Positions 1 to 64,000 of a DNA stretch of 64,000 bases are shown piece after piece. Location: NCBI RefSeq assembly GCF_002115805.1, contig NZ_JFKC01000001.1, positions 1 through 64,000 on the forward strand, read 5' to 3'. The stretch's first letter is position 1; every line of letters starts with the position of its first letter. The stretch comes from Marivita geojedonensis (lineage in GTDB: Bacteria; Pseudomonadota; Alphaproteobacteria; Rhodobacterales; Rhodobacteraceae). Made by a program: the position numbers and the translations under genes. The notes beneath the pieces are model-generated. The model did no database searches, had not been told where the DNA came from, and saw only the letters and a list, made by a program, of their open reading frames with translations.

Positions 1-98
1 TCCTGACCCTAAGGCTAAAATTCGACCGAACATTCCGATCCACCTTGCAGCGCCCTGCCCCAAGGGCCATTGTGCGGCGAAACGGACGGAGCAATCGC

Positions 99-974
99 AT
101 GACGGTCAATTCAATCGGCGTGATCGGAGCCGGGCAGATGGGCAACGGCATTGCCCATGTCATGGCGCTCGCAGGGTATGATGTCGTTCTGAACGACATC
201 AGCGAAGAAGCTCTGACACGCGCGGTCGAGATCATTCAGCGCAACATGGATCGTCAGGTCAGCCGCGAAAAGATCAGCGCAGAGACCCGCGATGCCGCGA
301 TGGCCCGTATCGCGACAACCCAGGAGTTGCCGCAGGTCGCCAAGACCGATCTGATCATCGAGGCCGCCACCGAAAACGAAGGCATCAAACAGAAGATTTT
401 CGACAGCCTGCTGCCACATCTGGCCGAACATACCATTCTGACGTCGAACACCTCTTCCATCTCGATCACCCGCCTGGCAAGCCGAACGGATCGCCCGGAA
501 AAGTTCATGGGCTTCCATTTCATGAATCCGGTTCCGGTGATGCAACTGGTGGAACTGATCCGCGGCATTGCAACCGACAAGGAAACCTACGAAACCTGCC
601 TTGGTGTCGTGGAAAAGCTGGGCAAAACCGCCGCCTCAGCCGAGGACTTCCCGGCATTCATCGTCAACCGAATTCTCATGCCGATGATCAATGAAGCGGT
701 CTATACGCTCTACGAAGGTGTGGGGAACGTGAACTCCATCGACCAGTCGATGAAGCTGGGTGCCAATCATCCGATGGGGCCTCTTGAACTCGCGGATTTC
801 ATCGGACTCGACACCTGCCTGGCCATCATGAACGTCCTGCACGACGGTTTGGCCGACACCAAATACCGCCCCTGCCCATTGTTGACGAAATACGTGGAAG
901 CCGGATGGCTGGGCCGCAAGACACAGCGTGGATTCTACGACTACAGGGGCGAAACGCCGGTCCCGACCCGCTAG
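99..974 (+). CDS. hbd: 3-hydroxybutyryl-CoA dehydrogenase
   Basis: This 291-aa NAD-dependent enzyme interconverts (S)-3-hydroxybutyryl-CoA and acetoacetyl-CoA, linking butyrate/PHB metabolism to the EMC pathway. The N-terminus shows the Rossmann motif GVIGAGQMGNGIA, followed by SNTSSIS and the catalytic-region motif GFHFMNPVPVMQLVE. The C-terminal dimerisation domain has NRILMPMINEA and ends in GWLGRKTQRGFYDY. Length matches the single-domain FadB2/PaaH/Hbd family. ATG 99 was chosen because GGACGGAG precedes it and homology starts there; an upstream in-frame ATG at 45 adds 18 non-conserved residues. Its stop overlaps that of the convergent acyltransferase gene by 4 nt. The exact preferred substrate is inferred from the family. 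Confidence 0.93.
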   Translation: MTVNSIGVIGAGQMGNGIAHVMALAGYDVVLNDISEEALTRAVEIIQRNMDRQVSREKISAETRDAAMARIATTQELPQVAKTDLIIEAATENEGIKQKIFDSLLPHLAEHTILTSNTSSISITRLASRTDRPEKFMGFHFMNPVPVMQLVELIRGIATDKETYETCLGVVEKLGKTAASAEDFPAFIVNRILMPMINEAVYTLYEGVGNVNSIDQSMKLGANHPMGPLELADFIGLDTCLAIMNVLHDGLADTKYRPCPLLTKYVEAGWLGRKTQRGFYDYRGETPVPTR

Positions 975-1852
975 GTGTCTTTGCCGAGGTTCATCGTCGT
1001 GTCTCGCAGAGACGCGACGAAATCTCGGCTGCGCCCCGCGAACGCTTTGATCGTTTCCGCCGGAATGGGTTCACCCACGATCGGAGCCTGAGGCTTACCG
1101 CAGGCGTGGATCACTTCGTGGATCAACAGACCCTGCCGGAACGTCGCTGAAAGCTGATTTGCGATCTGATAGGCGCGGGAATTCTGGCCCGGAAAATATA
1201 TCGGAACCACGGTCGCGCCGGAACGCTGAATGAGATTGGCCGTAAACGGGTTCCATGTCCTCTCGATGGCCGGTCCGAAATAGCTGTCGCTCGATGCAAC
1301 GACCCCTGACGGGAAAAGAGCGATCACGCCACCCGTTTTCAGATGGCTCATCGCACGGCTGCGCATCTCGAGGCTCTGCTCGCGGGCATCTTCCTCATGC
1401 GGAAACGGCACCGGGATCATGAATTCTTCAATCTCGGTCACACCGGTCAACAGCGACCGCGTCAGGATCTTGTAATCGGTGCGGACCCGTCCGATGAGCT
1501 CGGCCAAAATCATTCCATCGACCAGACCATGCGGATGGTTGGCCACAATGATCACCGGACCCTCTTTCGGGATGCGGGCAATCTGTTCCGCCGGCGTTTC
1601 CAGATCAATGTTCATCAGGCCAAGCGCCTGCCCCCAGAACGCCTGACCTTCCGCCGGCCCCATCCGTTCGAAACGCCGCACGAGGCGCAACAACGGAATC
1701 TTTCCCGTCATCCACTCCAGCGCACGGATCGTGTTGGCCTTCCACGGATTGGTAAAGGTGTTCGCATAGCTGAGCTTGCGCTTATCATACGGCACATTTT
1801 CCGGCGCAACGGCATGCGCGTCTTGGGATGTGTGTTGATAGCTGTCAACCAT
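971..1852 (-). CDS. lysophospholipid acyltransferase family protein (PlsC-like)
   Basis: Predicted membrane-associated acyltransferase of about 293 aa. It carries the HX4D motif in NHPHGLVDG and a later ALFPSGVVA block resembling the acceptor-binding motif of the PlsC/LPLAT superfamily. Glycerolipid acyl transfer is expected, but the substrate cannot be read from sequence. It is the last gene of the leftward chvI-chvG-hprK-rapZ-EIIA-HPr run. Two starts are possible: ATG at 1852 (used here) or a GTG at 1897 only 2 nt after the HPr stop. Neither has a good Shine-Dalgarno, so translational coupling from the GTG is a real alternative. It converges with hbd, sharing a CTAG overlap. Confidence 0.8.
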   Translation of the reverse strand: MVDSYQHTSQDAHAVAPENVPYDKRKLSYANTFTNPWKANTIRALEWMTGKIPLLRLVRRFERMGPAEGQAFWGQALGLMNIDLETPAEQIARIPKEGPVIIVANHPHGLVDGMILAELIGRVRTDYKILTRSLLTGVTEIEEFMIPVPFPHEEDAREQSLEMRSRAMSHLKTGGVIALFPSGVVASSDSYFGPAIERTWNPFTANLIQRSGATVVPIYFPGQNSRAYQIANQLSATFRQGLLIHEVIHACGKPQAPIVGEPIPAETIKAFAGRSRDFVASLRDTTMNLGKDT

Positions 1853-1899
1853 ATGGCAGTGTGACGTCCTGTTGTGGTTGCCCGTGCCGACCTGCACGG

Positions 1900-2178
1900 T
1901 CAGCAGTCTTCCCCAAACCGATCCGCCACGAGAGTCTCGATCGCGGCAGCAAGGGCCTCTGCGTCTGGCCCGGAGGTGAGTACCTCAATAGAGGTTCCTT
2001 TGGAAGCTGCCAACATCAAAAGGCCCATGATGCTGTCACCCGACGCGCTCATGCCGTCCTTTCGGACCTCTGCCGTTGCGTCAAATCCCTCGACAACTTC
2101 GACCAGTTTCGCAGATGCCCGGGCGTGCAAACCCTTCTCGTTCACAATCTTCAAAACGCGCTGCGCCGTTTCGGACAT
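1900..2178 (-). CDS. ptsH: HPr phosphocarrier protein
   Basis: A 92-aa phosphocarrier of the phosphotransferase system. The phosphorylatable histidine H18 lies in KGLHARAS, and a regulatory serine (about S49) lies in GDSIMGLLML, the site used by HPr kinases. In alphaproteobacteria lacking sugar permeases this protein works in a regulatory relay with EI-Ntr and EIIA components. Strong GGGAGG precedes ATG 2178. The gene lies 27 nt after the mannose-type EIIA and in one run with rapZ and hprK, so this HPr is probably the substrate of that kinase. No EI gene is visible in the window. Confidence 0.95.
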   Translation of the reverse strand: MSETAQRVLKIVNEKGLHARASAKLVEVVEGFDATAEVRKDGMSASGDSIMGLLMLAASKGTSIEVLTSGPDAEALAAAIETLVADRFGEDC

Positions 2179-2205
2179 GGTGCCGGGCCTCCCTAACCCT
2201 TTTGA

Positions 2206-2607
2206 TCAGGCGCTCTGATCCAGGGTAATGTCTTGGCTGTCAATGTATTTCCGACCTGCGTCCAACGCAGCCCGAACCGCCTCGGGCACAGTTTTGTCGC
2301 GGCTTTTCGCCAATTTGATCAGCATCGGAAGATTCGCCCCGTAGACAATCCGCCGATTGTCGGGCTGACAGGCGCGAAGGCTCAGGTTTGACGGAGAACC
2401 GCCAAACATATCCGTCACGATGACCACGCCATCGCCTTTGTCGACTTCATCGGCAATGGCGCAGATCTCGGACTGCTTGGCGTCGCGATTGTGATCGGCA
2501 TCGATGGACACGGCCGCCATCCCGGGCTGATGACCGACGACATGTTCGACAGCGGACAGGTACTCCTGCGCCAGGCCGCCATGCGCCACGATCACGATCC
2601 CGATCAC
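2206..2607 (-). CDS. PTS system mannose-type EIIA component
   Basis: A 133-aa EIIA-Man/fructose-IV family protein. The N-terminus reads MIGIVIVAHGGLA with the predicted phospho-histidine H9, and TDMFGGSPSNLSL is the second family signature. It probably accepts phosphate from HPr and acts as a regulator, since no EIIB/C/D permease genes lie nearby. Its ATG overlaps the rapZ stop by 4 nt (ATGA), indicating translational coupling. The rapZ-EIIA-HPr order with HprK and ChvG/ChvI upstream is the conserved alphaproteobacterial arrangement. Confidence 0.93.
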   Translation of the reverse strand: MIGIVIVAHGGLAQEYLSAVEHVVGHQPGMAAVSIDADHNRDAKQSEICAIADEVDKGDGVVIVTDMFGGSPSNLSLRACQPDNRRIVYGANLPMLIKLAKSRDKTVPEAVRAALDAGRKYIDSQDITLDQSA

Positions 2608-3527
2608 TGTGTAGCCCCTCCAAGTTCCGGCATCGTGGTGCTGCCCGCTTTTGCGAGTCCCCGTCGCGACAGTTCCTTGTGGTCAATTGACACCCGCCAG
2701 CCATCCTCTGCAAGGGCAGCAGCAACAGATTCCGAAACAACGACCGATCTGTGTTGCCCACCGGTACATCCGATCCCAACCGAAAGATGCGTTTTTCCCT
2801 CGGTTTCGACCTCCGGCAACAAAAACCCGAGCATCTCGGTGATACGCTCGGCGAATTGGGCAAACCTCGGGTCGGCTTTCACATAGCTTTGCACTTCCGG
2901 GTCCAGCCCGGTTCTGCTGCGCAGCGCGGTCTCCCAATGCGGGTTGGCAAGGAATCGGCAGTCAAACACCATGTCCACACCGTGTGGGATGCCCCGTTTG
3001 TAAGAAAACGACTGAACCGTCACAGACAGCTTCTGTTCAGTGCTGTCAGCAAACCACTGATGCATCTCCGCCTTGAGATCGTGTGGCGTCAACACAGAGG
3101 TGTCGATCACGATGTCAGCCTGTTCCTCGATAGGCTTGAGCAGCTCGATTTCGCGCGCAATGCCGATTTCGGGGGCTTCGTCAGCGGCCATAGGATGGCG
3201 ACGCCGTGTCTCGGAATACCGGCGCAGCAGGACGTCGGGACGACAATCGAGAAACAGCAGTGTCGCCTTGTCGTCAGTGAGGGCAATCAGTTCCCGGTAC
3301 GTGTCGATGAGCCGTGTGACGGAAAAATCCCGGTTTCGGATATCGATTCCCAACGCCAAAGGATGGTCCAGCGGTACGCTGTCGAACAGCCGAGGGATCA
3401 TACGCAAAGGAATATTATCGATGGCCTCGAACCCCAGGTCTTCAAGAACCTTGATCGCAGTCAGTCGGCCGGCACCGGACGGGCCGGTCACCAGGACTAC
3501 GCGATTGCGGGCCGGATTGGTCGACAT
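2604..3527 (-). CDS. rapZ: RNase adapter protein RapZ / YvcJ-family nucleotide-binding protein
   Basis: A 307-aa P-loop protein of the RapZ/YvcJ family. Walker A is VTGPSGAGR near residues 13-21, followed by FEAIDNIPLRM. The C-terminal half has the family signatures SFSYKRGIPHGVDMVFDCR and IGCTGGQHRSV. In E. coli the family links amino-sugar metabolism and small-RNA decay; in alphaproteobacteria it sits with PTS regulatory genes and its RNA partners are not established. hprK lies immediately upstream (19-nt gap) and the EIIA gene overlaps its end by 4 nt. Confidence 0.94.
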   Translation of the reverse strand: MSTNPARNRVVLVTGPSGAGRLTAIKVLEDLGFEAIDNIPLRMIPRLFDSVPLDHPLALGIDIRNRDFSVTRLIDTYRELIALTDDKATLLFLDCRPDVLLRRYSETRRRHPMAADEAPEIGIAREIELLKPIEEQADIVIDTSVLTPHDLKAEMHQWFADSTEQKLSVTVQSFSYKRGIPHGVDMVFDCRFLANPHWETALRSRTGLDPEVQSYVKADPRFAQFAERITEMLGFLLPEVETEGKTHLSVGIGCTGGQHRSVVVSESVAAALAEDGWRVSIDHKELSRRGLAKAGSTTMPELGGATQ

Positions 3528-3545
3528 GGGTTTCGTGTTCCAGTT

Positions 3546-3986
3546 TCAGAGCCGCGGAGTGGCGCGACCCGTGTGCGAGAGATATTGCAGAATTGCAGCA
3601 GGAAAATGCGCAGACGCAACATTGTGAAGCAATGGAAATGTTTGCGTGAAGAACGTGATGGTCCGCTCTTGCGGGAACCGGTCACGTTCCTCCTGATCGA
3701 GATCAACCACCAGACAGAGATGCGCTGAAGGCACGTAGTCTGCGTGCAGCAACCCGACGCCACGCGCTTCGATCATGCCTTTCAAAGGATCAGGGCACGT
3801 CAGCTCAACACCGTCCGAGACCGCGCTCAGGATGACACGGTCATCGGCGACAAGAGTGGCCCCGCGCACCATCATCTCGAGCGCCAATGAGGATTTGCCG
3901 GAACCGGATGCGCCCTTGAGCAGTACCGCGCGCCCATTCAGCGCCACCGCAGTCGCGTGAAGAGTAAGTGGGCCGAGATCAGACAT
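3546..3986 (-). CDS. hprK: short HPr kinase/phosphorylase (C-terminal kinase domain only)
   Basis: A 146-aa protein equivalent to the catalytic C-terminal domain of HprK. Walker A is GASGSGKS (residues 25-32), an acidic pair DD at 48-49 follows LVA, and IEARGVGLL near 72-80 matches the HprK signature. The N-terminal regulatory domain of the roughly 310-aa Gram-positive enzyme is absent, as is usual in alphaproteobacteria. It probably phosphorylates the serine of the HPr encoded downstream. It lies between chvG (9-nt gap) and rapZ, so the two-component system and PTS relay are likely co-transcribed. Confidence 0.93.
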   Translation of the reverse strand: MSDLGPLTLHATAVALNGRAVLLKGASGSGKSSLALEMMVRGATLVADDRVILSAVSDGVELTCPDPLKGMIEARGVGLLHADYVPSAHLCLVVDLDQEERDRFPQERTITFFTQTFPLLHNVASAHFPAAILQYLSHTGRATPRL

Positions 3987-3995
3987 GGCTATGCC

Positions 3996-5711
3996 TTACA
4001 GCGGAAGCCCCACGACAAACCGTGCGCCCAGTGGTTCAGAGGTGGCGTCGGCTTCGGTAGGTCGTATGTTTTCGGCCCAGATCACACCGCCATGGGCTTC
4101 GACGATCTGCTTTGAAATGGCGAGGCCAAGGCCCGAGTTATTGCCAAAGTCATTTTCCGGCCGCTGCGAATAGAAGCGCTTGAAGATCTTGGTCAGCGCC
4201 TCGTCCGGGATACCGGGCCCCGTGTCCTCGACCACGATCAGCACGCGACTCTCGCGTCGCCGCGCCCAGAGCCGGATGGCGTCGCCATCTTCACAGAAGC
4301 TGATCGCGTTGGTGATGAGATTGACAAAGACCTGCGCCAGACGGGCTTCAAGGCCGTGAACACGGATCGGTTTTTCCGGAAGATCCGCAATGAATTCAAT
4401 GCCCTGCCGCTTTGCGTCTTCACCAAGAAACTGTGCGAGATTGCCCAGCATATCCAGAAGATTGAATTCCGCCTCTTCTTCCTTGACCAGTTCGCTGTCC
4501 AGCCGGGACGCATTTGAAATGTCGCTGACAAGCCGGTCGAGCCGACGGACATCGTGATCGATCACATCCAGCAAGCGGTCCACCTGATCGGGACGACGCG
4601 CCACGCGGAGCGTGCCCACCGCAGATCGAAGTGACGCCAGCGGGTTCTTGATTTCATGCGCCACGTCGGCGGCGAACTGTTCGTTGGCATCGATACGGTC
4701 GTAAAGCGCAGCCACCATGCCGCGCAAAGCGCCGGACAGACGGCCAATCTCGTCGGGCCGCGCAGTCAGGTCGGGAATGCGGATCCGCCCCGAGGAGACA
4801 TTCCGGCGATTGCGATCACGTCCGACTTCAGCAGCATCGGCCAAGTTGGAGATCGGGTTGGAAATCGTCGAGGCCAGAACCAGGCTCAGTCCGATCGAAA
4901 CAAGCGTCGCGATGACAAACATCTGCAACACGTTTTCCCGCTCGCGCCGAACCGCCGCATCGATTTCGGGCGCATAGCTGACAAGAGCAACTGTCCCGGC
5001 AACGCCGCTGTCGACCTGAATCGGGCTGAGAGCGGTGAAGATCGTTTCTCCGTTTGGCCCTTCGCTCCGTTCGATCCGGGTTCTGGACGGGTCGGTTTCC
5101 TCGATCTGGCGACGCAGGATATCTTCCAGCGTCAGTGGACCGAGATCACCGTTGTTGCGGAAAATCGAGGATACGCTGGACCAGACGGTCAACAGAAAGT
5201 CGGAAATCACCGTCGGTTTTTCCGCAGCGGTCAGCGGCGCGGTGCTTGCCCGCTCCACGTCTCCAACCAGAAACCGCGCTGAATCAAACACAAAGACCCG
5301 AAGACCGGGCCGCATTTCCAGGTTTGCCAGCGTTTCGCTGACGTTGATGCCGTCACCAGTCCCCAGGTTGACAGCGACTCCCGGTCGCGCCTGCGCTTCG
5401 AAGACGTCGGCTATCAATTCTGCTTCGCTGCGCACGGACGCCGCCTTTTGTTCGGCCAACGTGTCGCGCGACGAATTCAGAAACAGAATACCCGCAACGA
5501 GGAAGTTGAGGGCGACAAGGTTGAAGGTGATGATCTTCCGGGTCAGAGGCGACCGGTTAAGCGAGAAGATACCGCGCTTTTCGCGGATCGTGCGCACTTC
5601 GGACTCAACGGTTTTGTCGGGGGCGACCCAGTCGTCCCCGAGAACCACGTCCGCATCTTTGCGCCCGCCGGACGAACCGGATTCCACGCCTTCAACCAAT
5701 GCCATGGTCAC
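3996..5711 (-). CDS. chvG: sensor histidine kinase ChvG
   Basis: A 571-aa inner-membrane sensor kinase. A cytoplasmic N-terminal extension precedes a membrane segment (about residues 64-82). A periplasmic sensor region and a second membrane segment come next, then HAMP. The HisKA box is [16 protein letters not shown] and the HATPase_c domain has NLITNAISF and DTGPGIP. ChvG/ExoS kinases respond to acid or envelope conditions in relatives. Its start overlaps the chvI stop by 4 nt (ATGA), a tight kinase-regulator pair. The promoter is expected upstream of chvI, divergent from pckA. Confidence 0.94.
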
Positions 5712-6412
5712 TCTTCGTTGTAACGGTAACCGATCCCGTAGAGCGTTTCGATGGCCGAGAAATCATTGTCGACCGAGCGCATCTTTTTCCGCAGTCGCTT
5801 GATGTGGCTGTCAATGGTCCGGTCATCGACGTAAACCTGATCGTCATAGGCCACATCCATCAGCTGATCGCGCGACTTAACAAAGCCCGGACGCTGTGCA
5901 AGTGCCTGCAACAAAAGGAATTCCGTGACCGTAAGGGACACGTCCTGCCCTTTCCAGGACACCGAGTGGCGCAGCGGATCCATTGTCAGGTTTCCGCGGA
6001 CCATCAGCTTGGCCTCTTCGACCTCGACACCAGCTGCGTCGCCTGCAACCGCATCCTGACGGCGCAGAAGCGCGCGAATGCGTTCCACCAGCAGGCGCTG
6101 CGAGAACGGTTTTTTCACGTAGTCGTCGGCGCCCATACGAAGGCCGAGAACTTCGTCGATCTCGTCATCCTTGGAGGTGAGAAAGATCACCGGCATCTTG
6201 GACTTCTGGCGCACCCGCTGAAGCAGGTCCATGCCATCCATGCGCGGCATCTTGATGTCAAAGACGGCCATATCGGGCATTTTCTTGTTAAATGCGTCCA
6301 AAGCGGCCTGTCCGTCATTGTAGGTTTCGACCTCGAATCCCTCTGCCTCGAGGGTGATCGCGACCGATGTCAGGATATTCCTGTCATCGTCCACAAGGGC
6401 GATTTTCGACAT
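5708..6412 (-). CDS. chvI: DNA-binding response regulator ChvI
   Basis: A 234-aa OmpR-family regulator. The receiver domain has the acidic pocket VDDD, phospho-acceptor D52 in [11 protein letters not shown] and the lysine in KKPFSQR. The C-terminal winged-helix domain has [19 protein letters not shown] 6412 is used because homology begins with [10 protein letters not shown]; a longer in-frame start would add 9 residues. The gene is divergent from pckA, an arrangement conserved in rhizobia, where ChvI is known to affect pckA expression. Direct control here is an inference. Confidence 0.95.
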
Positions 6413-6756
6413 GGAGTGTGTTCCTTGTACTGCTCTCAATTATGTTTTTTCTGGCATTATGCGAGATTTTTCCCATTGCGCCAACGTAATTTTGCGAATC
6501 ACTTCGTCACCGTTGCCTTATTCAGTCCGAAATTTCCTTACGGATGACTAATTTGCATCACTCGGACAGGCGAGGCGTCGCCATGGTTGCGCTAAACCCG
6601 TTTTGGTTGCGCTAACTGCGCGAATGCGTCCTGTTCAGCTTCGGAACCGACATGCTAAGAGGCGAATATCCCCGGCAGGCCGCCGTGGGTGGGGCGTTTC
6701 GTTGACGCCTCTCGACAATACCGCCGCAAAAGAGCGCGGCTACAGGAGCTTGGCAA
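6413..6756. promoter_or_regulatory. divergent chvI / pckA intergenic region
   Basis: A 344-bp non-coding region that must hold promoters for the leftward chvI operon and for pckA. The first 130 bp next to chvI are A+T-rich. The pckA side contains the direct repeat described separately and a clear AGGAG about 10 nt upstream of the pckA ATG. No RNA gene or credible small ORF was seen. Confidence 0.6.
6584..6615 (+). promoter_or_regulatory. direct repeat, candidate operator upstream of pckA
   Basis: TGGTTGCGCTAA occurs at 6584-6595 and again at 6604-6615, start to start exactly 20 bp (about two helical turns). The GCGCTAA half resembles LacI-type operator halves. In Rhodobacter a LacI-family regulator, CceR, is known to control central carbon genes; assigning this repeat to it is only a hypothesis. 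Confidence 0.4.
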
Positions 6757-8355
6757 ATGACATTTGGACGGGTGAACCCGGAATTCCGGCTGGAAGATCA
6801 ACAGATCAACGGGCTTGGTAATGTCTATTACAACCTCACAGAGCCTGCTCTGATCGAAGCAGCGCTGAAACGCGGCGAAGGTACGCTGGGCAATGGCGGG
6901 GCTTTCCTTGTCACCACCGGCAAGTTCACCGGCCGGTCCCCCAAGGACAAGCACGTGGTCAAGACCGACAGCGTCGCGGACACGATCTGGTGGGAAAACA
7001 ACGCGCCGATGTCGCCAGAAGGGTTCGATGCGCTCTATGCCGACATGCTCGAGCACATGAAGGGCCGCGAATACTTCGTGCAGGATCTGGTTGGCGGTGC
7101 CGACCCCAAGCACTCCATCGACGTGCGCTTCATTCAGGAACTGGCGTGGCACAATCTGTTCATCCGCCACATGATGCGCCGCCCGGAACGTGAAGACCTC
7201 GACAGCTTCACCGCCGACTTCACCGTCATCAACTGCCCATCCTTCCAGGCAGACCCAAAGAAGCACGATTGCCGGACCGAAACCGTGATCGCGATGAATT
7301 TCGACAAGAAACTCATCCTGATCGGCGGCACCGAATACGCCGGTGAGAACAAGAAATCGATCTTCTCGCTGCTGAACTACCTGCTGCCGGAAAAAGGCAT
7401 CATGCCGATGCACTGCTCGGCCAACCACGCGGTCGGCAACCCGGTCGATACAGCGATTTTCTTTGGCCTCTCGGGCACTGGCAAGACCACGCTCTCGGCT
7501 GACCCGAACCGTATCCTGATCGGGGATGACGAACATGGCTGGTCCGACCGCGGTACCTTCAACTTCGAAGGCGGTTGCTACGCCAAGACGATCAACCTGT
7601 CGGCGGAAGCCGAGCCGGAGATCTACGCAACCACCACCAAATTCGGCACCGTGATCGAAAACATGGTGTTCGATCCGGAAACCTTCGAGCTGGATTTCAA
7701 GGATGACAGCCTGACAGCCAACATGCGCTGCGCCTACCCCCTCGAATACATTTCGAACGCGTCATCGACCGCGCTTGGCGGGCATCCGAAGAACATCATC
7801 ATGCTGACATGCGATGCATTCGGCGTTCTGCCGCCGATCTCGCGGCTGACACCGGCGCAGGCGATGTACCACTTTCTGTCCGGGTTCACCTCCAAGGTCG
7901 CTGGAACAGAACGCGGTGTAACAGAACCGGAACCCACCTTCTCGACCTGCTTCGGCGCACCGTTCATGCCCCGCCGTCCAGAAGTCTACGGCAACCTGCT
8001 CCGCGAAAAGATCGCGTCGCACGGTGCAACCTGCTGGTTGGTCAACACCGGCTGGACCGGTGGCGCTTATGGCTCTGGCGAACGGATGCCGATCAAGGCA
8101 ACCCGTGCCCTGCTGACCGCAGCGCTCGATGGCAGCCTTGCCGAGGCAGAATTCCGCAAGGATCCGAACTTCGGCTTCGAAGTGCCGGTCAAGGTCGAAG
8201 GCGTGCCGGACATGCTGCTCGACCCGCGTCGCACCTGGAACGACAAAGACGCGTATGACGCACAGGCAGAAAAACTCGTTCAAATGTTTGCCGACAACTT
8301 TGCGCAATACGTGCCGTATATCGACGACGATGTGAAAGCGGCCGCGATCGGTTAA
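6757..8355 (+). CDS. pckA: phosphoenolpyruvate carboxykinase (ATP)
   Basis: A 532-aa cytosolic enzyme converting oxaloacetate and ATP to phosphoenolpyruvate and CO2, the gluconeogenic exit from the TCA and EMC cycles. The kinase-1a P-loop [14 protein letters not shown] is near residues 236-249, the kinase-2 region [10 protein letters not shown] follows, and [10 protein letters not shown] near the N-terminus binds the substrate. LVNTGWTGG near the C-terminus is also conserved. Length is typical. AGGAG precedes ATG 6757. A strong terminator follows at 8389. Confidence 0.97.
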
Positions 8356-8388
8356 ACCGCCTGCGTCGAAAGGCGCTTGGAAAAAACA

Positions 8389-8430
8389 GGGCGAGCGCAC
8401 CATACTCCGGTGCACTCGCCCTTTGTTTTT
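8389..8430 (+). terminator. rho-independent terminator of pckA
   Basis: A 13-bp stem with one mismatch, GGGCGAGCGCACC (8389-8401) against GGTGCACTCGCCC (8409-8421), with a 7-nt loop and a T-rich tail CTTTGTTTTT. Confidence 0.88.
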
Positions 8431-8508
8431 CTGCGGACGCAAGGTGTTACGCGCTGCACAGCAGCAATTCAACGCGAAAGATTGAAACAATATTCGATCT
8501 CTTTGGGT

Positions 8509-8519
8509 ATTTTTGTTGC
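8509..8519 (+). promoter_or_regulatory. EMC-type promoter element upstream of mcd (one mismatch)
   Basis: ATTTTTGTTGC lies 53 bp before the mcd start. It differs at one position from AAT-NN-TGTTGC, the reverse complement of the GCAACA-NN-ATT element found upstream of ccr, ecm and mcl2. CCTGCAAAA follows about 8 bp downstream. Its functional role is inferred. Confidence 0.35.
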
Positions 8520-8571
8520 GCTGCACCTGCAAAATGGCTATCCAGCGCCAAAGCTGAAAAGGACACGATTC

Positions 8572-10260
8572 ATGGCCCATGATGGACAAGACCTGACCCT
8601 AACCACCGAGACGATCCTGCCGGACCTGCTGAAACTGACCGCCGCAGCGGTCGAACCAGCGAATGCCATTCTTGATCTGGCCAACAGCCGCGTCCGTGCG
8701 ATGGTCGAGTCCGACGGTCGCGTGTCCGGCGCACTGATCGAAGAAAACCAGACAGCGGCGCACGGGCTGGCTTGGCTGGCCACCTATGTCGAATCGCTGC
8801 GCCAGATGCAGGGCTGGGCCGAACGTCTGGAGGCCGACGGAAAGTTCGGAGAGGTGGAACAACTGATCCACCAGATCGCCTTTGGAGAATACCTCTGGCA
8901 GATCTACGGCGGCATCCAGATGAACCAGGGCGAAGTGGTCCGCCTTCAGGACATCGGCCTGAGCCAGGACGACATGGGCGCGCTGATGACGCCCGAGGTC
9001 ATGCAGCTGACACAAGGCGGCAACACCCAGGCCGCCCGTGTCCGTCTTGTCGAACTCATGCAGGAACGCAGCGCAGAGCTGACCGTCGGGGCCTGCGGCC
9101 TTGACGATGAGCTCGACATGATCCGCGAACAGTTCCACCGCTTCTCTCTCGACAAGGTGGAACCCTTTGCCCACGAATGGCACCTCAAGGACGAGCTCAT
9201 CCCGATGGAGATCATCGAAGAGCTGTCCGAGATGGGCGTCTTCGGCCTGACGATCCCGGAGGAACACGGTGGGTTTGGTCTCTCCAAGAACTCCATGTGC
9301 GTGGTCTCCGAAGAACTGTCGCGCGGCTATATCGGTGTCGGGTCCCTTGGCACACGGTCCGAGATCGCGGCAGAACTGGTGATCGCGGGTGGCACGGAAG
9401 AACAGAAAGCCAAGTGGCTGCCGGGCCTCGCCTCCGGTGAAATCTTGCCCACCGCTGTCTTTACCGAACCGAACACCGGCTCCGACCTTGGAAGCCTGCG
9501 GACCCGCGCGGTCAAGGATGACAACGGCGATTGGATCATCAACGGCAACAAGACCTGGATCACACACGCCGCCCGCACGCATGTGATGACCGTTCTTGCC
9601 CGAACCGTTCCCGACACCACCGATTACCGTGGATTGTCCATGTTCCTTGCCGAAAAGACACCCGGCACCGACGAACAGCCCTGGCAGGATCCAGGCATCT
9701 CGGGCGGTGAGATCGAAGTCCTCGGTTATCGCGGCATGAAGGAATACACGCTCAACTTCGACGATTTCAAAGTGAAGGGCGAGAACCTCCTGGGCATGGA
9801 AGAGGGCAAAGGCTTCAAGCAGCTCATGGAGACGTTTGAATCGGCCCGCATCCAAACCGCCGCCCGTGCCATCGGCGTCGCGCAATCGGCCCTCGATGAA
9901 GGGATGAAATACGCGCAGGACCGCAAGCAGTTCGGCAAAGCACTGATCAACTTCCCGCGCGTCGCGTCGAAACTGGCGATGATGGCGGTTGAGCTCATGA
10001 TCGCGCGTCAGCTGACCTACTTCTCGGCCCGCGAAAAGGACGAAGGCCGCCGCTGCGACCTCGAAGCCGGTATGGCCAAGCTGCTCGGCGCCCGCGTCGC
10101 CTGGGCCGCAGCCGACAATGCGCTGCAGATCCACGGCGGCAACGGCTTTGCCCTTGAATACAAGATCAGCCGCATTCTGTGCGACGCGCGCATCCTAAAC
10201 ATCTTTGAGGGCGCTGCCGAGATTCAGGCCCAGGTCATTGCCCGGCGGCTGTTGGGCTGA
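8572..10260 (+). CDS. mcd: (2S)-methylsuccinyl-CoA dehydrogenase
   Basis: A 562-aa acyl-CoA dehydrogenase-fold flavoprotein with an N-terminal extension of about 170 residues before the canonical domain. That architecture is the hallmark of Mcd, which oxidises (2S)-methylsuccinyl-CoA to mesaconyl-CoA in the EMC pathway. The core shows FGLTIPEEHGGFGLS, TEPNTGSDLGSLRTRA, NGNKTWITHAA, the QDRKQFGKAL region and the ending LQIHGGNGFALEYKISR. ATG 8572 follows AAAAGGA; an upstream in-frame extension to 8377 would overlap the pckA terminator and is rejected. The presence of ccr, ecm, mch and mcl2 in this window supports Mcd over a generic acyl-CoA dehydrogenase. Confidence 0.88.
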   Translation: MAHDGQDLTLTTETILPDLLKLTAAAVEPANAILDLANSRVRAMVESDGRVSGALIEENQTAAHGLAWLATYVESLRQMQGWAERLEADGKFGEVEQLIHQIAFGEYLWQIYGGIQMNQGEVVRLQDIGLSQDDMGALMTPEVMQLTQGGNTQAARVRLVELMQERSAELTVGACGLDDELDMIREQFHRFSLDKVEPFAHEWHLKDELIPMEIIEELSEMGVFGLTIPEEHGGFGLSKNSMCVVSEELSRGYIGVGSLGTRSEIAAELVIAGGTEEQKAKWLPGLASGEILPTAVFTEPNTGSDLGSLRTRAVKDDNGDWIINGNKTWITHAARTHVMTVLARTVPDTTDYRGLSMFLAEKTPGTDEQPWQDPGISGGEIEVLGYRGMKEYTLNFDDFKVKGENLLGMEEGKGFKQLMETFESARIQTAARAIGVAQSALDEGMKYAQDRKQFGKALINFPRVASKLAMMAVELMIARQLTYFSAREKDEGRRCDLEAGMAKLLGARVAWAAADNALQIHGGNGFALEYKISRILCDARILNIFEGAAEIQAQVIARRLLG

Positions 10261-10287
10261 AGCAAGCGCTTCGCGTCAAAATCCTGA

Positions 10288-10318
10288 CGGCCGGGCACTT
10301 TGTCCGGCCTTCTTTTTT
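10288..10318 (+). terminator. rho-independent terminator of mcd
   Basis: Stem GGCCGG (10289-10294) and CCGGCC (10304-10309) with a 9-nt loop, followed by TTCTTTTTT. Confidence 0.8.
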
Positions 10319-10404
10319 GCAGATGCAGCAATCTCCTGATCTGTATCAAGGACCGGGACGCAGCAGAGTGTTCTTGCAACCCCGACACATTGCAGGAGCA
10401 TCAA

Positions 10405-10740
10405 ATGAGCTGGAAAGCCAAACTGAACGACACGAAGATGCAGCTGAGATCGCTGAACGCCGCGATTCCCGAAACCACAGCTGCCTTCGGAGCACTGGGA
10501 AAGACCGTCAAACATGACGCCGCCCTGTCCTTCAAGGAAAAGGAATACGTGGCCCTTGGCATCGCGGTCGCGACACGATGCGAACCCTGCATCCTGTTTC
10601 ATACAGAGGCTTTGGTGCGTCTCGGAGCGACACGCGAGGAAGTGTCCGAAGTGCTGGCAACCTGCATCCAGATGGGGGGCGGACCGGGCCTGATGTATGC
10701 CGGTAAGGCGCTTGAGGTTTACGACGAATTGCGCAGCTGA
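10405..10740 (+). CDS. carboxymuconolactone decarboxylase / AhpD-like protein
   Basis: A 111-aa all-helical protein of the CMD/AhpD superfamily. The redox motif CEPC with following histidine (CEPCILFHTEAL) is the AhpD-type CxxC active site, and LGATREEVSEVLATCIQMGGGPGLMYAGKALE is the family C-terminus in outline. Peroxidase-linked thiol activity is likely but the partner is unknown. ATG 10405 follows AGGAG. The gene stands alone between the mcd terminator and the EF-hand gene. Confidence 0.87.
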   Translation: MSWKAKLNDTKMQLRSLNAAIPETTAAFGALGKTVKHDAALSFKEKEYVALGIAVATRCEPCILFHTEALVRLGATREEVSEVLATCIQMGGGPGLMYAGKALEVYDELRS

Positions 10741-10782
10741 CCCTGCGACACTTTGGGGGGATGCAGATCCCCATCGACGCCC

Positions 10783-10810
10783 ATACATATTCCAAATAAC
10801 TAATATGTAT
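10783..10810. promoter_or_regulatory. perfect 9-bp inverted repeat, candidate operator
   Basis: ATACATATT (10783-10791) and AATATGTAT (10802-10810) form a perfect inverted repeat with a 10-nt centre, ending 10 nt before the EF-hand gene start. The A+T-rich ATAT...ATAT layout resembles ArsR/SmtB-type operators, but no such regulator gene is adjacent. Confidence 0.45.
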
Positions 10811-10819
10811 GAGGTCATC

Positions 10820-11251
10820 ATGTCCAAATCCCCCCTTATCCTTGCCCTGCTTTTTGCTGCGACAGGCGCCTTTGCCCAGCAGGGCAATCCCGGCGGCCAT
10901 TTCGTGGAAAATTGGGACCTTGACGGCGATGGTCAGGTCACATTGGCCGAAGCCACTGAACGGCGCGGCGACGTGTTCCTGACCTTCGACGCCGATGAAA
11001 ACGGTGTCCTGACAGCCGAAGAGCACGATCTTTTCGACGAGGCGCGCAAGCAGGATATGGAGCAGAACGGCATGGGTCACGGCGGCGGGCAGCGCAATCC
11101 GGCCAACGGAATGCTGCGCGAAGTGACGGATACCAACGGCGATGGAAACGTCACCCGCGAAGAGTTCATGGATGCCGTTCCCGCTTGGTTCGCGGGCATG
11201 GACCGCAACGGTGACAACGTCGTTACCACGGCCGATTTCGGTCGCGGCTGA
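10820..11251 (+). CDS. secreted EF-hand calcium-binding protein
   Basis: A 143-aa exported protein. A signal peptide (SPLILALLFAATGAFAQ, cleavage after about residue 19) is followed by EF-hand loops DLDGDGQVTLAE, DADENGVLTAEE, DTNGDGNVTREE and a partial DRNGDNVVTTAD. At least three loops have the D-x-D/N-x-D/N-G pattern, so calcium binding in the periplasm or outside the cell is likely. ATG 10820 is chosen because GAGG sits 5 nt upstream; ATG 10805 would add five residues ahead of the signal peptide. A perfect inverted repeat lies just upstream. The molecular role is unknown. Confidence 0.85.
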   Translation: MSKSPLILALLFAATGAFAQQGNPGGHFVENWDLDGDGQVTLAEATERRGDVFLTFDADENGVLTAEEHDLFDEARKQDMEQNGMGHGGGQRNPANGMLREVTDTNGDGNVTREEFMDAVPAWFAGMDRNGDNVVTTADFGRG

Positions 11252-11257
11252 CACAAA

Positions 11258-11291
11258 GCAAAAAGCGCGGGCGTTACCGCCCGCGCTTTCT
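11258..11291. terminator. bidirectional terminator between convergent genes
   Basis: A perfect 12-bp stem AAAGCGCGGGCG (11262-11273) and CGCCCGCGCTTT (11278-11289) with TTAC loop. The A and T runs at the stem ends serve both the EF-hand gene and the leftward flavoprotein gene. Confidence 0.85.
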
Positions 11292-11294
11292 GGT

Positions 11295-13793
11295 TCAGCC
11301 GTCTTTACGGATGACCTCGTTCTTGGGATCGTAGGGGCTGTCCTCGACAACCTCCGCATCCCAAAGCTGGTTCAGCATCTTGACCTTGAGCTTGGTGCCC
11401 GGCACCGCCAGTTCCGGCTTCACATAGCCCACCCCGATGGATTTTCCGAAAGCCACGGAATAACCGCCCGAGGTCAGACGGCCCACACGGGTCTCGCCGT
11501 CATACAGCGCCTCGCGACCCCACGGATCGGCATCCGCCGGCCCGTCGATCAGGAAGGTGCAGCACTTCACCCGGACGCCGGTCGCTTCCATCTCGGCCTT
11601 GCCATGGAAGTCCTTTGACAGGTCCACAAAGCGCGGCAGATCGGCTTCAAGCGGCGTCGCATCGCGGCCCAGTTCGGTGCCGAAGGCGCGGTAGGATTTC
11701 TCCTGCCGCAGCCAGTTCTGCGCCCGCGCGCCGACCAACTTCATGTCATGCTTTGCACCAGCAGCCATAAGCTGGTCCCAGAGGTAGTTCTGCATCTCGA
11801 TCGGGTGATGCAATTCCCAGCCCAACTCACCCGTGTAGGCCACGCGGATCGCGCGCACCGGGCACATGCCCAGTTCGATGTCACGGCACGTGAGCCACGG
11901 GAACCGCTTGTTGCCCAGAACGGTTTCGGGATCGGCATCCTTGACGATTTCCTTGAGCACATCGCGCGACTTCGGCCCGGCGATGGCAAAGACACCCCAC
12001 TGGGTCGTCACATCCTGGATTTCGATATACCCGAACTCGCCCGCCTTATCTTCGGCCGCCTTGCGCAGGTAATCTGCATCGTACGCGGTCCAGGCACCCG
12101 CAGAGACGAGGTAATACTCGTTCTCGGCCAGACGGACGATCGTGTATTCCGTCCGCGTCGTCCCCTTGGAGGTCAGCGCATAGGTCAGGTTGATCCGACC
12201 GACCTTGGGCAGCTTGTTGCAGGTGAACCAGTCGAGAAACTGCGTTGCACCCGGTCCTTTGACGACATGCTTGGTAAACGCCGTCGCGTCGATCAGGCCG
12301 ACGCCTTCGCGAACGGCCTTGGCCTCGTCCACGGCATACTTCCACCAGCCCCCCCGGCGGAACGACCGCGCGTCGTGGTCGAAATTCTCGTCCGCATCCA
12401 AAGGCCCGTAATAGTTCGGACGCTCCCAGCCGTTCACATGACCAAACTGCGCGCCCAGCGCCTTTTGGCGGTCATACGCCGGAGCGGTCCGGAGAGGACG
12501 GCACGCCGGACGCTCTTCATCCGGGTGGTGCAGGATGTAGACATGCTCATACGCCTCTTCGTTCTTGCGCGCGGCGTATTCGGTCGTCATCCACGAGCCG
12601 TAGCGCTTGGGATCGAGCGACGCCATGTCGATCTCGGCCTCGCCCTCGACCATCAACTGGGCAAGGTAATAGCCGGTGCCGCCCGCAGCGGTGATCCCGA
12701 ACGAGAAGCCTTCGGCCAGCCACATATTCCGCAGGCCCGGAGCCGGACCGACCAGCGGGTTGCCGTCGGGCGTGTAGCAGATCGGACCGTTGAAATCGTC
12801 CTTGAGACCCACGGTTTCCGACGACGGAATGCGGTGAATCATGCTCATGTATTCTTCCTCGATCCGCTCCAGATCGAGCGGGAAGAGGTCGGCGCGGAAG
12901 CTGTCCGGCACGCCATATTCGAACCGCGCGGGTGCATTGCGCTCATACGGGCCCAAAATCCAGCCGCCACGCTCTTCGCGCACATACCATTTGGCATCCG
13001 CATCTCGGATCACCGGATGCTGTTCATTGGTCTTGCGATACTCGACCAGCGCCGGATCAGGCTCGGTCACGATGAACTGATGCTCGACCGGGATCGCCGG
13101 CATCTTGATGCCCAGCATCTTCGCTGTGCGCTGCGCGTGGTTGCCTGACGCGGTCACGACATGCTCGGCCGAAATGACAATCTGCTCGTCGGACGGAACA
13201 AGGTTTCCGCCCTTTTCGACCATCTTGGTGCAGGTCACGTCCCAGTGGTCGCCTTTCCACTCGAAGGCATCCGCCTGCCATTTCCGCTCGATCGTCACGC
13301 CACGCTGCCGAGCGCCCTTGGCCATCGCCATGGTGACGTCCGCCGGGTTGATGTAGCCATCCGTCGGGTGATAGATCGCGCCTTTCAGGTCTTCGGTGCG
13401 GATCAGAGGCCAGCGCGCCTTGATCTCGGAAGGCGTCATCCACTCATAGGGCACACCACAGGTCTCAGCCGTCGTGGCATAGACCCGGTACTCATCCATG
13501 CGCTCTTCGGTCTGCGCCATGCGCAGATTGCCGACCACAAAGAAACCCGCATCCAGCCCGGTCTCTTCCTCAAGCGTCTTGTAGAACTTGATCGAGTAGT
13601 CGTGGATGTGAGTCGTCGCGTAGGACATGTTGAAATAAGGCAGCAGACCCGCCGCATGCCAGGTCGACCCGGATGTAAGCTCATCCCGTTCGAGCAGCAT
13701 CACATCGTCCCAGCCCGCACGGGCAAGGTGATAGGCGATCGAGGTGCCGACGGCGCCGCCGCCGACAACCAAAGCTTTGACATGGGTTTTCAT
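11295..13793 (-). CDS. dimethylglycine/sarcosine dehydrogenase-type FAD oxidoreductase with GcvT domains
   Basis: An 832-aa protein predicted to oxidise an N-methylated glycine and pass the methyl carbon to tetrahydrofolate. The N-terminal DAO domain (about 1-390) has the FAD motif VVGGGAVGTSIAYHL and SGSTWHAAGLLP, the likely covalent-flavin histidine region. A short FAO-M segment follows. The C-terminal half is the aminomethyltransferase (GcvT) fold, with GELGWELHHP and LGRDATPLEADLPRF. Length and order match mammalian-type DMGDH/SARDH and the many roseobacter paralogues. Substrate choice between dimethylglycine, sarcosine and related amines cannot be settled here. It is monocistronic and ends at the shared terminator. 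Confidence 0.87.
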   Translation of the reverse strand: MKTHVKALVVGGGAVGTSIAYHLARAGWDDVMLLERDELTSGSTWHAAGLLPYFNMSYATTHIHDYSIKFYKTLEEETGLDAGFFVVGNLRMAQTEERMDEYRVYATTAETCGVPYEWMTPSEIKARWPLIRTEDLKGAIYHPTDGYINPADVTMAMAKGARQRGVTIERKWQADAFEWKGDHWDVTCTKMVEKGGNLVPSDEQIVISAEHVVTASGNHAQRTAKMLGIKMPAIPVEHQFIVTEPDPALVEYRKTNEQHPVIRDADAKWYVREERGGWILGPYERNAPARFEYGVPDSFRADLFPLDLERIEEEYMSMIHRIPSSETVGLKDDFNGPICYTPDGNPLVGPAPGLRNMWLAEGFSFGITAAGGTGYYLAQLMVEGEAEIDMASLDPKRYGSWMTTEYAARKNEEAYEHVYILHHPDEERPACRPLRTAPAYDRQKALGAQFGHVNGWERPNYYGPLDADENFDHDARSFRRGGWWKYAVDEAKAVREGVGLIDATAFTKHVVKGPGATQFLDWFTCNKLPKVGRINLTYALTSKGTTRTEYTIVRLAENEYYLVSAGAWTAYDADYLRKAAEDKAGEFGYIEIQDVTTQWGVFAIAGPKSRDVLKEIVKDADPETVLGNKRFPWLTCRDIELGMCPVRAIRVAYTGELGWELHHPIEMQNYLWDQLMAAGAKHDMKLVGARAQNWLRQEKSYRAFGTELGRDATPLEADLPRFVDLSKDFHGKAEMEATGVRVKCCTFLIDGPADADPWGREALYDGETRVGRLTSGGYSVAFGKSIGVGYVKPELAVPGTKLKVKMLNQLWDAEVVEDSPYDPKNEVIRKDG

Positions 13794-13903
13794 GGGTCTT
13801 CACTCCAAGGCGTTTGACCCCGTGAATACCCCTGCGTTGCGCGCGCCGCCAAACCTACCCGACACGTTGCGGCAGGAAAACGACGCGGCGTCGCATGAAA
13901 TCT

Positions 13904-14341
13904 TTACCGAAGCACGCGGGCCCGAGGAAAAAGAGAGGTCTCCGGCGCCAGTGCCTGGGTCGCAACAGCAAGCTCCACAGGCGCGATCACCATTTCGCCG
14001 TCGGGTCCGATCACGATTTCGACGGGCTGAGTTTCGTCTTCAAACACCGTTTCGGGCAACGCGATCCCGATCTTTTCCAGCAAACCTGAGTCCTCAGCCA
14101 GTTTCAGACCGGCCTGCGCGCCGGTCTTCAAACCGGATTTCGCGGACTCAAGCGTCGAAAGAGCGAACACGGCCTCTTCTCCGTAACGGTCCATCACCGA
14201 CAGTTTATACTCTTCGTACGAATATTGATAATCCGCTGCTTTGGCCTGCTGGGTATAATCCCAGACAGCAACAACAGCTCCCAGTCCCCCGGCATAGAAG
14301 CCGAGTTTGAAGATACTTTTCAACAGTTTACCGATCATCAC
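13904..14341 (-). CDS. hypothetical membrane-anchored protein
   Basis: A 145-aa protein with one predicted N-terminal membrane segment (about residues 11-27, KLGFYAGGLGAVVAVWD). A cytoplasmic or periplasmic helix rich in charged residues and a proline/alanine-rich tail follow. The middle part YSYEEYKLSVMDRYGEEAVFALSTLESAKSG has coding-like composition but no domain I recognise. It is divergent from mreB and has no co-directional partner. The second Met (14338) could be the start. Confidence 0.65.
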   Translation of the reverse strand: MMIGKLLKSIFKLGFYAGGLGAVVAVWDYTQQAKAADYQYSYEEYKLSVMDRYGEEAVFALSTLESAKSGLKTGAQAGLKLAEDSGLLEKIGIALPETVFEDETQPVEIVIGPDGEMVIAPVELAVATQALAPETSLFPRARVLR

Positions 14342-15717
<1,376 letters not shown>

Positions 15718-15814
15718 TCCGGCCACCCAAGAGCCAGAGTATGTGTTAAGAGTGCGCGCAGCCTGATCCGAAATTCGAATCCCAACTTTCGGGGTGCGCT
15801 TGAAAGGGGGATAT

Positions 15815-16726
15815 TTGGCAAAGAACGGCACCAACAGCGAAGACTACACAACGCCTCTGCGGCGCTTGCTGCTGGCGGTGGTCATCCTGTGCCTTCTGGG
15901 TCTCTTCTTCATCTGGCGGATCGACAGCCCACGCGTTGAACGCTTTCGCGCGGCAGTGATTGACACGGTGATGCCCAGCTTCGACTGGGCGATGGCACCC
16001 GTGACGGCCACAGTGAACATTGCCCGCGACTTTCGGAGCTACCAACGCATCTACGAACAGAATCAGGAACTCCGCCGCGAATTGCGCCAGATGACCGCCT
16101 GGAAGGAAGCGGCGCTTCAACTCGAACAGGAAAACGCAAAACTGCGCGACCTGAACAATGTCCGGCTCGATCCCCGCCTGACCTACATCACAGGCGTTGT
16201 TCTTGCGGATTCCGGATCACCCTTCCGCCAGTCGGTTCTGATCAATGTGGGTTCTCGCGACGGGATTGTTGACGGTTGGGCAACAATGGACGGCACCGGC
16301 CTCGTCGGTCGCATCTCCGGTGTCGGGGCAAACACCAGCCGGGTGATCCTGCTCACCGACGCGACCAGCCGGATTCCCGCCACGATCCAACCCTCCGGTC
16401 AGCGCGCGCTGATCGTCGGAGACAATACCTCCGCACCGCCGATCGACTTTCTGGAAAATCCCGATCAGGTGCGACCCGGGGACAGGATTGTGACCTCTGG
16501 CGACGGTGATGTGTTTCCCCCCGGCCTTCTGATCGGTCAGGTGGCGCAGGATCCGGGCGGTCGCTTGCGCACACGTCTGGCTGCTGATTACGAAAGGCTC
16601 GAATTCCTGAGGGTGCTCCGCGATCACGGCGCGCGCCGCGTATCAAACCCGTCTGCACTGATCCTGCCCGAAACCCCGCCCGGCGCGGCCGATACCGCAG
16701 CATCTTCTGCCGAGACGGACCAATGA
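15815..16726 (+). CDS. mreC: rod shape-determining protein MreC
   Basis: A 303-aa bitopic inner-membrane protein. The predicted TTG start at 15815 lies 4-5 nt after AAAGGGGGA and gives the family-like N-terminus (M)AKNGTNSEDYTTPLRR; a GTG at 15794 is in frame but is itself upstream of the Shine-Dalgarno. One membrane helix (about residues 20-38) is followed by a coiled coil (YEQNQELRRELRQM to QENAKLRDL) and the periplasmic beta-barrel domain with VLINVGSRDGIVDGWAT and VTSGDGDVFPPGLLIG. The stop overlaps the mreD start. Confidence 0.92.
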   Translation: MAKNGTNSEDYTTPLRRLLLAVVILCLLGLFFIWRIDSPRVERFRAAVIDTVMPSFDWAMAPVTATVNIARDFRSYQRIYEQNQELRRELRQMTAWKEAALQLEQENAKLRDLNNVRLDPRLTYITGVVLADSGSPFRQSVLINVGSRDGIVDGWATMDGTGLVGRISGVGANTSRVILLTDATSRIPATIQPSGQRALIVGDNTSAPPIDFLENPDQVRPGDRIVTSGDGDVFPPGLLIGQVAQDPGGRLRTRLAADYERLEFLRVLRDHGARRVSNPSALILPETPPGAADTAASSAETDQ

Positions 16727-17262
16727 TGGATTCCGGCCTGCTGCAACTCTGGGGAATGCGCGCCCTGTTCGTGCTGCTGGCCCTCCTGATTCTGTTTTTT
16801 CACCTCTTGCCGCTTGATCCGGCGCCCAGCCGATGGGCCGGTCCGGACGTGCTGGTCGCGATGGTGTTTGCCTGGGCTGTCCGCCGTCCGGATTACGTCC
16901 CGATCCTTCTGGTCGCCGCAACGCTGCTGCTGGCAGACATGATGCTCCAGCGTCCTCCGGGCCTCTGGTCGGTGCTTGTGGTCTGCGCTGCCGAATGGCT
17001 CAAATCCCGCGAACGGCGCCAGCGCGAGACTACATTTGTGCTTGAATGGCTGACCTTCGCCGGTACCCTGATCGTGATCACGATCCTCTATCGCGCGGTG
17101 ATGATGATCCTTATTCTTGCACCGGGTACGCTGACGCTGAGCCTTGTGCAGGTTCTCATGACCATCGCGGTCTATCCGCTGGTCGTTGGCGTGTCCTACT
17201 TCCTGTTCGGGGTGCGTCGGGCCGCTCCGGGGGATGTCGATCGATTGGGCCGAACGCAATGA
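16723..17262 (+). CDS. mreD: rod shape-determining protein MreD
   Basis: A 179-aa integral membrane protein with about five hydrophobic helices spread over the whole length and family-like WAGPDVLVAMVFAWAVRRPD. ATG 16723 overlaps the mreC stop (ATGA); a second ATG at 16726 is also possible. Its own end overlaps the mrdA start by 4 nt. It belongs to the elongasome with MreB/MreC, PBP2 and RodA. Confidence 0.9.
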   Translation: MMDSGLLQLWGMRALFVLLALLILFFHLLPLDPAPSRWAGPDVLVAMVFAWAVRRPDYVPILLVAATLLLADMMLQRPPGLWSVLVVCAAEWLKSRERRQRETTFVLEWLTFAGTLIVITILYRAVMMILILAPGTLTLSLVQVLMTIAVYPLVVGVSYFLFGVRRAAPGDVDRLGRTQ

Positions 17263-19202
17263 GACGAGCGCCAAAGGATACTGCGGAGAGTTTCCGCAAG
17301 ATTTCGCGCCGGGGGGTGATCCTCGGCGGCGTGCAGCTTGCCTTTGCCGGAGCGCTCGGACTCCGGATGCAGCATCTTCAGGTCGATCAGGCCGACGAAT
17401 TCCGTCTGCTTGCCGAAGAAAACCGCATCAACATCCGCCTGATACCGCCCACCCGCGGGCAGATCTTCGACCGCAACGGAGTAATCCTCGCCGCAAACGA
17501 ACCCTCCTACCGGATCACCATGGTCAAAGAGGATGCGGGAGATGTGGATGACGTCATCGCCCGGCTGTCCTCTCTGGTCGAACTCGACGAAGACGAACTC
17601 AACCGTGCTTTGACGGAAATGCAGCGCAGCGCGCCATTCCTGCCGGTCACCGTGGCCGAACGTGTCACATGGGACGATATCAGTCGGGTCGCCGTAAACG
17701 CGCCTGCCCTGCCCGGTGTCACCCCCGAGGTCGGTCTGTCACGGATATATCCGCGCCGGGGCGATTTTGCGCATGTGGTCGGCTATGTCGGTCCGGTCAG
17801 CGAACGCGATCTGGCCCGCTACGAAACGCCCGACCCGGTTCTGCGCATCCCGCGCTTTCAGATCGGCAAGGTCGGGATCGAAGCCCGACATGAAGAGGTG
17901 CTGCGCGGACGTGCGGGGGCTAAGCGGGTCGAGGTGAATGCCGTAGGTCGCGTGATGCGCGAACTGGACCGCCGCGAAGGTACACCCGGTGCGGATCTTC
18001 AACTGACCGTCGACGCCAAACTGCAGAGCTACATACAGGCCCGGCTCGGCGAGGAAAGCGCGTCAGTTGTGGTGATGGATGTCAGCAATGGCGACCTTCT
18101 CGGCATTGCCTCGTCTCCGTCTTACGACCCGAACAAGTTTGTGCGTGGTATCTCGATCAACGATTACGCCGAACTGCGCGACAACGATCATCGACCGCTG
18201 GCATCAAAGACCGTGCAGGATGCCTACCCGCCGGGCTCGACCTTCAAGATGGTGACAGCGCTTGCCGCGATGGATGCGGGCCTGGTCGCCCCCGATGAAA
18301 CTGTCTGGTGCCCCGGCCACATGGAGGTGGGCGGGCGTCGCTTCCACTGTTGGAAACGCGCCGGTCACGGGCACATGAACCTCGAACAGTCGCTGCGCGA
18401 AAGCTGTGACGTCTATTATTATGACCTCGCGCTGAAGGTTGGCATCGAACGGATCGCCGAAACCGCCCGCAGGCTCGGACTCGGCCAGGCATTTGGCATC
18501 GGAATGTCGGCGGTGACCGAAGGGCTGATGCCCAACAAGGATTGGAAGCTTCGCGAACGCGGCTCGGAATGGGTGATCGGTGACACGGTCAACGCCTCCA
18601 TCGGTCAGGGGTTTGTGCTCAGTTCACCACTGCAACTTGCTGTGATGACAGCGCGGCTGGCGACCGGCAACGATGTGGTGCCGCGTCTTGTGCGCACCGT
18701 GGATGGGGTTGAGCCAACCACGCTCGGCGGTGGCGCTCTCGGGTTCAACGAAAACCATCTTCGTCAAATCCGTCGCGCCATGTATTCGGTCAGCAACAAC
18801 CGCCGCGGAACCGCCTATGGGTCGCGGATCATTGATGATGCCTACCGCATGGCAGGCAAAACCGGCACAAGTCAGGTTCGCAACATCACCGCAGCGGAAC
18901 GCGCCCGCGGCGTGACCCGCAACGAGGACCTGCCGTGGAACCGGCGTGACCACGCCCTCTTCGTGAATTTCGCGCCCTTCGATGCGCCGAAGATCGCCGT
19001 GTCCGTGGTTGTTGAACACGGGGGCGGAGGCTCTGCCGCTGCAGCCCCGATCGCGCGGGACGTGACGCTCCAGGCTCTCTACGGAGAAGACCCACCGCTT
19101 GACGCCTACCCGTCCAAAGACCGCGACCGCATCCGCAGTCAGCAGGAACGCCTGCAACAGGTTCTGCGCGAGAACGATCCGGACGGCCGGAGCCGCGCAT
19201 GA
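17259..19202 (+). CDS. mrdA: penicillin-binding protein 2
   Basis: A 647-aa class B PBP, the elongasome transpeptidase. An N-terminal membrane anchor (VILGGVQLAFAGALGL) is followed by the dimerisation domain with PPTRGQIFDRNG. The transpeptidase domain has the catalytic serine in PPGSTFKM (SxxK), a second motif SCD in RESCDVYYYD, and KTGTSQ. ATG 17259 overlaps the mreD stop (ATGA). The end overlaps the rodA start by 4 nt, so transpeptidase and glycosyltransferase are coupled in expression. Confidence 0.96.
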   Translation: MRRAPKDTAESFRKISRRGVILGGVQLAFAGALGLRMQHLQVDQADEFRLLAEENRINIRLIPPTRGQIFDRNGVILAANEPSYRITMVKEDAGDVDDVIARLSSLVELDEDELNRALTEMQRSAPFLPVTVAERVTWDDISRVAVNAPALPGVTPEVGLSRIYPRRGDFAHVVGYVGPVSERDLARYETPDPVLRIPRFQIGKVGIEARHEEVLRGRAGAKRVEVNAVGRVMRELDRREGTPGADLQLTVDAKLQSYIQARLGEESASVVVMDVSNGDLLGIASSPSYDPNKFVRGISINDYAELRDNDHRPLASKTVQDAYPPGSTFKMVTALAAMDAGLVAPDETVWCPGHMEVGGRRFHCWKRAGHGHMNLEQSLRESCDVYYYDLALKVGIERIAETARRLGLGQAFGIGMSAVTEGLMPNKDWKLRERGSEWVIGDTVNASIGQGFVLSSPLQLAVMTARLATGNDVVPRLVRTVDGVEPTTLGGGALGFNENHLRQIRRAMYSVSNNRRGTAYGSRIIDDAYRMAGKTGTSQVRNITAAERARGVTRNEDLPWNRRDHALFVNFAPFDAPKIAVSVVVEHGGGGSAAAAPIARDVTLQALYGEDPPLDAYPSKDRDRIRSQQERLQQVLRENDPDGRSRA

Positions 19203-20338
19203 GTTATCTTGAATATACCGTTAAGACGGTCCCTGCGGGCTGGCGAAAGATGCTGTTCATCAACTGGCCGCTGGTGATCCTGCTGTCCGCGATCGCCGGG
19301 GTCGGCTTCCTGATGCTTTACTCCGTCGCGGGTGGCGCGATGACGCCCTGGGCCGAACCTCAGATGAAGCGCTACGCGCTTGGTCTCACGCTCATGTTCA
19401 TTGTCGCGATGGTCCCGATCTGGTTCTGGCGCAACATGTCCGTGATGGCTTATCTCGTCGCCCTCGCACTGCTGATCGCCGTCGAATTTTTCGGCTCCGT
19501 GGGCATGGGGGCACAGCGCTGGATCAATCTCGGCTTCATGCGTCTGCAACCGTCAGAGCTGATGAAGATCGCCATGGTCATGGTGCTGGCCGCCTATTAC
19601 GACTGGCTCCCGATCAAGAAGACCTCACACCCGTTCTGGGTGCTTGTGCCGGTCTTCATCATCCTGCTGCCGACCTTCCTTGTCCTGACCCAACCGGACC
19701 TTGGCACCGCCCTCCTGCTGGTCGCGGGGGGTGGTCTGATGATGTTCCTCGCCGGTGTCCACTGGGCCTATTTCGCCACCGTCATCGCCGCAGGGATCGG
19801 CGGCATATATGCTGTCTTCATGAGCCGCGGCACCGAATGGCAACTGCTCAAGGACTACCAGTTCCGCCGCATCGACACCTTCCTCGATCCCTCCTCTGAC
19901 CCGCTCGGCGCAGGCTACCACATCACCCAGGCCAAAATCGCCATGGGGTCCGGTGGTTGGACCGGACGAGGCTTCATGCAGGGCACGCAGTCACGACTGA
20001 ACTTCCTTCCGGAAAAACACACCGACTTCATCTTCAACACTCTGGCCGAGGAATTCGGCTTTATAGGGGGCATTTCGCTCCTGCTCCTCTACGTGCTGAT
20101 CCTTGTCTTCTGCATCGTGTCCGCGCTTCAGAACCGGGACCGCTATTCCTCGCTCCTGATCCTCGGGATCGGTGTCACCTTCTTCCTGTTCTTCGCTGTG
20201 AACATGTCGATGGTCATGGGCCTCGCGCCTGTCGTCGGAGTTCCGCTGCCGCTGGTCAGCTATGGTGGGTCGGCCATGTTGGTCTTGATGATCGCGTTCG
20301 GCTTGGTACAGAGCGCCCATATCCACCGACCGAGGTAA
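19199..20338 (+). CDS. rodA: rod shape-determining protein RodA (SEDS peptidoglycan glycosyltransferase)
   Basis: A 379-aa polytopic SEDS-family protein that polymerises lipid II together with PBP2. About ten membrane helices are visible. Family landmarks are GAQRWINLGFMRLQPSELMKIA, here in part as RWINLGFMRLQPSEL, then TQPDLGTALLL, the GRGFMQGTQSRLNFLPEKHT region in outline, and VGVPLPLVSYGGS near the end. ATG overlaps the mrdA stop by 4 nt. The next gene starts 3 nt after its stop. Confidence 0.96.
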   Translation: MSYLEYTVKTVPAGWRKMLFINWPLVILLSAIAGVGFLMLYSVAGGAMTPWAEPQMKRYALGLTLMFIVAMVPIWFWRNMSVMAYLVALALLIAVEFFGSVGMGAQRWINLGFMRLQPSELMKIAMVMVLAAYYDWLPIKKTSHPFWVLVPVFIILLPTFLVLTQPDLGTALLLVAGGGLMMFLAGVHWAYFATVIAAGIGGIYAVFMSRGTEWQLLKDYQFRRIDTFLDPSSDPLGAGYHITQAKIAMGSGGWTGRGFMQGTQSRLNFLPEKHTDFIFNTLAEEFGFIGGISLLLLYVLILVFCIVSALQNRDRYSSLLILGIGVTFFLFFAVNMSMVMGLAPVVGVPLPLVSYGGSAMLVLMIAFGLVQSAHIHRPR

Positions 20339-20341
20339 GCC

Positions 20342-21277
20342 ATGCCGATCAACGTCCTCTTCGCCGCCCACGAGAAACGCTGGGCGCAATACGAAGCCCC
20401 TTTGCGCACCGCGCTGGACGAGATCGGTGTGGCCTACACGCTGGCGACCGACCTGCCACCGGCAGAGGTCGACTACATCGTTTACGCGCCAAACTCGCCC
20501 GTACAGGACTTCACGCCCTACACAAGGCTCAAGGCCGTTCTGAACCTCTGGGCCGGGGTTGAAGACGCGGTTGGCAACCCAACGCTCAAGGTACCCTACG
20601 CACGTATGGTCGATGATCAGGGACTGACTCAGGGCATGGTCGAATGGGTCACGGGCCACACGCTGCGGCATCACCTTGGCATGGACGCGCATATCGTGAA
20701 CCCCGATCACAAATGGCTGCCCGATGCGCCCCCCGTGGCATCCGATCGTCCGGTCGGCATCTTGGGTCTGGGCGAGCTTGGAAGCGCCTGCGGTCAGACC
20801 ATCGCGCGCCTCGGTTTCCCGGTCAGCGGCTGGGCGCGCAGCCAGAAACAGATCGACGGCATCACCTGTCACACCGGCACCGACGGCTTGCACGCGGTCC
20901 TGCGCCAATCGCAGATCCTGATCCTGCTGCTGCCAAGCACCCCGGCGACCGAAAACACACTCAACGCCGAAACGCTGGCGATGCTTCCCAAAGGCGCATT
21001 CATCATCAACCCCGGTCGCGGCCCGCTGATCGACGACGACGCGCTGCTGGCCGCGCTCGACAGCGGTCACATCGCGCACGCCACGCTTGACGTGTTCCGC
21101 GTCGAACCGCTGCCGCAGGATCATCCGTTCTGGGCCCATCCCCGCGTCACCGTCACGCCGCATATCGCGTCCGAGACCCGTGCGCCAAGCGCCTCGCGTG
21201 CGATTGCCGAGAATATCCGCCGTGGTGAAGCGGGTGAGCCGTTCTTGCACCTTGTGGACCGGGACGCCGGGTACTAA
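20342..21277 (+). CDS. glyoxylate/hydroxypyruvate reductase A-like 2-hydroxyacid dehydrogenase
   Basis: A 311-aa NAD(P)-dependent D-2-hydroxyacid dehydrogenase of the GhrA branch. The Rossmann motif GILGLGELGSACG is near residue 139, the catalytic arginine is in NPGRGPLIDDDALL, a glutamate in DVFRVEPLP, and the histidine in VTPHIASETRAPSA. Glyoxylate or hydroxypyruvate reduction is the usual activity. It starts 3 nt after rodA and ends 30 nt before rpe, so it appears to ride on the mre-rod transcript. Confidence 0.9.
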   Translation: MPINVLFAAHEKRWAQYEAPLRTALDEIGVAYTLATDLPPAEVDYIVYAPNSPVQDFTPYTRLKAVLNLWAGVEDAVGNPTLKVPYARMVDDQGLTQGMVEWVTGHTLRHHLGMDAHIVNPDHKWLPDAPPVASDRPVGILGLGELGSACGQTIARLGFPVSGWARSQKQIDGITCHTGTDGLHAVLRQSQILILLLPSTPATENTLNAETLAMLPKGAFIINPGRGPLIDDDALLAALDSGHIAHATLDVFRVEPLPQDHPFWAHPRVTVTPHIASETRAPSASRAIAENIRRGEAGEPFLHLVDRDAGY

Positions 21278-21307
21278 GCCCTCCGCAACCTATCAGGAGC
21301 TGCCGCC

Positions 21308-21985
21308 ATGAAATTTGACCGTTCGGTAAAAATCGCCCCATCCATCCTCTCTGCCGACTTCGCCAATTTCGGCGCCGAGATCGAGGCGGTCGAAGCACAG
21401 GGCGCCGATTGGATCCACGTGGATGTCATGGACGGCCATTTCGTGCCCAACATCACCTTCGGCCCGGCCACCTGCGCCGCGATCCGCCCGCACATCAAGA
21501 CGGTGATGGACGTGCACCTGATGATCGCACCCGTGGATCCGTACATCCAGGCATTCGCCGATGCCGGTGCCGACGTAATCACGGCCCATGTTGAGGCCGG
21601 TCCGCACATTCACCGGACGCTTCAGGCCATCCGCGCCACCGGTGCCAAGGCGGGCCTCGCCCTCAACCCCGGCACCCCGGCCGAGGCGGCAGCCCCCCTG
21701 CTCGACCTCGTTGACCTGATCTGCGTGATGACCGTGAACCCCGGCTTCGGTGGCCAGAAGTTCATCCACTCCTGCGTGCAGAAAGTCACCGAACTGCGCG
21801 AGATGATCGGCGACCGCGAAGTGCATATCGAGATCGACGGCGGCGTTGATCCCACCACCGCACCGCTTGTCGTCGCCGCAGGCGCAGACGTGCTGGTCGC
21901 AGGCTCTGCCGTTTTCAAAGGCGGCTCGGTCGAAAACCCCGCCCCCTACGGCGAAAACATCCGCGCCATCCGGGCGTCGGTCTAA
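21308..21985 (+). CDS. rpe: ribulose-phosphate 3-epimerase
   Basis: A 225-aa TIM-barrel enzyme interconverting ribulose-5-phosphate and xylulose-5-phosphate. Signatures are KIAPSILSADFANF, the metal/proton-relay segment DVMDGHFVPNITFGP, VMTVNPGFGGQKF and IDGGVDPTTA, and the phosphate-binding VAGSAVF. AGGAG precedes the ATG. The stop overlaps that of the convergent MaoC gene by 4 nt (CTAA). Confidence 0.97.
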   Translation: MKFDRSVKIAPSILSADFANFGAEIEAVEAQGADWIHVDVMDGHFVPNITFGPATCAAIRPHIKTVMDVHLMIAPVDPYIQAFADAGADVITAHVEAGPHIHRTLQAIRATGAKAGLALNPGTPAEAAAPLLDLVDLICVMTVNPGFGGQKFIHSCVQKVTELREMIGDREVHIEIDGGVDPTTAPLVVAAGADVLVAGSAVFKGGSVENPAPYGENIRAIRASV

Positions 21986-22416
21986 GCCTCGACCTCAAAC
22001 ACGTTGATCCACTTGGCGACAAGGGCGGGGCGGTCTGCACCGTCGATCTCGACCGTGACATCCCACGTCACGTCGTAGCGCCCCGGCTTTTCCACTACAT
22101 CGGCAACGCTGAAACGGCCCCTTATTCGCTGCCCGGCCCGCACCGGGCTGACAAAGCGGATGCGGTCGAAGCCATAGTTCAAGCCCTGCACCATGCCGGG
22201 GATTTCGGGTTGCACATCGTAGGACATGGCCGAAAGCATCGACAGGGTCAGGAACCCATGCGCCATGGTTCCTCCCTGCGAGGCCATCCGCTCTTCATCC
22301 AGATGGATGAACTGCCAGTCCTCGGTCACATCGGCGAATGCGTTGATGCGATCCTGACCAATCTCGTACCACCGCGAAAGGCTGGGCGGCATGTCACGCA
22401 GAATGTCAGCGGACAT
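21982..22416 (-). CDS. MaoC-family (R)-specific enoyl-CoA hydratase-like protein
   Basis: A 144-aa single hot-dog-fold protein. The hydratase 2 motif is seen as VTEDWQFIHLDEERMASQGGTMAHGFLTLS in outline, with the catalytic Asp/His pair of the family in DWQFIHLDEE. ATG 22416 gives the homologous start MSADILRDMP and overlaps the end of the upstream acyl-CoA ligase gene by 11 nt, so the two act as a pair. The enoyl-CoA substrate is unknown. Confidence 0.85.
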   Translation of the reverse strand: MSADILRDMPPSLSRWYEIGQDRINAFADVTEDWQFIHLDEERMASQGGTMAHGFLTLSMLSAMSYDVQPEIPGMVQGLNYGFDRIRFVSPVRAGQRIRGRFSVADVVEKPGRYDVTWDVTVEIDGADRPALVAKWINVFEVEA

Positions 22417-24037
22417 CAGGCAGCACGTAGTCGGCAAACTGCTGGCGCAGGGTCAGCTTGGACACCTTGCCCGTCGCCGTCAGCGGCAGCGCATCTACAA
22501 ACACCAGGTCGTCGGGCAACTGCCACTTGGCGAAATGCGGCTCCATCAGCGCATGGATGTCCGAAAGCGTCGGCTCGCAGCCGTCCTTAGGCACAACCAC
22601 CAGCACGGGCCGCTCGTCCCATTTCGGATGCGCAATCGCGATCACCGCGCAGTTCGCCACCTCGGGATGCGCCATGGCGACATTTTCCAGATCAATCGAA
22701 CTGATCCATTCACCCCCCGACTTGATCAGGTCTTTGGACCTGTCCTGAATGCTCAGATATCCGTCAGGTGAAATGCTCGCCACATCGCCGGTGCCAAACC
22801 AGCCTTCTGCATCGATCGCCGCCGCGGTCGCCTCTTCGTTCTTGAAATAACCCGAGATCACCGCATTGCCGCGCACATACAGCTCTCCAACCGCCTTACC
22901 GTCATGCGGCAGGCGCTGGCCATCGTCGCCCACGATCTTGAGATCAACCCCGAAGATCCGACGCCCCTGCAACGACTTGAGCGCCATTCGGTCCTCAAAC
23001 GGTGCATCGTCCGCCGTGTTCGGCAATTGGCCTGTCGTGCCCACAGGGCTCATCTCGGTCATGCCCCACGCATGGCAAACGTCGATATCCATCTTCTCGA
23101 AAAACTCGATCATGCTGCGCGGCGCGGCGGAGCCTCCGATCACCACCTGATCCAGCGCCGAAGGCGGCTTGCCCCGTGCGTCTATCTCGGCCCGCAGGCC
23201 CAGCCAGACGGTGGGCACACCCCAGCTTGCCGTCACTTTCTCGCTTTCCATCAGATCATAGAGCGAGGGCCCATCCAGCTTGCCCCCGGGCATGATCAGC
23301 GACGCGCCAACGATGGGCGCCGCATAGGGCATACCCCAGGAATTGACGTGGAACATCGGCACCACCGGCAACAGACGCGCGCCTTCGTGCAGCGAGCGCG
23401 GGAGTGTCACCGCGATGAACAGCGCATGCAGAACGGTCGACCGATGGGAATAGAGCGACCCCTTGGGGTTGCCCGTCGTGCCCGAGGTGTAGCACAGCCC
23501 CGCCGCGGTCTCTTCGGGCAGGTCCGGCCAGTCATACTCCGTCGGATGCGGCGCGATCAGGTCTTCGTAGCAATGCAATTCAAGCGCCGAGGTCGGCATG
23601 TGCGCCGCGTCGGTCATCACGACGAGCTTCAACCCGGCAGGCAGGTGATCCTTCAACGCCTCAAGTATAGGCACAAAGGTCAGGTCGACGAACAGCACCC
23701 GATCCTCGGCGTGGCCGATGATGTAAAGCATCTGTTCCGCCGACAGGCGCGGGTTGATCGTATGGCAGACGGCCCCCATGCCGGAAATCGCGTAATACAG
23801 CTCGAAATGGCGATACCCGTTCCACGCCAGTGTCGCCACACGGTTGCCCTGCTGAACCCCCAACGCGGCAAGCCCATGCGCCAATTGCGCCGTGCGTTTG
23901 AAGGTCTCCGCGTAGGTCTGGCGGTGCAGGTCACCCTCGGTCCGGACCGACACGATCTCACCGGCGCTGTGAATTTCCGCTGCGTACCGCAGCAGCTCGA
24001 TCACCGACAAAGGTCGGTTCATCATCATTCCGTGCAT
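22406..24037 (-). CDS. AMP-dependent acyl-CoA ligase (AlkK/DmdB-like)
   Basis: A 543-aa adenylate-forming enzyme that activates a carboxylic acid to its CoA thioester. The P-loop-like motif is YTSGTTGNPKGSLYSHRS. A5-type WGMTEMSP, the A7 region WFGTGDVASISPDGYLSIQDRSKD and the A10 lysine in LPLTATGKVSKL follow. The N-terminus and overall layout resemble medium-chain and methylmercaptopropionate-CoA ligases (AlkK, DmdB). Sequence alone does not separate these. ATG 24037 follows GGGAGG. The gene is divergent from the CurA-like reductase (91 bp between starts) and overlaps the MaoC gene downstream. Confidence 0.88.
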   Translation of the reverse strand: MHGMMMNRPLSVIELLRYAAEIHSAGEIVSVRTEGDLHRQTYAETFKRTAQLAHGLAALGVQQGNRVATLAWNGYRHFELYYAISGMGAVCHTINPRLSAEQMLYIIGHAEDRVLFVDLTFVPILEALKDHLPAGLKLVVMTDAAHMPTSALELHCYEDLIAPHPTEYDWPDLPEETAAGLCYTSGTTGNPKGSLYSHRSTVLHALFIAVTLPRSLHEGARLLPVVPMFHVNSWGMPYAAPIVGASLIMPGGKLDGPSLYDLMESEKVTASWGVPTVWLGLRAEIDARGKPPSALDQVVIGGSAAPRSMIEFFEKMDIDVCHAWGMTEMSPVGTTGQLPNTADDAPFEDRMALKSLQGRRIFGVDLKIVGDDGQRLPHDGKAVGELYVRGNAVISGYFKNEEATAAAIDAEGWFGTGDVASISPDGYLSIQDRSKDLIKSGGEWISSIDLENVAMAHPEVANCAVIAIAHPKWDERPVLVVVPKDGCEPTLSDIHALMEPHFAKWQLPDDLVFVDALPLTATGKVSKLTLRQQFADYVLPDVR

Positions 24038-24128
24038 CAAGCCCTCCCTTGCCTTCTGCCCTGTCGTTCCAGATACACTGATGATCCGACGGAATTCGCG
24101 CAACCCCTAACCGTGAGGAAGCAAATCC

Positions 24129-25148
24129 ATGTCCGACACGATGTCCCGCATCACGCTGGCACGCCGTCCCAAAGGCGCGCCTGTGCCCGAGGATTTCAAA
24201 TTGGAAACCGGTCCGCTGCCGGCTCCGGCAGAAGACGAGGTGCTGATCGAGGTCACGCATCTGTCGCTCGACCCCTACATGCGCGGTCGCATGGATGACG
24301 TGAAAAGCTATGCGCCCTCGGTCGGTCTGGGCGGCACCATGACCGGCCAGGGCGTCGGTCGCGTACTTGCCAGCACCGCAGACGGTTTTGCGGAGGGCGA
24401 CATGGTGACTGGCATGACCGGATGGGCCAGCCACGCCTGTTTGCCCGGTAGCGAGGTGCGTAAGCTTGATCCGACTCTGCCGCCCTCAACCGCGCTTGGT
24501 GTTCTCGGAATGCCGGGCCTCACCGGCTGGGTCGGTCTGAACGAATTCGGCAAACCCAAAGCCGGGGAAACGCTTGTTGTCGGTGCCGCGACCGGCCCTG
24601 TTGGCTCGATGGTCGGACAACTCGCAAAACAGATGGGCCTGCGCACCATCGCCATCGCCGGTGGTGCCGAAAAATGCCGCCTGGCGACTGAGACGTTCGG
24701 TTTCGACGCCGCCATCGACCACCGCGCGCATGACGACGCCGCCTCCCTGCGCAACGCGATTGCCGAGGTCGCGCCCGATGGCGTGGACATCTACTGGGAA
24801 AACGTCGCCGGTCAGGTGCTTGAGGCGGTAATGCCGTTGATGAACGTGCACGGGCGAATCCCGGTCTGCGGCATGATCGCATGGTACGGCGGGTCGAACA
24901 TCGCACCCGAGAACCAGCTTCCGGCCATGTGGCGCAGCATCCTCGTCAAACGCCTTCAGGTGTCGGGCTTCATCATCTTCGACCACTGGGATCAGTACCC
25001 GGCCTTCCTAAAGGAGGTCGGCCCCAAGGTCGCGGCGGGCGAGATTGCCTATCTCGAAGATGTGGCCGAAGGACTGGAAAACGCCCCAGACGCCTTCATC
25101 GCCATGCTCAAGGGCGGCAACACCGGCAAGCAGATCGTCAAGCTCTAG
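24129..25148 (+). CDS. zinc-independent NADP-dependent oxidoreductase (CurA/LTB4 12-HD family)
   Basis: A 339-aa medium-chain reductase without the structural or catalytic zinc cysteines. The N-terminal signature is LSLDPYMRGRM, and the cofactor-binding region reads VVGAATGPVGSMVGQLAKQMG. These proteins reduce activated C=C bonds of enones or similar compounds with NADPH. It is divergent from the acyl-CoA ligase/MaoC pair, which suggests but does not prove a shared pathway. Its TAG shares a CTAG overlap with the convergent helicase gene. Confidence 0.87.
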   Translation: MSDTMSRITLARRPKGAPVPEDFKLETGPLPAPAEDEVLIEVTHLSLDPYMRGRMDDVKSYAPSVGLGGTMTGQGVGRVLASTADGFAEGDMVTGMTGWASHACLPGSEVRKLDPTLPPSTALGVLGMPGLTGWVGLNEFGKPKAGETLVVGAATGPVGSMVGQLAKQMGLRTIAIAGGAEKCRLATETFGFDAAIDHRAHDDAASLRNAIAEVAPDGVDIYWENVAGQVLEAVMPLMNVHGRIPVCGMIAWYGGSNIAPENQLPAMWRSILVKRLQVSGFIIFDHWDQYPAFLKEVGPKVAAGEIAYLEDVAEGLENAPDAFIAMLKGGNTGKQIVKL

Positions 25149-26677
25149 AACTCGGCTTCGACTTCCAGCGCCAAGGGGGCCGCAGGGGCGGCCTTCAGAT
25201 CATCCACCTGCAACGGTCCGCTCGGCTTTGACAGCCGGGCGCGCACCACCCAATGAAGCCGCGTCTGCGCCCGCGTGATGGCCACATAAGCAAGGCGCTT
25301 CCACAGCGGCTGTCCCGCCTCGCTGCGCCCCATGCGGGCAGCGGCGTAGAGGTCAGGCGCAAAGACCTGCACCTCGTCCCATTGCGACCCCTGTGCCTTG
25401 TGGATCGTCACTGCAGCCCCATGCAGGAACGTCGCCCCCATACGGGCGGCAAAAGGGATGAACGGCTCTTCCTCGTTCGGCTTTTCGATCTTCACAATCG
25501 AGGCCGCCGACACTTGCGGGTCTTCCGCCCCGATCACATGCAACCGCGAAAATCCCGGTTTCCGCCCTGGCCCAAGGTAAATCACCTGCGCACCCTTGAT
25601 CAGCCCCCGCGCCTCAAGGTCCAGCCGTTTTTTGCGATGCTTGAGCGGCAGCTCGATCCCGTCACAGATCAGCGGTTCGCCTTCCAGCAGCGAATCCTCC
25701 GGTGCCCCGTAGACCGACCGGAATGCGTTGATCAGCCGGATGCGCGTGGCGTTGCGCCAGACCAGAACCGGTGAGCGCGCCATCAGATCAACCTCGACAC
25801 GCTGTCCAAGCACCACGCGGTCATCCGTCCGCGCGATGTCTTCGACCATGCGTTCGAACCCGTCGAAACTCAGGTTCGGGTCGGCAAGCGCATGCGCCAG
25901 ATCCAGAATGGGGTTGTCCGCGTCCTGCCGGTGAATGCGGTTCAGGTTCAGCACCTGGCTTGGTGCCAGCGTGTCAAACACCATCTTGCCCGACTGGTTC
26001 ACCGGGGCCAGCTGCGCCGGATCGCCGAACAGAAGCAGGTTCGGGAAAATCTCGCGCAGGTCCTCGACCTGCCGTTCATCCAGCATCGACGCTTCGTCGA
26101 CGAAGCCGATATCCAACGGGTCTTCGCGCCGTTTCCAGCCGGTGATGAAATCCGACCCGCGCAAGCCCGCCGCCGCCAATGCCGCCGGGATCGACTTGTG
26201 CGCCTCGTACGACATCTGCGCACGCGCGAGTGCTTCCTCGGTCAGCCCTTCGATCTCGGGCTTGTCACCATTGCCCATCAGCCATTCGGCGATGCGCTCG
26301 TATTCGGGGTCGTACACCGGCGTATAGAGAATGCGGTGAATGGTGGTTGCAGGCACACCCCGCATCCGCAAAACAAACGCCGCCTTGTTCGTCGGCGCCA
26401 AAACCGCCAGCGTCCGGCGGTCCTTACGACGACGTCCTTCATAGTCGCCAGAAACAACCTCGACCCCCGCCGCCTGCAGGGATTTGCACAGCTCGGCCAG
26501 AAGCAGGGTCTTGCCCGATCCGGCCTTGCCGGTGATCGCCATGATCTTGGTCTTGCCATCCCGCGGCGGCAGCAGAAGACCATCGTCAAGGTCGATGCCC
26601 GCCTCGCGCAGCATGTCGGCCACAGCATCATGGGCGGCGGCCTGATCTTCGGAATATGTCAACGCGGGCAAGGTCAT
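25145..26677 (-). CDS. RecD/Dda-like superfamily 1B helicase
   Basis: A 510-aa ATPase. Walker A is AITGKAGSGKTLLLAEL (about residues 49-65), Walker B is GFVDEASML, motif III is LLFGDPAQLAPV, and the C-terminal UvrD_C_2 region has VTIHKAQGSQWDEVQVF and AITRAQTRLHW. The compact size and layout fit stand-alone RecD-like or phage Dda-like 5'-3' helicases rather than a RecBCD subunit. It lies 38 nt downstream of luxI on the same strand, with no obvious functional tie. Its end overlaps the CurA-like gene by 4 nt. Confidence 0.88.
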   Translation of the reverse strand: MTLPALTYSEDQAAAHDAVADMLREAGIDLDDGLLLPPRDGKTKIMAITGKAGSGKTLLLAELCKSLQAAGVEVVSGDYEGRRRKDRRTLAVLAPTNKAAFVLRMRGVPATTIHRILYTPVYDPEYERIAEWLMGNGDKPEIEGLTEEALARAQMSYEAHKSIPAALAAAGLRGSDFITGWKRREDPLDIGFVDEASMLDERQVEDLREIFPNLLLFGDPAQLAPVNQSGKMVFDTLAPSQVLNLNRIHRQDADNPILDLAHALADPNLSFDGFERMVEDIARTDDRVVLGQRVEVDLMARSPVLVWRNATRIRLINAFRSVYGAPEDSLLEGEPLICDGIELPLKHRKKRLDLEARGLIKGAQVIYLGPGRKPGFSRLHVIGAEDPQVSAASIVKIEKPNEEEPFIPFAARMGATFLHGAAVTIHKAQGSQWDEVQVFAPDLYAAARMGRSEAGQPLWKRLAYVAITRAQTRLHWVVRARLSKPSGPLQVDDLKAAPAAPLALEVEAEF

Positions 26678-26715
26678 GCGCGGACCCTATAGCGCCCGCG
26701 CAGCAGGCACCAGCG

Positions 26716-27354
26716 TCAGGCGGCTGTCATGCAGGGTTGCGGCACCACGTCACCAAAGGCTGCGTCAAACCAGGCGCGCGAGGCATCGAGCGGCACCCCC
26801 GCAACCCGGGACACCTGCTTCTGCGCGGCTTCAGAGAATTCCCAAAGACCGACGCCGACGGACTGCCGGCCCTCGCCCTGAGTCCCCAATACCTCGGGCG
26901 CGGCTCCGATCCGATTGTAGATCCGAACCATGCGCGCATCGAAGACACCGACAAAATGTCGTACGCCAAAGCCTTGCATGATCTCACCCCCGGCGAGCAT
27001 CAGCGCAGCCGCAGTTCCCGGCTCGGTGTTCCGGGACAGGCAAAACCGGGTACATTCCCAGATCAACGGGCTTTGGAACGGAACGCCATGCGTCAGGTCC
27101 AGGAAATGCTCATTGACCATCGTGCGCCCGGTCGTCGGAAGAAACCGCATCGACCCGCCATGCGAGCCGTCCGCCTTTTCCCAGATCACGTAAAGCGGGT
27201 TGAGGTCGTCATACTCATCGCGCTCCTGGCCGGCGTCATTGACCGTAACATCCCAACCAAGGCGCGTTCTGAACTGATCCGCGCGATCTTCGAACATGGT
27301 GCGCCCCAGGCGCGGAAACTGAGAGAGTTGGTCAGCATAAAGATAGCGAATCAT
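26716..27354 (-). CDS. luxI: acyl-homoserine-lactone synthase (LuxI family)
   Basis: A 212-aa quorum-signal synthase using S-adenosylmethionine and an acyl-ACP. The residues conserved in LuxI proteins are present: R24, F28, W34, D47, D50, R70 (in SMRFLPTTG), E100 and R103 (in WECTRFCL). GGAGGA precedes ATG 27354. The luxR gene lies upstream on the same strand (117 bp from its readthrough end). The chain length of the product cannot be inferred. The synthase looks intact although the paired luxR carries a stop codon. Confidence 0.94.
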   Translation of the reverse strand: MIRYLYADQLSQFPRLGRTMFEDRADQFRTRLGWDVTVNDAGQERDEYDDLNPLYVIWEKADGSHGGSMRFLPTTGRTMVNEHFLDLTHGVPFQSPLIWECTRFCLSRNTEPGTAAALMLAGGEIMQGFGVRHFVGVFDARMVRIYNRIGAAPEVLGTQGEGRQSVGVGLWEFSEAAQKQVSRVAGVPLDASRAWFDAAFGDVVPQPCMTAA

Positions 27355-27471
27355 GGGCCTGTCCTCCGATGTCGAACGACAGGCTGCGGATCAAAGGTGA
27401 ACAGTTTCTTGCCGCGCCGAACGGTGACCGTTGCGCGGACTGACTTGCCGATCCGTCAGCAACACCGCCGG

Positions 27472-28200
27472 TCAGACCACGATCTGTCCCCGCGACATGG
27501 CCCGTGCGACCGCATGGGTGGTGTTCAAGGCTCCCAGTTTGAACCGAGCGCTTTCGATCTAGACCCGCAATGTATGCTCGGAAATCGACAGGGTCTCGGC
27601 CACCTGCGCGCGGCTGTACCCCACCGCGAGAAGCGTCATCGTTTCGACCTCGCGCGGGGACAGTGGTTGCGTCGGCTCCGGTGCGCGACCGGGCTCCAGC
27701 TTCAACGCCGTCTGGTTGAAATAATGCGCCAGAAGGATGAGATCGCGACGGTTCAGTTCCGTGAAGCTGTGCCACTCGTCATCGCTGCAACTGTGGCTGA
27801 CGGTAAACAGGGCAAATTGGCCATTTGGACCGCGGATCGGAATGGAATAGCCCTGATTGCCGATACCGTGTTCCATCGCGTCGGCCATAAAGGCCGGCGC
27901 CGCCTTGCTCGACCAGTCGAGGCGCTTCCAGTCTACGGGATGAAACCGCTGGTAACAGCCAAGGACCACCGGATCGATGCGCAGATATCCTTTCTCAAGA
28001 TATCGGGCGACCCATTTCGGGTCATAAGTCCCACAGCCATATTGCGTGCCATTGCTGGAAACCCAGTGATACACCATGTCATCGACGGCATAATGGTCGC
28101 ACAGCCATTCAATGACATTCTGCAATTCCTCAAGATGTTCTGCGCACTCCAATCGTGCGATCACATCGTCCAGCTGAGGCACTTTCTCCAAGAAGCCCAC
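27472..28200 (-). pseudogene. luxR: LuxR-family autoinducer-binding regulator interrupted by an in-frame amber codon
   Basis: GTG 28200, preceded by AAGGGA, opens a frame of 213 codons that stops at TAG 27559-27561. Beyond the TAG the same frame continues for 28 sense codons to TGA at 27472, and those residues (IESARFKLGALNTTHAVARAM) are the normal end of a LuxR helix-turn-helix. Full length with readthrough would be 242 aa. The autoinducer-binding domain is intact: W63, Y67, D76, P77, W91, G117. The DNA-binding domain begins at LSPREVETMTLL, and the stop falls inside the recognition helix after SEHTLRV. A tyrosine TAC/TAT is the simplest ancestral codon. It may be a recent null allele, a truncated protein able to bind signal but not DNA, a suppressed codon, or a sequencing error. 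Confidence 0.85.
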
Positions 28201-28345
28201 GGCTCATCCCTTCACCGTGTGACACAAGCTCTGCCCGGGCGAACAGCTGCGTATCGTCCAGCTTGGCCGCCAGCGCATCCAGATCATTTGCTGCTGCAAA
28301 TGTCTTGAGGTCGGTCAACACGTCTATGATCCAGTCATGTCCCAT
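28130..28345 (-). CDS. small conserved-type protein preceding luxR
   Basis: A 71-aa protein starting MGHDWIIDVLTDLKTFAAAN, soluble and without a recognised domain. The ATG at 28345 has a near-perfect ribosome-binding site GGAGGTGA at 7 nt, far stronger than that of luxR. Its frame overlaps the luxR start by 71 nt, so its C-terminal third is encoded in an alternative frame over luxR. Similar N-termini are familiar to me from roseobacter small proteins next to luxR genes, but I cannot verify this here. It is probably the first gene of the luxR-luxI transcript. Confidence 0.7.
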   Translation of the reverse strand: MGHDWIIDVLTDLKTFAAANDLDALAAKLDDTQLFARAELVSHGEGMSRGLLGESASAGRCDRTIGVRRTS

Positions 28346-28420
28346 TTCAGCGTCACCTCCAGATAGTTAACAGATCGTTAACACAACCATAACATGTGTC
28401 GAGAATTTGACAAATTCCCT
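28346..28420 (-). promoter_or_regulatory. promoter/operator region of the luxR operon
   Basis: GTTAAC occurs at 28366-28371 and 28377-28382, 11 bp apart. Further upstream is the perfect 15-bp palindrome GAATTTGACAAATTC (28403-28417), which contains a TTGTCA on the operon strand. TATGGT about 16 bp downstream of it could be the -10. No classical 20-bp lux box was seen. Confidence 0.45.
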
Positions 28421-28495
28421 TATTCCAACTCCCCAGATCCAGTGAGGTGCTGATTTCTACGTCACTGATTTGGTTGAGATGATCCTTAGACACAG

Positions 28496-28530
28496 AAAAA
28501 CCCGCAAACCTCATCGGCCTGCGGGTTCGT
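28496..28530 (-). terminator. rho-independent terminator of ccr
   Basis: On the minus strand, AACCCGCA pairs with TGCGGGTT (arms at 28520-28527 and 28499-28506), followed by a run of Ts ending near 28496. Confidence 0.82.
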
Positions 28531-28556
28531 GTTAGCAGCAAGATGTAAGCAGAAGG

Positions 28557-29843
28557 TTACGATTTCGCAGCGAGTGCGTCCTCGAAGGTCCGCAGCCCGG
28601 TTTTCGGCGCCTGAACCAGAACCGCCATGTTGCCCGGCTTATGCTCATTGCGCAGCATCTTGGTGTGGGCCTGCGGAATTTCGTTCCACGGGAAAACTTC
28701 CGACATGCACGGATCCAGACGACGCTCCACCATCAGCTGGTTGGCCGAAGCCGCCTGCTTGAGATGGGCAAAGTGCGAACCCTGAAGGCGCTTCTGGTGC
28801 ATCCACATGTAACGCACGTCGAAGGTACAGTTGAACCCGGTGGTGCCCGCGCAGATCACGACCATGCCGCCCTTCTTGCACACCAGTGTCGAGACCGGGA
28901 AAGTCGACTCGCCCGGATGTTCGAACACCATATCGACGTTGTTGCCCTTGCCGGTGATGTCCCAGATCGCCTTGCCGAACTTGCGCGCCTCGTTGAACCA
29001 CTCCTTGTATTCGGGGGTGTTCACCGTGGGCAGCTGCCCCCAGCACTTGAAATCCTTGCGGTTGATGACGCCCTTGGCGCCCATCGACATCACGAAATCA
29101 CGCTTGTCCTCGTCAGAGATCACACCAATCGCATTGGCGCCCGCTGTATTGGCAAGCTGGATTGCGTAGGATCCCAGACCACCCGAGGCGCCCCAGACCA
29201 GCACGTTCTGACCCGGCTTGAGCTCATGCGGGTGATGACCAAAGAGCATCCGGTACGCTGTCGCCAGCGTCAGCGTGTAACAGGCGCTTTCTTCCCAGGT
29301 AAGGTGCTTGGGCCGCGGCATCAACTGCTGCGCCTGAACCCGTGTGAACTGCGAGAACGATCCGTCATGGGTCTCGTAGCCCCAGATACGCTGGGTCGGA
29401 GAATACATGGGGTCGCCGCCGTTACATTCTTCGTCGTCGCCGTCATCCTGGTTGCAGTGGATCACCACCTCATCACCGACTTTCCAGCGCTTCACCTTGT
29501 CGCCGACTTTCCAGACGATACCGGACGCGTCAGACCCTGCGATGTGATACGGCTGCTTGTGACCGTCAAACGGGCTGATCGGAACACCGAGTCCCGCCCA
29601 AACGCCGTTGTAGTTCACGCCAGCGGCCATAACGAGAACCAGCACTTCATGGCTGTCGATATCCCAGGTATCGACCACTTCGACTTCGAACGACTTTTCC
29701 GGCTCACCATGGCGCTCACGGCGGATGGCCCAGGCGTACATCTTCTTCGGCACGTACCCGAGCGGGGGCATCTCGCCGATCTCGTACAAGTCTTTCTCAG
29801 GCGCATCATACGCCGCGATGCCGGTCTGCTGATCCAGGGCCAT
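28557..29843 (-). CDS. ccr: crotonyl-CoA carboxylase/reductase
   Basis: A 428-aa medium-chain reductase that uses NADPH to reductively carboxylate crotonyl-CoA to (2S)-ethylmalonyl-CoA, the committed step of the EMC pathway. It is longer than ordinary quinone or alcohol dehydrogenase relatives. Cofactor binding is seen in VWGASGGLGSYAIQLA. Family segments include LGYVPKKMYAWAIRRERHG in part near the N-terminus and MVFEHPGESTFPVS. AGGAGG precedes ATG 29843. The neighbouring PlsB-like and ecm genes match the Rhodobacter ccr-ecm locus. A terminator follows at 28496. Confidence 0.95.
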   Translation of the reverse strand: MALDQQTGIAAYDAPEKDLYEIGEMPPLGYVPKKMYAWAIRRERHGEPEKSFEVEVVDTWDIDSHEVLVLVMAAGVNYNGVWAGLGVPISPFDGHKQPYHIAGSDASGIVWKVGDKVKRWKVGDEVVIHCNQDDGDDEECNGGDPMYSPTQRIWGYETHDGSFSQFTRVQAQQLMPRPKHLTWEESACYTLTLATAYRMLFGHHPHELKPGQNVLVWGASGGLGSYAIQLANTAGANAIGVISDEDKRDFVMSMGAKGVINRKDFKCWGQLPTVNTPEYKEWFNEARKFGKAIWDITGKGNNVDMVFEHPGESTFPVSTLVCKKGGMVVICAGTTGFNCTFDVRYMWMHQKRLQGSHFAHLKQAASANQLMVERRLDPCMSEVFPWNEIPQAHTKMLRNEHKPGNMAVLVQAPKTGLRTFEDALAAKS

Positions 29844-29929
29844 CGGAGCCTCCTAAAGTCATTTTTACTGCGTGCCGCAATGCAGAATCGCGGCGTCTGA
29901 CCCTGAAATAGGGGTCGGATTGAAATTAT

Positions 29930-29940
29930 GCAACAAGATT
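29930..29940. promoter_or_regulatory. EMC-type promoter element upstream of ccr
   Basis: GCAACAAGATT on the plus strand, 87 bp before the ccr start. The identical 11-mer lies 32 bp before ecm. On the ccr strand the surroundings also show GCGCAAA-TCTT-GTTGCATA, loosely like the paired TTTGCAAA sites described for ScfR-family regulators (PccR/RamB). It sits in the 162-bp gap 29844-30005, which holds no other feature I can support. Confidence 0.45.
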
Positions 29941-30005
29941 TGCGCGTATTTTGTAATTTTATGACCGAGCGAACGCAGAAATTCCTTCGCGCGCGCAGAA
30001 TATCC

Positions 30006-31349
30006 TTACATCAAGTGTTTGATCGAGTTGGCATAGAACTCGGCCAGTGTGCGTTTTCGGTCCGGGATGATCAGTCGCGGACCATCTTCGACGACAATCT
30101 TCCGTTCGATCAGGTTCCTCAGCCCAACCTCGACCGCATAATCCCGGTTATTGCGCGGCAGATGCAGTTGCGCGTCTTCAAGCTCTTCCAAGGCTGCTGA
30201 AAACGCGATCTCCAGGGCCCCGCGGGACATGGGTCCGTCGCGCAGCAGGATCGTTGCAATCAAAGGCACAGGCAAAACCGGAACCGCCGATGAAATCCGC
30301 CCCATGATCGCGCGGGACAGCGACTCGGGATCAACCGCCCCGTTTGCCACCTCGCTCAGAACCAGAGGCTCCCCGAAACTGACCGCCGCATACCCAAACT
30401 TGTGGAACCGCCCGGTCACCCGCAACCAAAGCTGACGCAGAATGGCGCGGAACACGACACTGATCCGCGCGCGGAACTTGCGTTCGCCTTTGGCCTGCGC
30501 GCGCAGAAGGATCGTATCCTCCAGAACCCGATCGTAGTTCAGTGCGACAGGGACAAAGACAACATCCCGATTTGCGGCCTCTGCCCCTTCGAGGATGTAT
30601 TTGAGGATCCCGACCTTCGCTTCGGCCAGACTGCCGTCGAGGCTCAACCCACCTTCCGGGAACACCGCCTGTGTCACCCCCGCCCCTGTCGCCTGTTGCA
30701 CGTATTTGGCCAGCACTTTGCGATAGAGGTCATTGCGCGATCTGCGGCGGATGAAATACGCGCCCATCGCCCGGATCAGCCGCGACAGCGGCCACACCCG
30801 CGCCCATTCTCCCACGGCGTAGGAGAGCGCGGACCGATCCGCCGCGAGATACGTCACCAGCACGTAATCCATGTTCGACCGGTGGTTCATCACGAAAACC
30901 ACCGTCGCCTCCGGATCGACCTCGGTCAGCCCCGCATCCTGATGAACCATCCGCACGCGATACAGCGCATTGCTCAGAAACCGCGCCGCGCGGATGGCGA
31001 AACTGAAATAGGCCCACGCAGAAAAGGACGGGACGATCTCGCGTGCATAGCGCCGCGCCCGTTCAAAGGCGACATCCTCGCGCACACCCTCCTCTTTGGC
31101 ATGATCCACGATCGCCTGCGTGATCTCCGGGTCGTAGACCAACCGTTGAATCATGTCCTGGCGCCGCAAGAGCTTGAACGGCTGGATTGGCCTCTCCAGC
31201 CGTTCGTTCAGTTTTTTAACGGCGCGCTCCATCCTTCGACGAAAGAACCAGCGCACCGACGGGAACAGGAAATGCGAGGCGAAAGTCACCGCTGCGAAAA
31301 GCAGGATCAGAAGAAAAGCCCAGAGCGGTAGCGTCACCTGCGTCGTCAT
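30006..31349 (-). CDS. 1-acyl-glycerol-3-phosphate / glycerol-3-phosphate acyltransferase-like protein (PlsB-like)
   Basis: A 447-aa membrane-associated acyltransferase with an N-terminal membrane helix (FLLILLFAAVTFASHFLF). Acyltransferase motif I is HRSNMDY and motif III is FPEGGLSLDG, in the order seen in PlsB-type enzymes. The extended C-terminal region (about 150 residues) has no separate domain I recognise. ATG 31349 gives the hydrophobic start MTTQVTLPLWAFLL; an in-frame upstream ATG would add 16 unlikely residues. It is encoded between ccr and ecm, leftward like ccr and divergent from ecm. Confidence 0.85.
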   Translation of the reverse strand: MTTQVTLPLWAFLLILLFAAVTFASHFLFPSVRWFFRRRMERAVKKLNERLERPIQPFKLLRRQDMIQRLVYDPEITQAIVDHAKEEGVREDVAFERARRYAREIVPSFSAWAYFSFAIRAARFLSNALYRVRMVHQDAGLTEVDPEATVVFVMNHRSNMDYVLVTYLAADRSALSYAVGEWARVWPLSRLIRAMGAYFIRRRSRNDLYRKVLAKYVQQATGAGVTQAVFPEGGLSLDGSLAEAKVGILKYILEGAEAANRDVVFVPVALNYDRVLEDTILLRAQAKGERKFRARISVVFRAILRQLWLRVTGRFHKFGYAAVSFGEPLVLSEVANGAVDPESLSRAIMGRISSAVPVLPVPLIATILLRDGPMSRGALEIAFSAALEELEDAQLHLPRNNRDYAVEVGLRNLIERKIVVEDGPRLIIPDRKRTLAEFYANSIKHLM

Positions 31350-31608
31350 GGCGTCACTCTTGCAACGATGAACGCACAGGTAAACAGCAAAGGACACTGC
31401 TCATGAGACACGTCACGGCATGGGGCGTCCCTGCACATGACATGCGACAACGGTCTTGCTTTTCCTCGGTGGCGCGCATCGGATATGCTGTCGCGCAGCA
31501 ACATTATTCTCGCCGCAGCGCGGCGAATTGACAGCGACATAAAGTTTCGCGTATGCATCGCATCACGCAACAAGATTACACAACCGAATCCCGCCTGACG
31601 GAGCCGAC
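31350..31608. promoter_or_regulatory. divergent promoter region, acyltransferase / ecm, with two EMC-type elements
   Basis: 259 bp. GCAACATTATT lies at 31498-31508 and GCAACAAGATT at 31567-31577, both on the ecm strand. The first matches the mcl2 element, the second the ccr element. Between them the sequence is A+T-rich (GACATAAAG) and could hold the ecm promoter. Confidence 0.5.
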
Positions 31609-33585
31609 ATGACCGACGCACAGACACCCACCCGTGACCGCCCCTGGCTCATCCGCACCTATGCGGGACACTCGACCGCCAAGGCGTCGAACGCGCTCTA
31701 CCGCTCCAACCTGTCCAAGGGGCAAACCGGTCTTTCCGTCGCCTTCGACCTGCCCACGCAGACAGGCTATGACAGCGATCACGTCCTCGCACGCGGTGAG
31801 GTCGGCAAGGTGGGTGTGCCTGTCAGCCATCTCGGTGACATGCGCACGCTCTTCGACCAGATCCCGCTGGAACAGATGAACACGTCCATGACGATCAACG
31901 CGACCGCCCCTTGGCTTCTCGCGCTCTACGTCGCAGTGGCCGAGGAACAGGGCGCGGATGTGTCCAAGCTGCAAGGCACCGTGCAGAACGATCTGATCAA
32001 GGAATACCTCTCGCGCGGCACCTATATCTGCCCGCCGAAACCGTCGCTCAAGATGATCGGGGACGTGGCGGAATACTGCTACACGCACATCCCCAAATGG
32101 AACCCGATGAACGTGTGTTCCTACCACCTGCAAGAGGCAGGCGCGACACCTGAACAGGAACTGTCCTTCGCCCTGGCCACCGCCATCGCCGTTCTCGACG
32201 AACTGAAGCCCCGCGTTCCAGCCGAGGATTTCCCCGCGCTCTGCGGCCGGATTTCCTTCTTCGTGAACGCAGGCATCCGCTTCGTCACCGAGATGTGCAA
32301 GATGCGCGCCTTTGTCGATCTCTGGGACGAGATCCTCGAACAGCGCTACGGCGTGACTGACGCAAAATACCGCCGCTTCCGCTATGGCGTACAGGTGAAC
32401 TCGCTGGGTCTCACTGAACAGCAGCCGGAAAACAACGTCTACCGCATCCTGATCGAGATGCTGGCCGTGACGCTCTCCAAGAAAGCCCGCGCCCGCGCCG
32501 TGCAGCTTCCCGCATGGAACGAAGCACTTGGCCTGCCCCGTCCGTGGGACCAGCAATGGTCGATGCGGATGCAGCAAATCCTGGCCTATGAAACCGACCT
32601 TCTGGAATTCGACGACCTGTTCGACGGAAACCCAGCCGTCGACGCCAAGGTCGAGAAACTCAAGGAAGGCGCCCGGGCAGAGCTTGCCAACCTCGACTCC
32701 ATGGGCGGCGCCATCGGCGCGATCGAATACATGAAGGGCCGTCTGGTCGATTCCAACGCAGACCGCCTGAACAAGATCGAGCGCAACGAGACCATCGTCG
32801 TCGGCGTGAACAAATGGGTCGAAGGCGAACCCTCGCCGCTTCAGACCGAAGACGGCGGCATCATGGTTGTCGATCCTGCCGTGGAACAGGAACAGATCGA
32901 TCGCCTGAACACGTGGCGCGCCGAGCGTGACAGCGATGCCTTGCAAAAGGCCCTCGCCGATCTGCGCGCTGCAGCCAAGGAAGGCGCAAACGTCATGCCC
33001 GCCTCCATCGCCTGCGCCAAGGCCGGTGTCACAACCGGCGAATGGGCCGGCGAGATGCGCGCTGTCTTCGGCGAATACCGTGGCCCCACCGGCGTGTCGA
33101 AATCCGTGTCCAACAAGACCGAAGGGCTGGACGACATCCGCGAAGCGGTCAACGCCGTCAGCGACCGTCTGGGCCGCCGCCTCAAGTTCCTTGTCGGCAA
33201 GCCGGGCCTCGACGGTCATTCCAACGGTGCCGAACAGATCGCCTTCCGCGCCCGCGATTGCGGCATGGACATCGACTACGAAGGCATCCGCCTCACGCCG
33301 GACCAGATCGTCACCGCCGCCCGCGACAACGAAGTGCATGTCGTAGGTCTCTCGATCCTCTCAGGCAGCCATATCCCGCTGGTCGAGGACATGATGACCA
33401 AGATGCGCGAGGCGGGCCTTGGCCACATCCCGGTTATCGTCGGTGGCATCATCCCTGACGACGACGCCAAACGCCTGCGCGCCATGGGCGTCGCCAAGGT
33501 CTACACGCCCAAGGATTTCGAGCTGAACGCGATCATGATGGATATCGTCACGCTGGCCGATCCCAAGGCTGTCGCGGCGGAATAA
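31609..33585 (+). CDS. ecm: ethylmalonyl-CoA mutase
   Basis: A 658-aa adenosylcobalamin-dependent mutase converting (2R)-ethylmalonyl-CoA to (2S)-methylsuccinyl-CoA. The N-terminal TIM-barrel part has RPWLIRTYAGHSTAKASNALYR in outline and SVAFDLPTQTGYDSDH. The C-terminal B12-binding domain has LDGHSNGAEQIA (residues about 533-544, the DxHxxG motif) and VGLSILSGSH. At under 660 aa it fits Ecm better than the roughly 700-aa methylmalonyl-CoA mutase, and the ccr neighbourhood supports this. A terminator follows at 33617. Confidence 0.93.
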   Translation: MTDAQTPTRDRPWLIRTYAGHSTAKASNALYRSNLSKGQTGLSVAFDLPTQTGYDSDHVLARGEVGKVGVPVSHLGDMRTLFDQIPLEQMNTSMTINATAPWLLALYVAVAEEQGADVSKLQGTVQNDLIKEYLSRGTYICPPKPSLKMIGDVAEYCYTHIPKWNPMNVCSYHLQEAGATPEQELSFALATAIAVLDELKPRVPAEDFPALCGRISFFVNAGIRFVTEMCKMRAFVDLWDEILEQRYGVTDAKYRRFRYGVQVNSLGLTEQQPENNVYRILIEMLAVTLSKKARARAVQLPAWNEALGLPRPWDQQWSMRMQQILAYETDLLEFDDLFDGNPAVDAKVEKLKEGARAELANLDSMGGAIGAIEYMKGRLVDSNADRLNKIERNETIVVGVNKWVEGEPSPLQTEDGGIMVVDPAVEQEQIDRLNTWRAERDSDALQKALADLRAAAKEGANVMPASIACAKAGVTTGEWAGEMRAVFGEYRGPTGVSKSVSNKTEGLDDIREAVNAVSDRLGRRLKFLVGKPGLDGHSNGAEQIAFRARDCGMDIDYEGIRLTPDQIVTAARDNEVHVVGLSILSGSHIPLVEDMMTKMREAGLGHIPVIVGGIIPDDDAKRLRAMGVAKVYTPKDFELNAIMMDIVTLADPKAVAAE

Positions 33586-33616
33586 TCAAACTCCATCTTT
33601 CGGATGCAGGTACAAG

Positions 33617-33643
33617 CGGGTACGGTCCCACCGTACCCGTTTT
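33617..33643 (+). terminator. rho-independent terminator of ecm
   Basis: Perfect 9-bp stem CGGGTACGG (33617-33625) / CCGTACCCG (33631-33639), 5-nt loop, then TTTT. Confidence 0.83.
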
Positions 33644-33663
33644 GCATTTCCAAGAGACCCGTT

Positions 33664-34152
33664 ATGAAACACGTTCTTTCAATTGTTCTTTTTGTGACCC
33701 TGCCGATCTCTGCACTTGCCGAAACCCAACTTGAACGGCTCGAGACCATTTCCGAACAAATGACCAGCGGTATGTTCGAGGCCATGATCCGGATGGTAGA
33801 AAAAGAAGGCGGCAATCCAGCGCCGCTGCGTGACGCGATCCCCGACAGCACCTGGAACGATGTGTACCGAGATGCTGGCGCCTGTCTTCTGGACAGATAC
33901 ACGAACGCATCCAGCGCATCGGTCGTCGATGACATGCTCGACAGGATGGAGGCGTTCATTCCCCAGATTGCGGAGATGGATCTGGAAACGATGGAAGAGG
34001 ACACCGATTTCCTGCCCGAAGGCATCTCAGAAGAGTTCTCGCTTCAGGTCAACTCCGAATGTGGGCTGACCAACCTGATGATGGAACGCATGGAGGAGTC
34101 CGGATTCATGGCAGCGATGATGCAATCCATGATGGAAATTGACGCTCAATAG
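33664..34152 (+). CDS. hypothetical secreted protein
   Basis: A 162-aa protein with an N-terminal signal peptide (KHVLSIVLFVTLPISALAE, cleavage near residue 19). The mature part is acidic, helical and methionine-rich (MMERMEESGFMAAMMQSMME at the end), with two cysteines. It loosely resembles DUF2059-type periplasmic proteins, but I cannot assign a family. ATG 33664 is selected because the signal peptide begins there. It stands alone after the ecm terminator. Confidence 0.72.
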   Translation: MKHVLSIVLFVTLPISALAETQLERLETISEQMTSGMFEAMIRMVEKEGGNPAPLRDAIPDSTWNDVYRDAGACLLDRYTNASSASVVDDMLDRMEAFIPQIAEMDLETMEEDTDFLPEGISEEFSLQVNSECGLTNLMMERMEESGFMAAMMQSMMEIDAQ

Positions 34153-34277
34153 CGTCAATAACAACTTCAAATTGCGCCAATTTCGCTCATAAATTGCAAT
34201 TTTGAATCGCGAATTGACTTCCCTCGAAAGTCGCTTATCGCTCTTGCCATAAATTATAAATTGTCTCGGAGGGACAC

Positions 34278-34592
34278 ATGAGCGTTGATCTCAACAATAT
34301 GTCGAAAGATGAGCTGAAACAGCTGATCAAAGACGCGGAAAAAGCGCTGAAAACACTCGAAGCACGCCGTCTTTCAGAAGCCAAGAAGGCTGCTGAATCC
34401 GCCGCGAAGGAGTACGGTTTTTCGCTGGATGAACTCCTTGGCGGAGCGCCGCAGAAAAAAGGCTCCAAGAGCGCGCCGAAATACAAGAACCCGGCTGACG
34501 CGTCCCAGACCTGGACCGGAAAAGGCCGCAAACCCAATTGGGTGATTGATGCGCTTGCCGCAGGCAAGACAATGGAAGATCTGAAGATCTGA
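34278..34592 (+). CDS. H-NS family nucleoid-associated protein
   Basis: A 104-aa H-NS/HvrA-type DNA-binding protein. The N-terminal oligomerisation helix ([17 protein letters not shown]) precedes a lysine-rich linker and the C-terminal DNA-binding motif [18 protein letters not shown]. Length is typical for the alphaproteobacterial form. GGAGG precedes the ATG. The 125 bp upstream are markedly A+T-rich, which suits H-NS self-regulation. deoD starts 2 nt after the stop, so the two are probably co-transcribed. Confidence 0.92.
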
Positions 34593-34593
34593 A

Positions 34594-35298
34594 ATGACAA
34601 TCCACATCGGAGCCAAACCCGGAGAGATTGCTGAAACGGTCCTGATGCCGGGCGATCCCTATCGCGCGAAATGGGCGGCGGAAACCTTCCTTGAAAACGC
34701 GCAACTCGTAAATGAAGTGCGTGGCATGCTGGGTTTTACCGGTACATGGAAAGGTCACCGTGTGACCATTCAAGGCTCCGGCATGGGGATGCCATCACTG
34801 TCCATTTACGCCAACGAACTGATCCGGGATTACGATGCGAAAACACTCATTCGCATCGGATCCTGTGGCGGAATGCAGCCCAGTGTCGGTATCCGCGATG
34901 TCATCCTCGCGATGACGGCAAGCACGTTGTCCACTCCGTCGCGGGGCATTTTCAAGGAATTGAATTTCGCCCCCTGTGCGGATTGGAGCCTCTTGCGTGC
35001 CGCCGTCGCCGCGGCCGAGATGAAGGGCACGAAGACCCATGTCGGCGGCATCTATTCGTCGGACGTGTTCTATGACGAGCGCCCCGATCTGAACGAACAG
35101 ATGACCCGCCACGGCATCCTTGGCGTCGAAATGGAAGCGGCAGAACTCTACAATCTCGCGGCCCGCCACTCGGTCCGCGCATTGGCGGTTTTGACCGTTT
35201 CCGACCATTTGCTGACCGGTGAGGCGCTTCCGGCCGAGGATCGCGAACGCAGTTTCGGAGACATGGTCGAGATTGCGCTGACTGCCGCCTTCACCTGA
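34594..35298 (+). CDS. deoD: purine-nucleoside phosphorylase (DeoD type)
   Basis: A 234-aa hexameric-type phosphorylase that cleaves purine (deoxy)ribonucleosides with phosphate. Signatures are [21 protein letters not shown] in outline at the N-terminus, [25 protein letters not shown] and [13 protein letters not shown], and the catalytic aspartate segment [10 protein letters not shown]. Length is standard. It directly follows the H-NS-like gene, an unusual partner. Confidence 0.95.
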
Positions 35299-35310
35299 GG
35301 GCCAAATCGA

Positions 35311-35344
35311 AAAACCGGGGGATCCACGAATTTCCCGGTCTTTT
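35311..35344 (+). terminator. probable terminator of deoD
   Basis: ACCGGG (35314-35319) pairs with CCCGGT (35334-35339) across a 14-nt loop, followed by CTTTT. The loop is long, so this is less certain than the others. Confidence 0.5.
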
Positions 35345-35380
35345 CGCAATACCGCCACAATCCTCTGCGACACCCGGGCC

Positions 35381-36004
35381 ATGCCGAATTGGGTGATCGA
35401 TATATATGTCCTGCTGACCAGCCGCGTGCCGATCCCGCGCATGCTCTTTCTGTTCAGCGTGATCACCCTGTCGCTCTTCACTCTGACATCGCATCACCAT
35501 GCGACACTCAAAGAAGTCGGCCTTGTCCTTCCGGTCATGTGCGCGCTCTTCGGTCACGTGGCGGTTGTCGCGGTCAAGATGCCGGCCTCTCTTCAGAGCT
35601 ATGAACGCATCGGCATCCGAAACGCAGGCGGAAAGCTGATCCTGATCTGGCTGGCCGCCTATGCAGGTGCCATGGCCCTTCCGTCACTTGCCGTCGCACA
35701 GGCCGCCCTGAGCCTCGGCATCGCCGTTTACCTCTGCATGTTCGTCGTGGTGGTGTTCATGTTCGGCGACGGCGACAAAGTCGGCTGGTTCGCCCGCGAC
35801 TGGGACGAAGGCCAGCGCAACGCCGCAAACTGGCAGGTGGCCCGTCTGTTTGCCCTGATCCTTCTGAACGAACTGGCTTCCCGGCATGGCACCGCATTCG
35901 ACTGGATCATTGCAATCACACTCGGCCCGATCGCCCTGCACTACCTGATGTACTGGACGATCCTTGCCACACACCCCTACGACAAGACCACGCGTCCCGA
36001 CTAA
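35381..36004 (+). CDS. hypothetical polytopic membrane protein
   Basis: A 207-aa protein with about six hydrophobic segments (roughly residues 20-36, 45-66, 84-104, 106-128, 152-166 and 173-195). The loop between segments 4 and 5 is charged (FGDGDKVGWFARDWDEGQRN). No transport or enzyme motif was recognised. The start lacks a strong Shine-Dalgarno. Its stop overlaps that of the convergent DUF1989 gene by 4 nt (CTAA). Confidence 0.72.
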   Translation: MPNWVIDIYVLLTSRVPIPRMLFLFSVITLSLFTLTSHHHATLKEVGLVLPVMCALFGHVAVVAVKMPASLQSYERIGIRNAGGKLILIWLAAYAGAMALPSLAVAQAALSLGIAVYLCMFVVVVFMFGDGDKVGWFARDWDEGQRNAANWQVARLFALILLNELASRHGTAFDWIIAITLGPIALHYLMYWTILATHPYDKTTRPD

Positions 36005-36849
36005 CCCCGTCCGTGACTGCGGTCGTAGCCGTTGACCGGGGGCGGCGACCACCCATCCAAAGCCCCCTGAGCGGGCTGCAGAACCTCGACCCGCAAGGGA
36101 TAACAGGCCGCAGCATCGCTGGTATGTTCCGCCGAACAATCCCCGCCGGGACAGGCCGACAACGCACCCAGCAAATCGATCTCCGCAAAGAAGGTCAGAT
36201 GGTCCCCCGGACGCACCGGGCTGGCCTTCATGAAATACTGGCCCGTATCCCGCGTGAAGCCTGTGCACATGAAGACATTCAGCACGTCATGCACATGCGG
36301 TTCGGCCTCGGCCAAAGTCATCCCCGTAGCATCCGCCAACGCCCGCGTGAGGTTCGAATGACAACAGTGGTGGTACTGCACGCCAGACAGCAGGTTGCCG
36401 GTATACGGATCGCAGCGTGTGCCGATCACGTCGTGCACCGATCCGCCATAGGAATCGATCCCGTACCAGCCCAATGAGTCCTCCACGATGGTCGCCATCG
36501 GGCGCAGCGTCGGGAACGAGGACCACAACCGCTCTCCCGTGGTCACATGTGTGCCGTGCAAGGCACGGGTCTTGCCGGAATAAAACCGCTCGGACAGGTC
36601 ATGGGCGTTCCACAGGTTCAGGTCCCCCACCTGCGGACCATCTACGCTCAGGATGCGAAAGAACGATCCCGCAGGAACCCGAAACGTGCAGGCGTCGCGC
36701 GGAGCAGCCACCGACACGTCCACCACGTCTGCCCCGGCCAGCGCCTGCGCATAGAGCGACAGATCGGGCACGGGCAGCGTGTCGTTTGGATAGCAGATCA
36801 CCGGCACAACAGCGCGGCGCTCATCTGCGTCATCAGGGGCATTGGTCAT
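36001..36849 (-). CDS. DUF1989 / urea carboxylase-associated family protein
   Basis: A 282-aa protein of the DUF1989 family, whose members accompany urea carboxylase and aminomethyltransferase-like genes. The domain runs from about residue 40 (FRVPAGSFFRILSVDGPQVGDLNLW, in outline) through YHHCCHSN and DVLNVFMCTG to FFAEIDLLGALSACPGGD. The conserved cysteines and histidines suggest metal binding. ATG 36849 follows GGAG. No urea-pathway gene is next to it; it lies downstream of the ornithine decarboxylase, separated by a terminator. The biochemical function is unknown. Confidence 0.8.
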   Translation of the reverse strand: MTNAPDDADERRAVVPVICYPNDTLPVPDLSLYAQALAGADVVDVSVAAPRDACTFRVPAGSFFRILSVDGPQVGDLNLWNAHDLSERFYSGKTRALHGTHVTTGERLWSSFPTLRPMATIVEDSLGWYGIDSYGGSVHDVIGTRCDPYTGNLLSGVQYHHCCHSNLTRALADATGMTLAEAEPHVHDVLNVFMCTGFTRDTGQYFMKASPVRPGDHLTFFAEIDLLGALSACPGGDCSAEHTSDAAACYPLRVEVLQPAQGALDGWSPPPVNGYDRSHGRG

Positions 36850-36928
36850 GTCAGGCTCCGTTTTCAGGAACTCAACGGCAGCCTGTGACAAAACGCAAGC
36901 GTAGGCCGGACAATTCTGCCCGACCTAC

Positions 36929-36959
36929 AAAACCCGGCGCGCGCCTCCCATCGCGCGCC
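36929..36959 (-). terminator. probable terminator of the ornithine decarboxylase gene
   Basis: On the minus strand GGCGCGCG pairs with CGCGCGCC (arms 36952-36959 and 36936-36943), followed by GGGTTTT. A second imperfect hairpin (GTAGG...CCTAC) lies beyond at 36901-36928. Confidence 0.6.
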
Positions 36960-36971
36960 TGGGCAGGAGAC

Positions 36972-38141
36972 TCAGATCGCGATGACGTCCAGCGGCGGGA
37001 AGCCATTGAACCCGACCGATGCATAGGTCGAGGTGTAGGCCCCGCAATTGCGGATCACGATACGGTCCCCGGATTGCAGTCCGAGCGGAAGCTGCACAGG
37101 CTGCTTTTCGTAAAGCACATCGGCGCTGTCGCAGGACGGACCAGCCAGAATGCACGCGCCTGTCGGCTCGTGATCACGGTCCGTAATGAACTGGTAGCGG
37201 ATTGCCTCGTCCATGGTTTCTGCCAGGCCCGAGAACTTGCCGATGTCCAGATACACCCAGCGGTGCAGATCGCTGTCCGACTTCCGGGACACGAGCAGCA
37301 CTTCAGCCGCAATCGCCCCCGCTTCAGCCACCAGCCCGCGACCGGGCTCTGCCATGATCGCCGGAATATCGCCAAAACGGTCCTGGATCTGGCGCATCAC
37401 CGAAGCCGCATAGTTCTGCGGCGCATCCAGCTCCTGACCGTAGAACGCCGGGAACCCGCCACCAATGTTGAGCAGCGACAGCTCGAAACCTTCAGCCTTA
37501 AGGCCGCGCCAGACGGCTGCAACCTGATCCAGTGTCTCGCCCCACATTTCGGCACGGCGGGTCTGCGAACCGACATGGAAGGACAGACCAACCGGCTTGA
37601 GGCCCAGTTCGATCGCCAGCGCGAAAAGCGACGGTGTCTTGTCCAGCGCGCAACCGAACTTCCGCGACAGAGGCCAGTCCGCATGCAGCGAGCCCACGAT
37701 CAGACGGATATAGACCTCTGCGCCCGGTGCGTTCTGCGCCAGCTTGTGCAGTTCTTCTTCGGAGTCGGCTGCGAAATGGGTGATCCCCATCTCATGCGCC
37801 CATGCGATGTCCGACGGACGTTTGATGGTGTTGCCAAAGGAAATCCGCGACACGTCCGCGCCAGCATTCAGGCACATCTCGATCTCGGCGCGGGATGCCG
37901 CGTCGAAGTTGCTGCCCATCGCCACGAGGGTCTGCAGGATTTCCGGAGCCGGGTTTGCCTTGACGGCATAGTGGATGCGCGCGCGGCCCAGGCCCTGCGC
38001 CAGCGCTGCGTACTGACGTGCGACAGCATCTGTGTCGATCACAAGCGTCGGGCGCTCAAAACGGTTGCTCAGGATGAAGGCCTCTGCACGGGATACAGAT
38101 GCGGATTCGCGGGCAGAAAGCCCGGTTACGTATGCGTTCAT
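36972..38141 (-). CDS. ornithine decarboxylase, type III PLP fold
   Basis: A 389-aa alanine-racemase-fold decarboxylase, probably ornithine to putrescine (lysine use possible). The PLP lysine is K61 in HYAVKANPAP. The glycine-rich phosphate loop is in NIGGGFPAFY, MAEPGRGLVAEAG is the next signature, and the catalytic cysteine is in GPSCDSADVLYE. This is the eukaryotic-like family used by alphaproteobacteria. GGAG precedes ATG 38141. A structured leader with an overlapping reading frame lies upstream. A terminator follows at 36929. Confidence 0.92.
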   Translation of the reverse strand: MNAYVTGLSARESASVSRAEAFILSNRFERPTLVIDTDAVARQYAALAQGLGRARIHYAVKANPAPEILQTLVAMGSNFDAASRAEIEMCLNAGADVSRISFGNTIKRPSDIAWAHEMGITHFAADSEEELHKLAQNAPGAEVYIRLIVGSLHADWPLSRKFGCALDKTPSLFALAIELGLKPVGLSFHVGSQTRRAEMWGETLDQVAAVWRGLKAEGFELSLLNIGGGFPAFYGQELDAPQNYAASVMRQIQDRFGDIPAIMAEPGRGLVAEAGAIAAEVLLVSRKSDSDLHRWVYLDIGKFSGLAETMDEAIRYQFITDRDHEPTGACILAGPSCDSADVLYEKQPVQLPLGLQSGDRIVIRNCGAYTSTYASVGFNGFPPLDVIAI

Positions 38142-38325
38142 TGGTCATCTCCAATAGACCCGGCCATTCCGATTGCTCGGCGCAGACCGCTCAGTTCTTT
38201 CAGAGACGTTACCGTCGCTACGTAACCGCGTGGGTGCAGGTCCTGCTTGCCCACCTCGCCAGAGGCGCGTGCGTTGGCGTCACTAATCGCGCATATGGAG
38301 TCGATTTTGAGTCGGCGCAATAGAA
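38142..38325 (-). ncRNA. structured 5' leader of ornithine decarboxylase (speF-motif candidate)
   Basis: On the minus strand the leader contains GTGGG...CCCAC enclosing an inner GCAGG/CCTGC hairpin, then GTTAC...GTAAC with GTAGCGAC in the loop. A conserved RNA element, the speF motif, is known upstream of this decarboxylase family in alphaproteobacteria, and position and context fit. A frame of up to 60 codons (TTG 38320, or an internal GTG starting the peptide GKQDLHPRGYVATVTS) also runs through the leader. It ends in TGA overlapping the decarboxylase ATG (ATGA). Leader RNA, leader peptide or both are possible. Confidence 0.5.
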
Positions 38326-38357
38326 ATTATCTCGCTGACTCAAAATATTTTTCGCGC

Positions 38358-38543
38358 TCATGTCTCGCGTCGCAAACACAGCACAGGGCTGTCCTCAGAC
38401 GCCGTCTCTGCCCCGCAGAACGCACAGCGCCATTGCCCCGGCGCGGTGCGCCGCCAGCGGCATTCCCGCGTCAGCGTCGTCGTTTTGCGCCGCCAGTAGA
38501 GATAGGCCAGCACGCCAAGAAGAAGGATCAGAAGGATGGGCAT
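38358..38543 (-). CDS. small membrane-anchored protein with zinc-ribbon-like tail
   Basis: A 61-aa protein. An N-terminal membrane helix (ILLILLLGVLAYLYWRR) is followed by a C-terminal part with cysteines in ECRWRR and WRCAFCGAE, suggestive of a small zinc-binding knuckle. AGGAG lies 8 nt before ATG 38543, supporting translation. Function unknown; it lies between the decarboxylase leader and the ZIP transporter gene, all leftward. Confidence 0.68.
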   Translation of the reverse strand: MPILLILLLGVLAYLYWRRKTTTLTRECRWRRTAPGQWRCAFCGAETASEDSPVLCLRRET

Positions 38544-38575
38544 GGGTCAGGCTCCTAGCCTCTCAGCATGTAAAA

Positions 38576-39286
38576 TCATTGCAAAGCAAGATGCCCCGCC
38601 AGCCCCAGCATGAAACCCAAGACAGCCCCCATCGGTGGCCCCCATTTGCGTTTCAACGGCACCCGGGGGGCCACATCCTCGAACAGAAGGTAAAGAATAC
38701 CACCGGCTGAAAACAGCATGATTCCGCCCAGCACGCCGGGCAGTTCCGACAGGACCAGCAATCCGGTCAGGGTCGCCAGCGGTCCGACGGGCACCATCGC
38801 GATGAATATCCAGATCAGGTTTGGATGGTGCCGGTCCGCCGACATTTCCCGCCACGCGTTGAACCCTTCGGGCAGGTTTTGCAGCGCGATCAGTGCGGCA
38901 AGCAGCAGCGCGATATCCGCCTCGCCCACCAGCATCGCACCCAGGGCCATGGCCTCGGGCACGTAATCCAGCATCATGGCCAGAAACTGGGACACGCTGC
39001 CTTGCCCTTGGGACAGATGATGGTCGAGCATCCCGAACACCAATCCGCCCGCCCCAAAAAGGACAAGCGCCACAATCGGACCCACCCGGTCTGTCCCTTC
39101 GGGTACAAGCACAAGCGCAATCGCGGAAAACAGCGCGCCACCGCCGAACGCGATCACCGAATGGCGAAATTCCTCCAGCATCCACCTCGGTAGCAACCGG
39201 TCGACCTGTGCCAGAAATGCGCCAGCCGGGATCGCGATCCCGGCCAGCGTGGAAAACAGAATGGCTTCTGTGAAAGTGCTGGTCAA
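38576..39286 (-). CDS. ZIP-family metal transporter
   Basis: A 236-aa integral membrane protein with about eight helices. The ZIP signature helices have DYVPEAMALGAML and IALQNLPEGFNAWREM, where E and N/P residues replace the usual HS pairs in part. A histidine-containing loop DHHLSQGQG separates helices 3 and 4. Zinc or iron uptake is likely. The reading frame opens with TTG at 39286, 6 nt after the sdhB stop and without a clear Shine-Dalgarno, so it may be translated as a continuation of the sdh transcript. Confidence 0.82.
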   Translation of the reverse strand: MTSTFTEAILFSTLAGIAIPAGAFLAQVDRLLPRWMLEEFRHSVIAFGGGALFSAIALVLVPEGTDRVGPIVALVLFGAGGLVFGMLDHHLSQGQGSVSQFLAMMLDYVPEAMALGAMLVGEADIALLLAALIALQNLPEGFNAWREMSADRHHPNLIWIFIAMVPVGPLATLTGLLVLSELPGVLGGIMLFSAGGILYLLFEDVAPRVPLKRKWGPPMGAVLGFMLGLAGHLALQ

Positions 39287-39292
39287 AGCGCG

Positions 39293-40072
39293 TTACACGT
39301 GCCGCTCGACCATCATCTTCTTGATCTCGGCAATCGCCTTCGCCGGGTTCAGACCTTTGGGGCAGGTCTTGGCGCAGTTCATGATCGTGTGGCAGCGATA
39401 GAGCTTGAACGGATCTTCCAGATCATCCAACCGCTCACCCGTTGCCTCGTCGCGGCTGTCGATGATCCAGCGATAGGCGTGCAGCAACGCGGCCGGTCCA
39501 AGGTACCGATCGCCGTTCCACCAGTAGGACGGGCAGGCCGTCGAACAGGACGCGCACATCACGCATTCATAGAGACCATCCAGCTTCTTGCGGTCCTCGA
39601 TGGACTGCTTCCACTCTTTCGCCGGGCGGTTCGTCTTGGTTTCGAGCCACGGCATGATCGACGCGTGCTGCGCATAGAAATGCGTCAGATCCGGGATCAG
39701 GTCTTTGACAACCGGCATGTGCGGCAGCGGGTAGATCTTCACATCGCCCTCGATCTCGTCGAGACCGTAGATACAAGCCAGCGTGTTGATCCCGTCGATG
39801 TTCATCGCGCAGGACCCGCAGATGCCTTCACGGCAGGACCGGCGGAAGGTCAGCGTCGGGTCGATCTCGTTCTTGATCTTTATCAGCGCGTCCAGAACCA
39901 TCGGACCGCACTTGTCCATGTCCACGAAATAGGTGTCCACACGCGGGTTCTCGCCATCGTCCGGGTTCCAGCGATAGATGCTGAACTTGCGCACATTGGT
40001 GGCGCCTTCCGGCTTGGGCCACCGTTTGCCCGTGCGGATGGTCGAATTCTTGGGGAGGGTCAGTTGAACCAT
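39293..40072 (-). CDS. sdhB: succinate dehydrogenase iron-sulfur subunit
   Basis: A 259-aa Fe-S subunit of complex II. The [2Fe-2S] cysteines are in [15 protein letters not shown] and the following LAC. The [4Fe-4S] and [3Fe-4S] clusters use [16 protein letters not shown] and [25 protein letters not shown] precedes ATG 40072. It is separated from sdhA by two small lipoprotein genes on the same strand. Confidence 0.97.
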
Positions 40073-40082
40073 ATCTCTCTCC

Positions 40083-40400
40083 TTAGCGAAGCAAAGCTGG
40101 CAGGCCCTCGGCCGCCAGGCATGTCAGTGTCTCGGGTTTCGAGACGATATCCGTAACGATCTGCACCGTGCTCTCAGTTGGCCCGGTCACACTGTCGAGC
40201 GCCAGCGACCGGATCTGCACCGCGCTGGCATTGTCGATCACACAGTTCAGCGCCGGTTCCAGCGGCACGCCAGGGAAGCGTTCGACCAGAACCGGGGTAA
40301 TCGCCGAGCGCGCCGCATCGCGCGCAATCCGGTCCTGTGCCTGCGGAGAACAGGCAGCGAGCACCAGCCCCATGGCAATCAGGATCAGCGTTTTAGGCAA
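40083..40400 (-). CDS. small lipoprotein within the sdh operon
   Basis: A 105-aa predicted lipoprotein. The signal peptide ends in the lipobox VLAAC, giving the mature N-terminus [15 protein letters not shown]. Two further cysteines (CVID, CLAAE) could form a disulfide. The start is TTG at 40400 with GGAGG about 10 nt upstream, and it overlaps the preceding lipoprotein gene by 16 nt. No known domain. Its place between sdhA and sdhB suggests a link to complex II or simply retention in the operon. Confidence 0.8.
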
Positions 40401-40666
40401 TATTGCGTGCCTCCGTACATCACTGGCGCATCCGGTGTGCAGAACGCCGAACGACCGCCATCCTGCTGCCGGCGCATATCCCTCAGGATTTGGTCACGCT
40501 CCTGCGGGACACGTGTCTTGGCCGGAAGATTACTGTCGACATACTGCACAGCAGTCCCGCTCGTACCCTCCACAGTCTCGACCCCTTCCGGCGTCACCGC
40601 TATTTGCGGACCCGTACAGCCCGCGAGGCCCAGGGCCAGCAATGACAGGCCAAGAACAGTCCGCAT
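40385..40666 (-). CDS. small lipoprotein following sdhA
   Basis: A 93-aa predicted lipoprotein with lipobox LGLAGC. The mature part reads CTGPQIAVTPEGVETVEGTS and then has two cysteines (FCTPD, YCLKR). ATG 40666 shares one base with the sdhA stop (TGATG), indicating translational coupling. No recognised domain. Together with the next gene it interrupts the sdhA-sdhB order. Confidence 0.82.
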   Translation of the reverse strand: MRTVLGLSLLALGLAGCTGPQIAVTPEGVETVEGTSGTAVQYVDSNLPAKTRVPQERDQILRDMRRQQDGGRSAFCTPDAPVMYGGTQYCLKR

Positions 40667-42471
40667 CAGAACGTCCGTTCCTTCGGCGCAATCTTCTTGA
40701 GGCTGATACCCCCCTGCTCTTCCGTCGTCAGCGGGTCTTTGACCACCGGACGATAGCTGAGGTCGATCTTGTTGCCCTCGACCCTTGCGATGGTGTGCAC
40801 GCGCCAGTTCTCGTCGTCACGCGAGGTATAGTCCTCGTGCGCATGTGCGCCGCGGCTTTCCTTGCGCGCCTCGGCCCCGGCGATCGTCGCCAACGCGTTG
40901 GGCATCAGGTTGGTCAGTTCCAGCGTCTCCATCAGGTCGCTGTTCCAGACGAGGCTGCGGTCGGTGACCTGAAGATCATCCATCTTGCCCGCAATCGCGA
41001 CCATCTTGTCGAGACCTTCCTTCATGGTCTTCGAGGTCCGGAACACGGCGGCATCGGCCTGCATCGTTTTCTGCATCTCAAGCCGCAGTTCGGCGGTCGG
41101 GATGGAACCCTTGGCGTTGCGCAGCCCGTCGAAGCGGTCGAATGCCTTGTCCACCGACGCGGTGTTGGTCGACGGCACGGCAGAATCGCGATCCACAACC
41201 TTGCCTGCGCGGATCGCGGCAGCGCGGCCGAACACCACGAGGTCGATCAGCGAGTTGGAACCCAGACGGTTGGCACCATGCACGGACGCACAGCCCGCCT
41301 CGCCCACGGCCATCAGGCCCGGCACAACAGCGTTCGGGTCTTTCTTGGTCGGGTTCAGCACTTCGCCCCAGTAGTTGGTAGGGATGCCGCCCATGTTGTA
41401 GTGCACCGTCGGCAGAACCGGGATCGGCTCCTTGGTCACGTCAACACCGGCGAAAATCTTGGCGGACTCAGAGATGCCCGGCAGACGCTCTGCAAGTGCT
41501 TCTTTCGGCAGGTGCGACAGGTTCAGGTGGATGTGATCCCCTTCCTCGCCAACACCACGACCTTCGCGGATTTCCATGGTCATCGACCGGGACACGTAAT
41601 CACGCGGTGCGAGGTCTTTGTAGTTCGGCGCATAGCGCTCCATGAACCGCTCGCCTTCGGAGTTGGTGAGATAGCCACCTTCCCCGCGTGCGCCCTCGGT
41701 GATCAGACAGCCCGAGCCGTAGATGCCCGTCGGGTGGAACTGCACGAACTCCATGTCCTGAAGCGGCAGACCCGCGCGCGCCACCATGCCGCCACCGTCG
41801 CCGGTGCAGGTGTGGGCGCTTGTCGCGCTGAAATAGGCCCGGCCATAGCCGCCCGTCGCCAGCACCACCATCTTGGCGTTGAAGACATGCATCGTGCCGT
41901 CGTCCAGCTTCCAGCAGACAACACCGGTGCAGGCGCCGTCATCGGACATGATGAGGTCGACCGCGAAATACTCGATATAGAACTCGGCGTTGTTCTTCAG
42001 CGACTGACCGTAAAGCGTGTGCAGGATCGCGTGACCGGTCCGGTCCGCCGCCGCACAGGTGCGCTGTACGGGCGGGCCTTCACCGAACTCGGTGGTGTGA
42101 CCGCCGAACGGACGCTGGTAGATCTTGCCTTCCTCGGTGCGCGAAAACGGCACGCCGTAGTGTTCAAGCTCGTAAACCGCCTTGGGCGCTTCACGGGCGA
42201 GGTACTCCATCGCATCCGTGTCACCCAGCCAGTCCGACCCTTTCACGGTGTCGTACATGTGCCACTGCCAGTGGTCCGGGCCCATGTTGGAGAGCGATGC
42301 GGCGATCCCACCCTGCGCCGCAACCGTGTGCGACCGTGTCGGGAACACCTTGGTCACACACGCCGTGCGCAACCCCTGTTCGGCCATGCCAAGCGTGGCG
42401 CGCAAACCTGCGCCGCCTGCGCCGACGACCACGACGTCATATTCATGCGTCTCGTATTCGTATGCAGCCAT
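40666..42471 (-). CDS. sdhA: succinate dehydrogenase flavoprotein subunit
   Basis: A 601-aa FAD subunit that oxidises succinate to fumarate. FAD binding is in [20 protein letters not shown]. The covalent-flavin histidine lies in [12 protein letters not shown], and [21 protein letters not shown] (in outline) is the substrate region, with RGLGVDHVHLN-like [21 protein letters not shown] 42471 was chosen over an upstream in-frame ATG because [17 protein letters not shown] is the family start. sdhD ends 20 nt upstream. Confidence 0.97.
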
Positions 42472-42491
42472 GTTGCTGGAAACTCCGTGTC

Positions 42492-42863
42492 TCAAAGGGC
42501 CATTTTGGCGATTGCAAAGACGCCAACGGCGGCCGCGCCGTAGCTGATGCAGGTCATGCCGAGGATCAGGATCTTCTCCCAGATGCCGTGCACATAGTCT
42601 TCGACCAGAACCTGGAACCCGTCATTGAAATGCTTGAAGCCAACGATCAGCGTCAGCGCGGCGATGATCGCCGGGAACGGGCGCGCATAGTAGGCCTGCA
42701 CCTCTTCGAACGACGATCCAAGGATACCGCCAAAGGTGAATACGAAGAAAGGGATCAGGATCAGCAGCGCGACGGACGATTTCTTCATCGCCCAGAAATG
42801 CTCGGTCCCGGATTTCGCGGCGCCCCATCCGGTGGCGCGTTTGCGGTCAGTCAGAAAAGCCAT
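42492..42863 (-). CDS. sdhD: succinate dehydrogenase membrane anchor SdhD
   Basis: A 123-aa membrane subunit with three helices, [19 protein letters not shown] at the cytoplasmic N-terminus and [17 protein letters not shown] near the quinone/heme site. It starts 12 nt after sdhC and ends 20 nt before sdhA. With SdhC it forms the quinone-binding anchor of complex II. Confidence 0.93.
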
Positions 42864-42875
42864 GATGCGCCCCCT

Positions 42876-43268
42876 TTACCAAAGCACGACGACGGAAAAG
42901 ACAGTCAGCACGCCAGAGCCGATGATCACCATCCAGCCCAGCATTTCGGCTTTGTCGATCTCAAGCATCTTCGCGTTGTCCCATATCAGGTGACGGATGC
43001 CTGCCAGCGTGTGGTACCAGAGCGCCCAGACGGACAGGAACATCACCAGATCACCGAACCAGCTTGTGACAAAGCCGTTGGCAAAGGCGAAGTATTCCGG
43101 ACCGGTCGATGCTGCGAGCAGCCACCACACGATCATCAGCGCGGCCACGATAAGCGCATTGCCGGTGATCCGCGTGAGGATCGACGTAACGGAGGTGAGT
43201 TGCGGCCGATAGTACGGCCCGATCATAAACGGTGAGAGCGGCCGGTTGCCGCGATTGACGTCAGGCAT
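42876..43268 (-). CDS. sdhC: succinate dehydrogenase cytochrome b556 subunit SdhC
   Basis: A 130-aa membrane subunit. The N-terminus NRPLSPFMIGPYYRPQLTSV in outline and SILTRITGNAL are family signatures, and the heme-ligand histidine lies in WYHTLAGIRHLIWD. Three membrane helices are present. First gene of the leftward sdhC-sdhD-sdhA-(two lipoproteins)-sdhB operon, preceded by the tandem TGTGATCACA module. Confidence 0.95.
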   Translation of the reverse strand: MPDVNRGNRPLSPFMIGPYYRPQLTSVTSILTRITGNALIVAALMIVWWLLAASTGPEYFAFANGFVTSWFGDLVMFLSVWALWYHTLAGIRHLIWDNAKMLEIDKAEMLGWMVIIGSGVLTVFSVVVLW

Positions 43269-43327
43269 GGTCTGAGTCCTTTTCGGTTCCTGACAGCCTT
43301 TTTATTGCTTTTGAAAGCCGAGTCACG

Positions 43328-43357
43328 CCGCGCGAAAGCTCTCAGGCGCGGTTTTTT
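43328..43357. other. hairpin with oligo-T tail in the sdhC leader
   Basis: CCGCGC (43328-43333) pairs with GCGCGG (43346-43351), followed on the plus strand by TTTTTT. No rightward gene needs a terminator here, so on the sdh transcript it would be a leader hairpin preceded by AAAAAA. Confidence 0.35.
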
Positions 43358-43385
43358 GGCGCAATCAGCAAGAAATATCAAAATT

Positions 43386-43416
43386 TGTGATCACACGAAT
43401 AAAAACTGTGATCACA
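43386..43416. promoter_or_regulatory. tandem TGTGATCACA operator upstream of sdhC
   Basis: Two perfect 10-bp palindromes TGTGATCACA at 43386-43395 and 43407-43416, start to start 21 bp, with an A/T-rich 11-bp spacer. They lie 118-148 bp upstream of the sdhC start. The same module with the same spacing lies 113-143 bp upstream of sucC. Confidence 0.75.
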
Positions 43417-43525
43417 TAATGCGCGGCAATGGAAGTTATCGTTTTTTCAGGCGTTTTTCCGTTACCGCTACCCAAAGGCTGCTTTACATGGGTCCGACCA
43501 TCAACCGCCGCACCCGATCGGACCT

Positions 43526-44248
43526 TCAGTTCCCCAAGGCTCTGTAGAGGTCGCGCAAGTGGGCTTCGAACTCTTCGCACATGATGATCGACCGATCGGA
43601 CGGATCGTAAAACGCGTTCGCCTCGCCACACGGCTCGGCATAGACACCGATCTCTGCCGGAAACCCGAAATCCGCATTCAATGCGTCCACCTCCGCCGCA
43701 ATCAGTTGCGCCGTCACCGTGGTTTTGTCCTCTGCCGAAAACCGCATAGGCGTACCGCCTTCCGCCATTTCGTCGAACACTGCCCCCCAGCTGTCAGCGG
43801 CAAGATCGTATTCCTCGGGACAGTATTCCGCGCGCTCGTCGGGCAGTTCCATGTCCTCGGCAAAGTCATCCCGGGTGTCCGGATCACCGCCGTAAAACAG
43901 GCAGACCGTGTTGTAGAACCGCTGTTCGTCCGGCCCATGCACGTCCCAATACGGCACCGGATAGTCGGCATTCGCCACGGCTTCGGCCCAGAACCCATTG
44001 GCCACGTCATAGGCCATATCCAAGGCCGACTCCGGCTCGAACAGATGATCGATCAACAGGATCGACGCCACGTCGGCGGCGTCTTCTTCCTGCCCGAAGA
44101 CGGGCATTTGCATCACGTCGATCAGGGCATGACCCAGCTCGTGATAGAAAATTCCAAGGATATTCGCTTCGACAAAGGCGTTTTCAGCCTCGTCGGCCAT
44201 CAGACTACCGGGGACACCGGCAGCCAAAAGGGCAAGCGCGTATCTCAC
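43526..44248 (-). CDS. secreted DUF4344-type zinc metallopeptidase
   Basis: A 240-aa exported protein. A signal peptide (RYALALLAAGVPGSLMADE) precedes the zincin motif HELGH in GIFYHELGHALIDVM, followed by GQEEDAADVASILLI. The latter fits the glutamate third zinc ligand of the DUF4344 family. Cysteine pairs suggest disulfides in the periplasm. GTG 44248 overlaps the mch stop by 4 nt (GTGA), so it is translated with the EMC-pathway gene. An ATG 18 nt further upstream is in frame but would precede the signal peptide. The substrate is unknown. Confidence 0.8.
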   Translation of the reverse strand: MRYALALLAAGVPGSLMADEAENAFVEANILGIFYHELGHALIDVMQMPVFGQEEDAADVASILLIDHLFEPESALDMAYDVANGFWAEAVANADYPVPYWDVHGPDEQRFYNTVCLFYGGDPDTRDDFAEDMELPDERAEYCPEEYDLAADSWGAVFDEMAEGGTPMRFSAEDKTTVTAQLIAAEVDALNADFGFPAEIGVYAEPCGEANAFYDPSDRSIIMCEEFEAHLRDLYRALGN

Positions 44249-45276
44249 ACAGGCATCAAGGCCCAATAATCGAGATCAAGCAAGACATGAGGCAGGTACT
44301 TCCCGTCCTCGCCTTTCAGGTCCATCGACCCGCTCGCCGAGGTCGCCACCAGTCGCAGACGCACCGCGCCCACACCGGGGACCGAGGTTTCGGCCTTGTC
44401 CAGCACCTCGGACCAAGCGCGCACGGTGGTGCCGCTGAAACACGGGTTCGCGTGTGCCCCGCCGTTCAGGCCCACGATCATCTGCGCATTTGCCAGACCG
44501 TTGAACGACAGCGCCCGCGCCATGCTGATGACGTGCCCACCATAGATCAACCGCTGCCCATCGGGCCGGAAAGTGGCGTCGAAATGGACCTTGGCCGTGT
44601 TCTGCCACAGCCGCGTCGCCATCATGTGTTCGGCTTCCTCGATGGTGACGCCGTCCACATGGTCGATCTTCTCACCGATCGCGTAATCCCCCCAGCGATG
44701 CGGCTCGCCCGCCAGTTCGAAATCGTAGCCGGTAAAGTCCAGCCCGCGCGGAATCGCCAGGTCTTCGACAGCCAGCACGGATTTCAGCTCCGGCACCACA
44801 GTCTCAGGTGCTGCCGCATCCGCGTCGCGCTTGCGCACCATGACCCAGCGCACATACTCCATGACCAACTGATCATTCTGGTTGAGACCGCGCGTCCGCA
44901 CCCAGACCACACCGGTCTTTCCGTTGGAGTTTTGCTTGAGCCCGATCACCTCGGATTCCGAACGCAGCGTGTCACCCGCATAGACCGGCGCCAGCCAGCG
45001 CCCCTCGGCATAGCCAAGGTTCGCCACCGCGTTCAGCGACACATCAGGAACCGTCTTGCCGAACACCACATGGAACGCAGCCAGATCGTCGATCGGGGAC
45101 GACGGTAGGCCACAGCTCTGCGCAAAAAGATCCGACGAATACAGCGCATGTCGAGCGGGATACAAAGCATGATAAAGCGCCCGCTCCCCACCCGACACCG
45201 TGCGCGGTACCGCGTGGCGGATCACCTGCCCAACCGCGTAATCCTCGAAGAAACGGCCTTCATTCGTTTTCGTCAT
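44245..45276 (-). CDS. mch: mesaconyl-CoA hydratase (beta-methylmalyl-CoA dehydratase)
   Basis: A 343-aa double hot-dog-fold (MaoC-like) hydratase that converts mesaconyl-CoA to beta-methylmalyl-CoA in the EMC pathway. Family landmarks are GRFFEDYAVGQVIRHAVPRT in outline, the FAQSCGL segment, FHVVFGKTVPDVSLNAVANL and, in the second repeat, KIDHVDGVTIEEAEHM and YGGHVISMARALSFNGLANA. ATG 45276 matches the family start MTKTNEGRFFEDY; an in-frame ATG at 45330 would overlap the DUF1737 gene. The operon with mcl2 fits the Rhodobacter arrangement. Confidence 0.92.
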   Translation of the reverse strand: MTKTNEGRFFEDYAVGQVIRHAVPRTVSGGERALYHALYPARHALYSSDLFAQSCGLPSSPIDDLAAFHVVFGKTVPDVSLNAVANLGYAEGRWLAPVYAGDTLRSESEVIGLKQNSNGKTGVVWVRTRGLNQNDQLVMEYVRWVMVRKRDADAAAPETVVPELKSVLAVEDLAIPRGLDFTGYDFELAGEPHRWGDYAIGEKIDHVDGVTIEEAEHMMATRLWQNTAKVHFDATFRPDGQRLIYGGHVISMARALSFNGLANAQMIVGLNGGAHANPCFSGTTVRAWSEVLDKAETSVPGVGAVRLRLVATSASGSMDLKGEDGKYLPHVLLDLDYWALMPV

Positions 45277-45316
45277 CGCAGCGCCCTTTGCGGTGGTCGC
45301 AGGTCGGTCGAGTGTG

Positions 45317-45520
45317 TCACTGTTCGCCAAGTTTCATCTCCGGGCTGTAGGGGGTGTCGATCTCTTTGGTCACCGCCTGCCCGCAGCGCATCACACCATT
45401 GGCATGATCGAACGCATAGGTGGGATCGCCATAAAGCTCCCACCCCTTGCTCAGGGCAAGCGACACCTTGTGGCAAAAGGCCGACGTGTCATCTTCGGTC
45501 AAAAGTCGATAAATCTTCAT
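45317..45520 (-). CDS. DUF1737 domain-containing protein
   Basis: A 67-aa small soluble protein of the DUF1737 family, with the typical pattern YRLLTEDDTSAFCHKVSLAL followed by KGWELYGDPTYAFD and CGQAVTKEI. Function unknown. It starts 3 nt after nnrU and ends 40 nt before the mch start, clearly inside the operon. Confidence 0.88.
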   Translation of the reverse strand: MKIYRLLTEDDTSAFCHKVSLALSKGWELYGDPTYAFDHANGVMRCGQAVTKEIDTPYSPEMKLGEQ

Positions 45521-45523
45521 GGC

Positions 45524-46075
45524 TTACCCCGGAAACGGCCAGACGCCGAGGCCAACGTGGATGGCCGAAATCGCAGCATACATCACCAGCGTGATCACAA
45601 CCAAAAGAACGTCTTTCTTGGCTTCACCCGGTTGCGGGCGATCCCAGACAGGTTCGGCCTTGTTGATGAGGATCACCTCGAGCACGGCCCAGGCGAGCAT
45701 CCCGCCAAAGAGGATGATCGACGCCAAGTCGCCGTTCACCAGAAGGTGCGCGACGGCCCAGATCTTAACGGCGGTCAGCTGCGGGTGGCGCATCTTGCCA
45801 CGCAAGCGGCCCGTGGTGGCACTCATACCAAAGACGAACAGCGCCACCAGCATCAGCAGGTTGTTGATGTGCACCATGAAGGCAGGCGGATACCAGACGG
45901 GAATGAACTCCACCCCGCCGTACCCCCAGATCATCAGGCCGAGGCTGATGAACAACGCAACCGCCACCACGCCTTTGCCTTTGTCGCCCATCGCCGCACG
46001 CTGTTCGGGCGCGACGCGCTTGAAAATATGGGCTCCAACCCAAATCAGCAGTCCGAGAACAAGAAGACCCATCAT
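45524..46075 (-). CDS. NnrU family membrane protein
   Basis: A 183-aa integral membrane protein with about six helices. NnrU-family features include LLIWVGAHIFKRVAPEQR near the N-terminus, FVFGMSATTGRLRGKMRHPQL and KIWAVAHLLVNGD. NnrU was named for a role near denitrification genes, but members in TCA/EMC loci have no proven function. It begins 3 nt after mcl2. Confidence 0.9.
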   Translation of the reverse strand: MMGLLVLGLLIWVGAHIFKRVAPEQRAAMGDKGKGVVAVALFISLGLMIWGYGGVEFIPVWYPPAFMVHINNLLMLVALFVFGMSATTGRLRGKMRHPQLTAVKIWAVAHLLVNGDLASIILFGGMLAWAVLEVILINKAEPVWDRPQPGEAKKDVLLVVITLVMYAAISAIHVGLGVWPFPG

Positions 46076-46078
46076 GGC

Positions 46079-46936
46079 TTACCCCGCTTGGATGGTTTCA
46101 ATCGCCTCTGCTTTTGCCAGTATTTCACGCGCTGTGGCAACGTGAAGGTTCTCGACGATCTTGCCGTCCACCACAGCCACACCCTGCCCTTCAGCCTCCG
46201 CCGCCTCGAACGCGGCGATCTGGCGGCGGGCGAGGTCGATCTCTTCGGGGGCGGGCGCAAAGGCGGTATTGGCAATGTCCACCTGCGCGGGGTGGATCAG
46301 CGTCTTGCCATCAAAGCCCATATCGCGGCCCTGCGTACATTCGGCCTTGAGCCCTTCGTCATCCTTGAACGCGTTATACACACCATCCACGATCACCAGC
46401 CCCTCAGCCTTGGCCGCCAGAAGGCACATCGACAGCGACGTCAGCATCGGCAAACGGTCCGGGCGGAACCGGGTCTGCAATTCCTTGGCAAGGTCATTGG
46501 TGCCCATCACCATCCCCGCCATCTTCGGATGCGCCGCAATCTCAACCGCGTTCAGCATACCGCGCGGCGTTTCCATCATCGCCCAGATCGGCAGGTCGCC
46601 GGTGATCTCGGCCAGCGCATCCAACTGCGCTGCACTCTCGACCTTGGGCAACAGAACCGCATCGCAATCCATCTGCGCCACGGCTTCAGCATCGGCCCGG
46701 CCCCACTCGGTATCCAGCCCGTTGATCCGCACGATCCGCACCCGCGCACCGTACCCACCGGCCGCCAGCGCCGCCTTCAGCGTTTCCCGCGCGGCGGTTT
46801 TTTCATCGACAGCCACCGCATCTTCGAGATCAAAGATGATCGCATCAACCGGCAACCCCCGCGCCTTTTCCAAGGCTCGGTCTTTAGACCCCGGAATGTA
46901 AAGAACCGAGCGATAGGGGCGGCTGCGCATGTCCAT
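46079..46936 (-). CDS. mcl2: HpcH/HpaI-family protein, probable (3S)-malyl-CoA thioesterase
   Basis: A 285-aa CitE-like TIM-barrel protein. Mg2+ and acyl-CoA binding segments are AIIFDLEDAVAVDEKTAAR, RIVRINGLDTEWG, ALLPKVE-like AVLLPKVESA, and MMETPRGMLNA. Length, cluster position upstream of mch and Rhodobacter synteny indicate Mcl2, which hydrolyses (3S)-malyl-CoA to malate, rather than the lyase Mcl1. The lyase reaction cannot be excluded from sequence alone. ATG 46936 follows GAGGAG. First gene of the mcl2-nnrU-DUF1737-mch-DUF4344 operon. Confidence 0.83.
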   Translation of the reverse strand: MDMRSRPYRSVLYIPGSKDRALEKARGLPVDAIIFDLEDAVAVDEKTAARETLKAALAAGGYGARVRIVRINGLDTEWGRADAEAVAQMDCDAVLLPKVESAAQLDALAEITGDLPIWAMMETPRGMLNAVEIAAHPKMAGMVMGTNDLAKELQTRFRPDRLPMLTSLSMCLLAAKAEGLVIVDGVYNAFKDDEGLKAECTQGRDMGFDGKTLIHPAQVDIANTAFAPAPEEIDLARRQIAAFEAAEAEGQGVAVVDGKIVENLHVATAREILAKAEAIETIQAG

Positions 46937-46962
46937 GGCGGTCTCCTCAGCGAGTCTTGAGT

Positions 46963-47008
46963 AATAATGTTGCGCCAGAGAGCTACATTCTTTTGCAAAA
47001 ACTGCAAG
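46963..47008 (-). promoter_or_regulatory. EMC-type element and TTTGCAAA site upstream of mcl2
   Basis: On the mcl2 strand GCAACATTATT (46963-46973) ends 27 bp before the start, identical to one of the ecm elements. Further upstream the plus strand reads TTTTGCAAAAACTGCAAG (46991-47008), containing the TTTGCAAA palindrome used by ScfR-family regulators such as PccR. Regulator identity is inferred. Confidence 0.45.
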
Positions 47009-47128
47009 AGGTGATCTGCCGCACCGCAGAAAAAAGCTGCTGCACCCGCATTCCGTGCGGTTCGTTAACCATATGTAAGGCACCCCGCCGGACGCTCTGC
47101 CCCATCACAGCCGAAAAGGGGTAAGGCG

Positions 47129-47439
47129 ATGAAACGGAATTTCTGGACGATGTCAGTACTCGCAACCGGAGCGCTGCTTGCGTCGGCATCACTGGCGCAG
47201 GCACAGCAGAACTGCGCACCGCGCGCGCTGGTGATCGAACGGCTCGCCAGCAGCTACGGCGAAACCCGCCAATCCATCGGGCTTGCCCAGAACAATACAA
47301 TGGTCGAGGTCTTTGCCTCCACGGACACCGGCAGCTGGACGATCACCGTCACCAACGCCGCAGGCCTCACCTGTCTTGTCGCCAGCGGTCAGGCCTTCGA
47401 ACGGCTCGCCGAATCCCTGCCGACCCCGGCCGAGGATGC

Positions 47440-47443
<4 letters not shown>
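47129..47443 (+). CDS. small secreted protein
   Basis: A 104-aa protein with a clear signal peptide (FWTMSVLATGALLASASLAQ, cleavage after AQA). The mature part QQNCAPRALVIERLASSYGE has two cysteines and a beta-rich C-terminal half (SWTITVTNAAGLTCLVASG). AGGGG lies about 10 nt before the ATG. No domain is recognised. It is monocistronic, divergent from mcl2, and its TAG shares a CTAG overlap with the TSUP gene. Confidence 0.82.
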
Positions 47444-49305
<1,862 letters not shown>

Positions 49306-49665
49306 ATCCTCGACCTTTGAAGATAAGTGCCCCGTGGATCACCACGGGGCATTTTTTTGTGCCCCGTTCTCTTGCGACCCGGAACATCAGGCCAATGGCG
49401 GGACAGCCAAGATCGCTTGGGGCAAATCATCCGACGCTCCCTTTTCCCAGCATCCAACGCCGCACCTGATCTGACAGGTCCCGTGCACGGGCTGAAACCG
49501 CCCAAAAGCGCGGCAAAACCTGCCGAGCAGCTGCAGGTCAGCGGCGTTCTTGTGCAAATAAAGCCACAATAGCCGCGTGGGACCCCCCGAACAGCGCACC
49601 AAAACTGTCTTTCGGCATGCCGATATGCATGAATCAAGGAGAACGGCAGGTTAACGAGGCAGATA
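49306..49665. other. intergenic region downstream of mdh
   Basis: Apart from the mdh terminator, about 300 bp contain no supported gene. An 81-codon rightward frame at 49327 starts inside the terminator and is not credible. Near 49637 there is AAGGAG without a following start. The 3' part must hold the promoter of the mini-ORF/ATP-grasp pair. Confidence 0.5.
49328..49358 (+). terminator. rho-independent terminator of mdh
   Basis: Perfect 10-bp stem TGCCCCGTGG (49328-49337) / CCACGGGGCA (49342-49351) with ATCA loop, followed by seven Ts. Confidence 0.93.
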
Positions 49666-49755
49666 ATGATCGATTTGCGCAGTAGAGCTGTATCCAGCGA
49701 CAACCTCACGTTCCCTTCGAACGGACGGCACCTTGGCCGCGTGGCGGCGGCATGA
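49666..49755 (+). CDS. 29-codon mini-ORF overlapping the ATP-grasp gene start
   Basis: ATG 49666, preceded by GAGG at about 7 nt, opens a frame beginning MIDLRSRA and ending GRVAAA. Its TGA at 49753-49755 overlaps the ATG of the ATP-grasp gene (ATGA). The ATP-grasp gene has no Shine-Dalgarno of its own, so this mini-ORF probably delivers ribosomes to it. It may be a leader peptide, a substrate peptide, or the true N-terminus displaced by a frameshift. Confidence 0.5.
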   Translation: MIDLRSRAVSSDNLTFPSNGRHLGRVAAA

Positions 49756-51872
49756 AGGACTTTCTGTCTCAGAGCGGCGCCGATACGGGTACGGTAGAGG
49801 ACACGCTTGCCACCTATCACCGGATGTTCCGGCCCTATTTCGAAGAATATGCCGGTCTCGAAACAAACACGTACGACGTGTCGTCCTCGACCGACGTCAA
49901 GGAAATGGTCCGTGCTGCACGCGCACATGGGCTGGACGTTCACGCTTTCCCGAGCCTTCCCGCACGCCACCTTGTCCTGAGCGACGGCACACGCGAGATC
50001 GGGTTTGCGGCCGCGCAGCCAAGTTGCATGAAACCGGTCCTGACCAATTTCTGCGATGACAAGCTGCTGCAGAAAACGTTCTACAAGGAAAATGGCATCC
50101 CTCACGCCGAAGGACATGAAGTCCGGTCTCTGGAGCATGCGCTCGAGAGCCGTCGCTCACTCGCAGAGTCCGTCGTCCTGAAACCGTCCCGAGGCCGTCA
50201 GGGCCTTGGAGTGACCGTTGGAATCCGAGATGACGAAACACTGATACGCGCATGGAATTTCGCCCGCGAGGAGCGGTCTCAATCCCCGATAATGATGGAA
50301 GAGACGTTCGTCGGATGTGACCTGCGCGCCTTCATCCTGAACAAGGAAGTCATTTGCGCCTATCTGAAGATCCCCCCGAATATCCTGGGTGACGGTCGCT
50401 CGACGATTGCGGAACTGGTCGATGCAAAGAATGCCCGCCGTCGCCAAAGCCCGGCGCTGCGTGTCGCATTGATCAAGACCGATGCCAAATCAGAGCAGCT
50501 TCTTGAATTCCAGGGATTTGATATGGGGTCCATCCCTGCGAACGGAGAACCGGTTCTGCTGGGTTTGACGCAAAGCGTCAGTTCAGGTGGCGATCTGCTC
50601 CCGATCAACGGGCGATTGTCGAAGCCGGTAAACACCGTTGCCTGCTCTGTGGCGAAAGCGCTGGGATACACCGGACCGCCTGGCATGGATGTCCTGTGCC
50701 GCGATTTCGAAAAAGACACCGGAAGCGCAATCATCTGCGAGACAAATCCTCAGCCCGCCATGTTTGGCGCGTTGTATCCACCGGTCGGAAAATCCGTGGA
50801 CTGCCCGGAACAGATAATGCGCCATTACTTCGGCGCCCGCCGCAAAACTGTGAAACCAAAAGACATCCGGATCCGTTGCGAAGGCGCCGAGGAGATCGAG
50901 TTGGAGGCGTTCTGCGACTCTTACGCAGAGTCCGGTGCAAACGGAAAATTGCTACGGAAAACCGGCCCGCAGGAACTGACGATCGAAGGGACAGGCAGCG
51001 ACGTTTCAATGCTGCTGAGCACGCTGCTCGACAGCAAGAAAAAGCCGAAATTCATCGACGCGGCCTATGTCCTGAAACCCCTGAAAAAGAAGAAAGCCGC
51101 CAAGAGCGCGATCCCTCTTGAACGCCCCGGCGACACAGCATGTCCCGCGTCAGAATTCGCAAAGATCGCCTGTATGTCTTCTCTGTCCAAGCAGGCGGAT
51201 ATTTTGGACGGCAACCTCATTTGTCTGACAAAGACGCGAAAGAGAAAGTTTGTTTCGGCGCAGCTGAATGGCTGGTTTGCAGAAGCACATTCCAGTCTTC
51301 TGGGCCGCAGCAGATTGCGCCACAGGTTCGCCCTGCATGGTCTGCCCCTCAAACGGGAACTGATCCTCGAGCCAAAAGACGTGCGCGGCCTCAGACGAGC
51401 TGTTGCACGCTTCAAGAAAGACTGCACCGTCACCCTGATCGCACGATCGAACATCCAGTCCAAAACCATCGTTTCGAACGCGGACGAAGCCAGCGATCTT
51501 CTGTCCAGAGAGGTGAACAACCGTACCAAGCTGGTCTGTGTGTCGCCAAATGAAGACACGACACAGATGTCGCTCCTCGTATTCGACGGAAGTCTGGTCG
51601 CAGCCACCCAAGACTCAGGCACGGAATGCGACACGCTCCATGCAGAATGGGCGCAGGTCGCTTCGGCGTGCCTCGATGCGCTTCCAAGTGCCCGGCTGAT
51701 GTCCGTGAAGGTTCATATGGAAAACCCCCAAGACGCCCCCGACAACCAGACCTGGGCCATCGACAGCATCGACACGAACCCCGACATCGCTCACTTCGGA
51801 ACGCGCGTGGCGAACCCCAAGGGTGCGTTCGCGAAAAAACTCGTCGCAGCGCTCTTGGATAGCACCATCTAG
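49752..51872 (+). CDS. tandem ATP-grasp protein (CphA/GshF-like N-terminal module, degenerate C-terminal module)
   Basis: A 706-aa protein without a family I can name. Residues about 90-365 form an ATP-grasp module. K108 is in LLQKTFYKENGIPHA and K144 in VVLKPSRGRQGLGV. MMEETFVGCDLRAFI (181-195) is followed by PPNILGDGRSTIAELVDAKN, then VSSGGDLLPINGRL, GPPGMDV (D313) and CETNPQPAMFG (E330, N332). The GDG-ST and SSGG blocks match cyanophycin synthetase and GshF-type ligases, so ATP-dependent peptide/amide bond formation is likely. Residues about 372-442 have the size and strand-helix rhythm of an acylphosphatase-like fold. Residues about 505-700 resemble a second ATP-grasp copy that keeps IDTNPDIAHFG but lacks the glycine-rich loop and key lysine. 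The gene sits alone between mdh and sucC, starts by overlap with a mini-ORF, and its lysine/serine-rich stretches differ from its neighbours. Confidence 0.8.
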   Translation: MKDFLSQSGADTGTVEDTLATYHRMFRPYFEEYAGLETNTYDVSSSTDVKEMVRAARAHGLDVHAFPSLPARHLVLSDGTREIGFAAAQPSCMKPVLTNFCDDKLLQKTFYKENGIPHAEGHEVRSLEHALESRRSLAESVVLKPSRGRQGLGVTVGIRDDETLIRAWNFAREERSQSPIMMEETFVGCDLRAFILNKEVICAYLKIPPNILGDGRSTIAELVDAKNARRRQSPALRVALIKTDAKSEQLLEFQGFDMGSIPANGEPVLLGLTQSVSSGGDLLPINGRLSKPVNTVACSVAKALGYTGPPGMDVLCRDFEKDTGSAIICETNPQPAMFGALYPPVGKSVDCPEQIMRHYFGARRKTVKPKDIRIRCEGAEEIELEAFCDSYAESGANGKLLRKTGPQELTIEGTGSDVSMLLSTLLDSKKKPKFIDAAYVLKPLKKKKAAKSAIPLERPGDTACPASEFAKIACMSSLSKQADILDGNLICLTKTRKRKFVSAQLNGWFAEAHSSLLGRSRLRHRFALHGLPLKRELILEPKDVRGLRRAVARFKKDCTVTLIARSNIQSKTIVSNADEASDLLSREVNNRTKLVCVSPNEDTTQMSLLVFDGSLVAATQDSGTECDTLHAEWAQVASACLDALPSARLMSVKVHMENPQDAPDNQTWAIDSIDTNPDIAHFGTRVANPKGAFAKKLVAALLDSTI

Positions 51873-52187
51873 CGGGTTGCCCGGCGCGAATGGAATGGCC
51901 CAAACATGCGCTTGTCCTGCGCGCAGCGCCCTGCAGAATGGCAGGAATCCTTGGCTGAACCCGCGCGCAACCGACGATGAAACCAAGAGATTCGGGTGTG
52001 ATCACTCCGCATGCCGCACCTGCATCGCCCCTTCTCGGCCCAAATGTGATCACACGATTTTTCACTGTGATCACAAATGTCGCTTTTTTCGCGTCAGAAG
52101 GCCGGTGCGGCAAAAAAACCGTTAAGTGTTCCGAAATCACCCTCTTATATCGCCGCAAATCGCAGCAACAAACGGGACAGTTGACCG
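51873..52187. promoter_or_regulatory. sucC promoter region with three TGTGATCACA-type sites
   Basis: 315 bp without a gene. TGTGATCACT lies at 51997-52006, and TGTGATCACA at 52045-52054 and 52066-52075. The last two are 21 bp apart and 113-143 bp before the sucC start, matching the sdhC promoter layout. Both promoters also carry an oligo-A/CCG tract about 30-36 bp downstream of the sites. TTATAT near 52144 could be the -10. No obvious terminator for the ATP-grasp gene was seen. Confidence 0.72.
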
Positions 52188-53381
52188 ATGAACATTCACG
52201 AGTATCAGGCGAAAGCCCTGCTACGCAGCTACGGCGCTCCGGTGTCGGATGGCCGCGTGGTTCTGAAAGCCGAAGAGGCGAAGACCAAGGCGGGCGAAAT
52301 GGACGGGCCGCTCTGGGTGGTCAAGGCACAGATCCACGCCGGTGGCCGCGGCAAGGGCACCTTCAAGGAAGAAAGCGCCGGTGAAGCCGGTGGCGTTCGC
52401 CTTGCCAAGTCGGTCGAAGAAGCTGCCGATGAAGCCAAGAAGATGCTCGGTCGTACGCTGGTCACAAAGCAGACCGGCGAAGCGGGCAAGCAGGTCAACC
52501 GTATCTACATTGAAGACGGATCTGGCATCCAGACCGAGATGTATCTCGCGCTGCTCGTCGACCGTCAGACCTCGCGCGTGTCTTTTGTTGCCTCGACCGA
52601 AGGCGGCATGGACATCGAAGAGGTTGCCGAAAGCACACCCGAGAAAATCCTCAGCTTCTCCGTCGATCCGGCCACCGGCTATCAAGCCTTCCACGGTCGC
52701 CGCATCGCCTTCAACCTCGGCCTTGAAGGCAAGCAGGTAAAACAGTGCGTTCAGCTGATGGGCACGCTCTACCAGCTCTTTGTCGACAAGGACATGGAGA
52801 TGCTCGAGATCAACCCGCTGATCATCACCGATGAAGGCGATCTCAAGTGCCTCGACGCCAAGATGGGCTTCGACGGCAACGCCATCTACCGCCACCCGGA
52901 AATCGCAGAACTGCGCGATGAGACCGAAGAGGACCCGAAAGAGCTCGAGGCCTCCAAATACGACCTCAACTACATCGCGCTGGACGGTGAAATCGGCTGC
53001 ATGGTGAACGGCGCGGGCCTTGCCATGGCGACGATGGACATCATCAAGCTCTACGGTGCAGAGCCTGCCAACTTCCTCGACGTGGGCGGCGGTGCGACCA
53101 AGGAAAAGGTCACCGAGGCATTCAAGATCATCACCTCCGACCCGAACGTCAAAGGCATCCTCGTCAACATCTTCGGCGGCATCATGCGCTGCGACGTCAT
53201 CGCCGAAGGCGTGGTCGCCGCGGTCAAAGAAGTTGGCCTTAAGGTGCCGCTGGTTGTGCGTCTCGAAGGCACCAATGTCGAAAAGGGCAAGGAGATCATC
53301 AACACCTCCGGCCTCGACGTGATTGCCGCCGACGACCTCAAGGATGGCGCACAGAAGATCGTGAAGGCGGTCAAGGGCTGA
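52188..53381 (+). CDS. sucC: succinate-CoA ligase (ADP-forming) subunit beta
   Basis: A 397-aa ATP-grasp subunit that binds nucleotide and succinate. The N-terminus is [19 protein letters not shown]. Nucleotide binding lies in [12 protein letters not shown], metal-binding residues in LEINPLI, and the C-terminal CoA-ligase domain has [15 protein letters not shown]. Length is standard. First gene of the suc operon. Its stop shares a base with the start of the next gene. Confidence 0.97.
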
Positions 53382-53905
53382 TGAAACGGGCTGGCTGGAT
53401 AACCGCAATCGCACTTGCGGCCGTCCCGGGCTGGGCCTTCGCCGGACCGTTTGACGATCCGGCGGATGCGGGCGCTTTGATCGGAGAGGCATGTGTCACC
53501 ACATCGCTGGACTTCGATGCGCTCTTCGCGTCGGCACAGGAACTCGCATCCGCCGCAGGGTTGCCGCAGGTGATGGCCTCGGACGAGGCCGCCATGTTCG
53601 GCAATCCCGGTGGCGCACATGTGGTGTTCTCGCGCCGGATAGACTCGATGGCCTGCCAGCTCAACATCCCGCCCGACCCCGGAACCGAGGCGTTCTTCAC
53701 CGACCTGCGCGACATCATGCAGGCCCGGATCGACGCGACCTACCCCCGTGCGCTCTCGGACGAGATGGACAAACCATCGCCGCACGAGGCCGCACACCAG
53801 TGGGTCTTCCGCGTCCCCAAGGAACGCCACTTCGCCGTCTCACACAGCTGGATCCGTGACAGAGGGGTCTCCCTCTCGGTCGGGTACAGCCAGATTTACG
53901 AATAA
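53381..53905 (+). CDS. hypothetical secreted protein between sucC and sucD
   Basis: A 174-aa protein with signal peptide ([21 protein letters not shown]). The mature part begins [10 protein letters not shown], has cysteines in GEACVTTS and MACQLNIP, and ends [12 protein letters not shown]. No known domain. ATG 53381 overlaps the last base of the sucC stop (TGATG), so it is translated with sucC. Placement of an exported protein between the two ligase subunits is odd. Confidence 0.82.
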
Positions 53906-53948
53906 CTCCGCTCCGCGCGGATCGAACGACACAAGTAGGAGAGCCACC

Positions 53949-54833
53949 GTGGCCGTACTTATCGACGAAAACACCAAAGTCATTTGCCAGGGCCTCACCG
54001 GCTCGCAGGGCACATTCCACACCGAACAGGCCATTGCCTACGGCACCAAGATGGTCGGCGGCGTCACCCCCGGCAAAGGCGGTCAGACCCACCTTGACCT
54101 CCCGGTCTTCAACTCGGTTCACGAGGCCAAGCACGAAACCGGCGCGAATGCCTCGGTGATCTACGTGCCGCCCCCCTTCGCAGCCGACTCGATTCTCGAG
54201 GCGATCGACGCCGAAATGGAAGTGATCGTCTGCATCACCGAAGGCATCCCGGTGCTCGACATGATGAAGGTCAAGCGCGCGCTGATGGACAGCAAGTCGC
54301 GTCTGATCGGGCCGAACTGCCCCGGTGTCATCACACCTGACGCCTGCAAGATCGGCATCATGCCGGGCCACATCCACAAGCGCGGCAGCGTCGGCGTCGT
54401 GTCCCGCTCGGGTACACTGACCTACGAGGCGGTCAAGCAGACCACCGATGTCGGTCTTGGCCAGTCCACCTGCGTCGGCATCGGCGGCGACCCGATCAAA
54501 GGCACCGAGCATATCGACGTGCTGGAGTGGTTCCTTGCCGATGACGAAACCGAAAGCATCATCATGATCGGGGAAATCGGTGGCAGCGCCGAAGAGGAAG
54601 CTGCGGAATTCCTCGCCTCCGAGAAAAAGAAAGGCCGCTGGAAGCCGACCGCAGGCTTCATCGCAGGCCGCACCGCCCCTCCGGGCCGCCGCATGGGCCA
54701 CGCTGGCGCCATTGTCGCCGGTGGCAAGGGCGGCGCCGAGGACAAGATCGAAGCGATGAAGTCCGCAGGCATCGTTGTTGCTGAAAGCCCTGCAAGCCTT
54801 GGCGAAGCGGTGCTGGCTGCGATCAAGGGGTAA
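53949..54833 (+). CDS. sucD: succinate-CoA ligase (ADP-forming) subunit alpha
   Basis: A 294-aa subunit that binds CoA and carries the phospho-histidine. GTG 53949 follows AGGAG and gives the normal N-terminus [20 protein letters not shown]; longer in-frame starts overlap the upstream gene. [12 protein letters not shown] and the histidine in [18 protein letters not shown] are diagnostic. A structured 162-nt spacer separates it from sucA. Confidence 0.97.
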
Positions 54834-54841
54834 CGCGCCCC

Positions 54842-54952
54842 GCAGGCCGGGAGTGAAACCCGACCTGCACAAAACAGAAAACGCACAGGCCGGGCAACTG
54901 CCCGGCTTGCGCACACCACCAAAGCCGCGCGATAGCGGATCCTGCGATCCGC
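54842..54952 (+). other. three consecutive hairpins between sucD and sucA
   Basis: GCAGG-CCGGG...CCCG-CCTGC (54842-54868), GCCGGGCA/TGCCCGGC (54889-54906) and GCGGATC/GATCCGC (54935-54952). None has a T-tract, so RNA processing or stability rather than full termination seems likely. GGGAGG follows just before sucA. Confidence 0.55.
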
Positions 54953-54995
54953 TTTCCTGCTGCTTGATCAGACCGGTTCGGGAGGACCACGACAC

Positions 54996-57962
54996 ATGAC
55001 AGATCAAAGCCCTAACGATCTTTTCCACGCGTCCAGCTTTATGCAGGGGCACAACGCCGCGTATCTGGAACAGATGTACGCGCGCTACGCCAACGACCCG
55101 AACGCGGTCGACGAGGCGTGGCAGGCGTTTTTCCGGCAGCTGGGTGACGACGAGGTCAGCGTCAAGAAAGAGGCCACAGGGCCAAGTTGGGCGCGCACCG
55201 ACTGGCCACCCGTGCCGAACGACGACCTGACGGCGGCGCTTGACGGCCAGTGGCCCGTGGCTCCGGCCGAGATCAAAGGGGCAGGCGACAAGATCAAAGC
55301 CAAGGCACAGGAAAAAGGCGTTCAGGTCACCGACGACGCGATCCAGCGCGCCGTGCTCGACTCGATCCGCGCCCTGATGATCATCCGCGCCTACCGGATC
55401 CGGGGCCACCTGGCCGCCGATCTCGATCCGCTGGGCATGCGCGAGCAGACCCCGCACCCGGAGCTTGATCCGAAATCCTACGGCTTCACCGAAGCCGACA
55501 TGGATCGCCCGATCTTCATCGACAACGTGCTGGGCCTGCAGATCGCGTCCATGCGCGAAATCCTCGACATCGTGAAGCGCACCTATTGCGGCACCTTCGC
55601 GCTGCAGTACATGCACATCTCCGATCCGGAACAGTCCGCATGGCTGAAGGAACGGATCGAAGGCTACGGCAAGGAAATCGCCTTCACACGCGAAGGCCGA
55701 AAAGCGATCCTCAACAAGATGGTCGAGGCCGAAGGCTTCGAGAAATTCCTCCATGTGAAATACATGGGCACCAAGCGTTTTGGCCTTGATGGCGGCGAAA
55801 GCCTCATTCCTGCGATGGAGCAGATCATCAAGCGCGGCGGCAACCTTGGCGTCAAGGAGATCGTCATCGGCATGCCGCACCGCGGCCGCCTGTCGGTTCT
55901 GGCAAACGTGATGGGCAAACCCTATCGCGCCATCTTCAACGAATTCCAGGGCGGCAGCTTCAAACCGGAAGATGTGGATGGTTCAGGCGATGTGAAATAC
56001 CACCTCGGCGCGTCCTCCGACCGCGAGTTCGACGGCAATTCCGTCCACCTTTCTCTGACCGCCAACCCCTCGCACCTCGAGGCGGTGAACCCGGTGGTTC
56101 TGGGCAAGGTCCGTGCCAAGCAGGACCAGCTTAACGATGCAGAGCGCCGCGCGGTCATGCCCGTGCTGCTGCACGGCGACGCGGCCTTTGCCGGTCAGGG
56201 CGTTGTGGCCGAATGTTTCGCGCTTTCGGGCCTGCGCGGGCACAAGACCGGCGGCACCATCCATATCGTGGTGAACAACCAGATCGGCTTCACCACCGCG
56301 CCGCACTTCTCGCGCTCCTCGCCCTACCCGACCGACAACGCTCTGGTGGTCGAAGCGCCGATCTTCCACGTCAACGGCGACGACCCCGAAGCGGTGGTTC
56401 ACGCCGCCAAGGTGGCTACCGAGTTCCGCCAGAAATTCGGCAAGGACGTTGTCATCGACATGTTCTGCTACCGCCGCTTCGGTCACAACGAGGGGGATGA
56501 ACCGATGTTCACCAACCCGTTGATGTACAAGAAGATCAAGCAGCAGAAGACCACGCTCTCGATCTACACCGAGCGTTTGGTCAAGGACGGTCTGATCCCC
56601 GAGGGCGAAATCGAGGACATGAAGGCCGCGTTCCAGTCGCACCTGAACGAGGAATTCGAGACCGGCAAAACCTACAAGCCCAACAAGGCCGACTGGCTCG
56701 ACGGGCGCTGGAGCCATCTCGACCGTCAGGACAAGGACGATTACCAGCGCGGCCAGACCGCGATCCAACCGGACACCATGGCCCAGGTCGGTGAAGCGCT
56801 CACCCGCCTGCCCGACGGCTTCCCGGTTCACAAGACCGTGGCGCGCCTGCTCGAGTCCCGCAAAGAGATGTTCGACAAGGGCGAAGGCTTTGACTGGGCC
56901 ACCGCCGAGGCACTGGCCTTCGGCTCGCTGCTTACCGAGGGCTACCCGGTGCGTCTTGCCGGTCAGGACTCGGCACGCGGCACGTTCAGCCAGCGTCACT
57001 CGGGCATCGTGAACCAGGAAACCGAAGAGCGTTACTACCCGCTCAACCATATCCGGGAAGGCCAGTCGCGCTACGAAGTGATCGACTCCGCCCTGTCGGA
57101 ATACGCGGTTCTGGGCTTTGAATACGGCTACTCTCTGGCCGAACCCAATGCGCTGACGCTCTGGGAAGCGCAGTTCGGCGACTTCGCCAACGGTGCGCAG
57201 ATCATGTTCGACCAGTTCATCAGCTCGGGTGAATCGAAGTGGCTGCGCATGTCGGGCCTCGTCTGCCTGCTGCCGCACGGCTTCGAGGGTCAGGGCCCGG
57301 AGCACTCCTCCGCACGGCTTGAGCGCTTCCTGCAGATGTGCGGTCAGGACAACTGGATCGTGGCCAACTGCTCGACCCCGGCCAACTACTTCCACATCCT
57401 GCGCCGTCAGCTGCACCGCTCGTTCCGCAAGCCGCTGATCCTGATGACGCCGAAATCGCTTCTGCGTCACAAGCTGGCGATTTCCAAAGCCGACGAGTTC
57501 ACCACCGGCTCGAGCTTCCACCGCGTTCTGTGGGACGATGCGCAATACGGCAACTCTGACACCACTCTGGTCAGCGACGACAAGATCAAGCGCGTCGTGA
57601 TGTGTTCCGGCAAGGTCTACTACGATCTGCTGGAAGAACGGGATGCTCGCGGAATCGACGACATCTACATCCTGCGGTTCGAACAGTTCTACCCGTTCCC
57701 CGCCATCTCTGCCGTGAAGGAGCTGGAGCGCTTCCCGCAGGCCGAGATGATCTGGTGTCAGGAAGAGCCCAAGAACCAGGGGGCCTGGACCTTCATGGAA
57801 CCGAACCTCGAATGGGTTCTGAGCCGCATCAACGCCAAACATCCGCGTCCGCGCTATGTGGGCCGCGCCACATCGGCCTCCCCGGCAACGGGTCTGGCCA
57901 GCCAACACAAAGCACAGCAAGCCGCGCTCGTGAACGACGCGCTGACGATCGAAGGGAAATAA
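54996..57962 (+). CDS. sucA: 2-oxoglutarate dehydrogenase E1 component
   Basis: A 988-aa thiamine-diphosphate enzyme that decarboxylates 2-oxoglutarate and transfers succinyl to the E2 lipoyl group. The N-terminal E2-docking segment is HNAAYLEQMYARY. Active-site histidines are in GMPHRGRLSVLANV and SVHLSLTANPSHLEAVNP in outline, and the TPP motif is in HGDAAFAGQGVVAE through NNQIGFTT. The transketolase-like C-terminal half has RHSGIVNQETEERY. Length is normal. GGGAGG precedes the ATG. Confidence 0.97.
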   Translation: MTDQSPNDLFHASSFMQGHNAAYLEQMYARYANDPNAVDEAWQAFFRQLGDDEVSVKKEATGPSWARTDWPPVPNDDLTAALDGQWPVAPAEIKGAGDKIKAKAQEKGVQVTDDAIQRAVLDSIRALMIIRAYRIRGHLAADLDPLGMREQTPHPELDPKSYGFTEADMDRPIFIDNVLGLQIASMREILDIVKRTYCGTFALQYMHISDPEQSAWLKERIEGYGKEIAFTREGRKAILNKMVEAEGFEKFLHVKYMGTKRFGLDGGESLIPAMEQIIKRGGNLGVKEIVIGMPHRGRLSVLANVMGKPYRAIFNEFQGGSFKPEDVDGSGDVKYHLGASSDREFDGNSVHLSLTANPSHLEAVNPVVLGKVRAKQDQLNDAERRAVMPVLLHGDAAFAGQGVVAECFALSGLRGHKTGGTIHIVVNNQIGFTTAPHFSRSSPYPTDNALVVEAPIFHVNGDDPEAVVHAAKVATEFRQKFGKDVVIDMFCYRRFGHNEGDEPMFTNPLMYKKIKQQKTTLSIYTERLVKDGLIPEGEIEDMKAAFQSHLNEEFETGKTYKPNKADWLDGRWSHLDRQDKDDYQRGQTAIQPDTMAQVGEALTRLPDGFPVHKTVARLLESRKEMFDKGEGFDWATAEALAFGSLLTEGYPVRLAGQDSARGTFSQRHSGIVNQETEERYYPLNHIREGQSRYEVIDSALSEYAVLGFEYGYSLAEPNALTLWEAQFGDFANGAQIMFDQFISSGESKWLRMSGLVCLLPHGFEGQGPEHSSARLERFLQMCGQDNWIVANCSTPANYFHILRRQLHRSFRKPLILMTPKSLLRHKLAISKADEFTTGSSFHRVLWDDAQYGNSDTTLVSDDKIKRVVMCSGKVYYDLLEERDARGIDDIYILRFEQFYPFPAISAVKELERFPQAEMIWCQEEPKNQGAWTFMEPNLEWVLSRINAKHPRPRYVGRATSASPATGLASQHKAQQAALVNDALTIEGK

Positions 57963-57965
57963 GAC

Positions 57966-59477
57966 ATGACAACCGAAGTGCGTGTGCCCACGCTGGGCGA
58001 ATCCGTGACCGAGGCCACGGTCGCCACATGGTTCAAGAAGCCGGGCGACAGCGTTGCCGTGGACGAGATGCTGTGTGAACTGGAAACCGACAAGGTGACG
58101 GTCGAAGTGCCGTCCCCCGCTGCCGGCACCCTCGCCGAAATCGTCGCGGCCGAAGGTGAAACGGTTGGCGTCGATGCCCTGCTTGCCAATATCTCCGAAG
58201 GTGGAGCAGCCGCAGCCAGCCCGGCCAAGGCCGAAGCTCCGGCTGCCGCCGCCGCATCTGGCGACAGCGGGCCGTCGGTCGATGTGATGGTTCCGACACT
58301 TGGTGAGTCCGTGACCGAAGCCACGGTCTCGACATGGTTCAAGAAAGTCGGTGACACCGTCGCGCAGGACGAAATGCTCTGCGAGCTGGAAACCGACAAG
58401 GTCTCTGTCGAAGTGCCCGCGCCCACCGCAGGTGTCCTGTCCGAAATCCTCGCCGCCGAAGGTACAACCGTCGAAGCCGGTGGCAAGCTCGGTGTGATCG
58501 GCGGCAGCGCCGGTGCCGCCGCCTCCGCTCAGGCACAAGCCGCCTCGACTCCGGCAGCCCAGCCTTCCAGCAGCGGTGCGGATGTGGAAAACGCCCCCTC
58601 TGCCAAGAAGGCAATGGCCGAAGCCGGTCTCAGCGCCGATCAGGTCAAGGGTTCGGGCCGTGACGGTCGCGTGATGAAAGAAGACGTGGCCAAGGCTGTC
58701 GCTGCCGCCGCAAGCGCCCCGGCACAGACCTCTGCGCCCGTCGCCGCACCGCGCGCGCCGGTCAGTGCAGACGATGCCGCGCGTGAAGAGCGGGTCAAGA
58801 TGACCCGCCTGCGCCAGACCATCGCCCGCCGCCTCAAGGACGCACAGAACACCGCCGCGATCCTGACCACCTATAACGAAGTGGACATGACCGAAGTCAT
58901 GGCGCTGCGGAACCAGTACAAGGACCAGTTCGAGAAGAAACACGGCGTGCGCCTCGGCTTCATGTCCTTCTTCACCAAGGCCTGCTGCCACGCGCTCAAG
59001 GAAGTGCCCGAAGTCAACGCCGAGATCGACGGCACCGATATCGTCTACAAGAACTTCGTCCATATGGGCGTCGCTGCGGGCACCCCGCAGGGTCTGGTGG
59101 TTCCGGTCATCCGCGATGCCGACCAGATGAGCTTTGCAGAGATCGAAAAGGCGATTGCCGAAAAAGGCCGCCGCGCCCGTGACGGCAAACTGTCGATGGC
59201 CGAAATGCAGGGCGGGACCTTCACCATCTCCAACGGTGGTGTCTACGGTTCGCTCATGTCCTCGCCGATCCTCAACCCGCCGCAATCGGGTATCCTTGGC
59301 ATGCACAAGATCCAGGACCGCCCGATGGTCGTGAACGGTGAAATCAAGATCCGCCCGATGATGTATCTGGCCCTCAGCTACGACCACCGCATCGTCGACG
59401 GCAAAGGCGCCGTGACCTTCCTCGTCCGCGTCAAAGAAGCGCTCGAGGATCCGCGCCGCCTGCTGATGGATCTGTAA
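57966..59477 (+). CDS. sucB: dihydrolipoyllysine succinyltransferase (E2) with two lipoyl domains
   Basis: A 503-aa E2 core of the 2-oxoglutarate dehydrogenase complex. Two lipoyl domains are present: [14 protein letters not shown] (about 38-51) and [14 protein letters not shown] (about 140-153), each with the lipoylated lysine in ETDK, joined by Ala/Pro-rich linkers. The E1/E3-binding domain is [20 protein letters not shown] in outline. The catalytic domain ends with the histidine motif [13 protein letters not shown]. coli SucB has one lipoyl domain; two are known in Rhodobacteraceae. It starts 3 nt after sucA. Confidence 0.96.
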
Positions 59478-59493
59478 TCGCGTTGCAGTCAGG

Positions 59494-59523
59494 CACGCAC
59501 CCTACGCCCCTGTAGGGTGCGTG
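59494..59523 (+). other. perfect 12-bp hairpin between sucB and the MAPEG gene
   Basis: CACGCACCCTAC (59494-59505) pairs exactly with GTAGGGTGCGTG (59512-59523) with a 6-nt loop. No T-run follows, so partial attenuation or mRNA protection is more likely than termination. Confidence 0.6.
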
Positions 59524-59548
59524 TTCTCACGCATCACGGGATGCTCTC

Positions 59549-59938
59549 ATGACCCCGGAACTCACCGCCCTCACCCTTGCCGCGCTTCTTCAGATGCTCC
59601 AGCTGACGCTCTATTCCGTCGCCGGACAAAAGCAGGTCGGCACGAGGACGGCACTGAAACCGCGGGACGAGGGCATCTCGCTGACCGGCAAGGCCGGTCG
59701 CATCCAACGGGCGATGAACAACCATTTCGAAGGGCTGATCCTTTTCGGAATCGGCGTGATGGTCATCACCTACTCGGGCAAGAACGACGCCATGACGGCT
59801 CTGGCCAGCGGGCTCTACCTGCTGGCGCGCATCCTCTACATTCCGGCCTATGTCTTTGGCTGGGTGCCCTGGCGCTCGCTGATCTGGGCGGTTGGGTTCT
59901 TCGCCACCCTCTACCTGCTTCTGGCTGCGCTCATGTAG
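59549..59938 (+). CDS. MAPEG family membrane protein
   Basis: A 129-aa four-helix membrane protein of the MAPEG family (eicosanoid/glutathione metabolism). It has AGRIQRAMNNHFEGLILFG, matching the conserved N-x-x-E motif, and ARILYIPAYVFG. Bacterial members are mostly uncharacterised; glutathione binding is possible. It lies between sucB and lpd, so is expressed with the suc operon. Confidence 0.9.
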   Translation: MTPELTALTLAALLQMLQLTLYSVAGQKQVGTRTALKPRDEGISLTGKAGRIQRAMNNHFEGLILFGIGVMVITYSGKNDAMTALASGLYLLARILYIPAYVFGWVPWRSLIWAVGFFATLYLLLAALM

Positions 59939-59966
59939 CTTCATCTTGCCCATAAACTCCGGGGGA

Positions 59967-59998
59967 GTCGCCGGAACGGCGACGGGGGCAGCGCCCCC
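59967..59998 (+). other. double hairpin upstream of lpd
   Basis: GTCGCCG (59967-59973) / CGGCGAC (59977-59983) followed by GGGGGC (59984-59989) / GCCCCC (59993-59998). G+C-rich without T-run; another punctuating structure in the suc operon. Confidence 0.5.
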
Positions 59999-60030
59999 CT
60001 GACCCCATCCAATACAAAGGACATCGCAAA

Positions 60031-61419
60031 ATGGCACAATACGACGTCATCGTCATCGGCTCCGGCCCCGGCGGCTATGTGGCCGCGATCCGCTGCGCGC
60101 AGCTGGGCCTGAAAACCGCCTGCGTCGAAGGCCGCGAGACTTTGGGCGGAACCTGCCTGAACGTGGGCTGCATCCCGTCGAAAGCGCTGCTGCACGCAAG
60201 CCACCAGCTGCACGAGGCCGAGCACAACTTCGCAAAGATGGGCCTCAAAGGCAAAGCCCCGTCCGTCGACTGGAAACAGATGCTGTCCTACAAGGACGAC
60301 GTGATCGGCCAGAACACCAAGGGCATCGAGTTCCTGTTCAAGAAGAACAAGATCGACTGGCTCAAGGGTTGGGGCTCCATCCCGGCGGCGGGCAAGGTCA
60401 AGGTCGGCGACGACGTGCATGACGCCAAGAACATCATCATCGCTTCCGGATCCGAAGCATCCTCCCTGCCCGGAATCGAGATCGACGAAAAGGTCGTCGT
60501 GACCTCGACAGGCGCGCTGGAGCTGCCGAAGATCCCGAAAAAGATGATCGTCATCGGCGCCGGTGTGATCGGTCTGGAACTGGGCTCGGTCTACAGCCGC
60601 CTGGGCACCGAGGTGCAAGTGATCGAATTTCTCGACACCATCACCCCCGGCATGGACGGCGAGGTGCAGAAGACCTTCCAGAAACTGCTGCAGAAGCAGG
60701 GCCTGAAATTCACCCTCGGCGCGGCGGTGCAAAAGGTCGACGCCAGCAAGTCCAAAGCCAAGGTCACCTACAAGCTGCGCAAGGATGACAGCGAACACGA
60801 CATGGACGCGGATGTCGTGCTCGTCGCCACCGGTCGTCGCCCCTATACCGACGGGCTGGGCCTCGATGCGCTGGGGATCGAGATGTCGCAGCGCGGTCAG
60901 ATCAAGACCGACGGCCACTGGCAGACCAATGTCAAAGGCATCTACGCCATCGGCGATTGCATCGACGGACCGATGCTGGCGCACAAGGCCGAGGACGAAG
61001 GCATGGCCTGCGCCGAAGTGATCGCCGGCAAGGCCGGGCATGTGAATTACGGCGTCATTCCCGGCGTGATCTACACCCACCCCGAAGTGGCGAATGTCGG
61101 CCAGACCGAAGAACAGCTCAAGGAAGCGGGCCGGAACTACAAGGTCGGCAAATTCAGCTTCATGGGCAATGGCCGCGCAAAGGCGAACTTTGCGGCTGAC
61201 GGGTTTGTAAAGATCCTCGCCGACAAGGACACCGACCGCATTCTGGGCGCTCATATCATCGGGCCGATGGCGGGCGATCTCATTCATGAGATCTGTGTGG
61301 CGATGGAGTTCGGTGCCTCGGCAGAGGATCTGGCGCTCACCTGCCACGCCCACCCGACCTATTCCGAAGCGGTGCGCGAAGCGGCCCTGGCCTGCGGTGA
61401 TGGTGCCATTCACATGTAA
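60031..61419 (+). CDS. lpd: dihydrolipoyl dehydrogenase (E3)
   Basis: A 462-aa flavoprotein that reoxidises the E2 lipoyl groups with NAD. FAD binding is in [17 protein letters not shown] and the redox disulfide is C42/C47 in [19 protein letters not shown] binding is in [15 protein letters not shown], and the C-terminal acid-base pair is in [10 protein letters not shown]. Length is standard. It closes the suc operon and serves the 2-oxoglutarate dehydrogenase made upstream. Confidence 0.97.
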
Positions 61420-61430
61420 ACGCATGGATC

Positions 61431-61504
61431 GGGGGACGCCTTTTTGAAAAGGCGCCCCCCAAGCGCGTTCAAACGCGCTTGGCCACGCGGTTTCGAAACC
61501 GCGT
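61431..61504. repeat. cluster of three perfect palindromes downstream of lpd
   Basis: CGCCTTTT/AAAAGGCG (61437-61454), flanked by G5 and C6, is followed by AAGCGCGTT/AACGCGCTT (61461-61480) and ACGCGGTTT/AAACCGCGT (61485-61504), each with a 2-nt centre. The layout resembles a REP-type palindromic unit. The first could act as a terminator-like end for lpd. Confidence 0.65.
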
Positions 61505-61709
61505 ATTCAAGGCACTTCGCAGAGCCTTTTCTAATCTCTGAAAGAAGCGGCGCCGCCCCGGTGGGCTGACGGTCTTCCGAAATATCGGGGATCGCTCCCC
61601 GGACCTGTGCCCGTCTCCGGGCCTTCGTGAAACCGGTTTCTCAAGGTCGGGGCGTCACCCCCAATTCGGAAAACCATCGTTCAGATCGCGGTGTGGGAGT
61701 GACCCTCTC
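61505..61709. other. intergenic region downstream of the palindromes
   Basis: About 200 bp with no gene I can support. The sequence is G+C-rich with runs such as GGGGATCGCTCCCC near 61587. Overlapping short frames on both strands lack ribosome-binding sites. Confidence 0.4.
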
Positions 61710-61749
61710 CGCTCGTTGCGCAACGTGGGGGCAGGTTGCGCAACGAGCG
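61710..61749. promoter_or_regulatory. perfect 15-bp inverted repeat upstream of the VOC gene
   Basis: CGCTCGTTGCGCAAC (61710-61724) and GTTGCGCAACGAGCG (61735-61749) are exact inverted copies around a 10-nt G-rich centre. Each arm itself contains the palindrome TTGCGCAA. It lies about 80 bp before the VOC start and could be an operator pair or a strong RNA hairpin. Confidence 0.6.
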
Positions 61750-61826
61750 TTAAGGTTTTGGAAAGCGACCGTACGGTCCGGTTTCGTGCTACACTTGACC
61801 CCATCGGTAAAACGAAAGGACAGGCC

Positions 61827-62198
61827 ATGCATCTCGGCGCGTTTTCGCTCAGCCTCGCAGTCAAAGACCTCACCGCTTCAAGGACGTTTTACGAAGCGAT
61901 CGGGTTTGAAACCCTTGGCGGCGATGCCGAGGCCGGGTGGCTGATGCTCAAGAGCGGGGACACCGTGCTTGGTCTCTTTCAGGGTATGTTCGAAAAGAAC
62001 ACCCTGACCTTCAATCCCGGTTGGGACCAGTCGGCGCAGCCACTCCAAGACTTCATGGACGTGCGCGCCATTCAGGCGGAGCTGAAATCAAAGGGGATGA
62101 CCCTCGAAGTGGAAACCGACCCTTACGGCACCGGGCCTGCGCATATCGTGCTGACCGATCCGGACGGCAATCCGGTGCTGATCGACCAGCACCACTGA
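61827..62198 (+). CDS. VOC/glyoxalase superfamily protein
   Basis: A 123-aa protein with the paired beta-alpha-beta-beta-beta fold of the VOC superfamily: FSLSLAVKDLTASRTFYEAIGF opens it in outline and HIVLTDPDGNPVLIDQH closes it. Dioxygenase, lyase or resistance roles are possible; the metal ligands are not fully clear. ATG 61827 follows AAAGGA; longer in-frame starts would run into the inverted repeat. Its stop directly abuts that of the PPOX gene (TGA then TCA). Confidence 0.85.
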   Translation: MHLGAFSLSLAVKDLTASRTFYEAIGFETLGGDAEAGWLMLKSGDTVLGLFQGMFEKNTLTFNPGWDQSAQPLQDFMDVRAIQAELKSKGMTLEVETDPYGTGPAHIVLTDPDGNPVLIDQHH

Positions 62199-62804
62199 TC
62201 ACCAGAGCCGCGGGATGGCCTTTTCCTCGTAGGTGGCGTCATAGTCTGCGCCGCCCATCGCGCCATCGGTCATGTCGGCCAGGATCTCGCCCACTGTCGG
62301 CAGACCATCGGGCACAGGCGCGCCGTCCCAAAGCCCCGAGCGCATCAGCGCCTTGGCGCATTGGGTGTAAACCTCGCTCACCTCGGTGACGATCACGGTT
62401 GAAGGCTGCATGTTCTTCTTTTCGAAACTGGCGCGCAGGTCGGGGTCGTCGGTGATCCACGCTTTGCCGTTCACCCGCACCGTAGTCTTGGTGCCGGGGA
62501 TCATGAACAGGAAGGCGATGCGCGGGTCTTCGATGAGATCGCGCAAAGCGTCGAGCCGGTTGTTCCCGCGCCAGTCGGGGAGCAGGATCGTGCGGGGATC
62601 GGCCACCCGCACCACCGGGTCCACATCCCCGCGCGGTGTGCCATGTGCGCCGCGCGTGCCGACGGTCGAGATCACGCAGAACCGCGCGGCCTCGACCCAG
62701 CGGCGATAGCTGGGCGTCAGATGATCGGCGACTTTGCTGAGCGATGCCGGCACGGGCGCGTCATAGAGCGCTTCCAACTCGGCAGCGGTCTCAATGCGGC
62801 GCAT
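62199..62804 (-). CDS. pyridoxamine 5'-phosphate oxidase-family (PPOX/FMN-binding split barrel) protein
   Basis: A 201-aa flavin-binding split-barrel protein of the MSMEG_1061-like PPOX group. Segments are AARFCVISTVGTRGAHGTPRGD in outline, ILLPDWRGNNRLDALRDLIEDP and FLFMIPGTKTTVRVNGKAWI. A flavin or F420-like cofactor role is expected, but no substrate is known. It overlaps the start of no other gene; the PlsC gene end overlaps its 5' end by 14 nt. Confidence 0.85.
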   Translation of the reverse strand: MRRIETAAELEALYDAPVPASLSKVADHLTPSYRRWVEAARFCVISTVGTRGAHGTPRGDVDPVVRVADPRTILLPDWRGNNRLDALRDLIEDPRIAFLFMIPGTKTTVRVNGKAWITDDPDLRASFEKKNMQPSTVIVTEVSEVYTQCAKALMRSGLWDGAPVPDGLPTVGEILADMTDGAMGGADYDATYEEKAIPRLW

Positions 62805-63525
62805 GGAACCCGGCTTCTTCGTTCAGGCGGTTGGATGCGGTTTCGATCCGCTCTTCCAGAAGTGAGAGGAACTGATCGCGCGGCAGGCCTGGCGGGATCG
62901 GTTCGAGGAATTCGACGACGGCTGTCCCCTGTTTGCGGTAGATGCCGCGCTTGGGCCAGAACAGGCCCACATTCGCCGCCACCGGGACACAGGGCTGGTT
63001 CAGTTGTTCATAGAGCACTGCCGTGCCGACCTTGTAGGGCGCCTTCACGCCCGGAGCGATACGGGTGCCCTGCGGGTAGATGATCAGCTGTCCGGGCGTT
63101 GCCGTGCCTTTTTTCACTCCGTCGACCATCTGCTTGATCGCCACAGAGCGCTTGCCCCGATCTACGGGGATACAGCCGATGCGCAGACCGTACTGGCCGA
63201 CGATGGGCGAATACATCAGGATGCGCTTCATGATGAACTTCCCGGCGGGGACCGCCGAGAACACCATGAACACGTCAAGGAAGCTCTGGTGTTTCGACGC
63301 CACGATACATTCGTAGTCGGGTGGTGTTCCACGGATCTCGGTTTTCAACCCGATCATCCACGGTGCCGCCCAGCGCACAAAGCGGCAGACGCTCATGCAG
63401 GCGACACGAGCCCCGCGCCGCGATACCAGCGCCCACGGGAACAGCACGATGCCCACCACCGCAATCGAGACATAGACCATGATGATGTAGACGAGGGAAC
63501 GGAGCCACTGGATTGCATATGCCAT
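62791..63525 (-). CDS. plsC: 1-acyl-sn-glycerol-3-phosphate acyltransferase
   Basis: A 244-aa membrane enzyme forming phosphatidic acid. An N-terminal hydrophobic helix (SLVYIIMVYVSIAVVGIVLF) precedes motif I SKHQSFLDVFM (HX4D). Then come GCIPVDRGKRS and the motif III region IIYPQGTRIAPG. ATG 63525 shares one base with the ftsX stop (TGATG), so it is coupled to ftsX. The adjacency of cell-division and phospholipid genes is seen in other alphaproteobacteria. Confidence 0.92.
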   Translation of the reverse strand: MAYAIQWLRSLVYIIMVYVSIAVVGIVLFPWALVSRRGARVACMSVCRFVRWAAPWMIGLKTEIRGTPPDYECIVASKHQSFLDVFMVFSAVPAGKFIMKRILMYSPIVGQYGLRIGCIPVDRGKRSVAIKQMVDGVKKGTATPGQLIIYPQGTRIAPGVKAPYKVGTAVLYEQLNQPCVPVAANVGLFWPKRGIYRKQGTAVVEFLEPIPPGLPRDQFLSLLEERIETASNRLNEEAGFHAPH

Positions 63526-64000
63526 CAGGCCAAATCCTCCAAAACGCGTCCCGCAGCGAAACGGGTTGCGAAGAATGCCACCAGCCCGGAAAGCGGCGGG
63601 ATCAGGATGACCCAGACCCAGCCCCACCCCTGGATACTGAGATCGGTGAGAAAGCCCGTCGTGTCCGATCCGGCAGGAATCAGGAACAGCGCGACGATAC
63701 CGGTGAGCGTCCCGAAGGCGGCTCCCGTCAGCGCACGCAGAGCGAAACGACGGACAAACGCGCTGGCGATATAGGTGTCCTTTGCGCCGACGAGGCGCAG
63801 CACGGCGATCACCTGCGCGTTGGCCGCAAGTGCGGCGTTGGCCGCAAGCGTCACCATTGCGCCGGTCGCGGTGGCGATGAGCAGGATCGACGCCCATCCC
63901 AAGAGCCGCAGCCGTCCGGCCGCGTCGATCAGCGGCCTCCGCCAGCGGGCATGATCGTCCAGAACGGCGGCGGGGGCTTCGGCGGCAAGGCGCAGGCGCA
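63525..64000 (-). CDS. ftsX: cell division protein FtsX (C-terminal part, cut by the window edge)
   Basis: The frame is open to the window end, so about 158 C-terminal residues are present. Membrane helices of the FtsX permease domain flank ANAQVIAVLRLVGAKDTYIASAFVRRF, where VLRLVGA matches the conserved cytoplasmic loop next to FtsE. The final helix ends IPPLSGLVAFFATRFAAG. With FtsE it regulates cell-wall hydrolases at division; ftsE should lie beyond 64000. A TTG at 63902 is not the true start, since homologous residues continue upstream of it. Confidence 0.88.
   Translation of the reverse strand, partial: RLRLAAEAPAAVLDDHARWRRPLIDAAGRLRLLGWASILLIATATGAMVTLAANAALAANAQVIAVLRLVGAKDTYIASAFVRRFALRALTGAAFGTLTGIVALFLIPAGSDTTGFLTDLSIQGWGWVWVILIPPLSGLVAFFATRFAAGRVLEDLA

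Follow-up and report, generated by a model that had tools for sequence, protein, structure and literature searches.

A tandem ATP-grasp protein with an active-looking and a degenerate module in the variable mdh-sucC interval of Marivita geojedonensis

Introduction

The described proteins closest to the one reported here are the cyanophycin synthetase CphA1, GshF/GshAB, N-acetylglutaminylglutamine (NAGGN) synthetase and CarB. Both ATP-grasp domains of CarB are catalytic. Acylphosphatases, whose domain is found fused to some ATP-grasp proteins, use a catalytic Arg in a VQGVGFR loop together with an Asn. The excerpted text of a study on TeCphA1 names the residues Lys220, Lys261, Arg309, Arg323, Asp431, Glu450 and His267 (PMC9427784), and a second source, likewise in excerpt, describes two ATP-grasp domains in one chain for CarB (PMC11915815). 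The openly accessible literature yielded no paper linking ATP-grasp with acylphosphatase and cyanophycin, or with an acylphosphatase domain, and none on a tandem ATP-grasp protein with a pseudo module. For proteins with two or multiple ATP-grasp domains, the accessible parts of the open literature offered CarB as the only relevant case and nothing on the protein type described here. The same holds for the accessible parts of open papers joining ATP-grasp with CapA, poly-gamma-glutamate or Mur ligases.

Here we describe a 706-aa protein of Marivita geojedonensis, encoded in the 64,000-nucleotide stretch at the start of contig NZ_JFKC01000001.1 that was analysed as a whole (the window). Its first module shares the fold class, the ATP lysines, the metal Asp/Glu and the Asn with the ATP-grasp G domain of CphA1. 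Unlike CphA1, the protein has no Mur ligase match, carries Q150 and K206 in place of His267 and Arg323, and has a degenerate ATP-grasp as its second module. The C-terminal ATP-grasp half of GshF/GshAB aligns with module 1 (residues 101-360), but the 706-aa protein lacks the glutamate-cysteine ligase half and scores far below the cut-offs. NAGGN synthetase differs in its acetyltransferase, for which the 706-aa protein has no GNAT Pfam match, and this model, too, stays below its cut-off. Two ATP-grasp domains in one chain are shared with CarB, yet no Pfam CPS model matches at E up to 1, and a single NCBIfam CPS-like model does so at 0.031, below its cut-off. Fusions of ATP-grasp and acylphosphatase in two other genomes (G288 and G565), for which we found no family name, have the same succession of ATP-grasp and acylphosphatase and a similar N-terminal part, whereas they possess a single ATP-grasp module and retain the acylphosphatase Arg and Asn motifs. 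Finally, a protein from genome G171 shows the same succession of two ATP-grasp modules, the second degenerate, with a first module of the same clade; it differs in that its module 2 keeps the lid and its gene lies behind a Ddl-type gene.

Judging from sequence, we give a probability of roughly 60% to the reading that the protein is an amide or peptide ligase of the CphA/GshF branch, in which an active module 1 is paired with a dead ATP-grasp partner, and that its gene is an exchangeable slot cassette, perhaps serving a cell-surface polymer.

Results and Discussion

The gene occupies positions 49752..51872 of the plus strand, between mdh (48343..49305, +) and sucC (52188..53381, +); ORF reading confirmed this placement and the 706-aa product, both given in the first-pass annotation. 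It starts 446 bp past the mdh stop. Because a strong terminator-like hairpin of 13 pairs with a T run stands 3' of mdh (49325..49354, +), the gene is probably transcribed as a unit of its own. Region 49200-52250 shows no sigma-70-like promoter, and region 47000-55500 no RNA element at E up to 1. At the right border of the interval, two TGTGATCACA palindromes lie 21 bp apart 5' of sucC (52045..52075, unstranded), and this pair is a possible operator. The N-terminal region of the protein (residues 1-101; 49752..50054, +) can be aligned in part with the corresponding region of ATP-grasp relatives that have a single module. Neither Pfam nor NCBIfam holds a family covering the whole module order, in agreement with the earlier remark that no named family has it.

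Module 1, as delimited by a domain profile (residues 102-347; 50055..50792, +), resembles several peptide ligases. The NCBIfam cyanophycin synthetase model matches residues 79-364 at 5.6e-43 (147 bits against a cut-off of 877), the NAGGN synthetase model matches the module at 2.1e-32 (112 against 569 bits), and two GshAB models do so at 3.6e-31 and 2.8e-19 (108 against 425 and 69 against 656 bits), the GshAB matches being confined to module 1. These sub-cut-off scores and the missing domains rule out filing the protein as a CphA, a GshAB or a NAGGN synthetase. Nine PDB sequences match module 1 at 2.8e-26 to 5.6e-18, comprising cyanophycin synthases, GshAB, a 'glutathione synthase' and a RimK-domain protein. 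Residues K104, K144, E183/E184, R192, D313, E330 and N332 are kept, and the defining features of the ATP-grasp superfamily, namely the ATP-binding Lys, the hinge acids, the metal Asp/Glu and the Asn, are all found. By motif alignment, Lys220, Lys261, Arg309, Asp431 and Glu450 from the TeCphA1 excerpts would be equivalent to K104, K144, R192, D313 and E330, while the presumed counterparts of Arg323 and His267, K206 and Q150, are both replacements. The basic chemistry looks to be kept in module 1, with two CphA residues not retained. Module 1 would activate a carboxylate as an acyl phosphate, which an amine would then attack to form an amide or peptide bond, as the conserved residues and the known chemistry of the family suggest. 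The first-pass annotation had proposed an active CphA/GshF-like module and ATP-dependent amide ligation; given the family and structure matches and the conserved catalytic residues, the former is borne out as active-looking and the latter as the likely chemistry.

The second module (residues 506-690; 51267..51821, +) is far more diverged, and Pfam finds nothing there in the window's copy. A general ATP-grasp profile did not find it in the Marivita copies at i-E 0.01, with values of 0.11 and 0.12 in the copy of G303, and among solved structures only designed barrels matched the C-terminal half, at 0.02. As the plain domain search is weak, the homology of module 2 rests on profile-profile tests. 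A profile of the three copies from the genus, compared with 41 ATP-grasp domains, gave an E-value of 9.1e-6 over the first lobe of module 2, and its score of 43.2 was reached by none of 200 column shuffles (maximum 28.6). With the G171 module added to the profile the E-value was 2.7e-8, again with 0 of 200 shuffles. The end of module 2 matches the ATP-grasp-acylphosphatase protein of G288 (E 1.8e-5) and a protein of G002 (E 8.6e-5). The earlier claim of a degenerate second ATP-grasp module is thereby upheld, and the match looked for in the C-terminal third exists, found by profile-profile comparison where single-profile search is weak.

Lys144, Asp313, Glu330 and Asn332 of module 1 align with T561, K653, S672 and D674 of module 2. 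Module 2 is without the lysine, the hinge acids, the catalytic Glu and the lid in each of the three genus copies, the segment with GDG being missing; the position of the catalytic Glu reads S, S and A, and only G303 of the three keeps the metal Asp. The terminal DTNP...FG, previously read as a retained motif, does not hold up as one: the aligned E-x-N site is S672-I673-D674, which DTNP overlaps only by its D, and DTNP reads DADP in G303. With its ATP lysine, catalytic residues and lid gone, module 2 is probably inactive in both ATP binding and catalysis. Its likely role is that of a fixed partner, which would bind or position substrate or hold an oligomer together. Were both modules catalytic instead, with module 2 working in trans or binding a second nucleotide and so supplying half of a two-step peptide synthase, the GDG-containing lid retained in G171 module 2 would fit, as would a 1329-aa protein of genome G739 with two intact modules beside a degenerate one; with lysine, hinge acids, catalytic Glu and lid gone from every genus copy and the metal Asp from two, we consider this very unlikely.

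The two modules are joined by a linker (residues 371-442; 50862..51077, +) in which an acylphosphatase-like domain had been suspected. This is plausible. At the corresponding position the single-module relatives in G288 and G565 have a Pfam acylphosphatase (1.8e-16 and 1.4e-21, respectively) with VTGVGYR/VQGVGFR and WVRN motifs, and the whole-protein profile alignment with G288 continues from module 1 into the linker (E 1.7e-17). Support from the linker itself is weak: Pfam does not match the window's copy here, a VQGVGFR-type loop is absent, and alignment against G288 and G565 shows both the catalytic Arg and the Asn motif to be missing. Compared with the true acylphosphatase domains of two related proteins, the linker gave a 23-column local match that exceeded 198 of 200 shuffles at an hhalign probability of only 3.4%, and global alignment with those domains gave nothing. 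A low-confidence AlphaFold model (full-length mean pLDDT 35) predicts the order b-a-b-b-a-b. The linker is possibly derived from an acylphosphatase domain whose catalytic loop and motifs are now gone. In the two single-module relatives, where the motifs are kept, the acylphosphatase could hydrolyse misformed acyl phosphate. Two short relatives (L003 and L021) have no Pfam acylphosphatase. When the class was searched with the G288 protein, 177 of 289 genomes matched, many by the acylphosphatase part alone; among the matches listed, high-scoring coverage of both parts is confined to the G565 protein.

We determined the distribution of the protein in 295 genomes of the family and in 17 genomes of the genus, including its own. 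The full protein has matches in 38 of the family genomes, none over the whole length except in its own, and among those whose locus was fetched one (G171) holds a second module. Within the genus seven of 17 genomes match, and full relatives occur in three including the window's own. The other two, G303 and G306, both have the orthologue directly before sucC. The G303 copy matches at 55%, the copy in the named record Marivita sp. S6314 at 54%, and the G306 copy, cut by the contig start, at 66%. That the gene stands alone is not supported: it is present in two of the 16 other genus genomes, and a distant two-module relative exists in G171. A C-terminal profile matched 28 of 394 family genomes at E up to 1 (own 1.1e-191, next 7.7e-4) and 21 of 289 class genomes (next 9.1e-4), with no other full relative in either set, an absence that is weak evidence since G171, probably in the family set, was missed and the profile is therefore insensitive. 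Carriage by phages or plasmids was rejected, as none of the 9 phage and none of the 124 plasmid records that matched covered 80% of the query. The G171 protein was covered to 80% in 0 of 127 matching plasmid records, and viral contigs contained no relative. A role in anti-phage defence was likewise discarded, with no PADLOC match at 0.01 for the 706-aa protein, L005 or the 1329-aa protein.

The G171 protein has 803 aa and consists of an ATP-grasp module (118-364), a linker and a degenerate ATP-grasp module (550-773, i-E 3.8e-9) that keeps a GDG-containing lid. In a domain tree its module 1 groups with those of the 706-aa protein and the G303 copy (support 96). Of the three-part order for which homologues were sought, the succession of two modules thus recurs in G171, but no NCBIfam acylphosphatase matches there at 1e-5. 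Unlike the 706-aa gene, the G171 gene has a functional neighbour: it lies directly behind a Ddl-type ligase ORF, with a 19 bp overlap if it begins at a TTG start or 44 bp apart from the first ATG. This ORF scores 270 bits with one D-alanine-D-alanine ligase model, above its cut-off of 243, and 198 bits with another, below its cut-off of 246, and it passes both Pfam Ddl models. The gene is present in full in one of 21 genomes of its genus, and the 19 kb fetched around it contain no mdh or sucC, as judged from ORF starts.

Profile searches of 200 genomes each from the phylum and the class gave matches at 1e-10 in 36 and 25, the window's own genome being in both sets. Through these searches we found G739 and G796, from one genus outside the window's class, whose proteins carry two or three CphA-like ATP-grasp modules in a row. 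The 1329-aa protein of G739 has intact-looking modules 1 and 2, a module 3 with K-V-S for E-x-N and then an acylphosphatase, and its 944-aa protein has G-L-H in module 1, an intact-looking module 2 and again an acylphosphatase. In a 1019-aa protein from this pair of genomes module 1 looks intact, module 2 reads D-V-R and module 3 is cut by assembly Ns; an 886-aa protein is also broken by Ns. Counting from the stop codon, 45 bp separate the 1329-aa gene from a preceding Asp/Glu racemase ORF, and 50 bp separate the 1019-aa gene from a preceding 1608-aa ORF with PGA_cap and Mur ligase domains. The domain tree, whose deep nodes are weak (59-74), draws the G739 and G796 modules with short ATP-grasp proteins and not with the 706-aa protein. 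The multi-hit frames considered leave out an 856-aa frame of G796 contig 15, and six multi-module CphA-like proteins (the 706-aa protein, those of G303 and G171, two of G739 and one of G796) could be read over two complete modules; each has at least one intact-looking and exactly one inactivated-looking module. Two G739 proteins and the two single-module relatives carry a fused acylphosphatase. Speculatively, and in our view improbably, the whole multi-module class could form template-free assembly lines, where each intact module makes one amide bond, the dead module holds or carries the chain and the acylphosphatase discards wrong acyl phosphates; the Marivita-type gene would then be a minimal form without editing that moved via the mdh-sucC slot. 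If the dead module were a carrier and the acylphosphatase an editor, this would be a new route of building peptides without ribosomes or carrier proteins.

For the amide or peptide ligase that we favour, the likeliest output, going by the neighbours of the distant relatives, would be an amide of an amino acid or peptide that goes into a cell-surface polymer, or else a small peptide. No partner gene is adjacent to the 706-aa gene, and the relatives whose neighbours are cited share 25-30% identity where measured. By analogy with these neighbours and with the slot cargo, a link to D-amino acids or surface polymers is only suggestive.

We next asked how the mdh-sucC interval varies. In 120 family genomes, including the window's own, mdh was present in 116 and sucC in 114. 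Of the 115 others with mdh, 97 were usable, with mdh and sucC on the same contig and strand and no more than 20 kb apart, and 18 were dropped (five without a typed sucC, of which G030 carries a partial copy on a different contig; nine with the genes on different contigs, two on different strands and two far apart). The gap is 123-481 bp in 44 of the 97 genera and 894-9914 bp in the other 53, which answers the suggestion that mdh-sucC spacing be compared across the family: the interval is a variable slot. Titles and abstract starts in the open literature showed nothing relevant on it. The filled intervals gave a cargo set of 71 ORFs, 56 of 67 by codon score plus 15 by length, some of them probably spurious and none from G014. 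Among 25 of 31 families listed, the cargo includes 17 Glyco_tranf_2_4, five M20-type peptidases, two Imm11, two Nucleotid_trans and two Sulfotransfer_2 ORFs, and the remaining listed families have one ORF each, including single capsule and GT61 genes; hydrolases also occur. Within the genus, the slot holds a GT61 and methyltransferase gene in six genomes (three by Pfam, the rest by length and sequence start), a 253-255-aa ORF without family label in two (one of them scanned), GT2/GT92 in one, an unlabelled ORF with FkbM in one, a coiled-coil-like ORF in one and the tandem ATP-grasp gene in three; two genomes have no gene-sized insert (about 400-490 bp). The two border genes lie on different contigs in G304, where they are not neighbours, and in G305 and G306, where they are at contig ends. 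The ATP-grasp gene would then be one of many exchangeable cassettes in this interval of the family, and the interval could serve as a model for the swapping of cell-surface or accessory genes between related marine bacteria.

This cargo bears on another possible role, the tailoring of surface glycans, in which module 1 would amidate uronic-acid or other polysaccharide carboxyls with an amino acid, as proposed for sugar-associated ATP-grasp proteins. Glycosyltransferases are the commonest identifiable cargo (Glyco_tranf_2_4 in 17 of the 71 ORFs, beside the sulfotransferases, capsule and GT61 genes), GT61, GT92 and FkbM types occur in the genus slot, and the G565 relative has glycosyltransferase and TupA-like ATP-grasp genes in its vicinity and itself scores above the cut-off of ATPgrasp_ST, a sugar-associated model (33.1 against 31.4 bits). 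However, with M20 peptidases, Imm11 and hydrolases also present the cargo is heterogeneous, so location is weak evidence, and ATPgrasp_ST reaches only E 0.091 on the 706-aa protein, below its cut-off, while the strong matches are to peptide ligases. We therefore regard glycan tailoring as rather unlikely.

The alleles of the ATP-grasp gene differ far more than their surroundings. Against G306, the ATP-grasp gene has a dS of 2.06, and mdh, TSUP, a small ORF and sucC have 0.22-0.45; the comparison with G303 gives 3.7 for the gene and 0.59-1.28 for six neighbours. Above 1, NG86 dS values are saturated, and codon bias depresses the dS of mdh and sucC, which makes the magnitude of the difference uncertain; TSUP and the small ORF, both outside the TCA cycle, act as controls. 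These values disfavour simple vertical descent within the genus and suggest that diverged cassettes were exchanged, perhaps through recombination in the conserved flanks. The lower GC3 of the gene and the tree of mdh and sucC, both given below, fit such an exchange as well. An acquired system, as first proposed, is thus supported in the specific form of a cassette in a variable slot (53 of 97 filled) with alleles diverged beyond their flanks.

A decaying or selfish cassette gene whose function is irrelevant to the host would also be patchy (three of 17 genomes in the genus) and fast-diverging, with the linker and module 2 changing faster than module 1, and would fit the GC3 of 0.67 against 0.71-0.83 in the six neighbours. 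Yet the frame is open in two full copies and in one cut by a contig start, conserved among relatives at saturated synonymous divergence; dN lies well below dS, at dN/dS of 0.05-0.29 in segment pairs where the saturated dS is computable, and the active residues of module 1 are conserved. This makes a decaying or selfish gene very unlikely. In a tree of mdh and sucC, the window and G306 are sisters (support 78), and G303 groups with G296 (support 100), whose slot holds cargo other than the ATP-grasp gene.

A variable gene slot between mdh and sucC

The interval between mdh and sucC (49306-52187 in the window), which holds the tandem ATP-grasp gene and was compared across 97 genera, is a variable gene slot. 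Its lengths fell into two classes, with a small gap of 123-481 bp in 44 of the 97 genera and a filled gap of 894-9914 bp in the other 53. Judged by the Pfam matches of ORFs in the slot, glycosyltransferases were the most frequent identified cargo, and no integrase was found among the 25 Pfam families listed.

Two TGTGATCACA palindromes, spaced 21 bp apart, lie at window positions 52045-52075 (-143 and -122 relative to sucC). Both were conserved in position in all 16 genus genomes examined, a set that leaves out G305. In G304, also of this genus, one of the two sites differs by one base.

Between sucC and sucD, the window encodes a 174-aa ORF (53381-53905), and in Marivita sp. S6314 this position holds a 161-aa ORF (L044:11550-12035).

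Related ATP-grasp proteins

In a genus outside the class of Marivita, three proteins (L275:5988-9974, L276:6942-9773 and L277:5362-8418) combine either two or three ATP-grasp modules of the CphA-like kind. Each has exactly one degenerate module, counted on modules read whole, and two of the three end C-terminally in an acylphosphatase domain. The multi-module ORF at L277 is preceded, at a distance of 50 bp, by a 1608-aa ORF (L277:485-5308) that contains a PGA_cap domain together with the middle and C domains of a Mur ligase.

At locus L070, two overlapping ATP-grasp ORFs in opposite orientation (7100-8374 and 8327-9676), one of them fused to an acylphosphatase, adjoin glycosyltransferase and TupA-like ATP-grasp genes. 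Two 1102-aa ORFs from other genera (L209:5258-8566 and L210:3339-6647) each contain a CphA-like ATP-grasp match, and on inspection by eye the N-terminal part of both resembles an adenylation enzyme. The window's own genome has a second CphA-like ATP-grasp protein (G000:C20:42279-42977, locus L038) of about 660 aa, a frequent length class among matches in the family Rhodobacteraceae.
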